Origin: a virus
Strand: one strand, 5' to 3'
DNA length: 41,919 nt
Virus record (IMG/VR): IMGVR_UViG_3300023284_000779
Span: 1-41,919 of that record
Shown here: positions 1 through 41,919 of the stretch, in pieces
Layout of the letters: each line of letters begins with the position of its first letter
How positions within the stretch are numbered: position 1 is the first letter of the stretch
Program-made: the position numbers and the translations under genes
Notes under the pieces: model-generated
The model's input: only the letters and a program-made list of their open reading frames with translations
Told to the model about the DNA's origin: nothing
Database searches by the model: none

Positions 1-2
1 GG

Positions 3-107
3 GTTATCCAGTGGCTCGCTTCATCGAAAGCTAAAAAGCCTCACATCATTCCTAAACCGGAAGACTTCAAACTCCAAGAAACCTCTGACGAAAGCGAAGG
101 AGATTAA
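3..107 (+). CDS. C-terminal end of an unidentified protein (partial at left edge)
   Basis: An open frame enters from the left edge and stops with TAA at 105-107. The visible 34 residues end in an acidic tail (ETSDESEGD), a normal look for the C-terminus of a small phage protein. A strong AAGGAG ribosome site lies inside its last codons (97-102), as expected if the next gene starts just after it. It sits upstream of the terminase large subunit, where a small terminase subunit is often found, but nothing visible proves that identity. Confidence 0.4.
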   Translation, partial: VIQWLASSKAKKPHIIPKPEDFKLQETSDESEGD

Positions 108-159
108 CCATCTTGAACTCGACATATACGCTGTCACTTGGGATGATGCTGTCTCGGCT

Positions 160-375
160 ATGGACCCAACTCCTCCTCTTAAACTCGCTCGTGCGGTTGA
201 CTTTGGCTTTATCATCGAGGGAGAAGAGAACGTTGTAACCTTAGCCCGAGAACTATTTGGTGACGGTGCCTTTCGTGATGTCATCGTGATCCCCGGAGTC
301 AACGTCATCAGTATAGATAGGTTAGGGACCTGGACTCTAGGAGAAGGCTTTTACCATATGCCCCGCTGGTCATGA
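160..375 (+). CDS. Small conserved-looking phage protein upstream of terminase; start uncertain
   Basis: The frame is open from base 1 to the TGA at 373-375, and its stop overlaps the terminase ATG (ATGA). The first ATG is at 160, but protein-like sequence begins near base 115 (LELDIYAVTWDDAVSAM). An AAGGAG site at 97-102 would suit a start near 109-115, where this frame has no ATG, GTG or TTG. The residues ahead of 115 are Lys/Ser-rich and look non-coding in this frame. It resembles a family of short phage proteins of unknown function with the pattern W-x-D-A ... G-x-x-x-x-E ... I-P, recalled only by pattern. Either 160 is the true start, a rare start codon is used, or the sequence carries an error. 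Confidence 0.5.
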   Translation: MDPTPPLKLARAVDFGFIIEGEENVVTLARELFGDGAFRDVIVIPGVNVISIDRLGTWTLGEGFYHMPRWS

Positions 376-1880
376 AAATAATAGACCTATTCCCTGATTG
401 CACTATCGCTGGTTGCAAGGTCAAGCCAGAGATCCACAAACACATTCTCCCGCTGCAACAGCAGTTCCTTGATGCCAACGAGAGGTTCATAGCCCTGATT
501 GGTGGATACGGCTCCGGTAAGACCCTACCTGCTTGCATCATGGGTCACCTCCTTAGTGTTACCATCCCCGGTAACATGGGTATCGTGCTCAGACGGTCTC
601 TTCCGAAACTTCATGACTCCACAGAGAGGATCTACCTTGAAGTTTTAGAGAGATCAGGCACGCTTTTCGTAGCCCGTGAAATGCGTGACGGATGGCCTCA
701 TAGGATCATCTATCCAAACGGTTCAGAAGTGACATTCCGAGAGACAAAGGATCTTGGAAGGTTCCTGGGTCCTGAGTACGGTTGGTATCTGATAGACGAG
801 GCACAGGAGGAGCCGATAGGCACGTACCAGAAATTAAATGGTCGGCTTCGGCTCCCACGTGCTGACAAGTATCTTAAAGGTATGCTCTGCACCAACCCAC
901 CTCCCGACAAACATTGGATCGCTAAGACCTGGCCCAAGCCCGGTAGACAGGTCAAGAAGATGAAGATACGAGGTGAAGAGGTGGTTCTAACATACAGGAT
1001 GATTAGAAGCAGCACCTATGATAATCCATTCCTCAGTGGTGAATATATCGCCGCCATCCTCGAAGGAAACACAGAGGCAGAGGCCCGGAGAATCCTAGAC
1101 GGTTTCTATGGCTTCCAACAGGAGGGAGATCCGGTCTATCCCATGTTCAACATGATAAAGCACGTTGGAGATCCAGAAACACGTGTCATGACCACCTATA
1201 GAGTGTGGGACTTCGGCTTCCGCCGTCCTGCTTGCACGTGGCACCAGATGTTTCGCTGCAACAAGCGTGTTTTGCACTGGTTGGTGCTCGATGAGCTACT
1301 CGGGGAGAACCAAGAGGCCCATTTCTTCGCACTTGACGTTCTAAAGCAGACAGAGAAGAACTTTCCACTGGTCTTGAGAGCCGGGAGGTCCTTAATACTC
1401 GATGGGGGTGACGCTGCTGGCAAGCAGAGGAATGACCGTGGACCCGGACCCATCCTGCGCCTTGCCAGACCCCGTGCGCCCAAAGGTCAACCCCCGGAAG
1501 AAGGAGGTTTGGGCCTCGCCTTCAGATCCAAGAAATTCAAGGACATTGATCCCGGCCTCGATCACGTTAGGCGTTCCCTTGGTACCAAGTGCCGATGCGG
1601 GTGGCCCATACTGATGATACACCGCAGATGCCGCACTTCCATCGAGGCCCTGACCGGTGGTTACCATTATCCCAAAGAAAGACCGTCTTCCGTTGAAGTC
1701 ATGAAGCGTAAACCAGTCAAAGACGGTTACTACGACAATATAGCCGACACAATCCGGTACATGGGTATGCTATTTCATAGGCCCTTGTCTCTTCAGGGTA
1801 ACGAAGCTATAATGCTGCCTGAACCAGTTAATGTAGATCCTTGGGATTGGATGAATACGGGTTTTTATGCCAACAGATAG
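372..1880 (+). CDS. terL: Terminase large subunit (DNA-packaging ATPase and nuclease)
   Basis: This 502-residue protein is the motor that pumps DNA into the procapsid through the portal and cuts concatemers. An N-terminal ATPase shows Walker A GGYGSGKT at residues 44-51 and Walker B WYLIDEAQE at about 138-146. The C-terminal half has RNase H-like nuclease signatures: YRVWDFGFRRPACTW near residue 275, then an ILDGGDAAGKQ acidic motif near 340. Length fits the family (about 450-600). The ATG overlaps the preceding stop by four bases. Its last 14 bases overlap the HNH gene, and the portal follows, which is the classic packaging order. The ATPase assignment is secure; the exact nuclease residues are inferred. 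Confidence 0.95.
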   Translation: MKIIDLFPDCTIAGCKVKPEIHKHILPLQQQFLDANERFIALIGGYGSGKTLPACIMGHLLSVTIPGNMGIVLRRSLPKLHDSTERIYLEVLERSGTLFVAREMRDGWPHRIIYPNGSEVTFRETKDLGRFLGPEYGWYLIDEAQEEPIGTYQKLNGRLRLPRADKYLKGMLCTNPPPDKHWIAKTWPKPGRQVKKMKIRGEEVVLTYRMIRSSTYDNPFLSGEYIAAILEGNTEAEARRILDGFYGFQQEGDPVYPMFNMIKHVGDPETRVMTTYRVWDFGFRRPACTWHQMFRCNKRVLHWLVLDELLGENQEAHFFALDVLKQTEKNFPLVLRAGRSLILDGGDAAGKQRNDRGPGPILRLARPRAPKGQPPEEGGLGLAFRSKKFKDIDPGLDHVRRSLGTKCRCGWPILMIHRRCRTSIEALTGGYHYPKERPSSVEVMKRKPVKDGYYDNIADTIRYMGMLFHRPLSLQGNEAIMLPEPVNVDPWDWMNTGFYANR

Positions 1881-2214
1881 AAAAGGAAAAAGGTTTCCCT
1901 CGGACGATTCTCCTGCTTATAGAGAGTACAGGACTAAGTGGGAGAAAGGTAAAGCAGCAAAAGTAAAGGCTGCGATTATTTCTGGTTATGGGGGAGAATG
2001 TTGTTGCTGTGGTGAAACTGAGTTGGTGTTTTTAGAAATAGATCACAAAGACAACGATGCCAAGGAAAGAGTTAAAAGAGGTGAACCCAGAAGAGGTGGA
2101 AACCTTTACAAGTGGTTATTGAAACACGAATTGCCTGAAGGATTCCAAGTCTTGTGTAGAAATTGTAACTGGGGGAAATGGATTTTGGGCGAATGCCCTC
2201 ATGGAGCAAAATAA
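1867..2214 (+). CDS. HNH homing-type endonuclease inserted between terminase and portal
   Basis: This 115-residue protein has an HNH/zinc-finger fold: CCCCGE near residue 40, a central EIDHKDND (the His-Asp pair of the HNH core) and CRNCNWGKW near the end. The basic N-terminus is typical of free-standing homing endonucleases. It overlaps the terminase end by 14 bases, and its stop shares one base with the portal ATG (TAATG), so it is fitted precisely between two essential genes. Local sequence is more AT-rich than the flanking genes, which fits acquisition. Such enzymes cleave alleles lacking them, or may act with terminase at packaging ends in some phages; the second role is only a possibility here. 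Confidence 0.85.
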   Translation: MPTDRKGKRFPSDDSPAYREYRTKWEKGKAAKVKAAIISGYGGECCCCGETELVFLEIDHKDNDAKERVKRGEPRRGGNLYKWLLKHELPEGFQVLCRNCNWGKWILGECPHGAK

Positions 2215-4076
2215 TGCCGGTAGAATCAAATATTAACTTAACCGAAGCCGAAAGAAAAACCCTTGCGGATCTTCTTGCAGGTAGAATCCCTGACATCAGG
2301 AATCGGCGTGAAACTATTACTCGCAAGATGCAACTCAACCACGCAGCCTGGCGTGGAACTCACACAAGGACCTTTTTCAAATCAACCACATTTGCTCACT
2401 TCATTCCCGCTGCTCGCCGGGTTATCGAACGTTTCGTCATTCGTGGAGCACAAATGCTCATTCCCTCGTCAGAGTTCTTCGAGGTTTACCCTGGTGATGA
2501 GTTAGATGACCAGGCCGGTAAGAAAGCAGCCGCTACTCAGGCTTACCTCCTCTATATCACCCGGAAGAAGATCAAGATGTACTCCCTCATCAAGCAGTTG
2601 CTTCGCTCTTTCCTTCTCTACTCACGTGCCATTCTTAAAACAGGCATTAAGATTGAGCGCACCGGTGCCAACGTCATGGTGTGGCCCACCGCCCGTGCTG
2701 TGGACCCGTTCATGTTTTATAGCTGGCCCGAGACCGTCACGAACATAGACGATGCCCAGTTGCTTGTTGAAGACAACATGATGCCGTGGGAGACCTACGT
2801 TGCCAACCGAGATCGTGGCCTTGTTGATGCAGTAGATAGGAAACAACTGACCAAGGTTGAATGGCCTCATCACATAGTCAAGAGACTCTCCGACCAGGGA
2901 ATTTCTCTACCAGACGATATAAGAACTGCTGACGGTGCTACCGCGGAGCAAGAAGAGAAGCCTCTTCAGAGTTTTCTAGCTATGTCAGAAGTGTGGATGC
3001 GTAAAGGCACTGCCTGGTGGTTTGTTTGGCTGCTTTGGAACGTTGAGGGAGGTCCCAAGGTCATCCGGGTTTCTAAAAAGCTTCAGGCCCGTTCCGCTTA
3101 CCGCATGGCTGTCAACAGGGAGATACCCGGTGAGACCTATACCTCTACCATGATGGATGACATCGAGCCTCTCCAAGTGCTCTTAAATGACCAGATCAAC
3201 ATGACCTTGGAAGGCCAGGCCGTGAGTTTCTCGCCTCCCACGGTTGTTGATCCCAACGAGGTCGCAAGGGCCAGTTCTATCATCTTCAAACCCAGACAAA
3301 TCTGGTATGCAAATCCTGAAGGCATCAAGATGCTCGAACCCAAGGATACCACCAAGACCGGCTTCCAAGGGATCACGTTTACTCTTGGCCTGATGGACAC
3401 GTTCAGCGGGTCCTCGCCTTTGGCCGAGGGACAACCTACAAGGAACCTCCCTCGTGCTGGATTCGCTGTCTCTTCACTCCTGTCCCTATCGCTCGCAGAC
3501 ATCAGGGACGCTGCCATCTTGATCGAGGATGATATACTTACTCCCTTTCTGGGAGACATTTACACTATCACCCTTTCTAAAGTTCCCAAGGGGCAGATTT
3601 TTAAAATCCCTGGTGCCAGCAATCTTGTCAGGGGTATCAGAATCAAAGCTGGTGACTTAGCCCAAGACTTTGAGTTTCTATGGGTCGGTTCAATCCAGTC
3701 ACAAGAGTTCCAAGTCAAATCCCAACGACTTGTCGCTCTACTCGATACCTTGGGTCGTTTCGCTGAACCTATCCAGCGTGACCTGGCAGTCAAGAACAAA
3801 CAACTTAATTGGACTGCCATTCTAAAACGTCTATGGCGTGACGGAATTGGTGAGCGTGGTGCTGATACCATTATCACTGACATCACCCCCGAAGAGAGAG
3901 CGCAACAACTGGCAGAGCAGATCGCCCTTGCACAGGCCCAAGAGCAAGCCGCTCTCCAACAGCGTGGAGCCGGCGTTGCCACTGATAGAGGCGGCGGTGT
4001 AGATGATGAGACCGCTCAGGCCCTTGACGCTCTAGCAGAGCAAAACAAAACTAACACAGAGGATTTGGAGGAGTAA
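2214..4076 (+). CDS. Portal (head-tail connector) protein
   Basis: This is a 620-residue protein in the position expected of the dodecameric portal ring, directly after the terminase (and the inserted HNH). The ATG at 2214 is preferred because it forms a TAATG junction with the HNH stop; an upstream in-frame ATG at 2178 lies inside the HNH gene. Portal-like features are the N-terminal helical stretch with FKSTTFAHFIPAARRVIERF, a long alpha/beta stem (MLIPSSEFFEVYPGDE, LLVEDNMMPWETYV) and a Gln/Ala-rich helical C-terminus (residues about 575-600) like the barrel or crown of podovirus portals. Identity rests on position, size and overall pattern, with no single diagnostic motif. Confidence 0.85.
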   Translation: MPVESNINLTEAERKTLADLLAGRIPDIRNRRETITRKMQLNHAAWRGTHTRTFFKSTTFAHFIPAARRVIERFVIRGAQMLIPSSEFFEVYPGDELDDQAGKKAAATQAYLLYITRKKIKMYSLIKQLLRSFLLYSRAILKTGIKIERTGANVMVWPTARAVDPFMFYSWPETVTNIDDAQLLVEDNMMPWETYVANRDRGLVDAVDRKQLTKVEWPHHIVKRLSDQGISLPDDIRTADGATAEQEEKPLQSFLAMSEVWMRKGTAWWFVWLLWNVEGGPKVIRVSKKLQARSAYRMAVNREIPGETYTSTMMDDIEPLQVLLNDQINMTLEGQAVSFSPPTVVDPNEVARASSIIFKPRQIWYANPEGIKMLEPKDTTKTGFQGITFTLGLMDTFSGSSPLAEGQPTRNLPRAGFAVSSLLSLSLADIRDAAILIEDDILTPFLGDIYTITLSKVPKGQIFKIPGASNLVRGIRIKAGDLAQDFEFLWVGSIQSQEFQVKSQRLVALLDTLGRFAEPIQRDLAVKNKQLNWTAILKRLWRDGIGERGADTIITDITPEERAQQLAEQIALAQAQEQAALQQRGAGVATDRGGGVDDETAQALDALAEQNKTNTEDLEE

Positions 4077-4321
4077 TGACAGACCAAGCAAAGCCTATAG
4101 AGGCAAATAGTTTTGACTCGGTAATTCCTTGGCACATTCTCAAGGAGCACTTGATCCGTCAGGGCAAAGTAGCGACTAACAACCTTTTAAATGCCGGGGA
4201 TCATGATGAGATGCTTCGCTTCCAGGCTCAGTGTGTAGTGTGGAAGCAGCTTCTAAACTTGCCTGAGACCCTGAAGTTCTTAAACAACGAACCAGCAAAG
4301 GAGGTACCGTCCAGTGCCTAG
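4076..4321 (+). CDS. Small head-module protein, unknown function
   Basis: An 81-residue protein starting at TAATG with the portal stop, so probably translationally coupled. It is largely helical (IPWHILKEHLIRQGKVATNNLL, then MLRFQAQCVVWKQLLNLPETLKFL). The HDEMLRFQAQ block resembles small helical proteins encoded beside portals in many tailed phages, whose role is unproven. It overlaps the next gene by eight bases. Confidence 0.7.
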   Translation: MTDQAKPIEANSFDSVIPWHILKEHLIRQGKVATNNLLNAGDHDEMLRFQAQCVVWKQLLNLPETLKFLNNEPAKEVPSSA

Positions 4322-4607
4322 TCATGGAGAAAATGTAGGATCAAAACACAATACGGGACATGGATCAGACCACAACGATGAGCCAAAGAAAAAGCGTTTT
4401 GGGAGTTCTATAACTGCCTCAGCCCGAGCCTTTATCGAAGGCCGTGTTTCTGACAAGGACAAGAAGCGACTTGCTGATAGCCCTGTTCCCAAGAGGCCTA
4501 CCAACAAGGAAATTATAGAACAAGAGCTAAAAGCTTCTGGCATTAAAAAAGAGATGAAAAAGCGTCCTGCCCAGAGCAGAATCAGACGACTTTTTGGTTT
4601 GAGATAA
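4314..4607 (+). CDS. Basic, probably disordered small protein
   Basis: This 97-residue protein is rich in Lys, Arg and Pro, with an N-terminal His/Asp/Asn-rich stretch and a strongly basic C-terminus ending RIRRLFGLR. No enzymatic motif is visible. It overlaps the gene before by eight bases and shares TAATG with the gene after. The composition suggests nucleic-acid contact, perhaps as a minor head component; that is inference. Confidence 0.65.
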   Translation: MPSHGENVGSKHNTGHGSDHNDEPKKKRFGSSITASARAFIEGRVSDKDKKRLADSPVPKRPTNKEIIEQELKASGIKKEMKKRPAQSRIRRLFGLR

Positions 4608-4768
4608 TGCCTGTCACGATTACAAAGCTGAAGTCAGGTAAATTCCGTGTACGCACGCCGGGAGGGGTCAAAGCCAAGATGACTACCAAGAGGAAGGCCG
4701 AGGCCCAAAAGCGTATTATAGATGAGGCAGATCGTAAGAAGGGGTTATCGGATAGTCCGTTCAAATAA
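4607..4768 (+). CDS. Very small basic phage protein
   Basis: A 53-residue ORF beginning at TAATG with the preceding stop: MPVTITKLKSGKFRVRTPGG then a Lys/Ala helix with KAEAQKRIIDEAD. The N-terminal beta hairpin followed by a charged helix resembles many unannotated proteins in phage head modules. It has no recognisable domain. The tight junction and codon structure support it as a real gene. Confidence 0.6.
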   Translation: MPVTITKLKSGKFRVRTPGGVKAKMTTKRKAEAQKRIIDEADRKKGLSDSPFK

Positions 4769-4782
4769 AGGAGGTGTAAAAA

Positions 4783-5136
4783 GTGGCAGTAGTACAAACA
4801 GGAATACCGGGTGTAGAGACTGACGATCAAGGAAACCTTAAAGTCTCCAATAGATTAGCTGGTTTAGTCGGTGCAACCCCGGCTTCTGCCGTAGTGGGTT
4901 TAACTAGCGCAGAGATTTTACCCGGAAATCCTGCTCGAAGAGGTCTCGTGTTGGTTAGTCTGGCAAAGAAGAAGATCAGTTTTGGGTTAGAGGGTGCTGT
5001 TGCAGTTCTGAACAAGGGAATAACCCTTTTCCCTGGGGGTACTTGGACGAGTGATGAGAGTACCCTTACTGTGGGGGCTATCACTGCTATCGCTGAGATC
5101 GCTTCTTCAGATTTAGCCATCCAAGAATTTGAGTAG
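4783..5136 (+). CDS. Putative head decoration or fibre-associated beta-sandwich protein
   Basis: The 117-residue protein starts at GTG 4783, chosen because a strong AAAGGAGG site lies eight to ten bases upstream. The core (EILPGNPARRGLVLVSLAKK, then a turn and LFPGGTWT) resembles a small beta-sandwich recurrent in phage virion proteins, where an 'NPxRxGL' strand is followed by a 'PGG' turn. It probably decorates the head or caps a fibre. Known: such modules are common in metagenomic phages. Inferred: its exact virion location. Confidence 0.6.
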   Translation: MAVVQTGIPGVETDDQGNLKVSNRLAGLVGATPASAVVGLTSAEILPGNPARRGLVLVSLAKKKISFGLEGAVAVLNKGITLFPGGTWTSDESTLTVGAITAIAEIASSDLAIQEFE

Positions 5137-5139
5137 GAC

Positions 5140-5167
5140 TTGACTCTTTTACTCACAATGTTAAACT
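5140..5167 (+). promoter_or_regulatory. Weak sigma70-like promoter candidate
   Basis: TTGACT at 5140-5145 and TAAACT at 5162-5167 are separated by 16 bases, in the short gap before the small lipoprotein gene. The match is 5/6 for the -35 and 4/6 for the -10. It may be chance. Confidence 0.25.
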
Positions 5168-5173
5168 TTCATC

Positions 5174-5314
5174 ATGTTGCTCAAAATGTTCATGTTCTGG
5201 TTGGCCGCTTTGCTCGTGTCCTGCACCACAATACGTGACAAGAAAGAAGAGATCAGGGACGAGCTAAAGCAAAAACTCAAGGACAAGATCACTGAAGAGA
5301 TCGACAAATTCTAA
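5174..5314 (+). CDS. Small lipoprotein, 46 residues
   Basis: The ORF encodes a hydrophobic leader (MLLKMFMFWLAALLVSC) ending in a good lipobox LLVSC with the cysteine at residue 17, followed by a highly charged coiled-coil tail (RDKKEEIRDELKQKLKDKI). A signal peptidase II lipoprotein is therefore predicted. Size and topology match outer-membrane spanin subunits of lambda Rz1 type, but no inner-membrane partner lies beside it, and it also resembles other small phage lipoproteins nearby. The ribosome site is weak. Confidence 0.6.
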   Translation: MLLKMFMFWLAALLVSCTTIRDKKEEIRDELKQKLKDKITEEIDKF

Positions 5315-5329
5315 AGGAGGTAAAAATCT

Positions 5330-6271
5330 ATGTTTGGTATAGGAACTGAAGTTAGTCCGAGTTCGGGTCGTTTGCAGACCGTTATTCGTTCTCGTGGCGC
5401 TAAGGTAGCTGTTTTCCCGCATCCTGATGATGGCCCCGTTGAACTCGCCGGTATCGCTACGAGAACCGGTGTTGACCGTTTTGTGAGAACAGACGGCAAC
5501 GATGATTTCGATGGCCTGTCTTGGGACGCTGCGGTGAAGACGTTTACCCGTGTCATAGCTTTGGCTACCGCTGGTCGTGGAGACCGGGTTCTAGCAAGAC
5601 CTGGCGACTACGCCGAAGCGGAAATTGACGTTAGTAAGGAAGACCTGCATATCATAGGCCTAGGTGCCGATGGTGCCGTAGGGATCACGCCTGCGTCAAA
5701 TGTTGAGGCTATGAAGATCACAGCGAATGACGTAATCCTCGAAAATCTCAGGATTGAAGGGGATTCCGGTGCTGACTATGGGTTGCAGGTTACTGACGCT
5801 GTTCTAGGTGTTCGAATCTACGGCTGTCTCTTACGAGGCGGTGAGGGTTCTAACCCTGTTCTGGAACTCGTTGGTGCTGGTGACCTTTACATCGTGGGTG
5901 GAGAAATCGCCTGGGGTGGAGTCGGTGTTGAGTTCGCAGACAGTACAGGCTTTAACACGCAGATTTTTATTCTAGGGGTTCATTTCCATAACATCACGGC
6001 TACTCATATCCTGTCGAAGGATATTGGTGGTGCGACTGGTGGTGGAGTGAGAAACCTAGTGGTAAAACACTGCTCGCATGACAACCTAGAAGATGGTACC
6101 GTTCCGACAGCCAGCATCGTTGACGTTGCTCAGGCAGGTTCTACGGGATTGTTTCACGACAATGCGTATGCAATCGCCACGAATGCCGTTGCCGAGTTGG
6201 TCGTTGCGTCTGGTATCCTTTGGGTTGCCAACAAGACTGAGGCCGGTGTGTCCACAGCTAGACCTGCATAA
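5330..6271 (+). CDS. Right-handed beta-helix (pectate-lyase-like) virion protein
   Basis: A 313-residue protein preceded by AAAGGAGG. Residues about 55-100 read as the entry to a pectin-lyase fold (FVRTDGNDDFDGLSWDAA, then VIALATAGRGDRVLARPGDY), followed by repeated short strands with LENLRIEG and VRIYGCLLRG spacing, typical of parallel beta-helix coils. Such folds form trimeric tailspikes that bind or degrade host surface polysaccharide, and sometimes head spikes. Catalytic acids cannot be assigned by eye. It lies among head genes, away from the tail genes, so a head-fibre role is as likely as a tailspike role. Confidence 0.75.
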   Translation: MFGIGTEVSPSSGRLQTVIRSRGAKVAVFPHPDDGPVELAGIATRTGVDRFVRTDGNDDFDGLSWDAAVKTFTRVIALATAGRGDRVLARPGDYAEAEIDVSKEDLHIIGLGADGAVGITPASNVEAMKITANDVILENLRIEGDSGADYGLQVTDAVLGVRIYGCLLRGGEGSNPVLELVGAGDLYIVGGEIAWGGVGVEFADSTGFNTQIFILGVHFHNITATHILSKDIGGATGGGVRNLVVKHCSHDNLEDGTVPTASIVDVAQAGSTGLFHDNAYAIATNAVAELVVASGILWVANKTEAGVSTARPA

Positions 6272-6280
6272 GGAATAGCA

Positions 6281-6685
6281 ATGGTCGAACACGTAAGAGA
6301 CCAAAGAGGCCAATTTGTAACGAAGCACCCTGCTTATGCGGGGCAACATCGTTACTTGGCCTCTTGTGGTCATTTTGCTCAAAGTTCTGAAGCCAAACTT
6401 TGTGGATCTTGTTATAAGACAAGAGGAAACAAAGATGGCAGCATTTATACTACTCCCGATGGGTATAAGATGTTTCGTGTTGAAGGAAGATACAAAGGTC
6501 TGCATCGGGTTATTGGTGAAAGGGTCCTAGGTCGGGTTTTAAAAAGAAATGAGATTGTTCATCACGTGAACACAGACCCTTCAGATAACAGAAACAGTAA
6601 CTTGCTTATTTGTACTTTGTCCTATCACAACTGGTTACACGCAGAAATGGGAAGAAGATATGCCAAAATCTGCTTACGGTCATAA
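6281..6685 (+). CDS. HNH endonuclease (HNH_3 type)
   Basis: A 134-residue protein with the signature EIVHHVNTDPSDNRNSNL and a following YHNWLH, which is the HNH_3 pattern (His-His, Asn, His). An N-terminal CGHFAQ...CGSC segment may bind zinc. It is the second of three HNH genes in the window. Its 3' end overlaps the downstream hydrolase gene by 26 bases, another close-fitting insertion. Likely a mobile homing endonuclease. Confidence 0.85.
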   Translation: MVEHVRDQRGQFVTKHPAYAGQHRYLASCGHFAQSSEAKLCGSCYKTRGNKDGSIYTTPDGYKMFRVEGRYKGLHRVIGERVLGRVLKRNEIVHHVNTDPSDNRNSNLLICTLSYHNWLHAEMGRRYAKICLRS

Positions 6686-7280
6686 CAGGCATCTTTGCGT
6701 AGTCCTTCACGGAATCGAATACGATCCAGCCGTTGTGAGTTGGGTTGACGATTTCGTGATCGACTCGTACCAAAGAACTGACGTTGAACTCTTCCCAGAG
6801 ATGTACGGGAAGGTGTCTGGTTGGAAGGTGTGGGCCTCTAACCGCTACCGGAACAAGATCGTTAACCGAGAGGTGGATGCTCTGTTTCGGATGCAATCAC
6901 GCTTGAAGGAGTGGGACCCGGATGCAAAGTTCAGCATCTTCGCCCACTCCCTCGGTGCTACCATAGTAGAAGCTGCGTTTAAACGAGGCTTCGTTTTCCA
7001 CAATGTAATCCTGATGATGGGGGCTATGGACGAGTATTTTGACTGGCACAAGTACAACGACCAATTTAATGCGGTCTTTGTCTATTGGTCTCGACAGGAC
7101 GAGATGATAGGCAAAGCCCACTGGGGCAAGCAAGGTTTATTCGGTCCGAAGGTTGCACACCCTAGGGTTATGAGTTATAAGACAGATTGGAAACACGATC
7201 AATTTATGGACCGCTACTATCTGCACCGACCATTTCACACTCAGCTTTTAGAGCAGATAGAATTTATGGGAGATGTCTAA
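6660..7280 (+). CDS. Alpha/beta-hydrolase-fold protein (putative lipase/esterase)
   Basis: This 206-residue protein begins with a strand and an oxyanion-type HG (LCVVLHGIEYD, residues 11-21), then a nucleophile elbow FAHSLGAT around residues 97-104 with Ser as candidate nucleophile. An acid (WSRQDE, near 143) and a C-terminal His (YYLHRPF or WKHDQF) complete a plausible triad. Small lipase-like hydrolases are unusual in a phage head/tail module. Possible roles are removing host lipid or O-acetyl groups during adsorption or aiding lysis. It is followed at TAATG by a lipoprotein gene. Confidence 0.7.
   Translation: MPKSAYGHNRHLCVVLHGIEYDPAVVSWVDDFVIDSYQRTDVELFPEMYGKVSGWKVWASNRYRNKIVNREVDALFRMQSRLKEWDPDAKFSIFAHSLGATIVEAAFKRGFVFHNVILMMGAMDEYFDWHKYNDQFNAVFVYWSRQDEMIGKAHWGKQGLFGPKVAHPRVMSYKTDWKHDQFMDRYYLHRPFHTQLLEQIEFMGDV
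6976..6988 (+). repeat. CGTTTAAACGAGG motif inside hydrolase gene
   Basis: Identical to 33942-33954, and in a coding region, so its presence there could be chance or constraint. Confidence 0.4.
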
Positions 7281-7633
7281 TGATTAAAACAGTATCACTT
7301 TTATTTTCGTTGTTCTTTTTGTCGAGTTGCGCCTCTTTAACTTTGCCAAACAGGATTGTTAACAAACTCGTAACAAGAGACCTCGTGAGGGTAAGCGAGA
7401 TGGCAGAGAAGTATGGCAAACCTGCCGTTGCTCAATGTACCACCTACCTAGTTGGTGCTTTGGAAGGCAGACAAGAACTCCTCTCGGAAGACGTAGACGG
7501 AGTTATCTCGCTGGCCTTCAAAGCTTACCTTCTCAAAGAGATTTCACACGAAGATGGGGAGAAGTTCAAAGCAGAGTGTGGCCCTTTGGCTGCTGAACTC
7601 CTCTTGCAGATAGGAAGGGATCTGAGAGACTAA
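7280..7633 (+). CDS. Lipoprotein, 117 residues
   Basis: The start at 7280 forms TAATG with the hydrolase stop, and immediately yields a signal peptide (MIKTVSLLFSLFFLSSCASL) with lipobox LSSC; an earlier in-frame ATG at 7187 would bury this signal and is rejected. The mature part is helical with a Cys near residue 53 and another near 101. No family recognised. It begins a run of four exported proteins. Confidence 0.75.
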   Translation: MIKTVSLLFSLFFLSSCASLTLPNRIVNKLVTRDLVRVSEMAEKYGKPAVAQCTTYLVGALEGRQELLSEDVDGVISLAFKAYLLKEISHEDGEKFKAECGPLAAELLLQIGRDLRD

Positions 7634-7634
7634 T

Positions 7635-7919
7635 ATGAACGTACTAGCCGCACTCGCTTTGGCCTGCTTTTTCGCTTCCGGTTGTGCCACTCCCAATGCC
7701 AATAGCCCGGTAATCAACATCTATAAGATCGTGAACAATGGCATATTCTCCGGTGATTGCCTGAAGGATGACAATGGTGAGGTGGTCTGCCCGAGCGTGA
7801 CTCAGAACGCACCCATTGAAACGACTTATACCACCACCTCGGACATCAAACCTAAGTCTGATTCAACCCAGACTACCACGGCAAGTCCGACCCTTGAACT
7901 GAAAGGAAGTTTGCAGTAA
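7635..7919 (+). CDS. Lipoprotein, 94 residues
   Basis: A short signal peptide (MNVLAALALACFFASGC) with lipobox ASGC at residue 17, then a Thr/Ser-rich low-complexity tail (TTYTTTSDIKPKSDSTQTT). Two internal Cys (DCLKDD and VVCPS) could form a disulphide after export. No family recognised. It sits one base after the preceding stop. Confidence 0.75.
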   Translation: MNVLAALALACFFASGCATPNANSPVINIYKIVNNGIFSGDCLKDDNGEVVCPSVTQNAPIETTYTTTSDIKPKSDSTQTTTASPTLELKGSLQ

Positions 7920-7920
7920 C

Positions 7921-8298
7921 ATGAAAACCATGAAGACTTTAATTTTAGCTCTCGTTTTCGCCTTGACGTTTCTAGGCGGGGGTTTTGGTGTCCAAGCGGG
8001 TACCTGCCCAGGCCTCGACACGATCCTTCATCCCCTAGCCGGCTTTGAACAAATCACTGTCTCAACCACCGCCGTTGCTCTCACGGTACCTCGTGGCTCT
8101 GAGTTAGCCGTTGTGGTTGTTGAAGATGCAGACCTTCGCTATCGAGATGATAGCACAGACCCCACTGCATCCGTGGGAACCCTGCTGAAACAGGATGCCT
8201 CTCTAGTGGTCTGTACTAAGGCACTGGACAGAATAAAGTTCATCCGTGATGGGGGAACCGACTCCCTAATCAACGTCAATTACTACGGAAGGTCTTAA
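7921..8298 (+). CDS. Secreted 125-residue protein with signal peptide
   Basis: The protein has a basic N-terminus, a hydrophobic core (LILALVFALTFLGGGFGVQA) and a signal peptidase I-like AxA site near residue 27. The mature part is a small beta-rich domain (QITVSTTAVALTVPRGSELA, LRYRDDSTDPTASVGTLL) similar to the small beta-sandwich in the gene at 4783, which hints at a common virion-associated module. Two Cys remain in the mature form. Export of a virion-like domain is odd for a phage. Confidence 0.7.
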   Translation: MKTMKTLILALVFALTFLGGGFGVQAGTCPGLDTILHPLAGFEQITVSTTAVALTVPRGSELAVVVVEDADLRYRDDSTDPTASVGTLLKQDASLVVCTKALDRIKFIRDGGTDSLINVNYYGRS

Positions 8299-8301
8299 CC
8301 C

Positions 8302-10341
8302 ATGAAGAAGTTTATAGCTTACGCTCTCGCCCTCCTACTTGGAATCGGCGGGGTCGCATATTCACAATCTGTTCCCTCTAGTGGTGGTGGTAGTGCTCTC
8401 GTTCCTTCCACGCTTACTGATGGTGGAGTCCTACTCGGTTCTGGTACTGATCCGATCACCGCTCTGGGGGTCCTTGCCGATAGCGAAATGATTGTCGGTA
8501 ACGGTACCACAGATCCGGTTATCGAAAGCGGTGCAACACTCCGCACCTCTATAGGGGTCGCCATTGGCACAGACGTTCAAGCCTTCGATGCTCAGTTAAC
8601 AGATGTCGCAGGCCTAGCCGTCACTGACGGACTTTTGATAGTTGGAGATGGTGCCAATTTTGTGACAGAGAGTGGTGCCACGCTGAGAACTTCTATAGGC
8701 GTGGACGCAGCCGGTACCGATAACTCCACTGATGTCACCCTTGCCGGCACTCCTGATTACATCACCATCTCGGGACAAGTGATAACCAGGGGTAAGATTA
8801 ACATGGTTACCGATATAGAATCACTTGTTCCCATAGGTAGTGGGGGAACAAACGCCACCGGAGCCAGTGCCGCTAGAACCAACTTGGGAGTTGCCATAGG
8901 CAGTGATGTCCAAGCATTTGCTATTTCCCTTGACGACCTGGGTGCTCTCGGAGCACCCGCTTCAGATGGACAGTTCATTGTCGCTACCGGAGCAGGAGTC
9001 TTCGCTTACGAAACGCCCTCTGTGGCCCTTACCTCTATAGGAGGTATCGGAGCAGCCACCGCAGACACCCTCACCAATAAGACCTATGCCCTTGGAGGTA
9101 CAGGCAACGCATTTACTGGTACCGCAGCAGAATTTGACACTGCCGTCACTGACGACAACTTTGCTTATCTCGGAGCCGCCCAGACTTTCACAGCAGTCAA
9201 CACTTTCACCGCAGCAGATATAGGTGCTATCCACCTGTCTGGGAATAATGTGGGAATTAAGTTCGGTGACGGTACAGGTGACGGCTCAATACACGCTGCT
9301 GCCAGTAGCTTCCTTGATTTCCGTATGGCAGCTACTTCTACCAGATTTCAGGATTCTGCTGGTGGTACTGCTTACACTTTCAGGTCTAGTCCCACAACCA
9401 GCAAATTCACCATTGAGCAAAACGGAGACCCCACGAGCATAACCTTCGGAATGATAGTCAACCTCTCGGCGGCTGACGATGATGCCTATGTGCTAGAAGA
9501 CTCCACTGATATGGCCCACGGGATGACTACCATCACTCCTACCTCAACCATTCTGAGAATCAGAGAGTTTGACGGTGCCGGTGGTGGAGCACTCCTTGGT
9601 GGTTTCTCGGATGATGCTTCAGATCCTACAGCGTTTGCCATTAACGCTAGTGCGCTTGATACCTCTGTCAACGATACTACCTCCACCTCAGGTATCGGTC
9701 TCATAATGCTTTCTGCCTACGTGGATGACGATGGGACCAGCCGTGAGTCTCTTGCCGCAGCAGGCATTACCGGTAACCTCTTAGCTGTCAGAGATGGGAC
9801 CAGCACTCAGATGCTAGTGAAAGAAGACGGAGACCTTTGGCTCAATGGTGGGCTTACAACCAACGGCAACAGCGTACTCACGGGAACTGCCAGCATCACA
9901 GGCATACTCACAATGGGTGCAAATCTTGTTTCTGACACTGACAGCACAGATGACCTCGGGACTACCGGGGTTCGATGGGCAAACCTCTTCGTAGATGCCA
10001 TCACGGTCACAGACGATGTTACCATCACCGGGCAAACGCTTACGACTGCCATCCCCACGGCCACGGTTGACGGAGCCACCACCTTTGCCGTTACCACAAA
10101 CCATGTGATCCTGGCTTGCACGGGTACCGAGACCATCGACACGATCACTGGTGGTGTTCTGGGTCAGTATCTACACATAGAACACTCTGACACCGAATGT
10201 ACGCTCAACGATGACCCTGATGCTACGGCGGCTGATGCCTTTTCCATGACTGCCTCTCTTGCGGGAGCGGTCAACACGAGTGTCGTATTGTTTTACAATG
10301 GAACCTATTGGCTCGAAGTGAGCAGATCGGTGAATGGTTAA
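8302..10341 (+). CDS. Large fibre-like repeat protein carrying a signal peptide
   Basis: This 679-residue, Gly/Thr/Ala-rich protein looks like a phage fibre built from short beta repeats: ESGATLRTSIGV occurs at residues 75-86 and 123-134, and AIGxDVQAF-type units recur near 88 and 200. The C-terminal part (TFAVTTNHVILACTGT ... YLHIEHSDTECTLND) resembles a terminal beta domain of tail spikes. It starts with a clear signal peptide (MKKFIAYALALLLGIGGVAYS), which is unusual since fibres assemble in the cytoplasm. It could be surface-displayed, periplasmic, or carried in the virion with an unprocessed N-terminus. Confidence 0.75.
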   Translation: MKKFIAYALALLLGIGGVAYSQSVPSSGGGSALVPSTLTDGGVLLGSGTDPITALGVLADSEMIVGNGTTDPVIESGATLRTSIGVAIGTDVQAFDAQLTDVAGLAVTDGLLIVGDGANFVTESGATLRTSIGVDAAGTDNSTDVTLAGTPDYITISGQVITRGKINMVTDIESLVPIGSGGTNATGASAARTNLGVAIGSDVQAFAISLDDLGALGAPASDGQFIVATGAGVFAYETPSVALTSIGGIGAATADTLTNKTYALGGTGNAFTGTAAEFDTAVTDDNFAYLGAAQTFTAVNTFTAADIGAIHLSGNNVGIKFGDGTGDGSIHAAASSFLDFRMAATSTRFQDSAGGTAYTFRSSPTTSKFTIEQNGDPTSITFGMIVNLSAADDDAYVLEDSTDMAHGMTTITPTSTILRIREFDGAGGGALLGGFSDDASDPTAFAINASALDTSVNDTTSTSGIGLIMLSAYVDDDGTSRESLAAAGITGNLLAVRDGTSTQMLVKEDGDLWLNGGLTTNGNSVLTGTASITGILTMGANLVSDTDSTDDLGTTGVRWANLFVDAITVTDDVTITGQTLTTAIPTATVDGATTFAVTTNHVILACTGTETIDTITGGVLGQYLHIEHSDTECTLNDDPDATAADAFSMTASLAGAVNTSVVLFYNGTYWLEVSRSVNG

Positions 10342-10354
10342 AAAAGGAGGAAAC

Positions 10355-10672
10355 ATGAAAACGCTTATCGCAATTCTATTCGCTTTGTTTCTCAGCATAC
10401 CTATACAGGTCTTGGCAGTGGACTTCACCATCAGCTTGACTGATGAGGAAGTGACTATCCTTGAGTATGCGGGTAGGGATGGGCATGAAAACGCTGATCC
10501 CAATGCAGTGATGACCCCTCAGGAAGTCTTCGAGACCATCGTTAGGAAGTACATCAACTACCTGCGCCCTGCCTCAGTGGTTGATAACGCTAAAGCTGAG
10601 ATTGACGCTTTGCCTCTCACAGACGAACAAAAGGCTAGGCTCAAGAGTCAGATCCGCAAAGGTGGAAAGTAA
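10355..10672 (+). CDS. Secreted 105-residue protein
   Basis: The ATG at 10355 is chosen because AAAGGAGG lies just upstream and it opens directly into a signal peptide (MKTLIAILFALFLSIPIQVLA); an in-frame ATG at 10334 would place the ribosome site inside the gene. The mature part (ISLTDEEVTILEYAG ... VFETIVRKYINYLRP) is helical and resembles small phage head proteins that otherwise lack signals. It immediately precedes the scaffold candidate. Confidence 0.7.
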   Translation: MKTLIAILFALFLSIPIQVLAVDFTISLTDEEVTILEYAGRDGHENADPNAVMTPQEVFETIVRKYINYLRPASVVDNAKAEIDALPLTDEQKARLKSQIRKGGK

Positions 10673-10696
10673 AAATTAAGTTCCAAAGGAGGTTCT

Positions 10697-11323
10697 ATGC
10701 CGAAGGATAAAGATGGGAAAGAGATTAGTCAAGAGCAGTTTGACGCTCTTTCCAAAGAAGACAAGGCCGCTGCCGTCAAGGTTGCAGGCCCCGCTCCCGA
10801 AATCAAGGCCGCAGACATCGTTGGCCTTAAAGAGTTAATGTCAGAGACTCTCACAGAGTTCGTTGCTAATGCGGAGCCGGCTCCCACTGCAACCGATGAT
10901 GGTCACCCTAAGCCTGCTACCCAAGCTGGCGAGGCAGATCCTTTGCTCAATGCTCTGGATCAGGTTACGGCCCCCAAGATCGACAAGGCTACCCTGATTG
11001 CCGAAGGTGCTCAGGACGCAGCCGTGTTCTACGCTACCCATCCCGAGGCCGTAAAACACACTGATGCCCTTGAAGCATCCTTCAAGGATATGATGGATCA
11101 AGGCCGTCCCTTCACTCGGGCCGCTCTTTTCGAGTGGTTCAAGGGAAAGAACTTTGAAAAGTTTCATGAGGAAAAAGTGAACGCAGATAAAAAGACTGCT
11201 GAGGAGGCTGAACACTCAACAACGGTTGACTCCGGTGGCCGCCCTGTGTTAGAGTCTCCTAAAGTAGACGAAGATAGTTCTGACGATGACCTGAATAAGG
11301 TTGTCGAGAACGCTCAGTTCTAA
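10697..11323 (+). CDS. Putative capsid scaffolding protein
   Basis: The 208-residue, acidic, Ala/Glu/Asp/Lys-rich protein is predicted largely helical and disordered, with no catalytic motif, and lies directly upstream of the major capsid gene. These are the usual traits of phage scaffolding proteins, which direct procapsid assembly and leave before DNA packaging. AAAGGAGG precedes the ATG. The assignment is by composition and position only. Confidence 0.65.
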   Translation: MPKDKDGKEISQEQFDALSKEDKAAAVKVAGPAPEIKAADIVGLKELMSETLTEFVANAEPAPTATDDGHPKPATQAGEADPLLNALDQVTAPKIDKATLIAEGAQDAAVFYATHPEAVKHTDALEASFKDMMDQGRPFTRAALFEWFKGKNFEKFHEEKVNADKKTAEEAEHSTTVDSGGRPVLESPKVDEDSSDDDLNKVVENAQF

Positions 11324-11472
11324 GTAGAGTAGGCACCCCTTGGATAAGGGTTTCCGCTCTACGCCTTAGCAAGCCCCGCAGTACGGTTGCATGAGACAAG
11401 CAGCCGTGTTTGAGCAGTGTGGGCTTGTCACGCAAGGGCGTGGGGGTCTCACTTAATCCAGAAAGGAAGGTG
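11324..11472 (+). ncRNA. Structured leader RNA of the major capsid gene, with pseudoknot
   Basis: The 161-base gap before the capsid gene folds well by eye. GTAGAG 11324-11329 pairs with CTCTAC 11357-11362 around a CCCTT/AAGGG hairpin (11337-11341/11346-11350). CAAGCCC 11370-11376 pairs with GGGCTTG 11421-11427, enclosing an 8-bp stem (11383-11390/11400-11407, one G-U) with a nine-base loop. CACGC/GCGTG (11429-11433/11438-11442) forms a hairpin. Loop bases TGAGAC 11392-11397 are exactly complementary to GTCTCA 11446-11451, a six-pair pseudoknot. An AAGGAAGG ribosome site (11463-11470) follows, 14 bases before the ATG. The RNA may set capsid expression or processing; the function is unknown. 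Confidence 0.65.
11445..11454 (+). repeat. Left copy of inverted 10-mer flanking the capsid gene
   Basis: GGTCTCACTT is the exact reverse complement of AAGTGAGACC at 12777-12786, three bases after the capsid stop. The leader copy includes the 3' strand of the proposed pseudoknot. Confidence 0.6.
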
Positions 11473-11484
11473 TAGAAAAATAAA

Positions 11485-12774
11485 ATGGCAACAACTTCAT
11501 TTAGCACTCTATCAACTGATGCTCCTAATGTGTGGATCGCTCGGCAGACCTTCAAGTTGGCCGAGAAGAATCTTCGCATTGGTAGACACGCTACGAAGTA
11601 CCAACTGATTCAGCGTATGGGTCTTACCCTGCGAATTGTCCGTCACAAGCGGCTCAATTTGCCTACGACTCCACTGACAGAGGGTACCGCTCCTACCGCA
11701 GTGGCACTGTCCATCGAAAACGTGGACGTTACCACAGAGCAGTGGGGTATCGTGGTGCTTCTGACTGATGTGGTTATGATAACCACAAAGCATCCTGCAC
11801 TGAATGTCGCTGTTTCGAGAACTGCCTTGGCTATGGCCGAGGTCCTTGAAAGAGAGATGGCAGTCACGCTGCTTGCTGGAACTTCAGTTGTGTACCCAGG
11901 TACGGTTACCGCTCGTACAGGTATTGGTTCTGCCGATAGGGTAGATACCGCTGCCGTGTTGAAGGCAACTACGCAGCTTCGTACCAATGGTGCAGGAGAG
12001 AGTGAAGGAGGATTGTTCGGCGGTGTTCTATCGCCGGCTCAGGAAGGAGATATTCTCGGGTCTGACCAGACTTTCAAGGATGCCAGTAACTTCGCCAACG
12101 TTAAAGCGTTGCAGTTCGGAGAAATTGGTACCTGGATGGGAGTCCGGTGGTCACGAGGTAACTTCATGCCTATATTCAAGGGTGTGGCGGCTCCCGATGG
12201 GACCGCTGCTAACGCTTCCAAGTCAAAGGCCGTGGCTAACGCTGCGCCTTCGGATGGGACGTTTGCAGGCACCTCACCCCTGATTGTCGTGGTTGCTCGT
12301 GACATCACGAGTGACTATGAAAGGCTCATCTCGCAGACTTCGGCGGCTATCACGATAGCGGCTGTGTCTGATAACGTTGATGTGACCCTTCCCTCGTCTG
12401 TCAATTTCGTCTATGACGTATATTGTGACGGTGGCGCAGCCGGTACGATGACCCTGTTCTCAGCCCGTAACGCAGCTTCGGCTGTTGTTAGCGTAACTGG
12501 CAAGGGAACTGGTGTCGTAGCTCCTGCTGCCCCTGCGGATACCCGAGAGGTGTTCGTAGCGTGGATATTCGGTGTGGATGCTTTCGGCAGAGTCGAACTA
12601 AACGGTATGTCCTTGCAGAGTTTTATAACTCCTCCAGGGGCTTCGTTTAGCAATCCTCTAGCGCAAGGAAGAAAGATCGGTTCTAAGATCATGTGGAAGT
12701 CTTTTATCATTGATAATAACTACTTCGTGAGACTGGAATCGGCTTCTACCTTCTCCGCCCAACTGCCAGCATAA
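11485..12774 (+). CDS. Major capsid protein, N4-gp56 family
   Basis: This 429-residue protein matches the N4-gp56 major capsid family (HK97 fold): an N-terminal helix, then LRIVRHKRLNLPTTPLTEGT (residues about 50-69), VTTEQWGIVVLLTDVVMITTKHP, and MAEVLEREMAVTLLAGTSVVYPG leading to the spine helix. Residues about 260-375 carry an insertion with beta-rich, Val/Ala-rich sequence (ITIAAVSDNVDVTLPSSVNF), probably a surface-exposed decoration domain. Family members run about 300-420 residues, so this fits with that added domain. It follows the scaffold candidate and has its own structured leader, consistent with very high expression. Confidence 0.9.
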   Translation: MATTSFSTLSTDAPNVWIARQTFKLAEKNLRIGRHATKYQLIQRMGLTLRIVRHKRLNLPTTPLTEGTAPTAVALSIENVDVTTEQWGIVVLLTDVVMITTKHPALNVAVSRTALAMAEVLEREMAVTLLAGTSVVYPGTVTARTGIGSADRVDTAAVLKATTQLRTNGAGESEGGLFGGVLSPAQEGDILGSDQTFKDASNFANVKALQFGEIGTWMGVRWSRGNFMPIFKGVAAPDGTAANASKSKAVANAAPSDGTFAGTSPLIVVVARDITSDYERLISQTSAAITIAAVSDNVDVTLPSSVNFVYDVYCDGGAAGTMTLFSARNAASAVVSVTGKGTGVVAPAAPADTREVFVAWIFGVDAFGRVELNGMSLQSFITPPGASFSNPLAQGRKIGSKIMWKSFIIDNNYFVRLESASTFSAQLPA

Positions 12775-12776
12775 CC

Positions 12777-12840
12777 AAGTGAGACCACCCTGCCAGCTTG
12801 TCTCAATCACGCTGTCAGGAGTGACCTCATTTCAAGGGAG
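12777..12840 (+). ncRNA. Post-capsid structured element, pseudoknot candidate
   Basis: Directly after the capsid stop, TGAGAC 12780-12785 pairs with GTCTCA 12800-12805. The 14-base loop holds CCTGCCAGC (12789-12797), which can pair with GCTGTCAGG (12811-12819) at eight of nine positions, giving a second pseudoknot. Its first ten bases (AAGTGAGACC, 12777-12786) are the exact reverse complement of 11445-11454 in the capsid leader. It precedes the small membrane ORF and may attenuate transcription after capsid or control that ORF. There is no T-run, so it is not a standard terminator. Confidence 0.45.
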
Positions 12841-12846
12841 ATGAAA

Positions 12847-12978
12847 GTGTTTATCGACATACTCAAGACGTTTGGTATTATCCTTCTAATCCTTGGCACC
12901 TTGGTAACAGCGGTGCTCATTGGAACTGGCATCTCTGCCCTCCTTTACCCACTATCGGAGTATAGCCGTGGCTTTTAA
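12847..12978 (+). CDS. Small single-TM protein, 43 residues
   Basis: GTG at 12847 is preferred because AAGGGAG ends six bases before it; the in-frame ATG at 12841 abuts the ribosome site. The product has a short N-terminus, one long hydrophobic helix (GIILLILGTLVTAVLIGTG) and a short tail. Size and topology would suit a small holin or a membrane accessory protein, with no direct evidence for either. It overlaps the next gene start (12968) by 11 bases. Confidence 0.55.
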   Translation: MFIDILKTFGIILLILGTLVTAVLIGTGISALLYPLSEYSRGF

Positions 12979-13153
12979 ACGAAAACCACTAATTTTTGAA
13001 GGCGACATAATTCTTCTAAGCGGTAACTTTTTGCAGCACATAGCTCAACTAGCTCCTAGGTTTGAGGTTCTTGGTGTTGTAGAAGCCCCTGATGGCAGTA
13101 AAGTTCTCGAAGTTAGAAAGGCAGAATCTCATGAGAAAAAAGCCCCTAAGTAA
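12968..13153 (+). CDS. Small protein of unknown function, 61 residues
   Basis: GTG at 12968 is chosen because GGAG lies seven bases upstream; an earlier ATG at 12920 lies inside the membrane-protein ORF without a ribosome site. The product (FKRKPLIFEGDIILLSG ... FEVLGVVEAPDGSKVLEVRK) is a small beta-rich domain. No family recognised. It overlaps the following gene by 23 bases. Confidence 0.6.
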   Translation: MAFKRKPLIFEGDIILLSGNFLQHIAQLAPRFEVLGVVEAPDGSKVLEVRKAESHEKKAPK

Positions 13154-13529
13154 AAAGCCCCGCAAGCATCGTTACGCCAAGCGCAAGATCAGTCCTGAAC
13201 TCAGGGCTAAGAAGTCAGCGCAGCTAAAACGTGATAGGAAGTCCCGAGAGCCTAATATGAAAGTGGGTCTGTATATGTCTCACTATGTTAATGGGATGCG
13301 CTACGGGCCGGGCATCGTCACGTTGCCTCGTGTACTTGCTCAACAGTTTGTCCGTGAAGAACAAGCACAAGTTGAAGAAGAAAGGAAACTTCATGGTACC
13401 AGGGCTGCTCTTATAGGCGGCGTTGGTCCCACCGGAGCGCATAGTGTTATTGAAGTGCCGCCCGAGACTTTTGACTACTCACTCGGGGAGTATGCAGGCA
13501 TAGGTAGAGTGTCAGGTAAAACCAATTAA
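13131..13529 (+). CDS. Basic N-terminus protein of unknown function, 132 residues
   Basis: The start at 13131 (MRKKPLSKKPRKHRYAKRK) follows an AAAGG site about eight bases upstream and is preferred over an in-frame ATG at 13092 deep in the preceding gene. The first 45 residues are very rich in Lys/Arg, then a structured region with YMSHYVNGMRYGPGIVTLP and a Gly-rich C-terminus. It could be a minor virion protein contacting DNA. Confidence 0.65.
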   Translation: MRKKPLSKKPRKHRYAKRKISPELRAKKSAQLKRDRKSREPNMKVGLYMSHYVNGMRYGPGIVTLPRVLAQQFVREEQAQVEEERKLHGTRAALIGGVGPTGAHSVIEVPPETFDYSLGEYAGIGRVSGKTN

Positions 13530-13541
13530 CAAGGAGGTGTT

Positions 13542-13982
13542 ATGGCTAAGATCACTGTAATCAAGGTAACCGCAGAGGGAGAGCAGCTTTCCATCGAGGG
13601 TGAGTTCATCCCAGATCCCGATGTTCAAATTGCTCATCCACCGGATGCTACTCACAAGGATAGATGGGAAACTACTGAGAAGGGCAAGCCCTTACTGGAA
13701 ACTCTCCAACCATACTTCGACCTGTGTGATGACAGGTTGTTCGAAATGAACCAGCGGATTCTTGCATCGAATCACCTAGTCAAACAGCTTGAGCCTGCTG
13801 CTCAGATGGCTGTTCACCATGTTTGTGAAGTCCTAATGGGCCAAGCACCCAAGTCGGACATAAGTAACATCATGAAACAGAGGGATGCAGAGCGTGAGGC
13901 TCAGTTGGCTCACCTTGCTGAGGAAGAGAAGAAGCTTGAAGGTAAGGGTGACAAGAAGCCCCCAAAACCAACCAGTCACTAA
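13542..13982 (+). CDS. Unknown virion-module protein, 146 residues
   Basis: Preceded by AAGGAGG. The N-terminal half is beta-like (ITVIKVTAEGEQLSIEGEF), the C-terminal half helical and ending in Lys/Glu repeats (EEEKKLEGKGDKKPPKP). No family recognised; a head- or tail-completion role is possible from its position between capsid and large internal-virion candidates. Confidence 0.7.
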   Translation: MAKITVIKVTAEGEQLSIEGEFIPDPDVQIAHPPDATHKDRWETTEKGKPLLETLQPYFDLCDDRLFEMNQRILASNHLVKQLEPAAQMAVHHVCEVLMGQAPKSDISNIMKQRDAEREAQLAHLAEEEKKLEGKGDKKPPKPTSH

Positions 13983-13991
13983 GGAGTCGTT

Positions 13992-14453
13992 ATGATTTCA
14001 GTCAAGATTTACAAAGTAGATCCGTACACACGTGCGGGTGGTTTCATAGTGGCTGAAATAGCCCAGAGGCTTATCAAGCAGGCTCACGAGCATGGTGAGC
14101 CTCTGGACGACATTCTAGTCTTGATGTCCCGTATCTGGGCCGCTGACCCCGGAGTGGTCTTTCATGCGGCCCTCGATGACAAGGGTGTGGTCAAGGGCTA
14201 TGCCATAGCCGCTGTTGAGAGTGGTAGTCTTTTCATGTTCCAGCCCCGTGTAGATGAGCCTACGAAAGGTGATACTATAGGGGAGTTTGTGGCCCTTGTA
14301 GAGAAATGGTTAAAGGGCTATAATTCAACCGTGTCAGAACTGAACCATATCCCAGGTATAAACCTCATAGCTCGCCGGGCAGATCCCAAGTGGGCTAAGA
14401 AGTATGGATTCACAACGACAAAATACATTATGTTCAAACCGTTGGGAGAGTGA
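13992..14453 (+). CDS. GNAT-like protein, 153 residues
   Basis: The order of elements suggests a GNAT acetyltransferase fold: beta pair VVFHAALDDKGVVKGYAIAAVE, a central helix FVALVEKWLKGYN, and the closing WAKKYGFTTTKYIMFK, similar to the 'Y-x-x-x-GF' end of GNAT domains. The acetyl-CoA-binding Q/RxxGxG/A loop is not clear, so it may be a degenerate or non-catalytic GNAT. Phages often carry such a gene between head and tail genes, with unknown role. Confidence 0.5.
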   Translation: MISVKIYKVDPYTRAGGFIVAEIAQRLIKQAHEHGEPLDDILVLMSRIWAADPGVVFHAALDDKGVVKGYAIAAVESGSLFMFQPRVDEPTKGDTIGEFVALVEKWLKGYNSTVSELNHIPGINLIARRADPKWAKKYGFTTTKYIMFKPLGE

Positions 14454-14458
14454 TTTGA

Positions 14459-15460
14459 TTGCCACATACTAACCGCATAGGAGTTGGGGATCGCACTTCG
14501 GGTAATATAAGAGACCTACTCTCAAGAATAGGTACTTCGGCCCGTAGAACAAGCGTTGTCGATCTTGAAAAGGCTATACCTCAAGAGTTAGCTACCCTTT
14601 CGGAGTCACCTTTCGATACTGAGTTTCAACCTCAAGAGGTTCCGTTCCTGCAACAGTTAAATGAGGCCATCAGCCGTGTGGAAGCCCGTGAGACAGCAAC
14701 CACACCCGAGCAGAGAGAAGCCCTCGCAGGTTTGTTCAAAGCTGCTGACCCTACAGAAAGACTTGATGCTGCCAAAAAGTTCATAAGTCAAATTGTCGGC
14801 CCTTCTAACCTAGCTCAATCGATAGCTGGTGGGTTTGGACCCCAAGCCGCTGTCGAAGCTACGGCCCAAGCCGGTGCTGGAATAGCTCTCCCCATTGTGA
14901 CTGAGGCCAGCAGACAGCAGGGCGCAGCCAACCAGTTCAAGGCTCTGTTGGAGGAAGCCCGGATACAACGTAACATTGGTAAGGACCAAGACATCTTCAG
15001 TGCTGTGTTGAGCAAAGTTAACCAGGGACAACAGACCGCAGGACTCAACCTAGACAGAGCCAGGCTTGGAGCAAATGAAAATCTGCAACGAGCCAGTCTC
15101 AGACTGCAAAGCCTACGTGACCTCGCAGGTATTCGTACTAACCAGGCCACTATCAATGCCAGCCTTGCACGTAGAGCCGGTGGTGGAGGTACCTCGGGTA
15201 TTCCTTCCCTCTTTCCGGGTGGAGTAAGAGGTAGAACAGGATCAGCCTTCCCTGTAAATGGTGGCGGTGTTGCTTTAGGTGGTACTCCCACTTCGAGGCT
15301 AGTTGAACAGACAGCTTTTAGAGAACGTGTTGGTGGTCCTGCTCCTCTTGCTGGTACTGGTACAGGTGGCGCAGGAGTTCTCAGGGCAGGTGGCTTTACT
15401 GGACCGTTGCGGTCAGGTACTATTCTGCGGTCACCTGGGGGTAGCATCTCTGTCTCGTAA
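14459..15460 (+). CDS. Large helical virion protein 1 (internal or ejected protein candidate)
   Basis: The 333-residue protein starts at TTG 14459, the only start after the in-frame TGA at 14456; GGGAG lies about ten bases upstream. Residues 1-230 are Ala/Gln/Glu-rich and helical; the C-terminal 100 residues are Gly/Pro/Arg-rich and disordered. With the next two genes it forms a set of three large, low-complexity proteins in the position where podoviruses encode core proteins ejected with the DNA. This is inference from position and composition. Confidence 0.65.
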   Translation: MPHTNRIGVGDRTSGNIRDLLSRIGTSARRTSVVDLEKAIPQELATLSESPFDTEFQPQEVPFLQQLNEAISRVEARETATTPEQREALAGLFKAADPTERLDAAKKFISQIVGPSNLAQSIAGGFGPQAAVEATAQAGAGIALPIVTEASRQQGAANQFKALLEEARIQRNIGKDQDIFSAVLSKVNQGQQTAGLNLDRARLGANENLQRASLRLQSLRDLAGIRTNQATINASLARRAGGGGTSGIPSLFPGGVRGRTGSAFPVNGGGVALGGTPTSRLVEQTAFRERVGGPAPLAGTGTGGAGVLRAGGFTGPLRSGTILRSPGGSISVS

Positions 15461-15469
15461 GGTGTAATT

Positions 15470-16792
15470 ATGTCATTACATACTGGACCCTCAGTTCTAA
15501 AATTAGCTGGTGCTCCCGGTACTGGTACTGAGCCTGGTGCGAACCAACTCAGCGCAGCGCAGTTTCGATTAAGCACTCTCATTAAAGACAAAGACTTCAC
15601 CGGTGCTGAGAAGCTTCTTGGGGATAACTTTGATAGTATCCCCGCAGCCGCTCGTCCCGCAGCTATGAAGCTGCTCGAAACTCTCAAGATCAGGGAACCT
15701 GCCGGTAGACCTTCTACTGTGTTTACGGGTGAAGGGGGTTCTCCTGAGAGCCTTGCACTCGTTCCCGGTGGTGGTAGAGCACGCTTTGAGGAATTGAGAG
15801 CAGGAGGTGTCGGACTTCCACGTGCTTTGCAAGTTACTGATCGTGAGGTAAGGCAAAGCCGTAACGTACCTCACATAGACATCACCACTTTCATCAAGCT
15901 TCGGGCTATGGGCTTCGAGCGTGAAGACATCAAGGATATGAGAGCCATCATCAACGAAGACCTACCCAGTAGAGCCGTCTTTGACACCAAGCTTCAAGAA
16001 ACCCTCATCGAGTTGGGTGACACTCCCAAAGGGCTGCAACGTGACTTGGTTTCAGGTGACCCCGTTCTTCAGGATCTAGCCAGAACCAAACTTGAAAAGG
16101 CCAGGTCTTTGATGGAGAACCGTGTTGAACGTGACGAAGGTATGAGTCTTCTCGCTTCCAGCAAGGAACCCCTTGGGCTTATGAAGGGTGTCGTAACAGG
16201 CGCAACCAACTACTACGATAAGGAACTCGCTTTATCTACTGGCAGACTCAAAGCACTTCCACGTGACACTGCACAGGGAGTAGCTTTGAAGTCCGGGTTG
16301 TTCTTGAACAGTAAGGACAAAGACTTTGTTCAGAGCATCAACTCTGCTCTTAGCACCCTTGGAGAAATGAAGGCAGTTGCCACTAGGCTATTTACTACCA
16401 CTGATCCCAGAGTCGCAGCGTTTAGAGCGGGTCAGATCACTCTTCAAGACCTTGCACGTACCAACGCAGACGCAGCGTTGTGGATGAGTCAGGGGGCGTT
16501 CATGTTCCAGTTCGCTCGTGCCTTTGGTAACGATGCCAGGATTTCAGATAAGGATGCTGAGTTGGCCGCAGAGACCTCGTTTCTGGGTGTTGTTCAAACT
16601 CGTGATGTTGTAGCTGCCGGGCTTGAAAGACTGCAAAGGATCTTTGAGAACGGCAGATTGAGACTCTTCGGTGAGCCTGAGCTAAAAGTACCTCAGTTCC
16701 GCTTTGGAGATCCCCTCGACCCAGATAGGAAGCAGAGATTTCTGAAGGCACTCGGTAAGATACCTGATGAAGGTTTAAGGGGTGACATCTAA
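15470..16792 (+). CDS. Large virion protein 2 (internal or ejected protein candidate)
   Basis: A 440-residue mostly helical protein, with an N-terminal low-complexity segment (LKLAGAPGTGTEPGANQL) and many charged helices after residue 120. No transglycosylase or protease motif is visible. Its stop overlaps the next start (TAATG). It probably belongs to the same internal-virion set as its neighbours. Confidence 0.65.
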   Translation: MSLHTGPSVLKLAGAPGTGTEPGANQLSAAQFRLSTLIKDKDFTGAEKLLGDNFDSIPAAARPAAMKLLETLKIREPAGRPSTVFTGEGGSPESLALVPGGGRARFEELRAGGVGLPRALQVTDREVRQSRNVPHIDITTFIKLRAMGFEREDIKDMRAIINEDLPSRAVFDTKLQETLIELGDTPKGLQRDLVSGDPVLQDLARTKLEKARSLMENRVERDEGMSLLASSKEPLGLMKGVVTGATNYYDKELALSTGRLKALPRDTAQGVALKSGLFLNSKDKDFVQSINSALSTLGEMKAVATRLFTTTDPRVAAFRAGQITLQDLARTNADAALWMSQGAFMFQFARAFGNDARISDKDAELAAETSFLGVVQTRDVVAAGLERLQRIFENGRLRLFGEPELKVPQFRFGDPLDPDRKQRFLKALGKIPDEGLRGDI

Positions 16793-18306
16793 TGTCCCAA
16801 CATCTTAGCAAGAACGCTACCATCACAGACGCTAAGAGTGGCATCGTCTACACATTCTTTGACAAGACTCCTCACTCCCTTGGCTTTTACCAACAGGTAG
16901 CTAAGGATCTTCGTGACAAGAAGAGACCCGCACCTGCTGGCTTCAAAGTTACAACCAAGGCTTTCGTGGAGACTCCCGAGCAGGCCGCTTCCCAATTCGC
17001 TAAGGGTATCCGTGAGAAGATTGTTGCTGCTGCTGGCAAGGTCATCCCTGGTGGTCGTGTCGCTGCCGACTTGATACTTCCTCGCTCCGCTCCTGAACTG
17101 CTTGCAGACATAGGTACAGGCCTTTCAGGTACAGGTCCTAGGATCGTTACCAAGCTAGGTATCAAATTGACTAAGTTCGCTGAGAGAATGACTCGGGCCG
17201 CTGTCCCGGCCACTCTTGCAGCCACCGGTGCTGCCGCAACTGGTGAGCCTGTGGGACCTGCTGCTGTCAGAGGTGCCGCTCTCGGTGCCATTCCCGAGGT
17301 GATCGGAGCCGGTAGAGGTGCCATTCAAAAGCAATTCTTTGGCGCTAAAACCCTTGAGAAGTTCGACAAACCAAAGGTCCTTGATGCCATTCAGGACATA
17401 CTGCCTGAGAACGTAGCTACTAAGATAGGCGCACCTAAAGGCCAACTGAGAAACCTCAGCACTTCGAAGCTTCGTGATCTATTCGAGGCCAAGAACGTTA
17501 CGGGTTCGCTTTCCAAAACGGCTGGTGAGAACTTCAGGAGCCGAATGAAAGAGATCGAGAAGGTAGCCGGTGACTTGAGACTGTCTGTTCCTTCGTTGGG
17601 TGATGATCCTGTGACCATCAAAGAGGCTTTCTCTGCTATCTCCAAGCGTGGGTTCAAACTCGTACCCGGAGTTAAACTCAGTGAGTCTGCAAAGATCGGT
17701 TTGATTGAACGTGACAACCTCATTGAGGAAGTCTTCAATGCTCTGGACCGTCCCATAACAGAAGGTACCGAAAGGCCTTCAGCCTTCACACCCTTCAGAG
17801 GTGTGGGAGCAGCGGCAGTAGAACAAGACGCTGGTATTAAAGCAGCAGAGTCTATCAGGCCTCAGATCCAGCAAGCCTATGATATAGCCAGAAAGGAGTT
17901 CAGGCGGTCTCAGTCTGTCATCAGGTTGTTCGAGCCTGGTGTTGATGAGGTTATCTCCAAGGAGACAGGACGTATCAACCTTGGTAACCTTCAAAAGAGG
18001 TTCCTAAACCTTCGTGCGAAGCCTGCCGGCTCCGGTATTGATGAGGAGACTGACCAACTGTTTCAGCAAGCCTTCTTTCGTGGCGCAGGCACGGCGCAGG
18101 TTGACCAGCCCGGTCAGGTGATCGCAGGGTTTTTCTCTCGTGGTGCTCCTCTCACGGCTCCTCCGGGTGCCGCAGTCAGGGGCTTCAAGAGGTCCGTGTT
18201 CCCTGGTTCTGAGAAACTGTTTGGTAGGCCTGGTGTAGTAGGCAGAGGAACCGCTATAGCTGCCAACCGATTGCTCTCAAGTCCCTTTGCAGGAGAGGTG
18301 CAGTAA
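16792..18306 (+). CDS. Large virion protein 3 with hydrophobic Ala/Gly region
   Basis: This 504-residue protein starts at TAATG. Residues about 125-185 are Ala/Gly-rich and hydrophobic (AAVPATLAATGAAATG, then AAVRGAALGAIPEVIGAG), like membrane-active segments of ejected proteins that form trans-envelope channels. The rest is basic and helical. No catalytic motif is apparent. Its stop overlaps the TM/coiled-coil gene (TAATG). Confidence 0.65.
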   Translation: MSQHLSKNATITDAKSGIVYTFFDKTPHSLGFYQQVAKDLRDKKRPAPAGFKVTTKAFVETPEQAASQFAKGIREKIVAAAGKVIPGGRVAADLILPRSAPELLADIGTGLSGTGPRIVTKLGIKLTKFAERMTRAAVPATLAATGAAATGEPVGPAAVRGAALGAIPEVIGAGRGAIQKQFFGAKTLEKFDKPKVLDAIQDILPENVATKIGAPKGQLRNLSTSKLRDLFEAKNVTGSLSKTAGENFRSRMKEIEKVAGDLRLSVPSLGDDPVTIKEAFSAISKRGFKLVPGVKLSESAKIGLIERDNLIEEVFNALDRPITEGTERPSAFTPFRGVGAAAVEQDAGIKAAESIRPQIQQAYDIARKEFRRSQSVIRLFEPGVDEVISKETGRINLGNLQKRFLNLRAKPAGSGIDEETDQLFQQAFFRGAGTAQVDQPGQVIAGFFSRGAPLTAPPGAAVRGFKRSVFPGSEKLFGRPGVVGRGTAIAANRLLSSPFAGEVQ

Positions 18307-18548
18307 TGTTAGCCGAGGCACAATTAACCTCTGCTGTTGCGGCTTCCTCTACACCTATTACCCTTTCGATAGAGTGGCTCTTGGGTATTCTCATAGCTGC
18401 TATAGGTGGTTCCTACATCTTCACGTGGAAGACCTTTAAGCTATGGCGAGAGGGCAATGCTAAACTTTGGGAAACTGTCACTAGGATAGAGACCAACCAC
18501 CTCACTAAGATCGAAGCTAGACTTAACAAACTGGAAGACAAGGAGTAA
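18306..18548 (+). CDS. Single-TM plus coiled-coil protein (XhlA/holin-like)
   Basis: An 80-residue protein with one TM helix (WLLGILIAAIGGSYIFTW, residues about 24-41) followed by a charged helix KLWETVTRIETNHLTKIEARLNKL. Topology resembles haemolysin XhlA-like or phage membrane proteins found near lysis or tail genes. It could be a holin partner or an adsorption-apparatus membrane component. It starts at TAATG and ends two bases before the nozzle gene. Confidence 0.65.
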   Translation: MLAEAQLTSAVAASSTPITLSIEWLLGILIAAIGGSYIFTWKTFKLWREGNAKLWETVTRIETNHLTKIEARLNKLEDKE

Positions 18549-18550
18549 TC

Positions 18551-20044
18551 ATGGCTAAGGGCGCACGGCGTAGAGAAGAACAGAAGACCATAACTTTTGA
18601 ACTTCCCATCCGGGGCTTAGTCGCCGGTATCAACGACATCTCCATTCCTCTTGATGGTCTGTTTGAAACTAAGAACGTCACTGTCAGAGGTGGTAAGCTT
18701 CTTGGCCGGCCTGGGTATGCTGCGCTTGACGCAGGCGCACAAATCTTCGACTCACAGGTTACAGGTGCAGTCATGCACTACACCACTGCCGAGGTTGCCC
18801 TCATCATAGCAGCTTCACTAGGAAAGGTATGGACTTATGATTTTACTACATGGACTGATCGTAGTGGTACTCTTGGCGGTTCTGCCGACAAGCCTGCCCG
18901 GATCGCTCAGTTGGTATTCGGCAATCCTGCTGTTACTCATGCATACATTTGTAATGATGCTGTAGCCCTTCAGACTTGGAAGACCGGTGATGGTTCAATC
19001 AGCACAGTCGGTGGCTCCCCTCCCACATTCAAGGACCTCATCAGTACCGCAAGCCGTCTGGTCGGCCTCGTAGGTGCTCACGAGATCAGGTGGGGTGACC
19101 CTTTAGCTGATGGTAGCTGGCCTGCGTTGAATCAACGCTTCTTGTCTGAGTCTCCTGCACACACAGTAGGCATCACAGTCCTTGGTAGGATTGGGGCTAT
19201 CGTATATAAGAGAGACTCTATCTGGATCGGACAGGCCACTGGTGCCACAGGTGCTCAGGCCTTTTGCTTTGACAAGGCCGGCGACTTTGACGGTCCCGCT
19301 AACGCCGCCTCTATCGTAAGGATCAGAGGTGCTGATCTTTATATGACGGAGCATGGTCGTGTGGCTATGTTCACTGGTGTTACTCATGACTGGATCGCTG
19401 ACGGTGCCTGGCAGACTATTAAAGATGAGATAGACGAAACTGCTCCGGGTCGTATCCGGGGAGAGTATCACAAACGAGAAGAGGAGGTCTGGTTTCACTA
19501 TGTCAGAACACAAGACTCAGGAGAAGCAAAGGGCTTGCTCATCATCAGGCTACCACAGCCTAAGTTTGGCCTGCCTCATTACGCTTGCTTTGTTGGACAG
19601 ACGGCTGACGGCATCAGTGCGGGAGTTACCATTGTCAGAGACAACAACAAAGTCCCAGTTGTTTTCACCTCTACCAGTGCCGCTGAGAAGTCTTATACCT
19701 TAGATGGTACTGATGACAATGGTACACAGATAGACAGTCACATTCAGACTGGGCTGCAACCCTTACACGATGGGGAAACAGCCAGGATTCTAAACGTAGA
19801 ACCCTTCCTTGAAAGGCTTGCTGGTCACGGTACCGTTCTGGTTAGAGTCGCTACCTCCAACGTGCTTGATACAGTGGCAGGAACCCTTACCCCTACCCAG
19901 TCCGTTGACCTCACCAAGACCCCAGTTAGAGAGGTCGTGGGCTTCGATGCACGTGGCAGGTTCTTTGCCCTACGTCTTGAGTGGGATAGCACTGACACCA
20001 TTAGATACCGTGGCGCAATAATAAGATCCCAAGAGCAGGTGTAA
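18551..20044 (+). CDS. Putative tail nozzle / stopper beta-propeller protein
   Basis: A 497-residue beta-rich protein with successive blade-like units (VALIIAASLGKVWTYDF, AIVYKRDSIWIGQATG, AASIVRIRGADLYMTEHGRV, VWFHYVRTQDS). The 'YKRDSIWIG' strand followed by a 'G-D-x-D-G-P-x-N' segment is the pattern seen in podovirus nozzle or P22 gp10-like stabilisation proteins that close the portal vestibule. It probably forms a hexameric tail tube tip. Assignment is by repeat pattern and position. Confidence 0.65.
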   Translation: MAKGARRREEQKTITFELPIRGLVAGINDISIPLDGLFETKNVTVRGGKLLGRPGYAALDAGAQIFDSQVTGAVMHYTTAEVALIIAASLGKVWTYDFTTWTDRSGTLGGSADKPARIAQLVFGNPAVTHAYICNDAVALQTWKTGDGSISTVGGSPPTFKDLISTASRLVGLVGAHEIRWGDPLADGSWPALNQRFLSESPAHTVGITVLGRIGAIVYKRDSIWIGQATGATGAQAFCFDKAGDFDGPANAASIVRIRGADLYMTEHGRVAMFTGVTHDWIADGAWQTIKDEIDETAPGRIRGEYHKREEEVWFHYVRTQDSGEAKGLLIIRLPQPKFGLPHYACFVGQTADGISAGVTIVRDNNKVPVVFTSTSAAEKSYTLDGTDDNGTQIDSHIQTGLQPLHDGETARILNVEPFLERLAGHGTVLVRVATSNVLDTVAGTLTPTQSVDLTKTPVREVVGFDARGRFFALRLEWDSTDTIRYRGAIIRSQEQV

Positions 20045-20045
20045 T

Positions 20046-21056
20046 ATGGCTTGTCCTCCGGGTGGGTGTGCATCAATACAAGCTTCCAGACTTTGCAGAC
20101 CCTTACCCCCTATTAAACTAGACGGTGCCTATACCCCAGGTGAGATCCAACTTCTTTGGTACTGTTGGAGAGCACGTAGCACTGGTGAGTACATCAATGG
20201 TGATCCCATACTGATAGAGATTCCCTTGGACAGTAACACATCTCAGATAGTGGACTACTGTAAAAGCAGAGGCACTCTGAAAGAACAGTTCACGACATTC
20301 AACAGGTTCGGTTTTAAGTTTGACCTATTCAACTTCAGGTCTCAGGGAGTTATAAGTGGTGGGTTCGGTGGAGGTCAAGGAGAAGAGCTTCTTGGACAGG
20401 TACCCGCAGGAGGAGGTGGAGGTGGTGTAGGACCGGGACCTCCATTAGCTATCTCTGGTGACACCGAGATGGATTGTGTTGAAGCAGGAGACAAGGAATT
20501 GATCTTTACCGCTTCCGGTGGGCAACCTCCTTACACCTGGGAGTTAACAGGTCCCGGCACTTTGGTTCAGAACGGTTCTAACAATGACACAGCAACAATC
20601 ACCCCTGCCGCTTCTGCTACCGTAGCCGGCGAAGCTTACGCTTGGTGCGGGTCGGGTGTTGTTTCAGATAATCCTATTCGTTGTAATGGTATAGGAGGAA
20701 GCTGCGATACTCCTGTCACAATAAGGTACGGCTGCGAGGATGAATTTGAGAGTTGCGGTATCGGAGGAACCTGTAATTGCCCGGTTGCTCTTAGCAGGAT
20801 TCATTGTTGTTGCCGCAGTACGGATTGCTCGCCCAGTGGTTGTGCCGATATATGTCAATGCGTGGATGGAGTAGGAGGAAGTATTTGTACTCTTCTTCGG
20901 ACAGCTAGATGTGCAGCTTGCGGTCCCAACGACATTAGAACGCAGGCCATGATAGATGCTGGTTGTCTTCCTTGCGGGGTTCAGTTCGATGGTGAAACAC
21001 TAACCGTGACTGATGCTCTTGGTCAAGAGGTTAGCGTAACGATTGGAGTATTATAA
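20046..21056 (+). CDS. Cysteine-rich protein with Gly linker and Ig-like domain
   Basis: The 336-residue protein has about 25 Cys, concentrated in the first 20 residues and after residue 200 (CNCP, HCCCRSTDC, CADICQC, CAACG). The order is an N-terminal alpha/beta domain to residue 105, a poly-Gly linker (near 128-136), an Ig-like unit with GGQPPYTWELTGPG around residue 165, then the Cys-rich region. Disulphides would form only outside the reducing cytoplasm, so it may act after lysis, or the Cys may bind metal. It lies in the tail/fibre block. No family recognised for the Cys-rich part. Confidence 0.7.
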   Translation: MACPPGGCASIQASRLCRPLPPIKLDGAYTPGEIQLLWYCWRARSTGEYINGDPILIEIPLDSNTSQIVDYCKSRGTLKEQFTTFNRFGFKFDLFNFRSQGVISGGFGGGQGEELLGQVPAGGGGGGVGPGPPLAISGDTEMDCVEAGDKELIFTASGGQPPYTWELTGPGTLVQNGSNNDTATITPAASATVAGEAYAWCGSGVVSDNPIRCNGIGGSCDTPVTIRYGCEDEFESCGIGGTCNCPVALSRIHCCCRSTDCSPSGCADICQCVDGVGGSICTLLRTARCAACGPNDIRTQAMIDAGCLPCGVQFDGETLTVTDALGQEVSVTIGVL

Positions 21057-21349
21057 TGATTAGACTAAAATCACCAGATGGAAGTATCAGAGAGATTCCC
21101 GAGAACACTACTTACAGGAGGTTGCCCGGTGAAGTTAGAGTTAAGGGTAACAAATATGAGGAGTGGGAGAAAGATAATGAGAGGCTTCATAGAATAGCTG
21201 ACTTTAGAGGCATAGGTGTTGGTGACCTAGTGGCTAAACTTACCACTGCTCTTGGTATTCCGCCTTGTTCTACGTGTCAGGCTCGCCAGCTAGTGTTGAA
21301 CAAGCTTCGACTGGTGGGTTGGAAAATCAAGTGGGATGAGGTAAAGTAA
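21056..21349 (+). CDS. Small unknown protein, 97 residues
   Basis: It starts at TAATG with the Cys-rich gene. The sequence has a beta N-terminus (IRLKSPDGSIREIP) and a helical C-terminus with CSTC, a short metal-binding-like pair near residue 78. It probably works with the cysteine-rich neighbour. No family recognised. Confidence 0.65.
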   Translation: MIRLKSPDGSIREIPENTTYRRLPGEVRVKGNKYEEWEKDNERLHRIADFRGIGVGDLVAKLTTALGIPPCSTCQARQLVLNKLRLVGWKIKWDEVK

Positions 21350-21352
21350 TCC

Positions 21353-22438
21353 ATGCTCTTAGATACCGTAAATCATACCCTTGAGATCAAGCTAGGTGGT
21401 GCCGTGACCACCAACGAACTGCCTGTAATAGTTCAGTTCATTGACGGTGAGGCCTCTACCTTCTTTCCAACCTTGCAGCACTCTGTCTCCAATGGTACCA
21501 CTGAGGTCACCATTCTTGACGCTCCCGAGGAACGTGCCAAGAGAATGGTTAAGGCCATGACCATAAGGAACTCTGACACTGCTACTGCCACCGTCACACT
21601 TCAGTTAGATGACAACGGCACGAAGCGAGAGATCCTCAAGGTCATCATGCTTGCTGACGAGACTCTCATTTACACTGACACTACTGGCTTCAAGATCATC
21701 GACACAGACGGAAACACCAAGGTCGGAGGAGGTGGGTTTGCAACACCTTCAGCCGCCATAGATATAGGTGATGCCGCTTCAGAAGGTACTGGTTCAGGCC
21801 ATAGCCGTGTGGATCATCAACACTCTTTTCCTGCTCCCGCTGCTGGCTACCCAGTCGATGTTGACCTGGCTGCTGAGGCAGATGGCGCAGCAACGACCCC
21901 GGCCCGAAGTGACCACAAACACACTGCGCCCACTGGTACACCGGTTGCCGTGGGAGCAGCCAACGCTCCGGGTGCAAGTAACAGCGTACCTCGGCTAGAT
22001 CACGTTCACGCTTTGCTAGACATAGGCGTTAAAGTTACTGACGCTGGACTTCAATCAATACCAAACGCAACAGTTACGGCCATTAATTTTGATACAGAGC
22101 GTTACGATACTGATACGATGCACGACAACGTTACAAATAACACCAGGCTTACAGCAACCACCGCAGGAAAATATCTTATTATCGGTCAAGCTGCTTTTGA
22201 CACAGATGGCACCGGTAGGCGCAGCATAAATATCAGATTAAATGGAAGTACGTTCATTGCGGTTGTGGAACATGACACCAACCAAAATGCGGCTTCCGTA
22301 CCGCTTGTCGCCGTCATCTTTGATCTTTCTGCCGCCGACTACGTAGAGTTACTGTTGTTTCAAAGTTCAGGAGGGGCCTTGAATAGTGTCAAAAATGCTG
22401 AATACACCCCTGAGTTTCAAATGCACAAGATCGGATAA
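21353..22438 (+). CDS. Receptor-binding fibre with HxH motifs and a C1q-like tip
   Basis: The 361-residue protein contains three spaced D-H-x-H motifs: SRVDHQHSF, ARSDHKHTA and PRLDHVHAL (residues about 150-220). In T4 short and long tail fibres HxH pairs coordinate metal along the trimer axis. The C-terminal 130 residues (TAINFDTERYDTD, TRLTATTAGKYLIIGQAAF, YVELLLFQSSGG) match a C1q/TNF-like jelly roll, a common trimeric adhesive tip. The N-terminal beta domain probably anchors to the tail. This is the best receptor-binding protein candidate in the window. Confidence 0.8.
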   Translation: MLLDTVNHTLEIKLGGAVTTNELPVIVQFIDGEASTFFPTLQHSVSNGTTEVTILDAPEERAKRMVKAMTIRNSDTATATVTLQLDDNGTKREILKVIMLADETLIYTDTTGFKIIDTDGNTKVGGGGFATPSAAIDIGDAASEGTGSGHSRVDHQHSFPAPAAGYPVDVDLAAEADGAATTPARSDHKHTAPTGTPVAVGAANAPGASNSVPRLDHVHALLDIGVKVTDAGLQSIPNATVTAINFDTERYDTDTMHDNVTNNTRLTATTAGKYLIIGQAAFDTDGTGRRSINIRLNGSTFIAVVEHDTNQNAASVPLVAVIFDLSAADYVELLLFQSSGGALNSVKNAEYTPEFQMHKIG

Positions 22439-22446
22439 GGTGTAAC

Positions 22447-22776
22447 ATGGAAAAGAAATTAACCTTTATTAAAGACCATTTTGTCACTAAGATAACTGAG
22501 GAACTTTTCGCTGCTTTTCCTGAGTGGGTCTTCGTTGACCCTTCAGCACTGTACCCCAGGACAGCCTTGGCAACCGTTTCTGGTGATGGCAATACTCTCG
22601 TCCTTTGGGTTCCCAAGGATACTGATGAGGCTAAAGTTGCGGCGGTAGTTGCCTCACATAATCCTGCCCCTCCCGTTCCCAAGCCTTCTGCAAAGGACTT
22701 GGCAAGAACCGGAATTAGAGCAGCAAGCAATATAGGTGAACTCAAAGCCGCTGTGGAAAAGATCCTTGACCTGTGA
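22447..22776 (+). CDS. Unknown tail-module protein, 109 residues
   Basis: An AAGGTGTAAC ribosome site precedes it. The first 70 residues are alpha/beta (EELFAAFPEWVFVDP, TLVLWVPKDTDEAKVAAVV), then a Pro-rich hinge and a helical end. No family recognised. Its position between fibre and adaptor suggests a chaperone or minor tail component. Confidence 0.65.
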   Translation: MEKKLTFIKDHFVTKITEELFAAFPEWVFVDPSALYPRTALATVSGDGNTLVLWVPKDTDEAKVAAVVASHNPAPPVPKPSAKDLARTGIRAASNIGELKAAVEKILDL

Positions 22777-22787
22777 TAGGGTGAATC

Positions 22788-23501
22788 ATGGCTATAAACA
22801 GACTAGACCGAGACACCATCATCAACCGTGCGTTGGACCTGGCTGACTCAGCCGTCCTTGACGCTAAGGACCGTCCCTCGAACCCTGTGTTGGCTACAGG
22901 AGCACTATCTATCTCTTGGTTACAGGAAGCTCTTGACCTGTTTGCTAAACGGTTCCCGTTTTCCAACAACATCACGACTTTCACCATCTCAGTGTCGAAG
23001 GGTGATAGCTCGTTTTCAGTTCCCTCTGACTTTATTCTGGACTATCGGAACGGTATTCTTTGGGACGATGACGAAGGTAGGATGACCCGGAGGGGATTGA
23101 GCACACTCTTAAACGTTCCTCTTGGTACATCTAGCAGCCCACATGAGTCAATACCCCGCATTTACTCTGTGAAGGGTACAACCATAGAGATTCGACCCAA
23201 GAGTGATAAGGCTCGTACAGGGATACTCTTCTATTACCAGCTTCCCGCAGCCCTAGCATCAGCTACAGTACCTTTCTTTCCTGATGACTACATTCTTGTC
23301 CACTACGTTTGGATCAAGGCTCAAGAGTGGCACCGTGTCGTACCCATAGGATCTGCTCTACAGTATGCTGAAGATCGAATAGCTGATTTACAGAGGTCTG
23401 GTATTGGTAATGAGGCCGAGGCCACTGAGATTGAATTGGATCAAGAGACCTTCGGGGAGCGGCACCGGGAAGACGAGTTCGTGAAGGTGACTACAACTTA
23501 A
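22788..23501 (+). CDS. Head-to-tail adaptor (gp4/gp11-like)
   Basis: The 237-residue protein opens with helices (DRDTIINRALDLADSAVLD, SISWLQEALDLFAKRF), then a beta region (TTFTISVSKGDSSFSVPSDF, RNGILWDDDEGRMTRR) and ends with acidic helices. This helix-beta-helix layout is that of podovirus adaptor proteins forming a dodecameric ring under the portal (T7 gp11, P22 gp4 types). It is the last plus-strand virion gene, followed by a non-coding block. Confidence 0.7.
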   Translation: MAINRLDRDTIINRALDLADSAVLDAKDRPSNPVLATGALSISWLQEALDLFAKRFPFSNNITTFTISVSKGDSSFSVPSDFILDYRNGILWDDDEGRMTRRGLSTLLNVPLGTSSSPHESIPRIYSVKGTTIEIRPKSDKARTGILFYYQLPAALASATVPFFPDDYILVHYVWIKAQEWHRVVPIGSALQYAEDRIADLQRSGIGNEAEATEIELDQETFGERHREDEFVKVTTT

Positions 23502-23508
23502 TGATTCC

Positions 23509-23636
23509 GCACAGTTAGACCCTTTAGAAACCTCGTTTAAACAACGAGTTTGACCTTACCTACGGTGTGGGGGCAAGGCATACCTAATTTAGTGGCGCAG
23601 TTGCTCATACAAGCTTTACTCGGCCACAAACTGTGC
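23509..23636 (+). ncRNA. Four-way-junction structured RNA candidate
   Basis: An 8-bp closing stem, GCACAGTT 23509-23516 with AACTGTGC 23629-23636, encloses three hairpins. A: 23528-23537/23543-23551, nine pairs with one bulged C and loop TAAAC. B: GGTGTG 23564-23569 with CATACC 23579-23584 (one G-U), loop GGGGCAAGG. C: GTGGC 23592-23596 with GCCAC 23623-23627. The stems do not overlap, so the whole can fold as a cloverleaf-like junction. It lies after the last virion gene and before a small membrane ORF. It has no tRNA features (no T-arm or CCA). A leader, riboswitch-like element or stand-alone RNA are possible. Confidence 0.5.
23531..23542 (-). repeat. GTTTAAACGA motif copy (in hairpin A)
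   Basis: Minus-strand reading is GTTTAAACGAGG, one of five copies of GTTTAAACGA in the window; the copy forms the loop and one arm of hairpin A. Confidence 0.5.
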
Positions 23637-23658
23637 AGCGATACTCCCTGCCATTCAC

Positions 23659-23680
23659 CCTCAGATTCATGACCCTGAGG
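23659..23680 (+). promoter_or_regulatory. Hairpin covering a ribosome site
   Basis: CCTCAG 23659-23664 pairs with CTGAGG 23675-23680. The GAGG in the 3' arm is the only ribosome site for the ATG at 23689, eight bases away, so the closed hairpin would block translation. Confidence 0.45.
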
Positions 23681-23750
23681 CCCCTACCATGCTTCTCGTC
23701 CTGATACTTGGAGTCGCAATCGTGTGGCAGGACCCGAGTGGGGGCTTTTT
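23678..23750 (+). terminator. Possible long-range terminator stem with T-run
   Basis: AGGCCCCTAC 23678-23687 can pair with GTGGGGGCTT 23738-23747 over ten positions (two G-U), followed by T residues to 23750. It shares bases with the ribosome-site hairpin, so the two are exclusive. The loop of 50 bases is long for a standard terminator. Confidence 0.3.
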
Positions 23751-23844
23751 CTTGCTGGCTCACCAGTCTATGACCTCCACGGGAATGTCCATCTTCTTGG
23801 CGTTCCTGATGGTGTGTGCTGTACCCTTGCTATTGTACCTATGA
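23689..23844 (+). CDS. Small two-TM protein, possible holin
   Basis: A 51-residue ORF with two hydrophobic segments (MLLVLILGVAIVW, residues 1-13, and IFLAFLMVCAVPLLLYL, 35-51) joined by a short polar loop. GAGG lies eight bases before the ATG. The last 85 bases overlap the 3' end of the convergent SLOG gene in antisense. Size and topology would suit a small holin or antiholin. The ORF could also be a chance product of antisense sequence, so confidence is moderate. Confidence 0.4.
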   Translation: MLLVLILGVAIVWQDPSGGFFLLAHQSMTSTGMSIFLAFLMVCAVPLLLYL

Positions 23845-24101
23845 AAGGCAATCACGAGGTCAGGGTGTTCATCAAGCATTTGCAGGTTTCTCTTGAAGCC
23901 AGCACTCTTACCATACATGCTCCACTTGGCAGGGAACACCTTTGTCCTTAACCCTAGCTCCTGTGCGGCGACATTGGCTAAGACATCTGCGCCTGCTGCT
24001 CCTCCCGTAATGACCAGGGTGTCTTCAGGAAGTTCAGAGATCCTACGACAAATCCTATCGTAGTTAATGAACGTTCTTGACCCGCAGATTAAAACTATCA
24101 T
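23760..24101 (-). CDS. SLOG-superfamily protein (DUF2493/YspA-like)
   Basis: The 113-residue protein shows MIVLICGSRTF at the N-terminus and VITGGAAGADVLANVAAQELG near residue 30-50, the paired Rossmann-like signature of the SLOG superfamily (YspA/DUF2493), then FKRNLQMLDEHPDLVIAF. SLOG folds bind nucleotides or nucleotide-derived ligands; related proteins (LOG, DprA, TIR-linked sensors) act in nucleotide metabolism and defence signalling. A phage copy might hydrolyse or sequester a nucleotide signal, which is speculative. It overlaps the exonuclease gene start region by four bases. Confidence 0.85.
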   Translation of the reverse strand: MIVLICGSRTFINYDRICRRISELPEDTLVITGGAAGADVLANVAAQELGLRTKVFPAKWSMYGKSAGFKRNLQMLDEHPDLVIAFHRYNSKGTAHTIRNAKKMDIPVEVIDW

Positions 24102-24817
24102 AAAGGTAGAGCCTTACTGTCTTTTCCCCACCGGCCACAGTCCACGCAGCGAAACCTCTTGTAGCTCCGGGTCACGCACCGCCGTATCCCGGCGTAATGC
24201 ACTGAACCACCACATAATCCGCAAACGTCCCTGCTATCGAACAGCTTGGGGTGCTGGAAGTTATCGTACACTCTAAGCTTCAGGTAAACCTGCTCAAGAG
24301 TCCTAACGTCCTGCTTGCAGTATTTAGCCATGCCACGGATAGAAGGTATGTGGCCGGCCATGCCTCTGATCCACCAGCCGGGCCACTCGTTAGCAGTCTT
24401 CTGATACTTCTGCTGCTTCAACCCAAGGGCCTTAGCAAGGTTACCCAGACGATTAGAACTGAATGAGAAGGCACCACGAGCTATGCGCCAGGTGTCACGT
24501 TGGATAGTGGGAGGAGGTGGCTTGATGCCATTGATGACGCAGCGACCCTGGAAGAATCGCCGGTCAAACTTGTCACCGTAATGAGCTACAAGCATATCGG
24601 CCTGCGTCATTATCTTTAAAGCTGCTTCGATGAGAGGGCCGTCAACAACTCCGGTCTCGGGTGACCACCAACCGGGGAAGTCACACACCTTTATGCAGTG
24701 CGTCTGCTCGCTGCCCAACCACTTGTAGCCGAAGTTAAAAATGAATCCGAGGTCTGCTTTGAAAGCGTTGACCCCTCCCGTTTCTAAATCCCAGATGAGA
24801 ACTTTAGGTCTTGCCAT
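24098..24817 (-). CDS. RNase H-fold 3'-5' exonuclease with C-terminal zinc ribbon
   Basis: The 239-residue protein begins LIWDLETGG (D10, E12), continues with LVAHYGDKFDRRFF (Asp near 83) and MAKYCKQDVRTLEQVY (Asp near 177), which is the DEDD exonuclease set of the YprB/RNase_H_2 type. Residues about 200-235 add a zinc ribbon: CGLCGG...CVDCGRWG. It probably trims DNA or RNA during replication or host-DNA breakdown. It overlaps the gene upstream by 14 bases. Confidence 0.85.
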   Translation of the reverse strand: MARPKVLIWDLETGGVNAFKADLGFIFNFGYKWLGSEQTHCIKVCDFPGWWSPETGVVDGPLIEAALKIMTQADMLVAHYGDKFDRRFFQGRCVINGIKPPPPTIQRDTWRIARGAFSFSSNRLGNLAKALGLKQQKYQKTANEWPGWWIRGMAGHIPSIRGMAKYCKQDVRTLEQVYLKLRVYDNFQHPKLFDSRDVCGLCGGSVHYAGIRRCVTRSYKRFRCVDCGRWGKDSKALPL

Positions 24818-25001
24818 TCAATAGCTCCTTCCCCATTCGTAGCATAGGACAGTTATCTTCGTGTTGCAGCATCTCTTGAGTTTGAAACCAGGCCTTCTCT
24901 GTCATCACGTATTGACACCACCAGCACTCGTTATGGCCGTCAGCCATCAGGCTAAAAGCCCCGCAGCGTGGATCGGTCACGCTAAATTGTCCGAAGCACA
25001 T
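24804..25001 (-). CDS. Small Cys/Trp-rich protein, 65 residues
   Basis: Contains CFGQF, CGAF, CWWCQY and a late Cys (NCPML), suggesting a zinc- or Fe-S-binding module. The ATG shares a base with the preceding lipoprotein stop, and the end overlaps the exonuclease start. No family recognised. Confidence 0.65.
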   Translation of the reverse strand: MCFGQFSVTDPRCGAFSLMADGHNECWWCQYVMTEKAWFQTQEMLQHEDNCPMLRMGKELLNGKT

Positions 25002-25444
25002 TATAAGCTTTGTTCTTTTGGATAATACAAATCAAAGTCAGACGACTCTTTAGGTTTCTCGGGTTGTGACTCTTCCTTTACCCACTTCTCAAACCAGTCT
25101 TCGGCCTCATCCATCCTAGCTCTCATCAGTTTCAAGGCCTCTTGGAAAGCCTCGTCATCACCACTGGCAAGATAGGTATGGGCAGCGTAGTAGTAAACCC
25201 AATACTCACCGTCAATACCGTTGAGCATCTCCACCGCATAGTCAACGTCACGCTCAAATGCCATCATCATCAAAGCGGCCTTCACCATTTGCCTAAGCTG
25301 ATCGTGACGCTTCTCCTCAGTCAGAAGCGCAGGGAGGTTCTCTTGGATATAAGACCTGGGTGCTATCTGCACGCTAGGTGCAACAGAGCAACTAGCAACC
25401 AGAAGACTCAGGGCTATCGTCATCAGTAGGTTTTTCACTGTCAT
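25001..25444 (-). CDS. Lipoprotein, 147 residues
   Basis: The start at 25444 (MTVKNLLMTIALSLLVASC) gives a short signal peptide with lipobox LVASC; an earlier in-frame ATG at 25477 would add eleven charged residues. The mature part is acidic and helical (DQLRQMVKAALMMMAFERDVDYAVEML, then DDEAFQEALKLMRARMDEAE), possibly a small helical-repeat fold. The first 53 bases overlap the end of the gene upstream. It is one of several envelope proteins in the minus-strand block; function unknown. Confidence 0.65.
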   Translation of the reverse strand: MTVKNLLMTIALSLLVASCSVAPSVQIAPRSYIQENLPALLTEEKRHDQLRQMVKAALMMMAFERDVDYAVEMLNGIDGEYWVYYYAAHTYLASGDDEAFQEALKLMRARMDEAEDWFEKWVKEESQPEKPKESSDFDLYYPKEQSL

Positions 25445-25694
25445 CACCAGCCTTTTTCTTTTTGGATATTGCTCCATACTTTCTCAGTCTGGCCTGTTTG
25501 ATTGCCACTGTCAAGTGCTTACGGTGCAAAGGTGTCATGTACCAGCACCGTGGGCCGAGGATTATGTCGGCCTGTGCTTCATCCTCAGTGATACGGATGA
25601 TCTTGTGACCCTGCTTCTCAAGTTTCTCTATCTCGGGCCATTCACCCAAGGGTGAAAACACGACTAGAGTGAGCGTCTTGGCTACCTTCCCCAT
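25392..25694 (-). CDS. Unknown protein, 100 residues, acidic tail
   Basis: Alpha/beta N-terminus (LTLVVFSPLGEWPEIEKLEKQG, IIRITEDEAQADIILGPRCW), then a basic helix and an Asp/Glu-rich tail ending SGC. The ATG shares a base with the TAA of the gene upstream (25694). It overlaps the lipoprotein start by 53 bases. No family recognised. Confidence 0.6.
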   Translation of the reverse strand: MGKVAKTLTLVVFSPLGEWPEIEKLEKQGHKIIRITEDEAQADIILGPRCWYMTPLHRKHLTVAIKQARLRKYGAISKKKKAGDDSEKPTDDDSPESSGC

Positions 25695-25876
25695 TATGCC
25701 TCCAATGGATCGAACTCAGATAGGTCTTCCTCACGGCCTGTCTCTTGCTCCACTAAGGAGCAGCTATCCAAATCCGGTAAGCCGACATTACCTGCCTTTG
25801 CTATTGCCTTAGCCTCTGCCCAGGTCTTTGCATCGAACGCAAACCTTCTTGTCTCAGTAATGACGTAATGATTCAT
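25694..25876 (-). CDS. Small unknown protein, 60 residues
   Basis: A beta strand (YVITETRRFAFDA) and helix (TWAEAKAIAKAG) followed by an acidic end. The pattern resembles very short phage proteins with a beta-alpha fold. It sits one base after the membrane-protein stop upstream. Confidence 0.6.
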   Translation of the reverse strand: MNHYVITETRRFAFDAKTWAEAKAIAKAGNVGLPDLDSCSLVEQETGREEDLSEFDPLEA

Positions 25877-25877
25877 G

Positions 25878-26063
25878 TTACCTCATCCCCATGTTGGTGA
25901 CGCTTAGATTTATCATGGCCGCAGAGAACCAATAGACAGGCTTCCACGGCCAGGTCCTAGTATCATGCAGGTTGAAGTGAACCCAGTCTGCCTCTATCAG
26001 ATAGAAGACACCGATGACCACGTAAGCAGCGCACAGAGCGTAAGCAACCTTACTTGCTATCAC
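25878..26063 (-). CDS. Small two-TM membrane protein, 61 residues
   Basis: Two hydrophobic segments (VAYALCAAYVVIGVFYLI and VYWFSAAMINLSVTNMG) with a polar Trp-rich loop. It overlaps the gene upstream by 14 bases. Possible envelope or lysis role; not recognised. Confidence 0.6.
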   Translation of the reverse strand: MIASKVAYALCAAYVVIGVFYLIEADWVHFNLHDTRTWPWKPVYWFSAAMINLSVTNMGMR

Positions 26064-26505
26064 TGGTCAACTCCTTGAAGTAGTCTTCATCGTTGTGGAA
26101 GTCCAAAATGTCAAGAAGCTTCTCGATGGTTAGCTTCCCGTATTTGTGGTACCTCTTTTCATATTTCTCAACGATCTCTTTCTCTCCCTTAACCTTGGAA
26201 TTGATCTTTACCCGATGGGAAATGAAAGAAGCAGGATTGCCATACACAGACATATAACCAATCGACATTGAAAGAAGATCAGCAAACTCATACGGGATAC
26301 CGTGCATTTTTTGGTTGCGCTGCAAGTTCAGAATGTCAATTAGTTGATTGACCATGAAGTAGACTTGCCTATCCGTAGTGGGAATTTCGGTCTCGGAGAA
26401 TTTCAAGTCAGTACGTAAAATTGCCACCACGATCTTATTCCAATCAATCCTACTTTCCTCAATACCCTTTATGTACTGGTGTATTCTGCGTTGAATATCG
26501 TTCAT
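26050..26505 (-). CDS. Unknown helical protein, 151 residues
   Basis: A charged helical protein (RRIHQYIKGIEESRIDWNKIV; EKEIVEKYEKRYHKYGKL) rich in Lys, Ile and Tyr. It reads more AT-rich than its neighbours, which may mark a recent arrival. Overlaps the next gene by 14 bases. No family recognised. Confidence 0.6.
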   Translation of the reverse strand: MNDIQRRIHQYIKGIEESRIDWNKIVVAILRTDLKFSETEIPTTDRQVYFMVNQLIDILNLQRNQKMHGIPYEFADLLSMSIGYMSVYGNPASFISHRVKINSKVKGEKEIVEKYEKRYHKYGKLTIEKLLDILDFHNDEDYFKELTSDSK

Positions 26506-26506
26506 G

Positions 26507-26722
26507 TTACTTCCCCTTTTTGCTCAGTGCTTGAGTCAGGGCCGTCTGAGCCTTACCTAGCTTTGCGTTGCACTGGTTTAAGGCGTTCTCTACCTTACCT
26601 GTGTAACTAGCCCGGCGATACCTACCCATCACAAAGGTCTCAGCCATCAAGTATCCAAACCAGACCGTAAGGACAAAGGCTGCTATCTTCACCAACGGAA
26701 TTTCACTCATTCTGATTTCCAT
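26507..26722 (-). CDS. Single-TM protein with short helical tail, 71 residues
   Basis: The ATG at 26722 forms TAATG with the polymerase stop. One TM (IAAFVLTVWFGYLMAETFV) is followed by a helix NALNQCNAKLGKAQTALTQAL. The layout resembles a short inner-membrane spanin (Rz-like), but no nested lipoprotein partner is present. An internal ATG (MSEIPL) four codons in is also possible. Confidence 0.55.
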   Translation of the reverse strand: MEIRMSEIPLVKIAAFVLTVWFGYLMAETFVMGRYRRASYTGKVENALNQCNAKLGKAQTALTQALSKKGK

Positions 26723-27867
26723 TATGCTGTCTCCTTCACACCGTTAGGCCAGCGGATAGACCAACCGGCTGTTGATACAAAGTCATGCTTGTTGATCGCC
26801 CACGTTCTCTCAACGATGTCTTTGAACTTGCCTATGGTCCTGGGCTTCTCCTCATCAGTCAAGACCGTGGTGGGAACAGAGATGATTGCGGCATCGTGCT
26901 TAGGATAAACGAGGTGGTAACGCTCGTCTTCAAGTATATCCAGTATCGCTATGTTCAAAGCATCCGAGACCCAACCCTGTATCATGTGATTCCAACCTTC
27001 CTTAGCTCTGTCCCACTCATCACCAAACAGCCTGCGCCTACGACCAAACTCAGTCCGGGCCTCGCACTTCTTAGCTACTATTTTCCACCATTTCTTTTTG
27101 CAAGCGACAAGTTGCGGCTTGGAAAGGAGGAAAAGGCGTGCAGCTTCAACCAGTTCTTCACGGTTACCACCTTGTTTAACCCATTGGGCAGCATAGGCAG
27201 AGTCTTCAACCGCCTTGTGGTCTTTCCCGTAGAGAACGCAATAACGGCATTTCGCAAGGCCCCTTCTTCTGTCGTCTTTACCTTTCCAGTTGCGTGCCTC
27301 ACGCCACGCTTCGCACTCTGGGCTAGTATGTGGGTTAACGAGATTAGGTGGGAGAGGATCTCCCAACATTTTGCATGATGTAATTGTGTGTATATCATAG
27401 CCTCTCCTAAATGCTTCTAAGTCTTCTTCATCGTCTGAGTAACAAGCAACTTCCTTCGCTTCGATAGCATCGTAGTCAAAGCTTACCCAAGCAGTGCCGT
27501 CATCCGGTCCAATAACCAATTCCTGTAACGAGGTAGGAGGGTCCATATAAGGATGAGATGTAGTAACCAGTGGAGGCCGAGCAACAGACCAGCGACCCGA
27601 AGACTGTGTTGGCAGTAAGGATGGATGAACACGGACAGCTTGTTTAAAATCATGACGCATACCCTTTCCTTGATGGTCCCACTCAAACTTGTGACACTTC
27701 TCGCAGCCGGCGAAGTGGGGCATGTACTGATTCAAGCACTGAGCAGCCTCTTGGTACCGCAAGCGTAGGTCAAGGTAGTCAGACTGTAGCCCACGGTTCT
27801 CCAACTTCTTGGCAACCTCTCGGAGAACGTCTGCCTTGGTTGACCTATTTGATCTTGTTAAGCGCAT
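26722..27867 (-). CDS. DNA polymerase I family A, polymerase domain (C-terminal half of split PolA)
   Basis: The 381-residue protein starts inside the thumb/palm region and carries the family-A motifs: SSGRWS near 89-94; motif A FDYDAIEAKEV (D131, E136); motif B region RRGLAKCRYCVLYGK (202-215); GRRRRLFGDEWDRAKEGW with IQGWVSDALNIA (275-307); motif C YPKHDAAI (H324, D325). The proofreading and N-terminal regions lie in the separate ORF at 28149-29573. Counting back from YG in motif B, Tyr209 sits where E. coli Pol I has Phe762, though the motif is one residue short. The ATG at 27867 lacks a strong ribosome site and overlaps a 34-residue ORF, so coupled translation is likely. Confidence 0.9.
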   Translation of the reverse strand: MRLTRSNRSTKADVLREVAKKLENRGLQSDYLDLRLRYQEAAQCLNQYMPHFAGCEKCHKFEWDHQGKGMRHDFKQAVRVHPSLLPTQSSGRWSVARPPLVTTSHPYMDPPTSLQELVIGPDDGTAWVSFDYDAIEAKEVACYSDDEEDLEAFRRGYDIHTITSCKMLGDPLPPNLVNPHTSPECEAWREARNWKGKDDRRRGLAKCRYCVLYGKDHKAVEDSAYAAQWVKQGGNREELVEAARLFLLSKPQLVACKKKWWKIVAKKCEARTEFGRRRRLFGDEWDRAKEGWNHMIQGWVSDALNIAILDILEDERYHLVYPKHDAAIISVPTTVLTDEEKPRTIGKFKDIVERTWAINKHDFVSTAGWSIRWPNGVKETA

Positions 27868-27949
27868 GATTGTAAACCCACCAAGCTGTGCGTTCTGGTC
27901 GTGGTAGTTTTCTCCACGGACAAAGCCTTAAAAATTCTCTTGTACTCAT
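27845..27949 (-). CDS. Tiny coupled ORF between the polymerase halves, 34 residues
   Basis: The ATG overlaps the stop of the preceding 68-residue ORF (ATGA, 27949-27946), with GAGGAG upstream. The product is basic (STREFLRLCPWRKLPRPERT). Its 3' end overlaps the polymerase start (27867) out of frame by 23 bases, so ribosomes ending here could restart on the polymerase. It may be a peptide gene or a pure coupling device. Confidence 0.5.
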   Translation of the reverse strand: MSTREFLRLCPWRKLPRPERTAWWVYNHALNKIK

Positions 27950-28152
27950 CTGCTCCTCAAATGCACTTCGTTCCTGAGATCCAAGCTGCACAGAGCACAC
28001 GCATCATCCACATGGTTGGCTACGTGGAAGTGGGAGAAGTTACCCTTTAGCTTTTTGATTTCTGCTTCCAACTCTTTCACTTCATTTTTCAGAAGGTGGT
28101 TAGACATTAGCACAGCGTAATACTCTGCCCAAAAGTCTATAGGCAGACTCAT
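27946..28152 (-). CDS. Small coiled-coil protein with CALC motif between polymerase halves, 68 residues
   Basis: The ATG overlaps the stop of the upstream polymerase half (ATGA, 28152-28149). The protein has a helix (HLLKNEVKELEAEIKKLKG) and a C-terminal HVDDACALCSLDLRNEVH, a possible metal-binding end. It does not look like part of a polymerase, intein or homing nuclease. Because it sits exactly between the halves it may help join them. Confidence 0.6.
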   Translation of the reverse strand: MSLPIDFWAEYYAVLMSNHLLKNEVKELEAEIKKLKGNFSHFHVANHVDDACALCSLDLRNEVHLRSR

Positions 28153-29573
28153 TTCTTCCTCGGCTTAGGCAAAGCGAACTCTAACAACCTTTCAGAATCA
28201 AACAACTGCTGCGCCGTCATATCATTAGAGCTAAGGTTGATAGGCCAGCCGGCTGTAGCCTCAGCCTCAATCTGCAACTCGTCTACCTTGTCTTGTAACT
28301 TCCTAGCTATCTCGGTGGAAGGCCGCTGAATAACCCTGATCCCGATTTGGTGGGACTTACGAATGTGACGGACCAGTCTGATTTGTATGGTGTCATAAAC
28401 TCGCTTAGAATCTGGGTCTGCCCTGAACTCTCTAGCCATCTGGTCCCACACGAAATAAGTTCCTTCTGCATCTCCGCCCGAGTATACTCTAGGGTTGGAT
28501 TGTTCAAGATGTTTCCACCGGTTGAAGGGGGAGTACAGTGAACCAAGCGTGTCAAGGTCATGATCCAGTCCAGCCCAAAGGACAGCGTGCTGGTGCATCG
28601 TATCATCATAGGTATAATCCTTTCCCAGTCCAACGAACTCTTCAAGGTGTTCGATGTCTGCCATTATGTGATGAGCTATCACCAGGGGAGGAGACATCAC
28701 CGTAGGGAACATAGAGTCAAGCGCATCTTGCCTTTCAACCACGTGAACCTTCATCTCTCCGGTGGGTAGCGAAGGGTAGGCCATGCTATACCGTAGGAAG
28801 TAGTCAGTGTGCGGGTCAAACTCAGTGTCGAAAGCGAACCTCCTGGGCAGCACAACGGGCGGCATTTCTAAGATAGGTGAAGGCTTACGAGGCCACGAAC
28901 CCTTGAGTATCCTTGGGACCTTTGACCAGTCCACCTTTGCATAGATAGATGCAGTGGGGAACCGGAAGATGTAGGCCAGGTGGTTGACAGCGAGCACCGG
29001 AATACAAAGCTTGTTGTTACCCATTACTGGGGTCCATATGTCAGAGTGTATAGCCTGAGCGAAAGGCGCAGGGTTATAAGGTAGTACCCACCCACGCCAG
29101 TTAGAGATGCCATGTCCCTTCTCCAAGCCCTCTTGAGTCATGCCGTACAAACCTATCTCACCTTGAGCTACAATCAGTTTGGTCTTTTCGGGCAGCTTGA
29201 AGTGTGCGTTCATGCAGTGAGTAATCGCACACCGCAACTCAACGTTGTCAAGCGGCGGCAGTTTGTTCTTGTGGCCTGCTCTACACTTCAAGATATTCAG
29301 GATAGAAACGTTGTCTTCAGTGAGGCCAGCCACAGGGAAATACTCTCGCCTCATGGCGAAGCCGGTTTTACCAATAGCAGGCTCGGGAGGGACACTCTCG
29401 TACATAGGTTGTCCATATTTATATTCAATAAGGCGTTGACCGTGCTCCTCGTCTTCGCCGGGGTTCTGCATGACAATAGTAACCTCAGCTTGGTCGTTAA
29501 TCTTGTCAGGCACAAAGCCCTTCATGTCTCCTGCAAACGGACAGCCTCTACAGCTTTCTGGTTTGTCTAACAT
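28149..29573 (-). CDS. UDG-like domain fused to PolA 3'-5' exonuclease (N-terminal half of split PolA)
   Basis: In 474 residues, 1-200 form a family-4-like uracil-DNA glycosylase domain: Cx2C (C8, C11), QNPGEDE where family 4 has GExPG, ILKCRAGHKNKLPPLDNVELRCAITHC with C97, C115 and C120 as the rest of a 4Fe-4S set. Residues 240-400 form the proofreading exonuclease: FDTEFD (D249, E251), AHHIMADIEHL (D306) and YSGGDAEGTY (D368). The protein ends in SSNDMTAQQLFD, where PolA continues into its polymerase thumb. Phage SPO1 polymerase has the same UDG-exo-pol order in one chain. The ATG overlaps the HNH gene by 26 bases. Glycosylase activity is unproven; the domain may be structural. Confidence 0.85.
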   Translation of the reverse strand: MLDKPESCRGCPFAGDMKGFVPDKINDQAEVTIVMQNPGEDEEHGQRLIEYKYGQPMYESVPPEPAIGKTGFAMRREYFPVAGLTEDNVSILNILKCRAGHKNKLPPLDNVELRCAITHCMNAHFKLPEKTKLIVAQGEIGLYGMTQEGLEKGHGISNWRGWVLPYNPAPFAQAIHSDIWTPVMGNNKLCIPVLAVNHLAYIFRFPTASIYAKVDWSKVPRILKGSWPRKPSPILEMPPVVLPRRFAFDTEFDPHTDYFLRYSMAYPSLPTGEMKVHVVERQDALDSMFPTVMSPPLVIAHHIMADIEHLEEFVGLGKDYTYDDTMHQHAVLWAGLDHDLDTLGSLYSPFNRWKHLEQSNPRVYSGGDAEGTYFVWDQMAREFRADPDSKRVYDTIQIRLVRHIRKSHQIGIRVIQRPSTEIARKLQDKVDELQIEAEATAGWPINLSSNDMTAQQLFDSERLLEFALPKPRKK

Positions 29574-29934
29574 GAGTTCTTATCCTGTGACAGCGAACAC
29601 AAACCACATCACATTTGACGAGTTCTCTTTCCATTTCGGGCCATCCCCTAGAGGAAAGAGGAGAACGATAAGTTTTGTCCCGACCATTTCGGTGGGCAAA
29701 ATCCATAAGGTAATAAGCATCTTGGATACCACAATCTTTGCACGGAGTATTTTGTTTAAGGTGTCGTAGGTGATCTCTGATCTTTCCTTGCAACCTTCTG
29801 TGACCATCAATGATTTGCTGTCTACGCAGCTTATACCTTTTCCTATCACGGAGACGTTGTGACTTGCGGTGCGTTTTTCTGTACCGTTGCTGGTAAATTC
29901 TGTTTTGCTCTTTGGTTGGTTTCCGCATTGCCAA
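29548..29934 (-). CDS. HNH-like endonuclease upstream of the polymerase
   Basis: A 128-residue protein with a very basic N-terminal helix (RQRYRKTHRKSQRLRDRKRY), CKDCGI near 75, a central MDFAHRNG and CVRCHRIRTH near the end: the zinc-finger HNH fold with CxxC pairs and His. It overlaps the split polymerase gene by 26 bases. It is the third HNH in the window. It may be a homing endonuclease that landed beside the replication gene; fused or adjacent HNHs are common next to phage polymerases. Confidence 0.8.
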   Translation of the reverse strand: MAMRKPTKEQNRIYQQRYRKTHRKSQRLRDRKRYKLRRQQIIDGHRRLQGKIRDHLRHLKQNTPCKDCGIQDAYYLMDFAHRNGRDKTYRSPLSSRGWPEMERELVKCDVVCVRCHRIRTHVRQTRKL

Positions 29935-29969
29935 AGCATATCATCACCATAAAACGGAGTCAAGTGCCA

Positions 29970-30212
29970 CTATCTGGTTTCTTGAGCATACTCATCTACC
30001 AGTTCAACAACGTCTGCCATGACACCGTGGCGTTGTCTCCAAGCAAAATATTCATTGGGATAATGGGCCTCAAACCTACTAAGTAATTCCAACACAGTAA
30101 TGTCCCTACTCTTTGCAGCCGTTAAGACTTTGAGCCAGTCACTTAGAGGAACACCCAGAAAGATACCACCTTCTATCTCAGTTAGGAAAGGGAGTCTGGT
30201 TATGTATTTCAT
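29970..30212 (-). CDS. Unknown protein, 80 residues
   Basis: Mixed alpha/beta (IEGGIFLGVPLSDWLKVL, VLELLSRFEAHYPNEYFAW). The ATG shares a base with the upstream stop. No family recognised. Confidence 0.65.
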   Translation of the reverse strand: MKYITRLPFLTEIEGGIFLGVPLSDWLKVLTAAKSRDITVLELLSRFEAHYPNEYFAWRQRHGVMADVVELVDEYAQETR

Positions 30213-30619
30213 TAGAACGGTATGTCTTCCAGTGCATCAGACTTAACCACTGCATCCTTGGGCCTGAAGAGAAGCGAAGGCTCAGAGATACCAGCCTTGA
30301 CCCGCTCGATGGCAAAGATTTCACGCCTAGGGTCTGAACCTAGAGCAGCCTGCAAAGCGATACGAGTTAGCACGTGCAGGTCTTCATTAAGAGTGATGAG
30401 AATGTGGCGGTGACCAGCAAGACCCTTCGACTCCCACATTTGGATCTCCTTGATGTTTAGGAACTCCATCACTAGCGGCAAGGCGAACTTGTATCGGTTG
30501 AAGTCATCTTCTGAGTCTATGTCCAGCAACAAGGTGTTCCGGGTGCTTTGGATAACCTCGAAGCCCCTAGAAAAACCTGTTACGATAGCTGCGTCAATGT
30601 CTGGATTGAACTTGCTCAT
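30212..30619 (-). CDS. Conserved phage protein, possibly primase-related, 135 residues
   Basis: The pattern LLLDIDSEDDFNRYKFALP ... WESKGLAGHRHILITL ... RIALQAALGSDPRREIFAI is one I recognise from phage replication modules. The acidic D-x-D strand followed by a G-H-x-H-I-x-I strand recalls the catalytic core of archaeo-eukaryotic primases, but the protein is too short for a full primase. It could be a diverged minimal member or a non-catalytic partner. It ends with acidic LEDIPF, which resembles SSB-type tails. The fold needs a structure prediction. Confidence 0.5.
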   Translation of the reverse strand: MSKFNPDIDAAIVTGFSRGFEVIQSTRNTLLLDIDSEDDFNRYKFALPLVMEFLNIKEIQMWESKGLAGHRHILITLNEDLHVLTRIALQAALGSDPRREIFAIERVKAGISEPSLLFRPKDAVVKSDALEDIPF

Positions 30620-30867
30620 GTTAGCTCCTTTATTGCGGTGTTACTGTCAACGTGTACTAGGTCCGGGTTGGCACCAAAGGTTCGACTGAACGTCACCTTA
30701 CCATCTATAATCTTAAAGCGCATAAGGTATCCGTTGGGTACCGGAACACTATTACTAGAAGCAAGAACCACATGAATTTCCTTGCCAGCACCAAACTCCT
30801 TCAATCCCACAAAAAGTTCTCGCTCAACTGGGGGAACGTTACCCTGTGGCAGAATTTTCAGTTTCAT
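30616..30867 (-). CDS. Unknown protein, 83 residues
   Basis: A beta-rich small protein (LKILPQGNVPPVERELFVGL, IHVVLASSNSVPVPNGYLMRF). It overlaps both neighbours by four bases, so it is translated in the replication operon. No family recognised. Confidence 0.65.
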   Translation of the reverse strand: MKLKILPQGNVPPVERELFVGLKEFGAGKEIHVVLASSNSVPVPNGYLMRFKIIDGKVTFSRTFGANPDLVHVDSNTAIKELT

Positions 30868-31112
30868 CCGTCAAAGCCCTCACTTTCTTTAGGCCTGCCA
30901 ATGTACTTAAACATCTCAAGCCGGGTAGTTTTTAGTTTGTCTGAATCTGTACGACACGTTCCGCAAATGAGAGGGGCGGCAAATCGGGGCGAGACCGACT
31001 GCCACCCCTTCCCAGGACCTAGGTTCAAGAGCACTGGTGTTATATTGATGGGAACGATACCACCACATGTAAAACACCGACCAACGTGCGCTTCCTGGGC
31101 TAACTCACGCAT
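30864..31112 (-). CDS. Zinc-binding protein with two CxxC pairs, 82 residues
   Basis: CFTCGGIVPI (near residue 13) and CGTCRT (near 50) form a treble-clef or rubredoxin-like metal site. A short helix follows. The gene overlaps the next by four bases within the replication operon. Probably a DNA-binding or recruiting factor; not recognised. Confidence 0.65.
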   Translation of the reverse strand: MRELAQEAHVGRCFTCGGIVPINITPVLLNLGPGKGWQSVSPRFAAPLICGTCRTDSDKLKTTRLEMFKYIGRPKESEGFDG

Positions 31113-31115
31113 GGC

Positions 31116-31700
31116 TTACTTCTCTACGATAGCAGAGATAGCAACGACCATGTTCTCATTGTTCTGCGTCTGAATGACACGCAGACGGTGGGCGTAGTCA
31201 CGCAGGTACGCAACCACTAGGCCAGGATTGATCTTTGTCGGATCTTTCTCATCCAACGGAGCCTCACCATGAGCCACCGTGTAAGCCTTGACAGCCTGCA
31301 CGAAGTTCTTGGAAAGGTAATCGGGCTTCCCACTATCCTTCTCGGTGACCGCACCAGTCTCATCGTCTGTAACCTTAATGATCTTGTTGCGCCTGTCCCA
31401 TGACAGGGGGTACCCGATAGCACCCTTGATGTCTTCCTTACCCTCTTGGGCTAAGGTGATCTTACCAAACAAGCGAGCGAACCGCCGCCCGTTCTTGTTG
31501 CCCACGGTCACACGAAACTCAGGCGTGGTGGTGTAAGTACCGATAGGAAGAATTGAATCCTTCTCGGTCTGCTTGACCTCTTCCTCACTGACCTGCATTG
31601 AATACAGATCATCAATGGTAGGCTCTGCTGCTTCCTCAAACTCAGTCGTAGGCACTGACTCTGTAGGAAGCTCTTGCCCTTCGATTGTTCCTTCTCCCAT
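31116..31700 (-). CDS. Putative single-stranded DNA-binding protein, 194 residues
   Basis: An acidic N-terminal 45 residues is followed by an OB-fold-like beta region (ILPIGTYTTTPEFRVTVGNKNGRRFARLFGKI) and basic strands (YPLSWDRRNKIIKV), then helices. It lies between the RecA-like ATPase and small replication proteins, where phage SSBs are often encoded. AAAGGAGG precedes the ATG. It lacks the acidic C-terminal tip of classical SSBs. Inference by composition and context. Confidence 0.5.
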   Translation of the reverse strand: MGEGTIEGQELPTESVPTTEFEEAAEPTIDDLYSMQVSEEEVKQTEKDSILPIGTYTTTPEFRVTVGNKNGRRFARLFGKITLAQEGKEDIKGAIGYPLSWDRRNKIIKVTDDETGAVTEKDSGKPDYLSKNFVQAVKAYTVAHGEAPLDEKDPTKINPGLVVAYLRDYAHRLRVIQTQNNENMVVAISAIVEK

Positions 31701-31727
31701 AACTTTCCTCCTTTTGGTTAGTACGTA

Positions 31728-32663
31728 CTACTTCTTGACACTTTGAGTTAACGGTGCGGTGATCGGAGGTCTCGCAGGCGTAGCCACTGAACCAGGCTTG
31801 GCCTTGAAGACTAGCTTCTTCTCACCAGTTAAATACTTCTTCAGTTCTCCCCAGTCCTGAGTAATTTCCTTCGGGATATTCTTAGCAATCTCAGGCGGGA
31901 TCTTGATGCCGGCACCCCAGACCTTTCCCCCTGGCTTCAACTGCCATTTAGATACCACTACAGGAGGTTGGTTAGGTACAGGAGTGGTCACCTGAAGGCT
32001 GGCATACAGAACGATGGCGAACTCTCCCATGATTCGCTTGGCAAGCTTACCAGGGAAGTCAGGAAGGATATGGGAGTCGCTCTTACTCTTTAGCTCGGGC
32101 GTGTCTAGCTCCATGCCTTCCCAACACGTGAAGGTTACGTGAGGTACGTTAGACTCATAGACATAGGTAACGTACTTCATGAAGTCACGACTCGCACCGT
32201 AGTTCTCGTTGCCATAGGCCTGAAGCTTGAAGTCTTCCTCTGTAACTACAGTGCCGTCCCGCTTGGGCTTGCCTATCAGTTCACCTTTGGTGGCAATGAG
32301 GTGGTTGAACTCACGCAGCCAAAAGTTAGAGTACAGCTTATGCAATCCGTCACCGCAAAAGGATTTCATCGGACCTATTGGAGCACGCTTCCCGGTGATG
32401 AGTTCAGTGGTCAAGTCCGTTACCTCTTTGATGATAGCACCTGGCTTGCCCTTCGTGATGTCATCTTCCTTCCACACGTAGGTCTTGATACCAGGCTCAT
32501 TGACAGGCAAGGTTGTGACACCCTTCTCACCCGGAAAGGAAACGATGTAGCAGGGACGCTCGTTGGTCAGGAAGGATTGAGTCTTGCCTGAGTTAGGTGG
32601 ACCGACACGGAGGTCCCGACTGATTACAAAGTCCCAAGTGTTTTGGTCTAGCTCGATGAACAT
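31728..32663 (-). CDS. RecA-like ATPase (AAA_24/Sak4-type)
   Basis: In 311 residues, Walker A GPPNSGKTQS (21-30) follows an N-terminal strand; a Walker-B-like region lies near YSNFWLREFNHLIAT, and later VTYVYESNVPHVTFTCWEG fits the second ATPase strand. Compact RecA-like ATPases of the AAA_24/Sak4 group act as annealing-recombination partners in many phages. Location beside a candidate ssDNA-binding protein and a RecB-like nuclease supports a recombination or replication-restart role. Confidence 0.75.
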   Translation of the reverse strand: MFIELDQNTWDFVISRDLRVGPPNSGKTQSFLTNERPCYIVSFPGEKGVTTLPVNEPGIKTYVWKEDDITKGKPGAIIKEVTDLTTELITGKRAPIGPMKSFCGDGLHKLYSNFWLREFNHLIATKGELIGKPKRDGTVVTEEDFKLQAYGNENYGASRDFMKYVTYVYESNVPHVTFTCWEGMELDTPELKSKSDSHILPDFPGKLAKRIMGEFAIVLYASLQVTTPVPNQPPVVVSKWQLKPGGKVWGAGIKIPPEIAKNIPKEITQDWGELKKYLTGEKKLVFKAKPGSVATPARPPITAPLTQSVKK

Positions 32664-32836
32664 TAGGATTTCTCCAACGGGGAAAGGTCATTATTTTTCA
32701 ACTCACCGGGTCGTTGCAGCCTTAGCTCGTACAGAACCTTGCGGTGCTTGACGATGCACGCAGAGAATCCACAATGGACTTGCTTCGTGGTGAAGGCCAG
32801 AAACGCATCATGACAATAGGCGCAGTACAGAGTCAT
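32663..32836 (-). CDS. Small zinc-finger protein, 57 residues
   Basis: Start at 32836: TLYCAYCHDAFLAF (C5, C8) with H22-C23 and C27 complete a metal site, then a basic helical end (KHRKVLYELRLQRPGELKN). The stop shares a base with the ATPase ATG. A longer open frame upstream runs inside the nuclease gene and is rejected. The ribosome site (TAGG) is weak. Confidence 0.55.
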   Translation of the reverse strand: MTLYCAYCHDAFLAFTTKQVHCGFSACIVKHRKVLYELRLQRPGELKNNDLSPLEKS

Positions 32837-32927
32837 CCTAGGGGTCCGGGTCCGTTTCGAGGAAAAGCCTAATGCCAGGGAAATGCGTTTAAACGACCAG
32901 TTTGTGAATAGTCGGCCGAGAGGGGTT
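32837..32927. other. Short non-coding gap with GTTTAAACGA motif
   Basis: Between the nuclease stop and the zinc-finger start, about 90 bases carry no gene. It contains CGTTTAAACGA (32886-32896), one of five dispersed copies, and no clear promoter or terminator. Confidence 0.5.
32886..32896 (+). repeat. CGTTTAAACGA motif in intergenic gap
   Basis: One of five GTTTAAACGA copies; this copy is followed by CC instead of GG. Confidence 0.45.
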
Positions 32928-33788
32928 TTAAGAAACTTTATTAAACTTGCGAACATAGAGATTCTCCATTGCGGCCTCATCCCGGCAGAGGGTGTGACAG
33001 GCATCATAAGCGGGACACTTACCGTATTTGTTTTCACACTGCTTCCAGTTTTGGTGGAGTTCGTTAAAGGCAAGCCCTTCATCTTCAGCCATATCGAGCC
33101 AGTGAAGATTAGCGTTATATTCCCACATAGCGAGGTTCTCAGGCTTGACCTTCGCCGGGTCACTGAACTGGCAGCTAGTCTTAGGGGTTAGGATTATAAT
33201 GTGCTGCCTGATCCACTTCACGGGCCGGCCATAGTAGTTCTGTGCTCGCCACGCATAATCCCACAACTGCCAGTTCAAGGGAACGTCTTTAAGGTCCGTA
33301 GCGAGGAACCTGGGGGCCTTCTGTATAGAGGTTTTGTGATCGGTGATGATTAGGTAGTCGCCCTGAGAAGGTGGTGTTGACTCCACCATAGACATCAAAG
33401 GTGTAGTCACCAGATCCAACCGGCCACGGCCTATTGAGACCTCAGTACCCACGACTTTTTCAGTCTTGAACATTTCAGATAGCGTGGTTTCGGCAGCTTT
33501 GGTGACCCCTTTCGTGACGAGGCCTTGTAGCCCTTCCAGAGTCCACTCGGTCCCTTCCTCGAATTTCTTTGCCACTGTTTCATGTGCTTTGCCTAACGCA
33601 TGGTTTAAGCCCTCCTCGTCTGGATTCAGCAGATAATGTGCGAGCCCCACAGACATACCAGCCCCCAGAGCGAAATAAGGCTTCCAGGGGCCTTTAACGA
33701 GCCATTCCTTCTCGAATCTACGAAGGGTACGGCATAACAAGTGGTTTTGAGTTTCTGTGGGGCCAAAGTCTAGGTTGGAATTTTCCAT
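32928..33788 (-). CDS. PD-(D/E)XK nuclease with Cys cluster (RecB/Cas4-like)
   Basis: In 286 residues the nuclease core reads VGTEVSIGRGRLDLV (E116, D125) then YLIITDHKTS (D150, K152), the RecB-family GxhD...DxK pattern, with the helix WQLWDYAWRAQNYYG (QxxxY-like). The C-terminus (CENKYGKCPAYDACHTLC, near 245-262) has four Cys spaced as in the 4Fe-4S site of Cas4/AddB-type nucleases. Likely a 5'-3' or end-processing exonuclease for recombination or replication. It begins the minus-strand replication operon. Confidence 0.85.
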   Translation of the reverse strand: MENSNLDFGPTETQNHLLCRTLRRFEKEWLVKGPWKPYFALGAGMSVGLAHYLLNPDEEGLNHALGKAHETVAKKFEEGTEWTLEGLQGLVTKGVTKAAETTLSEMFKTEKVVGTEVSIGRGRLDLVTTPLMSMVESTPPSQGDYLIITDHKTSIQKAPRFLATDLKDVPLNWQLWDYAWRAQNYYGRPVKWIRQHIIILTPKTSCQFSDPAKVKPENLAMWEYNANLHWLDMAEDEGLAFNELHQNWKQCENKYGKCPAYDACHTLCRDEAAMENLYVRKFNKVS

Positions 33789-33868
33789 CTAGTGTAATAA
33801 GGCATCAGGAGCAGAAATATAGCAGGCAATGTGCTATTATTTTCCTTCTGGTGTCTTTTACTACTGAC

Positions 33869-33941
33869 GGCGGGGAGGCCTGGGGCCAGATCCGGCTCAT
33901 ATCCGGCTTCGAGGTAGGTTCGACTCCTACCCCCGCTACCA
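33869..33941 (+). tRNA. tRNA-Met(CAT)-like gene with shrunken D-arm
   Basis: Acceptor GGCGGGG 33869-33875 pairs with CCCCGCT 33931-33937, then A and encoded CCA to 33941. T-arm GTAGG/CCTAC with loop TTCGACT is canonical. The anticodon stem CCGG/CCGG (33892-33895/33903-33906) carries loop CTCATAT with T33 and anticodon CAT at 33898-33900. The D-arm is only GGCC-TGG-GGCC or less, giving 73 bases with CCA instead of about 76, and the anticodon stem has four good pairs. It may be a real but minimal tRNA, or a tRNA-like element. Transcribed away from the minus-strand replication genes. Confidence 0.6.
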
Positions 33942-33954
33942 CGTTTAAACGAGG
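33942..33954 (+). repeat. CGTTTAAACGAGG motif after the tRNA-like gene
   Basis: Identical 13-mer to 6976-6988. Here it lies between the CCA of the tRNA-like gene and the ribosome site of the next gene. Confidence 0.55.
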
Positions 33955-33963
33955 AAATAGTCT

Positions 33964-34173
33964 ATGGCTAAATTTAGCAACTTCATGTTCTCTGTCCCAA
34001 ATCTGCCCAAGGGCGTGTATCTGGATCTGAAGGCTATCGCTGCCCAGTTTAACCTCGATCATCAGCAGATGGTCATCCTGGGTGTCCTGTGCGTCAAGGA
34101 GATGAACAAGCTGAACAGGCAAAAGCTGATCGACCTCGTTAAAAGCCTGGGAGGTACCCACGATGCCACCTAA
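33964..34173 (+). CDS. Small unknown protein, 69 residues, first of the plus-strand mini-operon
   Basis: A largely helical protein (YLDLKAIAAQFNLDHQQMVILGVLCV, MNKLNRQKLIDLVKSLGG) with a ribosome-site-like GAGGAA. The shape suggests a small DNA-binding helix-turn-helix-like protein. Function not recognised. Confidence 0.6.
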   Translation: MAKFSNFMFSVPNLPKGVYLDLKAIAAQFNLDHQQMVILGVLCVKEMNKLNRQKLIDLVKSLGGTHDAT

Positions 34174-34193
34174 GTAAGTATCGTACTCATCTA

Positions 34194-34240
34194 AGCCCCC
34201 TGTAAGGGGGCTACGTATATATCTACTATATATATATAAG
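34194..34240 (+). other. G/C hairpin followed by TA-repeat tract
   Basis: AGCCCCC 34194-34200 pairs with GGGGGCT 34206-34212, loop TGTAA, but no T-run follows. Then comes an alternating TA-rich tract to about 34240. It may be a weak terminator, a promoter -10 region or a melting site; I cannot choose. Confidence 0.4.
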
Positions 34241-34251
34241 AGAGAGTGACA

Positions 34252-34350
34252 ATGGAGGAGATTTGGATACTTTTGGGAGTAATTTGGTTCACGGTCTTTA
34301 TCTACCTGCTCGTACAGCATTTTAGGAGTAACGATGACGATGACGAATAA
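34252..34350 (+). CDS. Tiny single-TM peptide, 32 residues
   Basis: MEEIWILLGVIWFTVFIYLL then VQHFRSNDDDDE. One TM with an acidic tail. Its 3' end overlaps the next gene (ATG at 34334) by 17 bases. No family recognised. Upstream is the TA-rich tract. Confidence 0.55.
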   Translation: MEEIWILLGVIWFTVFIYLLVQHFRSNDDDDE

Positions 34351-34636
34351 CGAAATCGACCACGAGGCCGTGACCGCCATTTTCGGCAACGGTAAAAGCA
34401 ACTCACCAGAACTCGAACTGATGGTAGCTGTTTTCATCCAGCAGAAAGACGATCTCTTCGGTGCTGAAGGTGGCAAGTTCGAGGCCGCAGCGTTACAATG
34501 GTTCAAGTCAGAGGGGGCCAAAGACACGGCAGGCCGGCCTTGGCTTTTTTCCTTTTGGAATATCTGTGAAGAGTTTGACTTAGACGCAGCAGCCGTGCGG
34601 CGAGGGATTCTATCACGGTATGAAAACCAGCCCTAA
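34334..34636 (+). CDS. Conserved phage protein, 100 residues
   Basis: AGGAG lies five bases upstream. The C-terminal part WLFSFWNICEEFDLDAAAVRRGIL resembles a widespread phage pattern ('F-x-x-V/I-C-E-x-x-x-L-D-x-x-x-x-R-R-x-L'), probably a helix-turn-helix, function unknown. It is directly followed by the ATPase gene with no gap. Confidence 0.6.
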   Translation: MTMTNNEIDHEAVTAIFGNGKSNSPELELMVAVFIQQKDDLFGAEGGKFEAAALQWFKSEGAKDTAGRPWLFSFWNICEEFDLDAAAVRRGILSRYENQP

Positions 34637-35374
34637 ATGAAAATCTGGAAAGCTTCGGAATACGTACAAAGAGATTTTCCTGAACCACCCTGGCTCGTGC
34701 CGGGTCTAGTGCCGGGTTACGGCATATTGATGATCTACGCTCACCCCAAAACAGGTAAGAGTATATTGAGTCAACAACTAGCCCATGCTCTTGGAAGTAA
34801 CGGAAGCTTCCTCGGGCAAGAAATCGACAAGCCACTGAAGGTATTGTACGTTCAATCGGACCTACCCGAGATTGAGTGGGCGCAACAAATGAAGGATCTC
34901 GGGATTGACTCATCTACGGGGTCTCCTTTCGCTACAGGTTGGTACACTCTCTGGCTTGAACCGGGATGGTTGGCAAAGCCTAAGCAGATGATGGAACTCA
35001 CGCACATCATCAAGGAGGGAGAGTTTGACGTTGTGATGTATGATAGCCTTCTCACTATCAGTGGCTACCAGAACCTTGACGATCTCACTACAGTCGGTGG
35101 GCTTATAACCCGGCTCCGCTCTATTACAAAGAAAGCTTCCTGGCTGATCCATCATAAGCGTAAGGGAAGCCCCGGTGTTCCTGATCGTTCTAACGTTTCC
35201 GCAGCGGGTAGCTTCGCCATTGGTGCCGGCGTGTCTGCGCTGTTCGATCTCTCTAGCTCCGGTACGCATGGTGGTCATATCACTGTCTTAGGCCGTTTCG
35301 TCATGCGGGACTTTGATCTTGCCAGGGGAGCTAAAGGTATCTGGCTTCCCAGACAGAAGGCTCTTGATGATTAG
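34637..35374 (+). CDS. RecA/DnaB-like ATPase (AAA_25 helicase type)
   Basis: The 245-residue ATPase has Walker A AHPKTGKS (35-42), a Walker-B-type strand FDVVMYDSLLTI near 135-146, and a sensor region SWLIHHKRKGSPGV with RSNVSAAGSFAIGAGVSALFDL, the pattern of AAA_25/RepA-like hexameric ATPases. In phage it is most likely a replicative helicase or helicase-like initiator. It begins right after the previous stop. Its 3' end overlaps a minus-strand ORF by 87 bases. Confidence 0.75.
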   Translation: MKIWKASEYVQRDFPEPPWLVPGLVPGYGILMIYAHPKTGKSILSQQLAHALGSNGSFLGQEIDKPLKVLYVQSDLPEIEWAQQMKDLGIDSSTGSPFATGWYTLWLEPGWLAKPKQMMELTHIIKEGEFDVVMYDSLLTISGYQNLDDLTTVGGLITRLRSITKKASWLIHHKRKGSPGVPDRSNVSAAGSFAIGAGVSALFDLSSSGTHGGHITVLGRFVMRDFDLARGAKGIWLPRQKALDD

Positions 35375-35458
35375 CTCTAACCGCTTGTTCTCAGCCTGCA
35401 ACCCCTTCAATACCAAGCGCAGTTGTTGGGCTTCCAATTCTAGCTGTAACGGTGTCAT
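35288..35458 (-). CDS. Small coiled-coil protein overlapping the ATPase gene in antisense, 56 residues
   Basis: The ATG overlaps the stop of the gene upstream (ATGA) with GGGAGCAGG before it. The first 37 residues are a leucine-rich heptad helix (LQLELEAQQLRLVLKGL, then AENKRLELIIKSLL), the remainder basic. The last 87 bases run antisense to the ATPase end, and both frames stay open. Coupled start and clear amphipathic pattern support it. Confidence 0.55.
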   Translation of the reverse strand: MTPLQLELEAQQLRLVLKGLQAENKRLELIIKSLLSGKPDTFSSPGKIKVPHDETA

Positions 35459-35817
35459 TTCCTGCTCCCTGCTTTAAGGGCCATCTTGATCTTCGCTGCG
35501 ATACGCTCACGCTTACGCATCTTTTTCATGTGCCTGGTAAACCGCCGCTCCTCGCCCTGAGCACGCAGGAGGTGGTTGGTCGTAGGACCATGACACTGAA
35601 ACAAAGCCTGCCCCTTCTCGTTGGCTTCAAGGAGCACCCACTTCCAACCCTTCCAGACGAGGATCTCACCTATGACGAGACCCGGACTTTGAACGGTGGT
35701 CTTGGTCTTGGGGTCAAACTGAGGAACGTAGGTCTCCTCGACCTTGACCGGCTTGACCTGCTTCCCCTTATCAAGGTATTCTTCCAAGCTTTCGCCTTTT
35801 TGAGGCTCTGGGTTCAT
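35455..35817 (-). CDS. Unknown protein, 120 residues, basic C-terminus
   Basis: The start at 35817 (MNPEPQKGESLEEYLDKG) overlaps the endolysin stop (ATGA) with AAGGAGAAG upstream; an earlier ATG lies inside the endolysin. The middle has a beta region (GEILVWKGWKWVLLEANEKGQALFQ), the end is Arg/Lys-rich helical. A central beta unit like this followed by a basic tail is common in phage lysis-adjacent genes, but no family is recognised. Confidence 0.6.
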   Translation of the reverse strand: MNPEPQKGESLEEYLDKGKQVKPVKVEETYVPQFDPKTKTTVQSPGLVIGEILVWKGWKWVLLEANEKGQALFQCHGPTTNHLLRAQGEERRFTRHMKKMRKRERIAAKIKMALKAGSRK

Positions 35818-36239
35818 GACTTCTCCTTGTAGAACGTGTGCCGGTTTATGACAGTAGTTTTCTGCATGGCGTTGACCCACCCAGGAAGCTTACCGTCACT
35901 CCTGATCTTCTTGGTCAGAGGCACGTTCATGTAGTGCGTAGCTCCATGAGTAGGATCTTCCTCAATGCCGTAGAAAGCAGAAGCAGCGGCTTTCTCGCTG
36001 TCCATGAGCATCAGCGGAGACACAGCATCCAGTGAAGTAGCCCGGCCACCCCTCGTGTTCCAAGCACTGAAGTCATACGGGTCGAAGACAACATCAGAGA
36101 TTGACTTACCGTACTCCTTTGATCGGTTCATGATGACGTAAGCAACTGCCAGCTTACCCTTGTAAGGCTCTCCTTCTGCTTCCAGTGCTACAGTAGAAGC
36201 TATTAAGAAAAGCCTATGTGTTCTTTCCATCCTTGCCAT
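35814..36239 (-). CDS. SleB-like cell-wall hydrolase (endolysin)
   Basis: Residues show VALEAEGEPYKGKLAVAYVIMNR, a signature of SleB/Hydrolase_2 muramidase-type enzymes (candidate catalytic Glu at E20), then ISDVVFDPYDFSAW, DPTHGATHYMNV and TTVINRHTFYKE, all typical. It degrades peptidoglycan for lysis. The ATG at 36239 has AAGGAGG at ideal spacing. The same frame continues up to GTG 36329 and would add a hydrophobic segment (TGLLVLCLCLVP) acting as a signal-arrest or export sequence, so two protein forms are possible. Confidence 0.8.
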   Translation of the reverse strand: MARMERTHRLFLIASTVALEAEGEPYKGKLAVAYVIMNRSKEYGKSISDVVFDPYDFSAWNTRGGRATSLDAVSPLMLMDSEKAAASAFYGIEEDPTHGATHYMNVPLTKKIRSDGKLPGWVNAMQKTTVINRHTFYKEKS

Positions 36240-36319
36240 AAGTTCATCCTCCTTAAAAGTCATTTCCATCGGGACCAGGCACAAGCATAGCACAAGAAGC
36301 CCGGTCCACGCATCCTTAA

Positions 36320-36577
36320 CTAAAACCACTTCTTTCGGTCAATGGGCTTGCCGGCATGACCGGGGTGGGTCTCTAATTGATGAAGGGGATCACTACTCGC
36401 TCGATCATACACAACGTCCCTCTCCATAATGACCTCATACACGTGGCTTACAGCCCCTACAGGGCTATACCTCTTAGAACGGGTCACGAACTGCACTATC
36501 CAATTATCCCTAGCGTGGTTGTTAAGAGCCTCTTGCAGGCCGTCCCACGGCATAGTGATAGTTTTATAGCTAACCAT
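36320..36577 (-). CDS. Unknown protein, 85 residues
   Basis: A beta-alpha protein (SYKTITMPWDGLQEALNNHA, VSHVYEVIMERDV) with a Pro/His-rich end. Its start overlaps the sigma-like gene by eight bases, and its stop overlaps the alternative long start of the endolysin. No family recognised. Confidence 0.6.
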   Translation of the reverse strand: MVSYKTITMPWDGLQEALNNHARDNWIVQFVTRSKRYSPVGAVSHVYEVIMERDVVYDRASSDPLHQLETHPGHAGKPIDRKKWF

Positions 36578-36944
36578 TTCTTTCCCTCCTTCTAAGCTTC
36601 TGCCTTTCCCAAGGTTCGAGAGCAGCCCCCAGACCTATGGCTTCTCTTAGCAGAGTGAGGAAGCCGGGCCGTGCTAGTCTCCTTTCAATCTCGATCCTAG
36701 CGTCAATCCTGTCTGCCTCTATAATGCGTGGCTCGTTAGACTCAACCATAGGCTCGTGCTTCAAGGCAGTAGCTTCTTGACGCTGCCACTGCCTCTTAGC
36801 ATACCAGACCTCCTTAGCAAACCACTCGTCACGGTACTCACGGGACAGGACCCGGACCATAGTGTCCTGAGCTATGTCTTCACCGTACAGACGAGCTACA
36901 ACGTCACGCAGCCGCTTTAAGTCTGCTTCAAGGATTGTGTTCAT
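36570..36944 (-). CDS. Sigma-factor-like protein (ECF region 2 pattern), 124 residues
   Basis: Residues 1-60 read ADLKRLRDVVARLYGEDIAQDTMVRVLSRE ... WFAKEVWYAKRQWQRQ. The D-I-A-Q-D-T-M-x-R-V core at 23-32 and the Trp-rich helix resemble region 2 of ECF sigma factors (which bind core polymerase and the -10 element). The last 65 residues do not show a clear region-4 helix-turn-helix. It could be a diverged or truncated sigma, or an unrelated helical protein. It starts at ATGA with the gene upstream. Confidence 0.4.
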   Translation of the reverse strand: MNTILEADLKRLRDVVARLYGEDIAQDTMVRVLSREYRDEWFAKEVWYAKRQWQRQEATALKHEPMVESNEPRIIEADRIDARIEIERRLARPGFLTLLREAIGLGAALEPWERQKLRRRERNG

Positions 36945-37123
36945 TTCATTTCCTTCTTCACACGCTTGGGGTGCCGGGAGGTGACGCTCTCGGGCTCAGG
37001 CTTGATCTTGGCACACACAACCCAGTGCCGGCGCATCTCAGCAGCAGTGCATTTGATTACAGTACCGCAGCCGCCGGCCAACTCGTTACAGACCCTATCC
37101 TTCTTGGCGTTACGTTGTGCCAT
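36941..37123 (-). CDS. Small zinc-finger protein, 60 residues
   Basis: CNELAGGCGTVIKCTAAEMRRHWVVC gives four Cys and a His in a finger-like spacing, with Lys/Arg at both ends. Overlaps both neighbours. Possibly a nucleic-acid-binding regulator; not recognised. Confidence 0.6.
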   Translation of the reverse strand: MAQRNAKKDRVCNELAGGCGTVIKCTAAEMRRHWVVCAKIKPEPESVTSRHPKRVKKEMK

Positions 37124-37490
37124 CAGCAGGCTCCTTTTCAGGAATAGAACTCAGGATAGGTTTGCAGTCCCACTCGACCTGATCTTCAAAGTGGCCGGCG
37201 TAAGAGGTAGGCGCAACCCACCTTTGTCCTACAACCCTACGCTCACAGACCTTCTCTTGAGAGATATTGAAGATGAGCGTGTTGTGTTGCAACTCCCTGC
37301 GAAGTTCCATGAAGCCCCCGGACTTCTTCTTGTCGATCTTCCCACAGTCCCGAAGGATTGCAGGAATGTCAGTAGGCTGTACGGAGTAGATGTTCTGAGG
37401 AACGGGAGTCCGGGGCAGATCGTCACCGGCCTTCTCATAGAAGTCGGCTAACTCACGCAACTGGGCAACGTATTTTTCTTTACTCGTCAT
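37110..37490 (-). CDS. Unknown protein, 126 residues
   Basis: Helical N-terminus (KYVAQLRELADFYEKA), then IYSVQPTDIPAILRDCGKIDKK and a beta C-terminus with FELRRELQHNT-like strands. The sequence LRELADFYEKAGDDLP recalls short phage proteins associated with DNA metabolism, family unknown. Overlaps neighbours by 4 and 14 bases. Confidence 0.6.
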   Translation of the reverse strand: MTSKEKYVAQLRELADFYEKAGDDLPRTPVPQNIYSVQPTDIPAILRDCGKIDKKKSGGFMELRRELQHNTLIFNISQEKVCERRVVGQRWVAPTSYAGHFEDQVEWDCKPILSSIPEKEPADGTT

Positions 37491-37885
37491 GCTTCCTCCT
37501 TTGTCGATAACGTGGCTGTGTGTTCAGATAGGACTTTCCCTATCAGTATGCCAAAGGCAATAGCGATAGGGACCACCTCGTTAACGTTCTGAGTTATGAA
37601 CGGCAACTGTGACGAACCCAACCTACCGTAAAACTGCGCCGCCTTGTAGTCTTCCTCTATCAACCCCCACTGCACAAGAGCGGAAGCGATAGGGTCACGA
37701 GGATTTCCCGCTTTGACATCTTCGTTCAGGATACTCCCGAACTTCTTGAGCAGTTCGTGATTACCATGCTCCGGGTTACTACATTCCCCCGCAGGCTTGC
37801 CGTTAGTCCTACCATGCACATTACAAACTATCCTGCCCTCTAGGGCCTCTCCTCCACAGATGATACAGAATCTAGCCGGTCCCAT
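37487..37885 (-). CDS. Unknown protein with N-terminal Cys cluster, 132 residues
   Basis: FCIICGGEALEGRIVCNVHG near residues 6-25 and CSNPEHGNHE form a metal-binding head; the rest is a helical domain (LIEEDYKAAQFYGRLG, IAFGILIGKVLSEH). No family recognised. The ATG overlaps the upstream gene by 14 bases. Confidence 0.6.
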   Translation of the reverse strand: MGPARFCIICGGEALEGRIVCNVHGRTNGKPAGECSNPEHGNHELLKKFGSILNEDVKAGNPRDPIASALVQWGLIEEDYKAAQFYGRLGSSQLPFITQNVNEVVPIAIAFGILIGKVLSEHTATLSTKEEA

Positions 37886-38057
37886 TTTCTACCTCCTTTG
37901 GTTTATTGACAATCTCTTTGGCTTCGTTTAAACAATGAATTGCTCTGCCTTTGCCCAACCTGAACTTGGATGCCTGCCGGCGTGTCGGATCGACAGTGGC
38001 GAGGCTACAGGCCTCTTTAAAGATAGCATTTTCCTTGCAATACTTCCTGTTAGTCAT
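37872..38057 (-). CDS. Small basic protein, 61 residues
   Basis: Basic and helical with Cys at three places (YCKENA, ACSL, HCLNEA). The DNA includes the GTTTAAACGA motif. Overlaps neighbours by four and 14 bases. No family recognised. Confidence 0.55.
   Translation of the reverse strand: MTNRKYCKENAIFKEACSLATVDPTRRQASKFRLGKGRAIHCLNEAKEIVNKPKEVENGTG
37924..37933 (-). repeat. GTTTAAACGA motif in a small CDS
   Basis: The minus strand reads GTTTAAACGAAG, inside the gene at 37872-38057. Confidence 0.4.
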
Positions 38058-38326
38058 GGTACAAAACTCTCCCAGTATGCCTGCTCCGCTGATTGAATAG
38101 AGTCGAAAGCCCAGTCAGTCAGAGCAGACCAAATTTTCCTGGCCTCGGGCTTATAGTCGTATAGCATCTCCATGAGAATACCTTTGAGCACCTCTTCAAT
38201 CTCCTCCTGCCTTACGGCTCCACCCTGTTCCTTTTGAGCCTCGGGACTGTAGCTCGATAACGCACGGGCTACCCCGTTGACCATGATGTCATCATAAGCC
38301 TCGGGGTTATGTGAGAAGTAACCCAT
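38054..38326 (-). CDS. Unknown helical protein, 90 residues
   Basis: Acidic helices (EEIEEVLKGILMEMLYDYKP, IWSALTDWAFDSIQSAEQ). It starts at the base after the neighbouring membrane-peptide stop. No family recognised. Confidence 0.6.
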   Translation of the reverse strand: MGYFSHNPEAYDDIMVNGVARALSSYSPEAQKEQGGAVRQEEIEEVLKGILMEMLYDYKPEARKIWSALTDWAFDSIQSAEQAYWESFVP

Positions 38327-38515
38327 TTATATTCCTTCCACCGGCTCACAGACGAAGGTGATGACAACCTTACCCGGAGCATTGAGGCTGTTCCCCAGGA
38401 AAGCAACCTGCTCACACTCTGCAAGGGTCTCGTAGCTCTTGTAATAAGTCTTCTTGCCCCCTTGTATAGCCCAGAGACCAAACGCACAGATTAAAATAAC
38501 TCCCCATTTTCTCAT
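38327..38515 (-). CDS. Small exported or membrane peptide, 62 residues
   Basis: A short N-terminal hydrophobic stretch (WGVILICAFGLWAIQG) acts as signal peptide or anchor, followed by a beta-like domain with Cys (AECEQV, FVCEP). Preceded by AGGAGG. Function unknown. Confidence 0.6.
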   Translation of the reverse strand: MRKWGVILICAFGLWAIQGGKKTYYKSYETLAECEQVAFLGNSLNAPGKVVITFVCEPVEGI

Positions 38516-38523
38516 AGAACCTC

Positions 38524-38952
38524 CTATTTGCTCGAACTCGTAGACTTTGCATCACTCTTTGAATCGGTAGTATTGGTGTTGGTGTTAGCGTTATCCTGGC
38601 TTGTAGTAGCACTGTTTCCAATAAAGGACCGGGCAGGCCTCAACACGCTGGCACCGCCTACAGTGCCGGCTGCACCCAAGGCAGCTTGACCCAGGCCCTT
38701 CAAGATACCGTCACCGCCTGCACTGTACTCACCTACCTTACGTGAGGTTACACCGTCATACAGGTAAGTCTCTATGACCGTAACCTTGGGACCGTCCTGG
38801 CCTCGGGAAGAGGTTTGGATTGACTCTACAAACCTACCGTCCATGAGTTTCACGTGTCCTAGGTTCTCTATGGTAGGAGCGCACCCAGACCACAGGAAGC
38901 CCACAGTAAAGAGTACAATTATGAGCCAGATCAATCCAAACCAGTTATTCAT
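38524..38952 (-). CDS. Lipoprotein with low-complexity tail, 142 residues
   Basis: The start at 38952 (MNNWFGLIWLIIVLFTVGFL, then WSGC) has GAGG six bases upstream; lipobox LWSGC at about residue 24. A beta-rich middle (VKLMDGRFVESIQTSS) and a Gly/Ala hinge lead into a Ser/Thr/Asn tail. The start overlaps the stop of a 24-residue TM peptide (ATGA). Function unknown; it may be an envelope protein of the lysis or exclusion type. Confidence 0.65.
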   Translation of the reverse strand: MNNWFGLIWLIIVLFTVGFLWSGCAPTIENLGHVKLMDGRFVESIQTSSRGQDGPKVTVIETYLYDGVTSRKVGEYSAGGDGILKGLGQAALGAAGTVGGASVLRPARSFIGNSATTSQDNANTNTNTTDSKSDAKSTSSSK

Positions 38953-39023
38953 TTCAACCTCAAAAGAAGATTCAGGAACAAAAAGATCATGCTTATGATG
39001 AGCCACGTGATAGGGTCACTCAT
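38949..39023 (-). CDS. 24-residue TM peptide coupled on both sides
   Basis: MSDPITWLIISMIFLFLNLL then LRLK. The ATG overlaps the upstream stop (39023-39020, ATGA), the stop overlaps the lipoprotein start (ATGA), and GGAGG lies five bases before the ATG. Two perfect junctions make this a convincing micro-gene despite its size. Confidence 0.6.
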   Translation of the reverse strand: MSDPITWLIISMIFLFLNLLLRLK

Positions 39024-39199
39024 TTGACCTCCCACCTGAGATGTTTCGCTCTTGCTATGTCATACTTCAGCGGCGACTGGAAGACAGTGGTAATGAACTC
39101 CCCTATTAGCTGAGACCCTTGATAGACCGTGACCGTCACGATCCTTTGAAAGTTCATTTGGGCAGCAACCTTGGGGTCGAACTTGCTAAGGTATCTCAC
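39020..39199 (-). CDS. Unknown protein, 59 residues
   Basis: GTG at 39199 overlaps the stop of the paralogue gene upstream (GTGA) with GGAAAG eight bases before; a TTG start at 39214 is the alternative. The product is alpha/beta (IVTVTVYQGSQLIGEFITTVF). No family recognised. Confidence 0.55.
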   Translation of the reverse strand: MRYLSKFDPKVAAQMNFQRIVTVTVYQGSQLIGEFITTVFQSPLKYDIARAKHLRWEVK

Positions 39200-39501
39200 T
39201 TCAGATCTTTCCAAGCTACTGCCATAAGGCAGAGCATTAGAACTCGCAGGTTCTTGAGTTTCTCGCCATCAGGCAGGCCACCTTTTAGCAAGGAAATGTC
39301 AACGTGCATGGCAAAGTTCTCATAGTCTCCATCGGGCGCAAAGGCCGCTACATAGCGTTTCACCTCTGCGATCTGGGCAGCACAGTAATTCCATTTCCTC
39401 GTTGCGCCTTTTACAGCAACACAGGAATACTCGCACTTTCCATCGTGTACTCGCTCCGCTGCCTCTAAATAGATTTCAGTCAGTGTCTTTTTCTGCCTCA
39501 T
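39196..39501 (-). CDS. Paralogue pair member 1, 101 residues
   Basis: Start at 39501 overlaps the upstream stop (ATGA). The protein aligns by eye with the next gene: EIYLEAAERVHDGKCEYSCVAV vs a similar helix, and C-terminal LRVLMLCLMAVAWKDL vs FRVLLLSMVKAAWRDL. Both have an internal Cys pair. Function unknown; duplication suggests accessory adaptation. Confidence 0.65.
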   Translation of the reverse strand: MRQKKTLTEIYLEAAERVHDGKCEYSCVAVKGATRKWNYCAAQIAEVKRYVAAFAPDGDYENFAMHVDISLLKGGLPDGEKLKNLRVLMLCLMAVAWKDLK

Positions 39502-39833
39502 ATCAAGTCCCTCCATGCAGCCTTGACCATACTGAGTAGCAAGACCCTGAACTGCCGGCCCTCGTAAGTTTCGTGCCGGGCGTGCTTGTTAACAGCAGTC
39601 AATAAGGGGTCTGTGTCTTCAGGCTGACCTTCCTTTATTCTGGGGAGTCTATAGCTCAACACCTCCCGGTAGAGGTTCTCTACAGGGTAATTGTATCTGT
39701 AACAGTCAGAGTCAAAACCATTTATATTCCTATCGGCTATTGACAAAGCATTACAAGAGAAACTCTCCCCTTCAGATACTAGCCTTATGGCCTCATCGAA
39801 TACGGCATCAACCTTTTGCAGCTTTGTTCTCAT
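39498..39833 (-). CDS. Paralogue pair member 2, 111 residues
   Basis: VFDEAIRLVSEGESFSCNALS and the C-terminal FRVLLLSMVKAAWRDL match its downstream paralogue. The gene overlaps both neighbours. Function unknown. Confidence 0.65.
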   Translation of the reverse strand: MRTKLQKVDAVFDEAIRLVSEGESFSCNALSIADRNINGFDSDCYRYNYPVENLYREVLSYRLPRIKEGQPEDTDPLLTAVNKHARHETYEGRQFRVLLLSMVKAAWRDLI

Positions 39834-40026
39834 CTGGTACCTCCTTTAACATGAGTCTACAGTCTTCGCACTGCCAACCGTTGTAAGGATCTTCTCTGAA
39901 TCCCTGCGTGTGCGCCCGGTATTCCCAGTCATCTGCTCCGAAGAGTGCCAAGGGACCATGCCTTACATAGATGGTCTTATGGCACCCGGTACAGTCTAAC
40001 CGGCTGAATTTATCAGGAGGAAACAT
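39808..40026 (-). CDS. Zinc-ribbon-like protein, 72 residues
   Basis: CTGCHKTIYVRHG (12-15) and CEDCRLMLKE (near 53) form a two-CxxC zinc ribbon. It shares a base with the upstream peptide stop (TGATG) and overlaps the paralogue gene by 26 bases. Possibly a DNA-binding or transcription accessory protein. Confidence 0.65.
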   Translation of the reverse strand: MFPPDKFSRLDCTGCHKTIYVRHGPLALFGADDWEYRAHTQGFREDPYNGWQCEDCRLMLKEVPDENKAAKG

Positions 40027-40133
40027 CAGACCTTCTCCTTATGCCGCTCGTAAAGCAATATCGCTAGATAGCCTGCGACCCCATACAGAGCTACAAAGAC
40101 TAGACCTAGGAGTCTCATTACGTCACGGACCAT
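40026..40133 (-). CDS. Small single-TM peptide, 35 residues
   Basis: MVRDVMRLLGLVFVALYGVA then GYLAILLYERHKEKV: a basic N-terminus, one TM, a basic tail. AGGAG lies eight bases before the ATG and the stop overlaps the next start. Probable micro-gene. Confidence 0.55.
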   Translation of the reverse strand: MVRDVMRLLGLVFVALYGVAGYLAILLYERHKEKV

Positions 40134-40197
40134 TTTTACTTCTCCTTCTACAGCTACAGGAACACTACAGCAGCCCTTTTTTGCTTTTCCTCAAAAT

Positions 40198-40232
40198 CCA
40201 GTCAAGAAAAAAGCTAAAAATTTTTAGACTGG
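40198..40232 (-). terminator. Inverted repeat with A/T core, possible terminator
   Basis: CCAGTC 40198-40203 and GACTGG 40227-40232 are inverted repeats enclosing the palindrome CTAAAAATTTTTAG (40214-40227). Read on the minus strand it is followed by a T-rich run, so it may end transcription after the gene at 40224-40553. The stem is A/T-rich and weak. Confidence 0.4.
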
Positions 40233-40553
40233 GCTTTTTACCCGGATCACTTCTACCTCTGACACTGTAACCCGAACTTCCTTTTGATGATTCAAAGCCC
40301 GTAGGCTTTCCGCAAAGGCTGAGATCACAAAGGAGTCATAGGTTGACTGAACCTCGATCATCTTAAAGCTTTCCCATTTCCCATTATAAAGGCCTTCTCC
40401 TGTATAGACGGAAGCAAATTTAAAGGTTGACTCTATCAATTTGACTGAGGCTTCCTTTTCAGTCTGCTCGAAGTATATCCGGTAAAGGTAGATTCTCTGG
40501 TTACTTTGCAAGCTTTTGGGCAGTTCAGAACTTATCTCTGGTAGTTTTCGCAT
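40224..40553 (-). CDS. Unknown protein, 109 residues
   Basis: Beta-rich with a dense strand pattern (RIYLYRIYFEQTEKEASVKLI, VTVSEVEVIRVKSPV). No family recognised. A stem-loop overlaps its stop. Confidence 0.6.
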   Translation of the reverse strand: MRKLPEISSELPKSLQSNQRIYLYRIYFEQTEKEASVKLIESTFKFASVYTGEGLYNGKWESFKMIEVQSTYDSFVISAFAESLRALNHQKEVRVTVSEVEVIRVKSPV

Positions 40554-40565
40554 GGTTACTCCTTC

Positions 40566-41693
40566 CTAATAGAGTGCTAATGCTTCCTCTATTATATTTC
40601 CAACTCGGACCTTCTCAGCCTCAGTCAACCATGACTTGTCAAGAGTATTTTCATTGGAGTCTGAGTCACTATTTAGCTGAGGCTTTCCATGACTGTCATG
40701 ATAGGCGCATAGCACGTAAGGATTGACAAAGGCAGTCAAGGGACGGATAGCTTTCAAGAACCCTAGCGTCAAGGTGTAATCATGCGGCCCTCTATCATCT
40801 CCGGGTATTCCGAATATGATATTAGGTATTAGCTTGACGGAAGGGTAGGCCTTCAATGCAAGGCAAAGCTTCCGAACCATGTAAGGCGTATGAGGTTTGT
40901 TCCAAGCTTTGAGAGTCTTGGGGTCCATAGATTCAACCCCTATTTCCAAATATTTCACGTGATAGTGCAAAGCCCATAGGTGCAAATGCTTCAGTGCATC
41001 AATAGCAGTGCTTTGAACTATAAACCCCTTGAACTTGGGATTGTAGGCCTTGACTGTATTGTAGACCTTCTCTATAAGCTTCCAGTTTTTAGCCTGCCCA
41101 AAAGTCTTATCATCTATATAGAGTAACTCAAAGCTTAAAGGCTTGAAGCTTTTAACATCTGCCATAATTTCTAGCTCGAACCGCTCTGTCAAGGTTCGAG
41201 GGATAGAACAAAAAGAGCACTTGTAAAGACAACCATAGCTCAAAGCAAGCCTAGGTATGCAAGGTACGCCTGCCCAAAAGTGATAGCTCGGACCTCTGGT
41301 ATTATCCCAGTCAAAATGCTTTCCCAAGTCATCGGGCTTGTCAAGCCATATCAGGTTATAGTCTTCGAGTTCAATAAAAGTGCTAGGGTTCACATATCCG
41401 CCTAGATAGAAACTGACTTCAGGATTGAGTCTTATCAATTCCTTCCATGCCTTTGAGTTAACGTCTAGGACTGAACCTATGACAGACTTGACGCTATCAG
41501 GAAGCTTGACCGGTTCTTCTAGACACCTAAAATCTGACATCTCTTGAAGCTTGCCCATTACAATTGCAGCCCATGTTGGCACTTCGAGATAAGCCCTACT
41601 AGCGCAGTGGTAACCCTCTGTTTTCTCCCAAACCCGCTGCGTGTATTCCAGCAAAGGGTTAGCCTTGTTTCTAAACTGTATAAGGTCAATCAT
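40566..41693 (-). CDS. Radical SAM enzyme
   Basis: The 375-residue protein has the radical SAM motif C-x3-C-x2-C at C155, C159, C162 (SYGCLYKCSFCSIP), then ELLYIDDKTFGQ, EIGVESMDPKTLKAW and IPNIIFGIPGDD, matching the SAM barrel of the Elp3/MiaB/B12-type group. The N-terminal 140 residues may contain a cobalamin-binding-like domain (FYLGGYVNPS), inferred only. Radical SAM enzymes in phages can modify nucleobases or tRNA, or act in metabolism. The substrate is unknown. It starts immediately after the stop of the edge gene. Confidence 0.85.
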   Translation of the reverse strand: MIDLIQFRNKANPLLEYTQRVWEKTEGYHCASRAYLEVPTWAAIVMGKLQEMSDFRCLEEPVKLPDSVKSVIGSVLDVNSKAWKELIRLNPEVSFYLGGYVNPSTFIELEDYNLIWLDKPDDLGKHFDWDNTRGPSYHFWAGVPCIPRLALSYGCLYKCSFCSIPRTLTERFELEIMADVKSFKPLSFELLYIDDKTFGQAKNWKLIEKVYNTVKAYNPKFKGFIVQSTAIDALKHLHLWALHYHVKYLEIGVESMDPKTLKAWNKPHTPYMVRKLCLALKAYPSVKLIPNIIFGIPGDDRGPHDYTLTLGFLKAIRPLTAFVNPYVLCAYHDSHGKPQLNSDSDSNENTLDKSWLTEAEKVRVGNIIEEALALY

Positions 41694-41918
41694 CTAGTTA
41701 TCCTTATGACTACCGGGGAAAATATCGTGGTTATTTGGCCGGCCACCTCGTAAGTGATCCCATATTAACCACTGACAAAGGAAAGTATTGACCTCAAATG
41801 GTTTGCCCAGGTCTCTAATTCTACCCTCAATATCAAGATAGTTTCTCTTCGATATAGTCTTGAAGCTTGAATATCCCAGGAAGTGCTTTTGGACCCAGGT
41901 GTCAATACACGCTAGGTC
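41694..41918 (-). CDS. Partial CDS at right edge (C-terminal 74 residues)
   Basis: The reading frame enters from the right edge and stops with TAG at 41696-41694. The visible part DLACIDTWVQKHFLGYSSFK ... RDLGKPFEVNTFLCQWLIW looks like a genuine folded domain end. The LACIDTWVQK stretch recalls the helix after the catalytic Asp in some HhH DNA glycosylases, but this is a weak match. It is the gene directly upstream of radical SAM, so the two may act together. Confidence 0.6.
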   Translation of the reverse strand, partial: DLACIDTWVQKHFLGYSSFKTISKRNYLDIEGRIRDLGKPFEVNTFLCQWLIWDHLRGGRPNNHDIFPGSHKDN

Positions 41919-41919
41919 T

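Follow-up and report, generated by a model that had tools for sequence, protein, structure and literature searches.

The 5' leaders of phage T7 gene 10 and E. coli ompA are structured or enhancing and consist of simple hairpins; to our knowledge they contain no pseudoknots and form no covarying family of the type that we describe below as class I. The leaders of ribosomal proteins such as S15 and L20 carry autoregulatory pseudoknots near the ribosome site of a gene for an abundant structural protein, and the exonuclease-resistant RNAs known from RNA viruses of plants and animals, which lie in 3' regions, block XRN1. In phage T4, a pseudoknot nucleates gp32 on the leader of gene 32, which contains UUAAA/UAAA repeats (PMC535899).

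Here we analyse the leader of the major capsid gene in a 41.9-kb virus record, which in its entirety we call the window. Like the gene 32 operator of T4 and RB69, it places a pseudoknot in the leader of a phage mRNA, on the 5' side of the Shine-Dalgarno (SD) sequence (PMC535899). The T4 element is ~28 nt long and precedes the gene of a single-stranded-DNA-binding protein, and the window element is ~130 nt long and precedes a gene of another kind, an N4-gp56 capsid gene; it comprises the helices P1, P3, P4 and P5 with one or two loop-to-3' pseudoknots, and similarity to the gene 32 sequence is not seen. With the S15 and L20 leaders it shares a pseudoknot near the ribosome site and a structure conserved over sequence, but those are host genes whereas this is a phage gene, and it matches no such family in Rfam. 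As in exonuclease-resistant RNAs, a stem with an internal loop has an apical loop that pairs with bases just 3' of the stem; unlike them, the element precedes the capsid gene of a dsDNA phage, and ring-closing contacts were not identified. As in T7 gene 10 and ompA, a structured 5' leader precedes a capsid or envelope gene whose expression is high.

Structured phage leaders, pseudoknot operators among them, are an already known kind of element, of which the present leader, with a capsid gene downstream, is a new form absent from the catalogues. Literature searches, mostly without subscription papers so that an earlier description is possible, returned no description of it. A preliminary description, made from the letters of the window, had recognised no known motif in the leader, and database searches agree. 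Rfam 15 yields no family at its gathering threshold for the whole window on both strands, and none for 20 related loci; in the leader region, with E up to 10, the only match is DUF805b, at 12.5 bits against a threshold of 35.6. Known ribozymes (HDV-like, hammerhead, twister, pistol and hatchet) likewise give no gathering-threshold match in the window or the 20 loci, and a novel ribozyme is possible.

The capsid locus

The plus strand of the window carries head, tail and packaging genes, and the replication genes lie mostly on the minus strand. The capsid gene scores 107.5 bits (E 8e-31) against the NCBIfam model TIGR04387, whose cut-off is 60, which places it in the N4-gp56 family. Its start, at 11485, is separated by 161 non-coding bases from the end, at 11323, of a 208-aa ORF for which profile searches found no family match. 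We infer that this ORF probably encodes the scaffold, since it precedes the capsid gene and relatives share this order of genes; its counterparts there end in '...F-stop'. The features of the locus, all on the plus strand, are as follows.

10697..11323, plus: 208-aa ORF, putative scaffolding protein (ORF list; its stop codon abuts P1)
11324..11484, plus: capsid leader RNA, including SD and spacer (z -3.3; topology p 0.005-0.007)
11324..11362, plus: P1 hairpin, loop GGAU (fold; covariation with relatives L012 and L014)
11340..11345, plus: putative PK2 5' strand UUGGAU, in the P1 apical loop (family-wide permutation)
11370..11376, plus: P3 5' arm CAAGCCC (pairs with 11421-11427)
11383..11407, plus: P4 hairpin, 8 bp, with a 9-base loop at 11391-11399 (fold; covariation with L012)
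11392..11397, plus: PK1 5' strand UGAGAC, in the P4 loop (sequence)
11409..11415, plus: UUUGAGC linker between the P4 and P3 3' arms (fits the family motif UGAG / GAUG[AG])
11421..11427, plus: P3 3' arm GGGCUUG (perfect 7 bp with the 5' arm)
11429..11442, plus: P5 hairpin CACGC-AAGG-GCGUG (fold; inside a 26-base stretch identical with relative L010)
11446..11451, plus: PK1 3' strand GUCUCA (sequence; own-versus-swapped test across 13 leaders)
11456..11461, plus: putative PK2 3' strand AUCCAG, 1 base 5' of the SD region (family-wide permutation)
11463..11472, plus: Shine-Dalgarno region AAGGAAGGUG, then an A-rich spacer of 12 bases (sequence)
11485..12774, plus: major capsid gene, N4-gp56 family (TIGR04387, phrog_1357)

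The distance of 12 bases from the GGUG end of the SD to the AUG (11472-11485) is above the usual spacer length. Elsewhere in the window, DNA polymerase A is apparently split over two minus-strand ORFs (28149-29573 and 26722-27867) with a 68-aa ORF between them; the first begins with a domain like family-4 uracil-DNA glycosylases (residues 8-167), after which comes a Pol I-like part, and the second carries the polymerase domain. A tRNA-Met (CAT) gene at 33869-33941 on the plus strand lies opposite a predicted minus-strand ORF (33805-34527).

Structure of the window leader

The preliminary description had named five stems, all fitting together, in the bases before the capsid gene, including a perfect 7-bp enclosing stem, an 8-bp hairpin with a 9-base loop, and a 6-base pseudoknot from a loop to downstream bases near the ribosome site. 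All of these are present where it had placed them. The enclosing stem is P3, and the hairpin is P4, formed by ACGGUUGC and GCAGCCGU (11383-11390/11400-11407, with one G-U pair) around the loop AUGAGACAA. The pseudoknot, PK1, consists of six Watson-Crick pairs and ends 11 bases 5' of the SD at 11463. P1 has an outer stem of 7 bp (GUAGAGU/GCUCUAC, 11324-11330/11356-11362), further GG/CC pairs at 11332-11333/11354-11355, and an inner stem at 11337-11341/11346-11350. The nested fold also contains a helix P2 (GCCUU/GGGGU), which shares two bases with PK1 (11446-11447) and would therefore form only in part beside it. Since there are competing pairings as well (GACAAGC/GCUUGUC and CCCUUG/CAAGGG), not all possible pairs form at once.

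The minimum free energy (MFE) of the leader is -61.6 kcal/mol, compared with -48.2 +/- 4.1 kcal/mol for shuffled sequences (z -3.3), and only 1 of 200 shuffles is as good. When the P3-P4-PK1 topology is scored against shuffles of the same leader, we find p=0.005-0.007. Just two of the 61 gene starts tested in the window reach p<=0.01, and the capsid start is one of these, with the best score among those listed. The earlier reading of this region is in part supported: a leader with a pseudoknotted fold does lie before a capsid gene of the N4-gp56 family.

Compensatory changes in close relatives

A search of IMG/VR with the capsid protein returned one close relative, L002/L012, whose capsid is 84% identical, and a further relative, L010/L014 (63% identical), whose leader is shortened. 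The outer stem of P1 reads GUAGAG/CUCUAC in the window, GUGAAG/CUUCAC in L012 and UUGAGG/CCUCAA in L014. Between the window and L012, two of its pairs are changed on both sides and none is broken; between the window and L014, four of the six pairs are doubly changed and all are still paired. P3 and P4 behave in the same way between the window and L012, with double changes in 2 of 7 pairs and in 4 of 6 inner pairs, respectively, and none broken. Absence of covariation among homologues, which had been named beforehand as evidence against the element, is therefore not what we find. PK1 is invariant in the trio, apart from the loss of its outermost pair in L012, so that covariation in these three leaders speaks neither for nor against it.

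L014 is without P3, P4 and hence PK1, and retains P1, P5 and GUCUCA. Its shortened leader (L014:1898-2000) retains GGGGGUCUCA, and the loop of P1 in this leader, CUGGAC, is a perfect complement of GUCCAG, which precedes the SD. No exact match between the window and this 13-kb relative, taken over its full length, is longer than the 26 bases at 11428-11453, which are identical in L010/L014; the capsid genes of the window and L010 are 66% identical. The identical P5/PK1' stretch means either selection on sequence or recent exchange. Exact-pattern scans of IMG/VR for this stretch found only two relatives, both known already from the capsid search.

A family of leaders with the same topology

For a wider comparison, capsid relatives were collected and the bases before each capsid start were read. 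We searched the leaders of 19 divergent relatives, which we call class I, for a stem P3 that encloses a hairpin P4 whose loop pairs 3' of P3. The search was written, and the linker motif discussed below was chosen, after the leaders had been viewed; shuffles and controls were passed through the same search. Of the 19 class I leaders, 13 show the topology at p<=0.05, and nine of these even at p<=0.01 (Fisher 2e-13); of 76 control windows taken from those loci, 4 show it at p<=0.05. The linker between the P4 and P3 3' arms contains UGAG or GAUGA/GAUGG in 12 of 14 leaders, and in 6.6% of matches among shuffled leaders; the motif played no part in the search.

The helices of class I have wholly different sequences in divergent leaders. 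PK1, for example, is formed by CGAGCUGCG/CGCAGCUCG in L022, GGUGCCGUC/GACGGCAUC in L044, GUGACCC/GGGUCAC in L017 and GCAGUC/GACUGC in L034. Family-wide counting of covariation in a MAFFT alignment was dropped, as divergent leaders cannot be aligned by sequence (in the alignment of the class II leaders described below, the arms shift by one column in A5); it was replaced by shuffles and by tests of each strand against its own and against swapped partners. By this measure the P4 loop pairs better, on average, with its own downstream region than with a swapped one (13 leaders, P<=1e-5). P1 taken alone is not significant in most leaders (combined p 0.014); support for P1 comes from the close trio.

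It is important to weigh whether these are chance hairpins, or a feature of the DNA such as a site of packaging, recombination or replication. Folding is common in intergenic DNA that is rich in GC, and standard MFE z-scores are unremarkable in several relatives (-0.6 in L012, -0.8 in L034, +0.5 in L044). Against this stand the covariation, the control windows, the polarity of the element and its spacing from the SD. The element is always on the sense strand of the capsid gene, directly 5' of the SD; in 13 leaders the order is PK1 3' strand, PK2 3' strand, SD, with gaps of 1-10 and 1-6 nt. The antisense strand scores lower in 12 of 14 class I leaders, and 38 of 321 pairs in class I helices are G-U pairs, which together point to an RNA rather than a DNA element. 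We regard chance or a DNA feature as highly improbable, and as largely refuted by these sequence comparisons. The leader has a structure conserved by covariation, with sense polarity, an association with one capsid clade and a fixed place before the SD, and we found it before this capsid gene only; it is a real, sense-strand, capsid-specific RNA element. Screening by minimum energy misses such elements, for L044 and L034 have plain z-scores yet strong pseudoknots.

In another reading, an RNase would cut upstream and the fold would halt a 5'-to-3' exonuclease, so that the capsid mRNA is long-lived. P1 lies at, or a few bases past, the scaffold stop in the window, L012, L014, L019 and L021, and a loop-to-3' pseudoknot resembles folds known to block exonucleases. 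But we find no conserved cleavage motif upstream of P1, and in L017 and L037 a long distance separates the element from the scaffold gene, and TTGACA-like promoter sequences precede it (spotted by eye in these two loci and in L015; a consensus scan called none). A block to decay or a processing site is, on balance, unlikely.

A probable second pseudoknot

In most class I leaders the P1 loop is complementary to bases directly 5' of the SD, forming a second candidate pseudoknot, PK2: GGGUCAG/CUGACCC in L017, UAGUCAGA/UCUGACUA in L021, GAGCUA/UAGCUC in L044 and CUGGAC/GUCCAG in L014. The own-versus-swapped test gives P 2e-5 when P1 loops are set by hand, and 0.003 when an uncurated 75-base upstream segment is used instead. 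For the family, these permutations make PK2 probable. We are unsure of it in the window phage, where UUGGAU/AUCCAG ranks 12th of 18 against swapped partners, a weak result, and overlaps the inner P1 stem by two bases; it covaries between the window and L014, and is not cleanly retained in L012.

Sister clade and distant relatives

A sister clade in the capsid tree (support 92/89) has a leader of a second kind, class II: an H-type pseudoknot with S1 of ~6-8 bp and S2 of ~9-14 bp, significant in 15 of the 25 leaders tested and flanked by TGTCTACTAA boxes. Its topology is that of the P4-PK1 core minus P3 and P5; descent of class II from class I would be a guess. The pseudoknot and boxes were seen together in L035, L036, L041, L045, L050 and L052, and also in L135, L146, L158, L162 and L163. 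In nine phage records the TGTCTACTAA 10-mer occurs once or twice per record, always on one strand; in five of the nine it occurs twice, ~60-150 bases apart, as in the capsid leaders. A scan of IMG/VR for paired GTCTACTAA boxes found 87 places; most are not in the capsid loci collected here and are probably due to chance.

Short boxes are repeated around the class II pseudoknot, as UUAAA/UAAA is in the gene 32 operator, and a pseudoknot with boxes around the SD is the layout of T4 gene 32 (PMC535899). By analogy, the leader could be an autogenous operator: free capsid or scaffold protein would bind it and cover the ribosome site, stopping capsid synthesis when assembly lags. The conservation of the 26-base P5/PK1' sequence in the window lineage, and of the GAUGA/UGAG linker across lineages, fits such a protein contact. 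However, there is no sign of RNA binding by these capsid proteins, no solved relative was found, and the leaders diverge almost completely while the capsids stay ~50% identical. We consider an operator possible, though we lean against it.

Homologous phages that lack the leader in the same capsid neighbourhood had also been named in advance as counting against the element, and here the outcome is graded. At capsid identities of ~45-84% the pseudoknotted leader is mostly kept, with L014 (63%) keeping the shortened form without P3 and P4; at <=32% (L091-L127, Pony, API480, ctUh1700) the capsid neighbourhood is kept and no such leader is found. The gaps between upstream gene and capsid in these distant relatives are short or unrelated; in the cultured or isolate-like Bacillus phage Pony, Paenibacillus API480 and ctUh1700 the gap is 7-90 bases, too short for the leader. 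The cto1L10 record stops just upstream of the capsid gene and so gives little information, and genome contigs gave relatives at 29-36% only.

Other RNA-like sequences occur at some of these loci. In L098, an RNA resembling group I introns lies at 735-940, either within a capsid gene of N4-gp56-like type or immediately 5' of it; it matches Rfam Intron_gpI at 33 bits (E 5e-6), under the gathering score of 50 bits, and L098:426-665 is a second, weaker match. The capsid leaders of L137 and L052, both of the sister clade, carry an insertion that shares gtgtacataagctctccg, located within the last 240-260 bases before the capsid start and without an Rfam match, which is perhaps another RNA element.

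Proposed function

A simple switch that sequesters the SD gained no support: reserving the pseudoknot strands gave no consistent change at the SD. In a folding model without pseudoknot energies, the mean unpaired fraction of the SD over 13 leaders goes from 0.29 to 0.33 when the strands are reserved (Wilcoxon p 0.31). A further reading is a riboswitch that senses a metabolite or an ion for late expression. The fold is compact and pseudoknotted with a short conserved internal motif, and reserving the strands does raise SD accessibility in the window (0.18 to 0.30) and in L022 (0.09 to 0.40). Yet the effect is not significant across the 13 leaders, Rfam has no riboswitch match, and the lineages are, the linker aside, too diverged for a shared binding pocket. 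We regard a riboswitch as very unlikely.

Neither state hides the SD consistently, and a constitutive module fits this better than an on/off switch would. Our proposal, to which we give roughly even confidence, is that the leader acts in cis and constitutively, insulating the ribosome site of the capsid gene and guarding its message on the 5' side. The P1 hairpin would be followed by the P3-P4 domain, with the P4 loop reaching past P5 to close PK1; many relatives would add PK2, between the P1 loop and bases directly 5' of the SD. With both closing strands just before it, the SD and its A-rich spacer would hang from the edge of a compact fold. Such a fold could keep the ribosome site of the capsid gene apart from the scaffold message upstream, and could prevent decay or misfolding on the 5' side of the capsid message; the result would be the high capsid-to-scaffold output that head assembly requires. 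We infer that the module raises or sets translation or stability without a ligand.

Several observations count against a constitutive module. Nested folding gives low SD accessibility in most leaders. L014, which has no PK1, and the leaderless distant relatives still have the capsid gene. The identity of P5/PK1' in the window, L012 and L014, together with the conserved linker, suggests recognition by something, for which a purely mechanical insulator has no need. Our order of preference is nevertheless a constitutive module, then an autogenous operator, then a decay block or processing site, and last a ligand switch.

A broader and more speculative picture, which we rather doubt, is that of an undescribed double-pseudoknot RNA family, old in one N4-gp56 clade, in which capsid, scaffold or another factor recognises the GAUGA/UGAG linker and PK1, coupling capsid synthesis to head assembly; the sister clade would do the same job with a minimal H-type pseudoknot and TGTCTACTAA boxes as a substitute.

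Promoters and ribosome sites account for most of what is understood about the capsid-to-scaffold ratio in dsDNA phages. To this control, a pseudoknotted RNA conserved with the capsid gene would add a layer at the level of RNA. The small size of the element, its explicitly assigned pairs and its variation among clades make it directly accessible to mutation and re-pairing.
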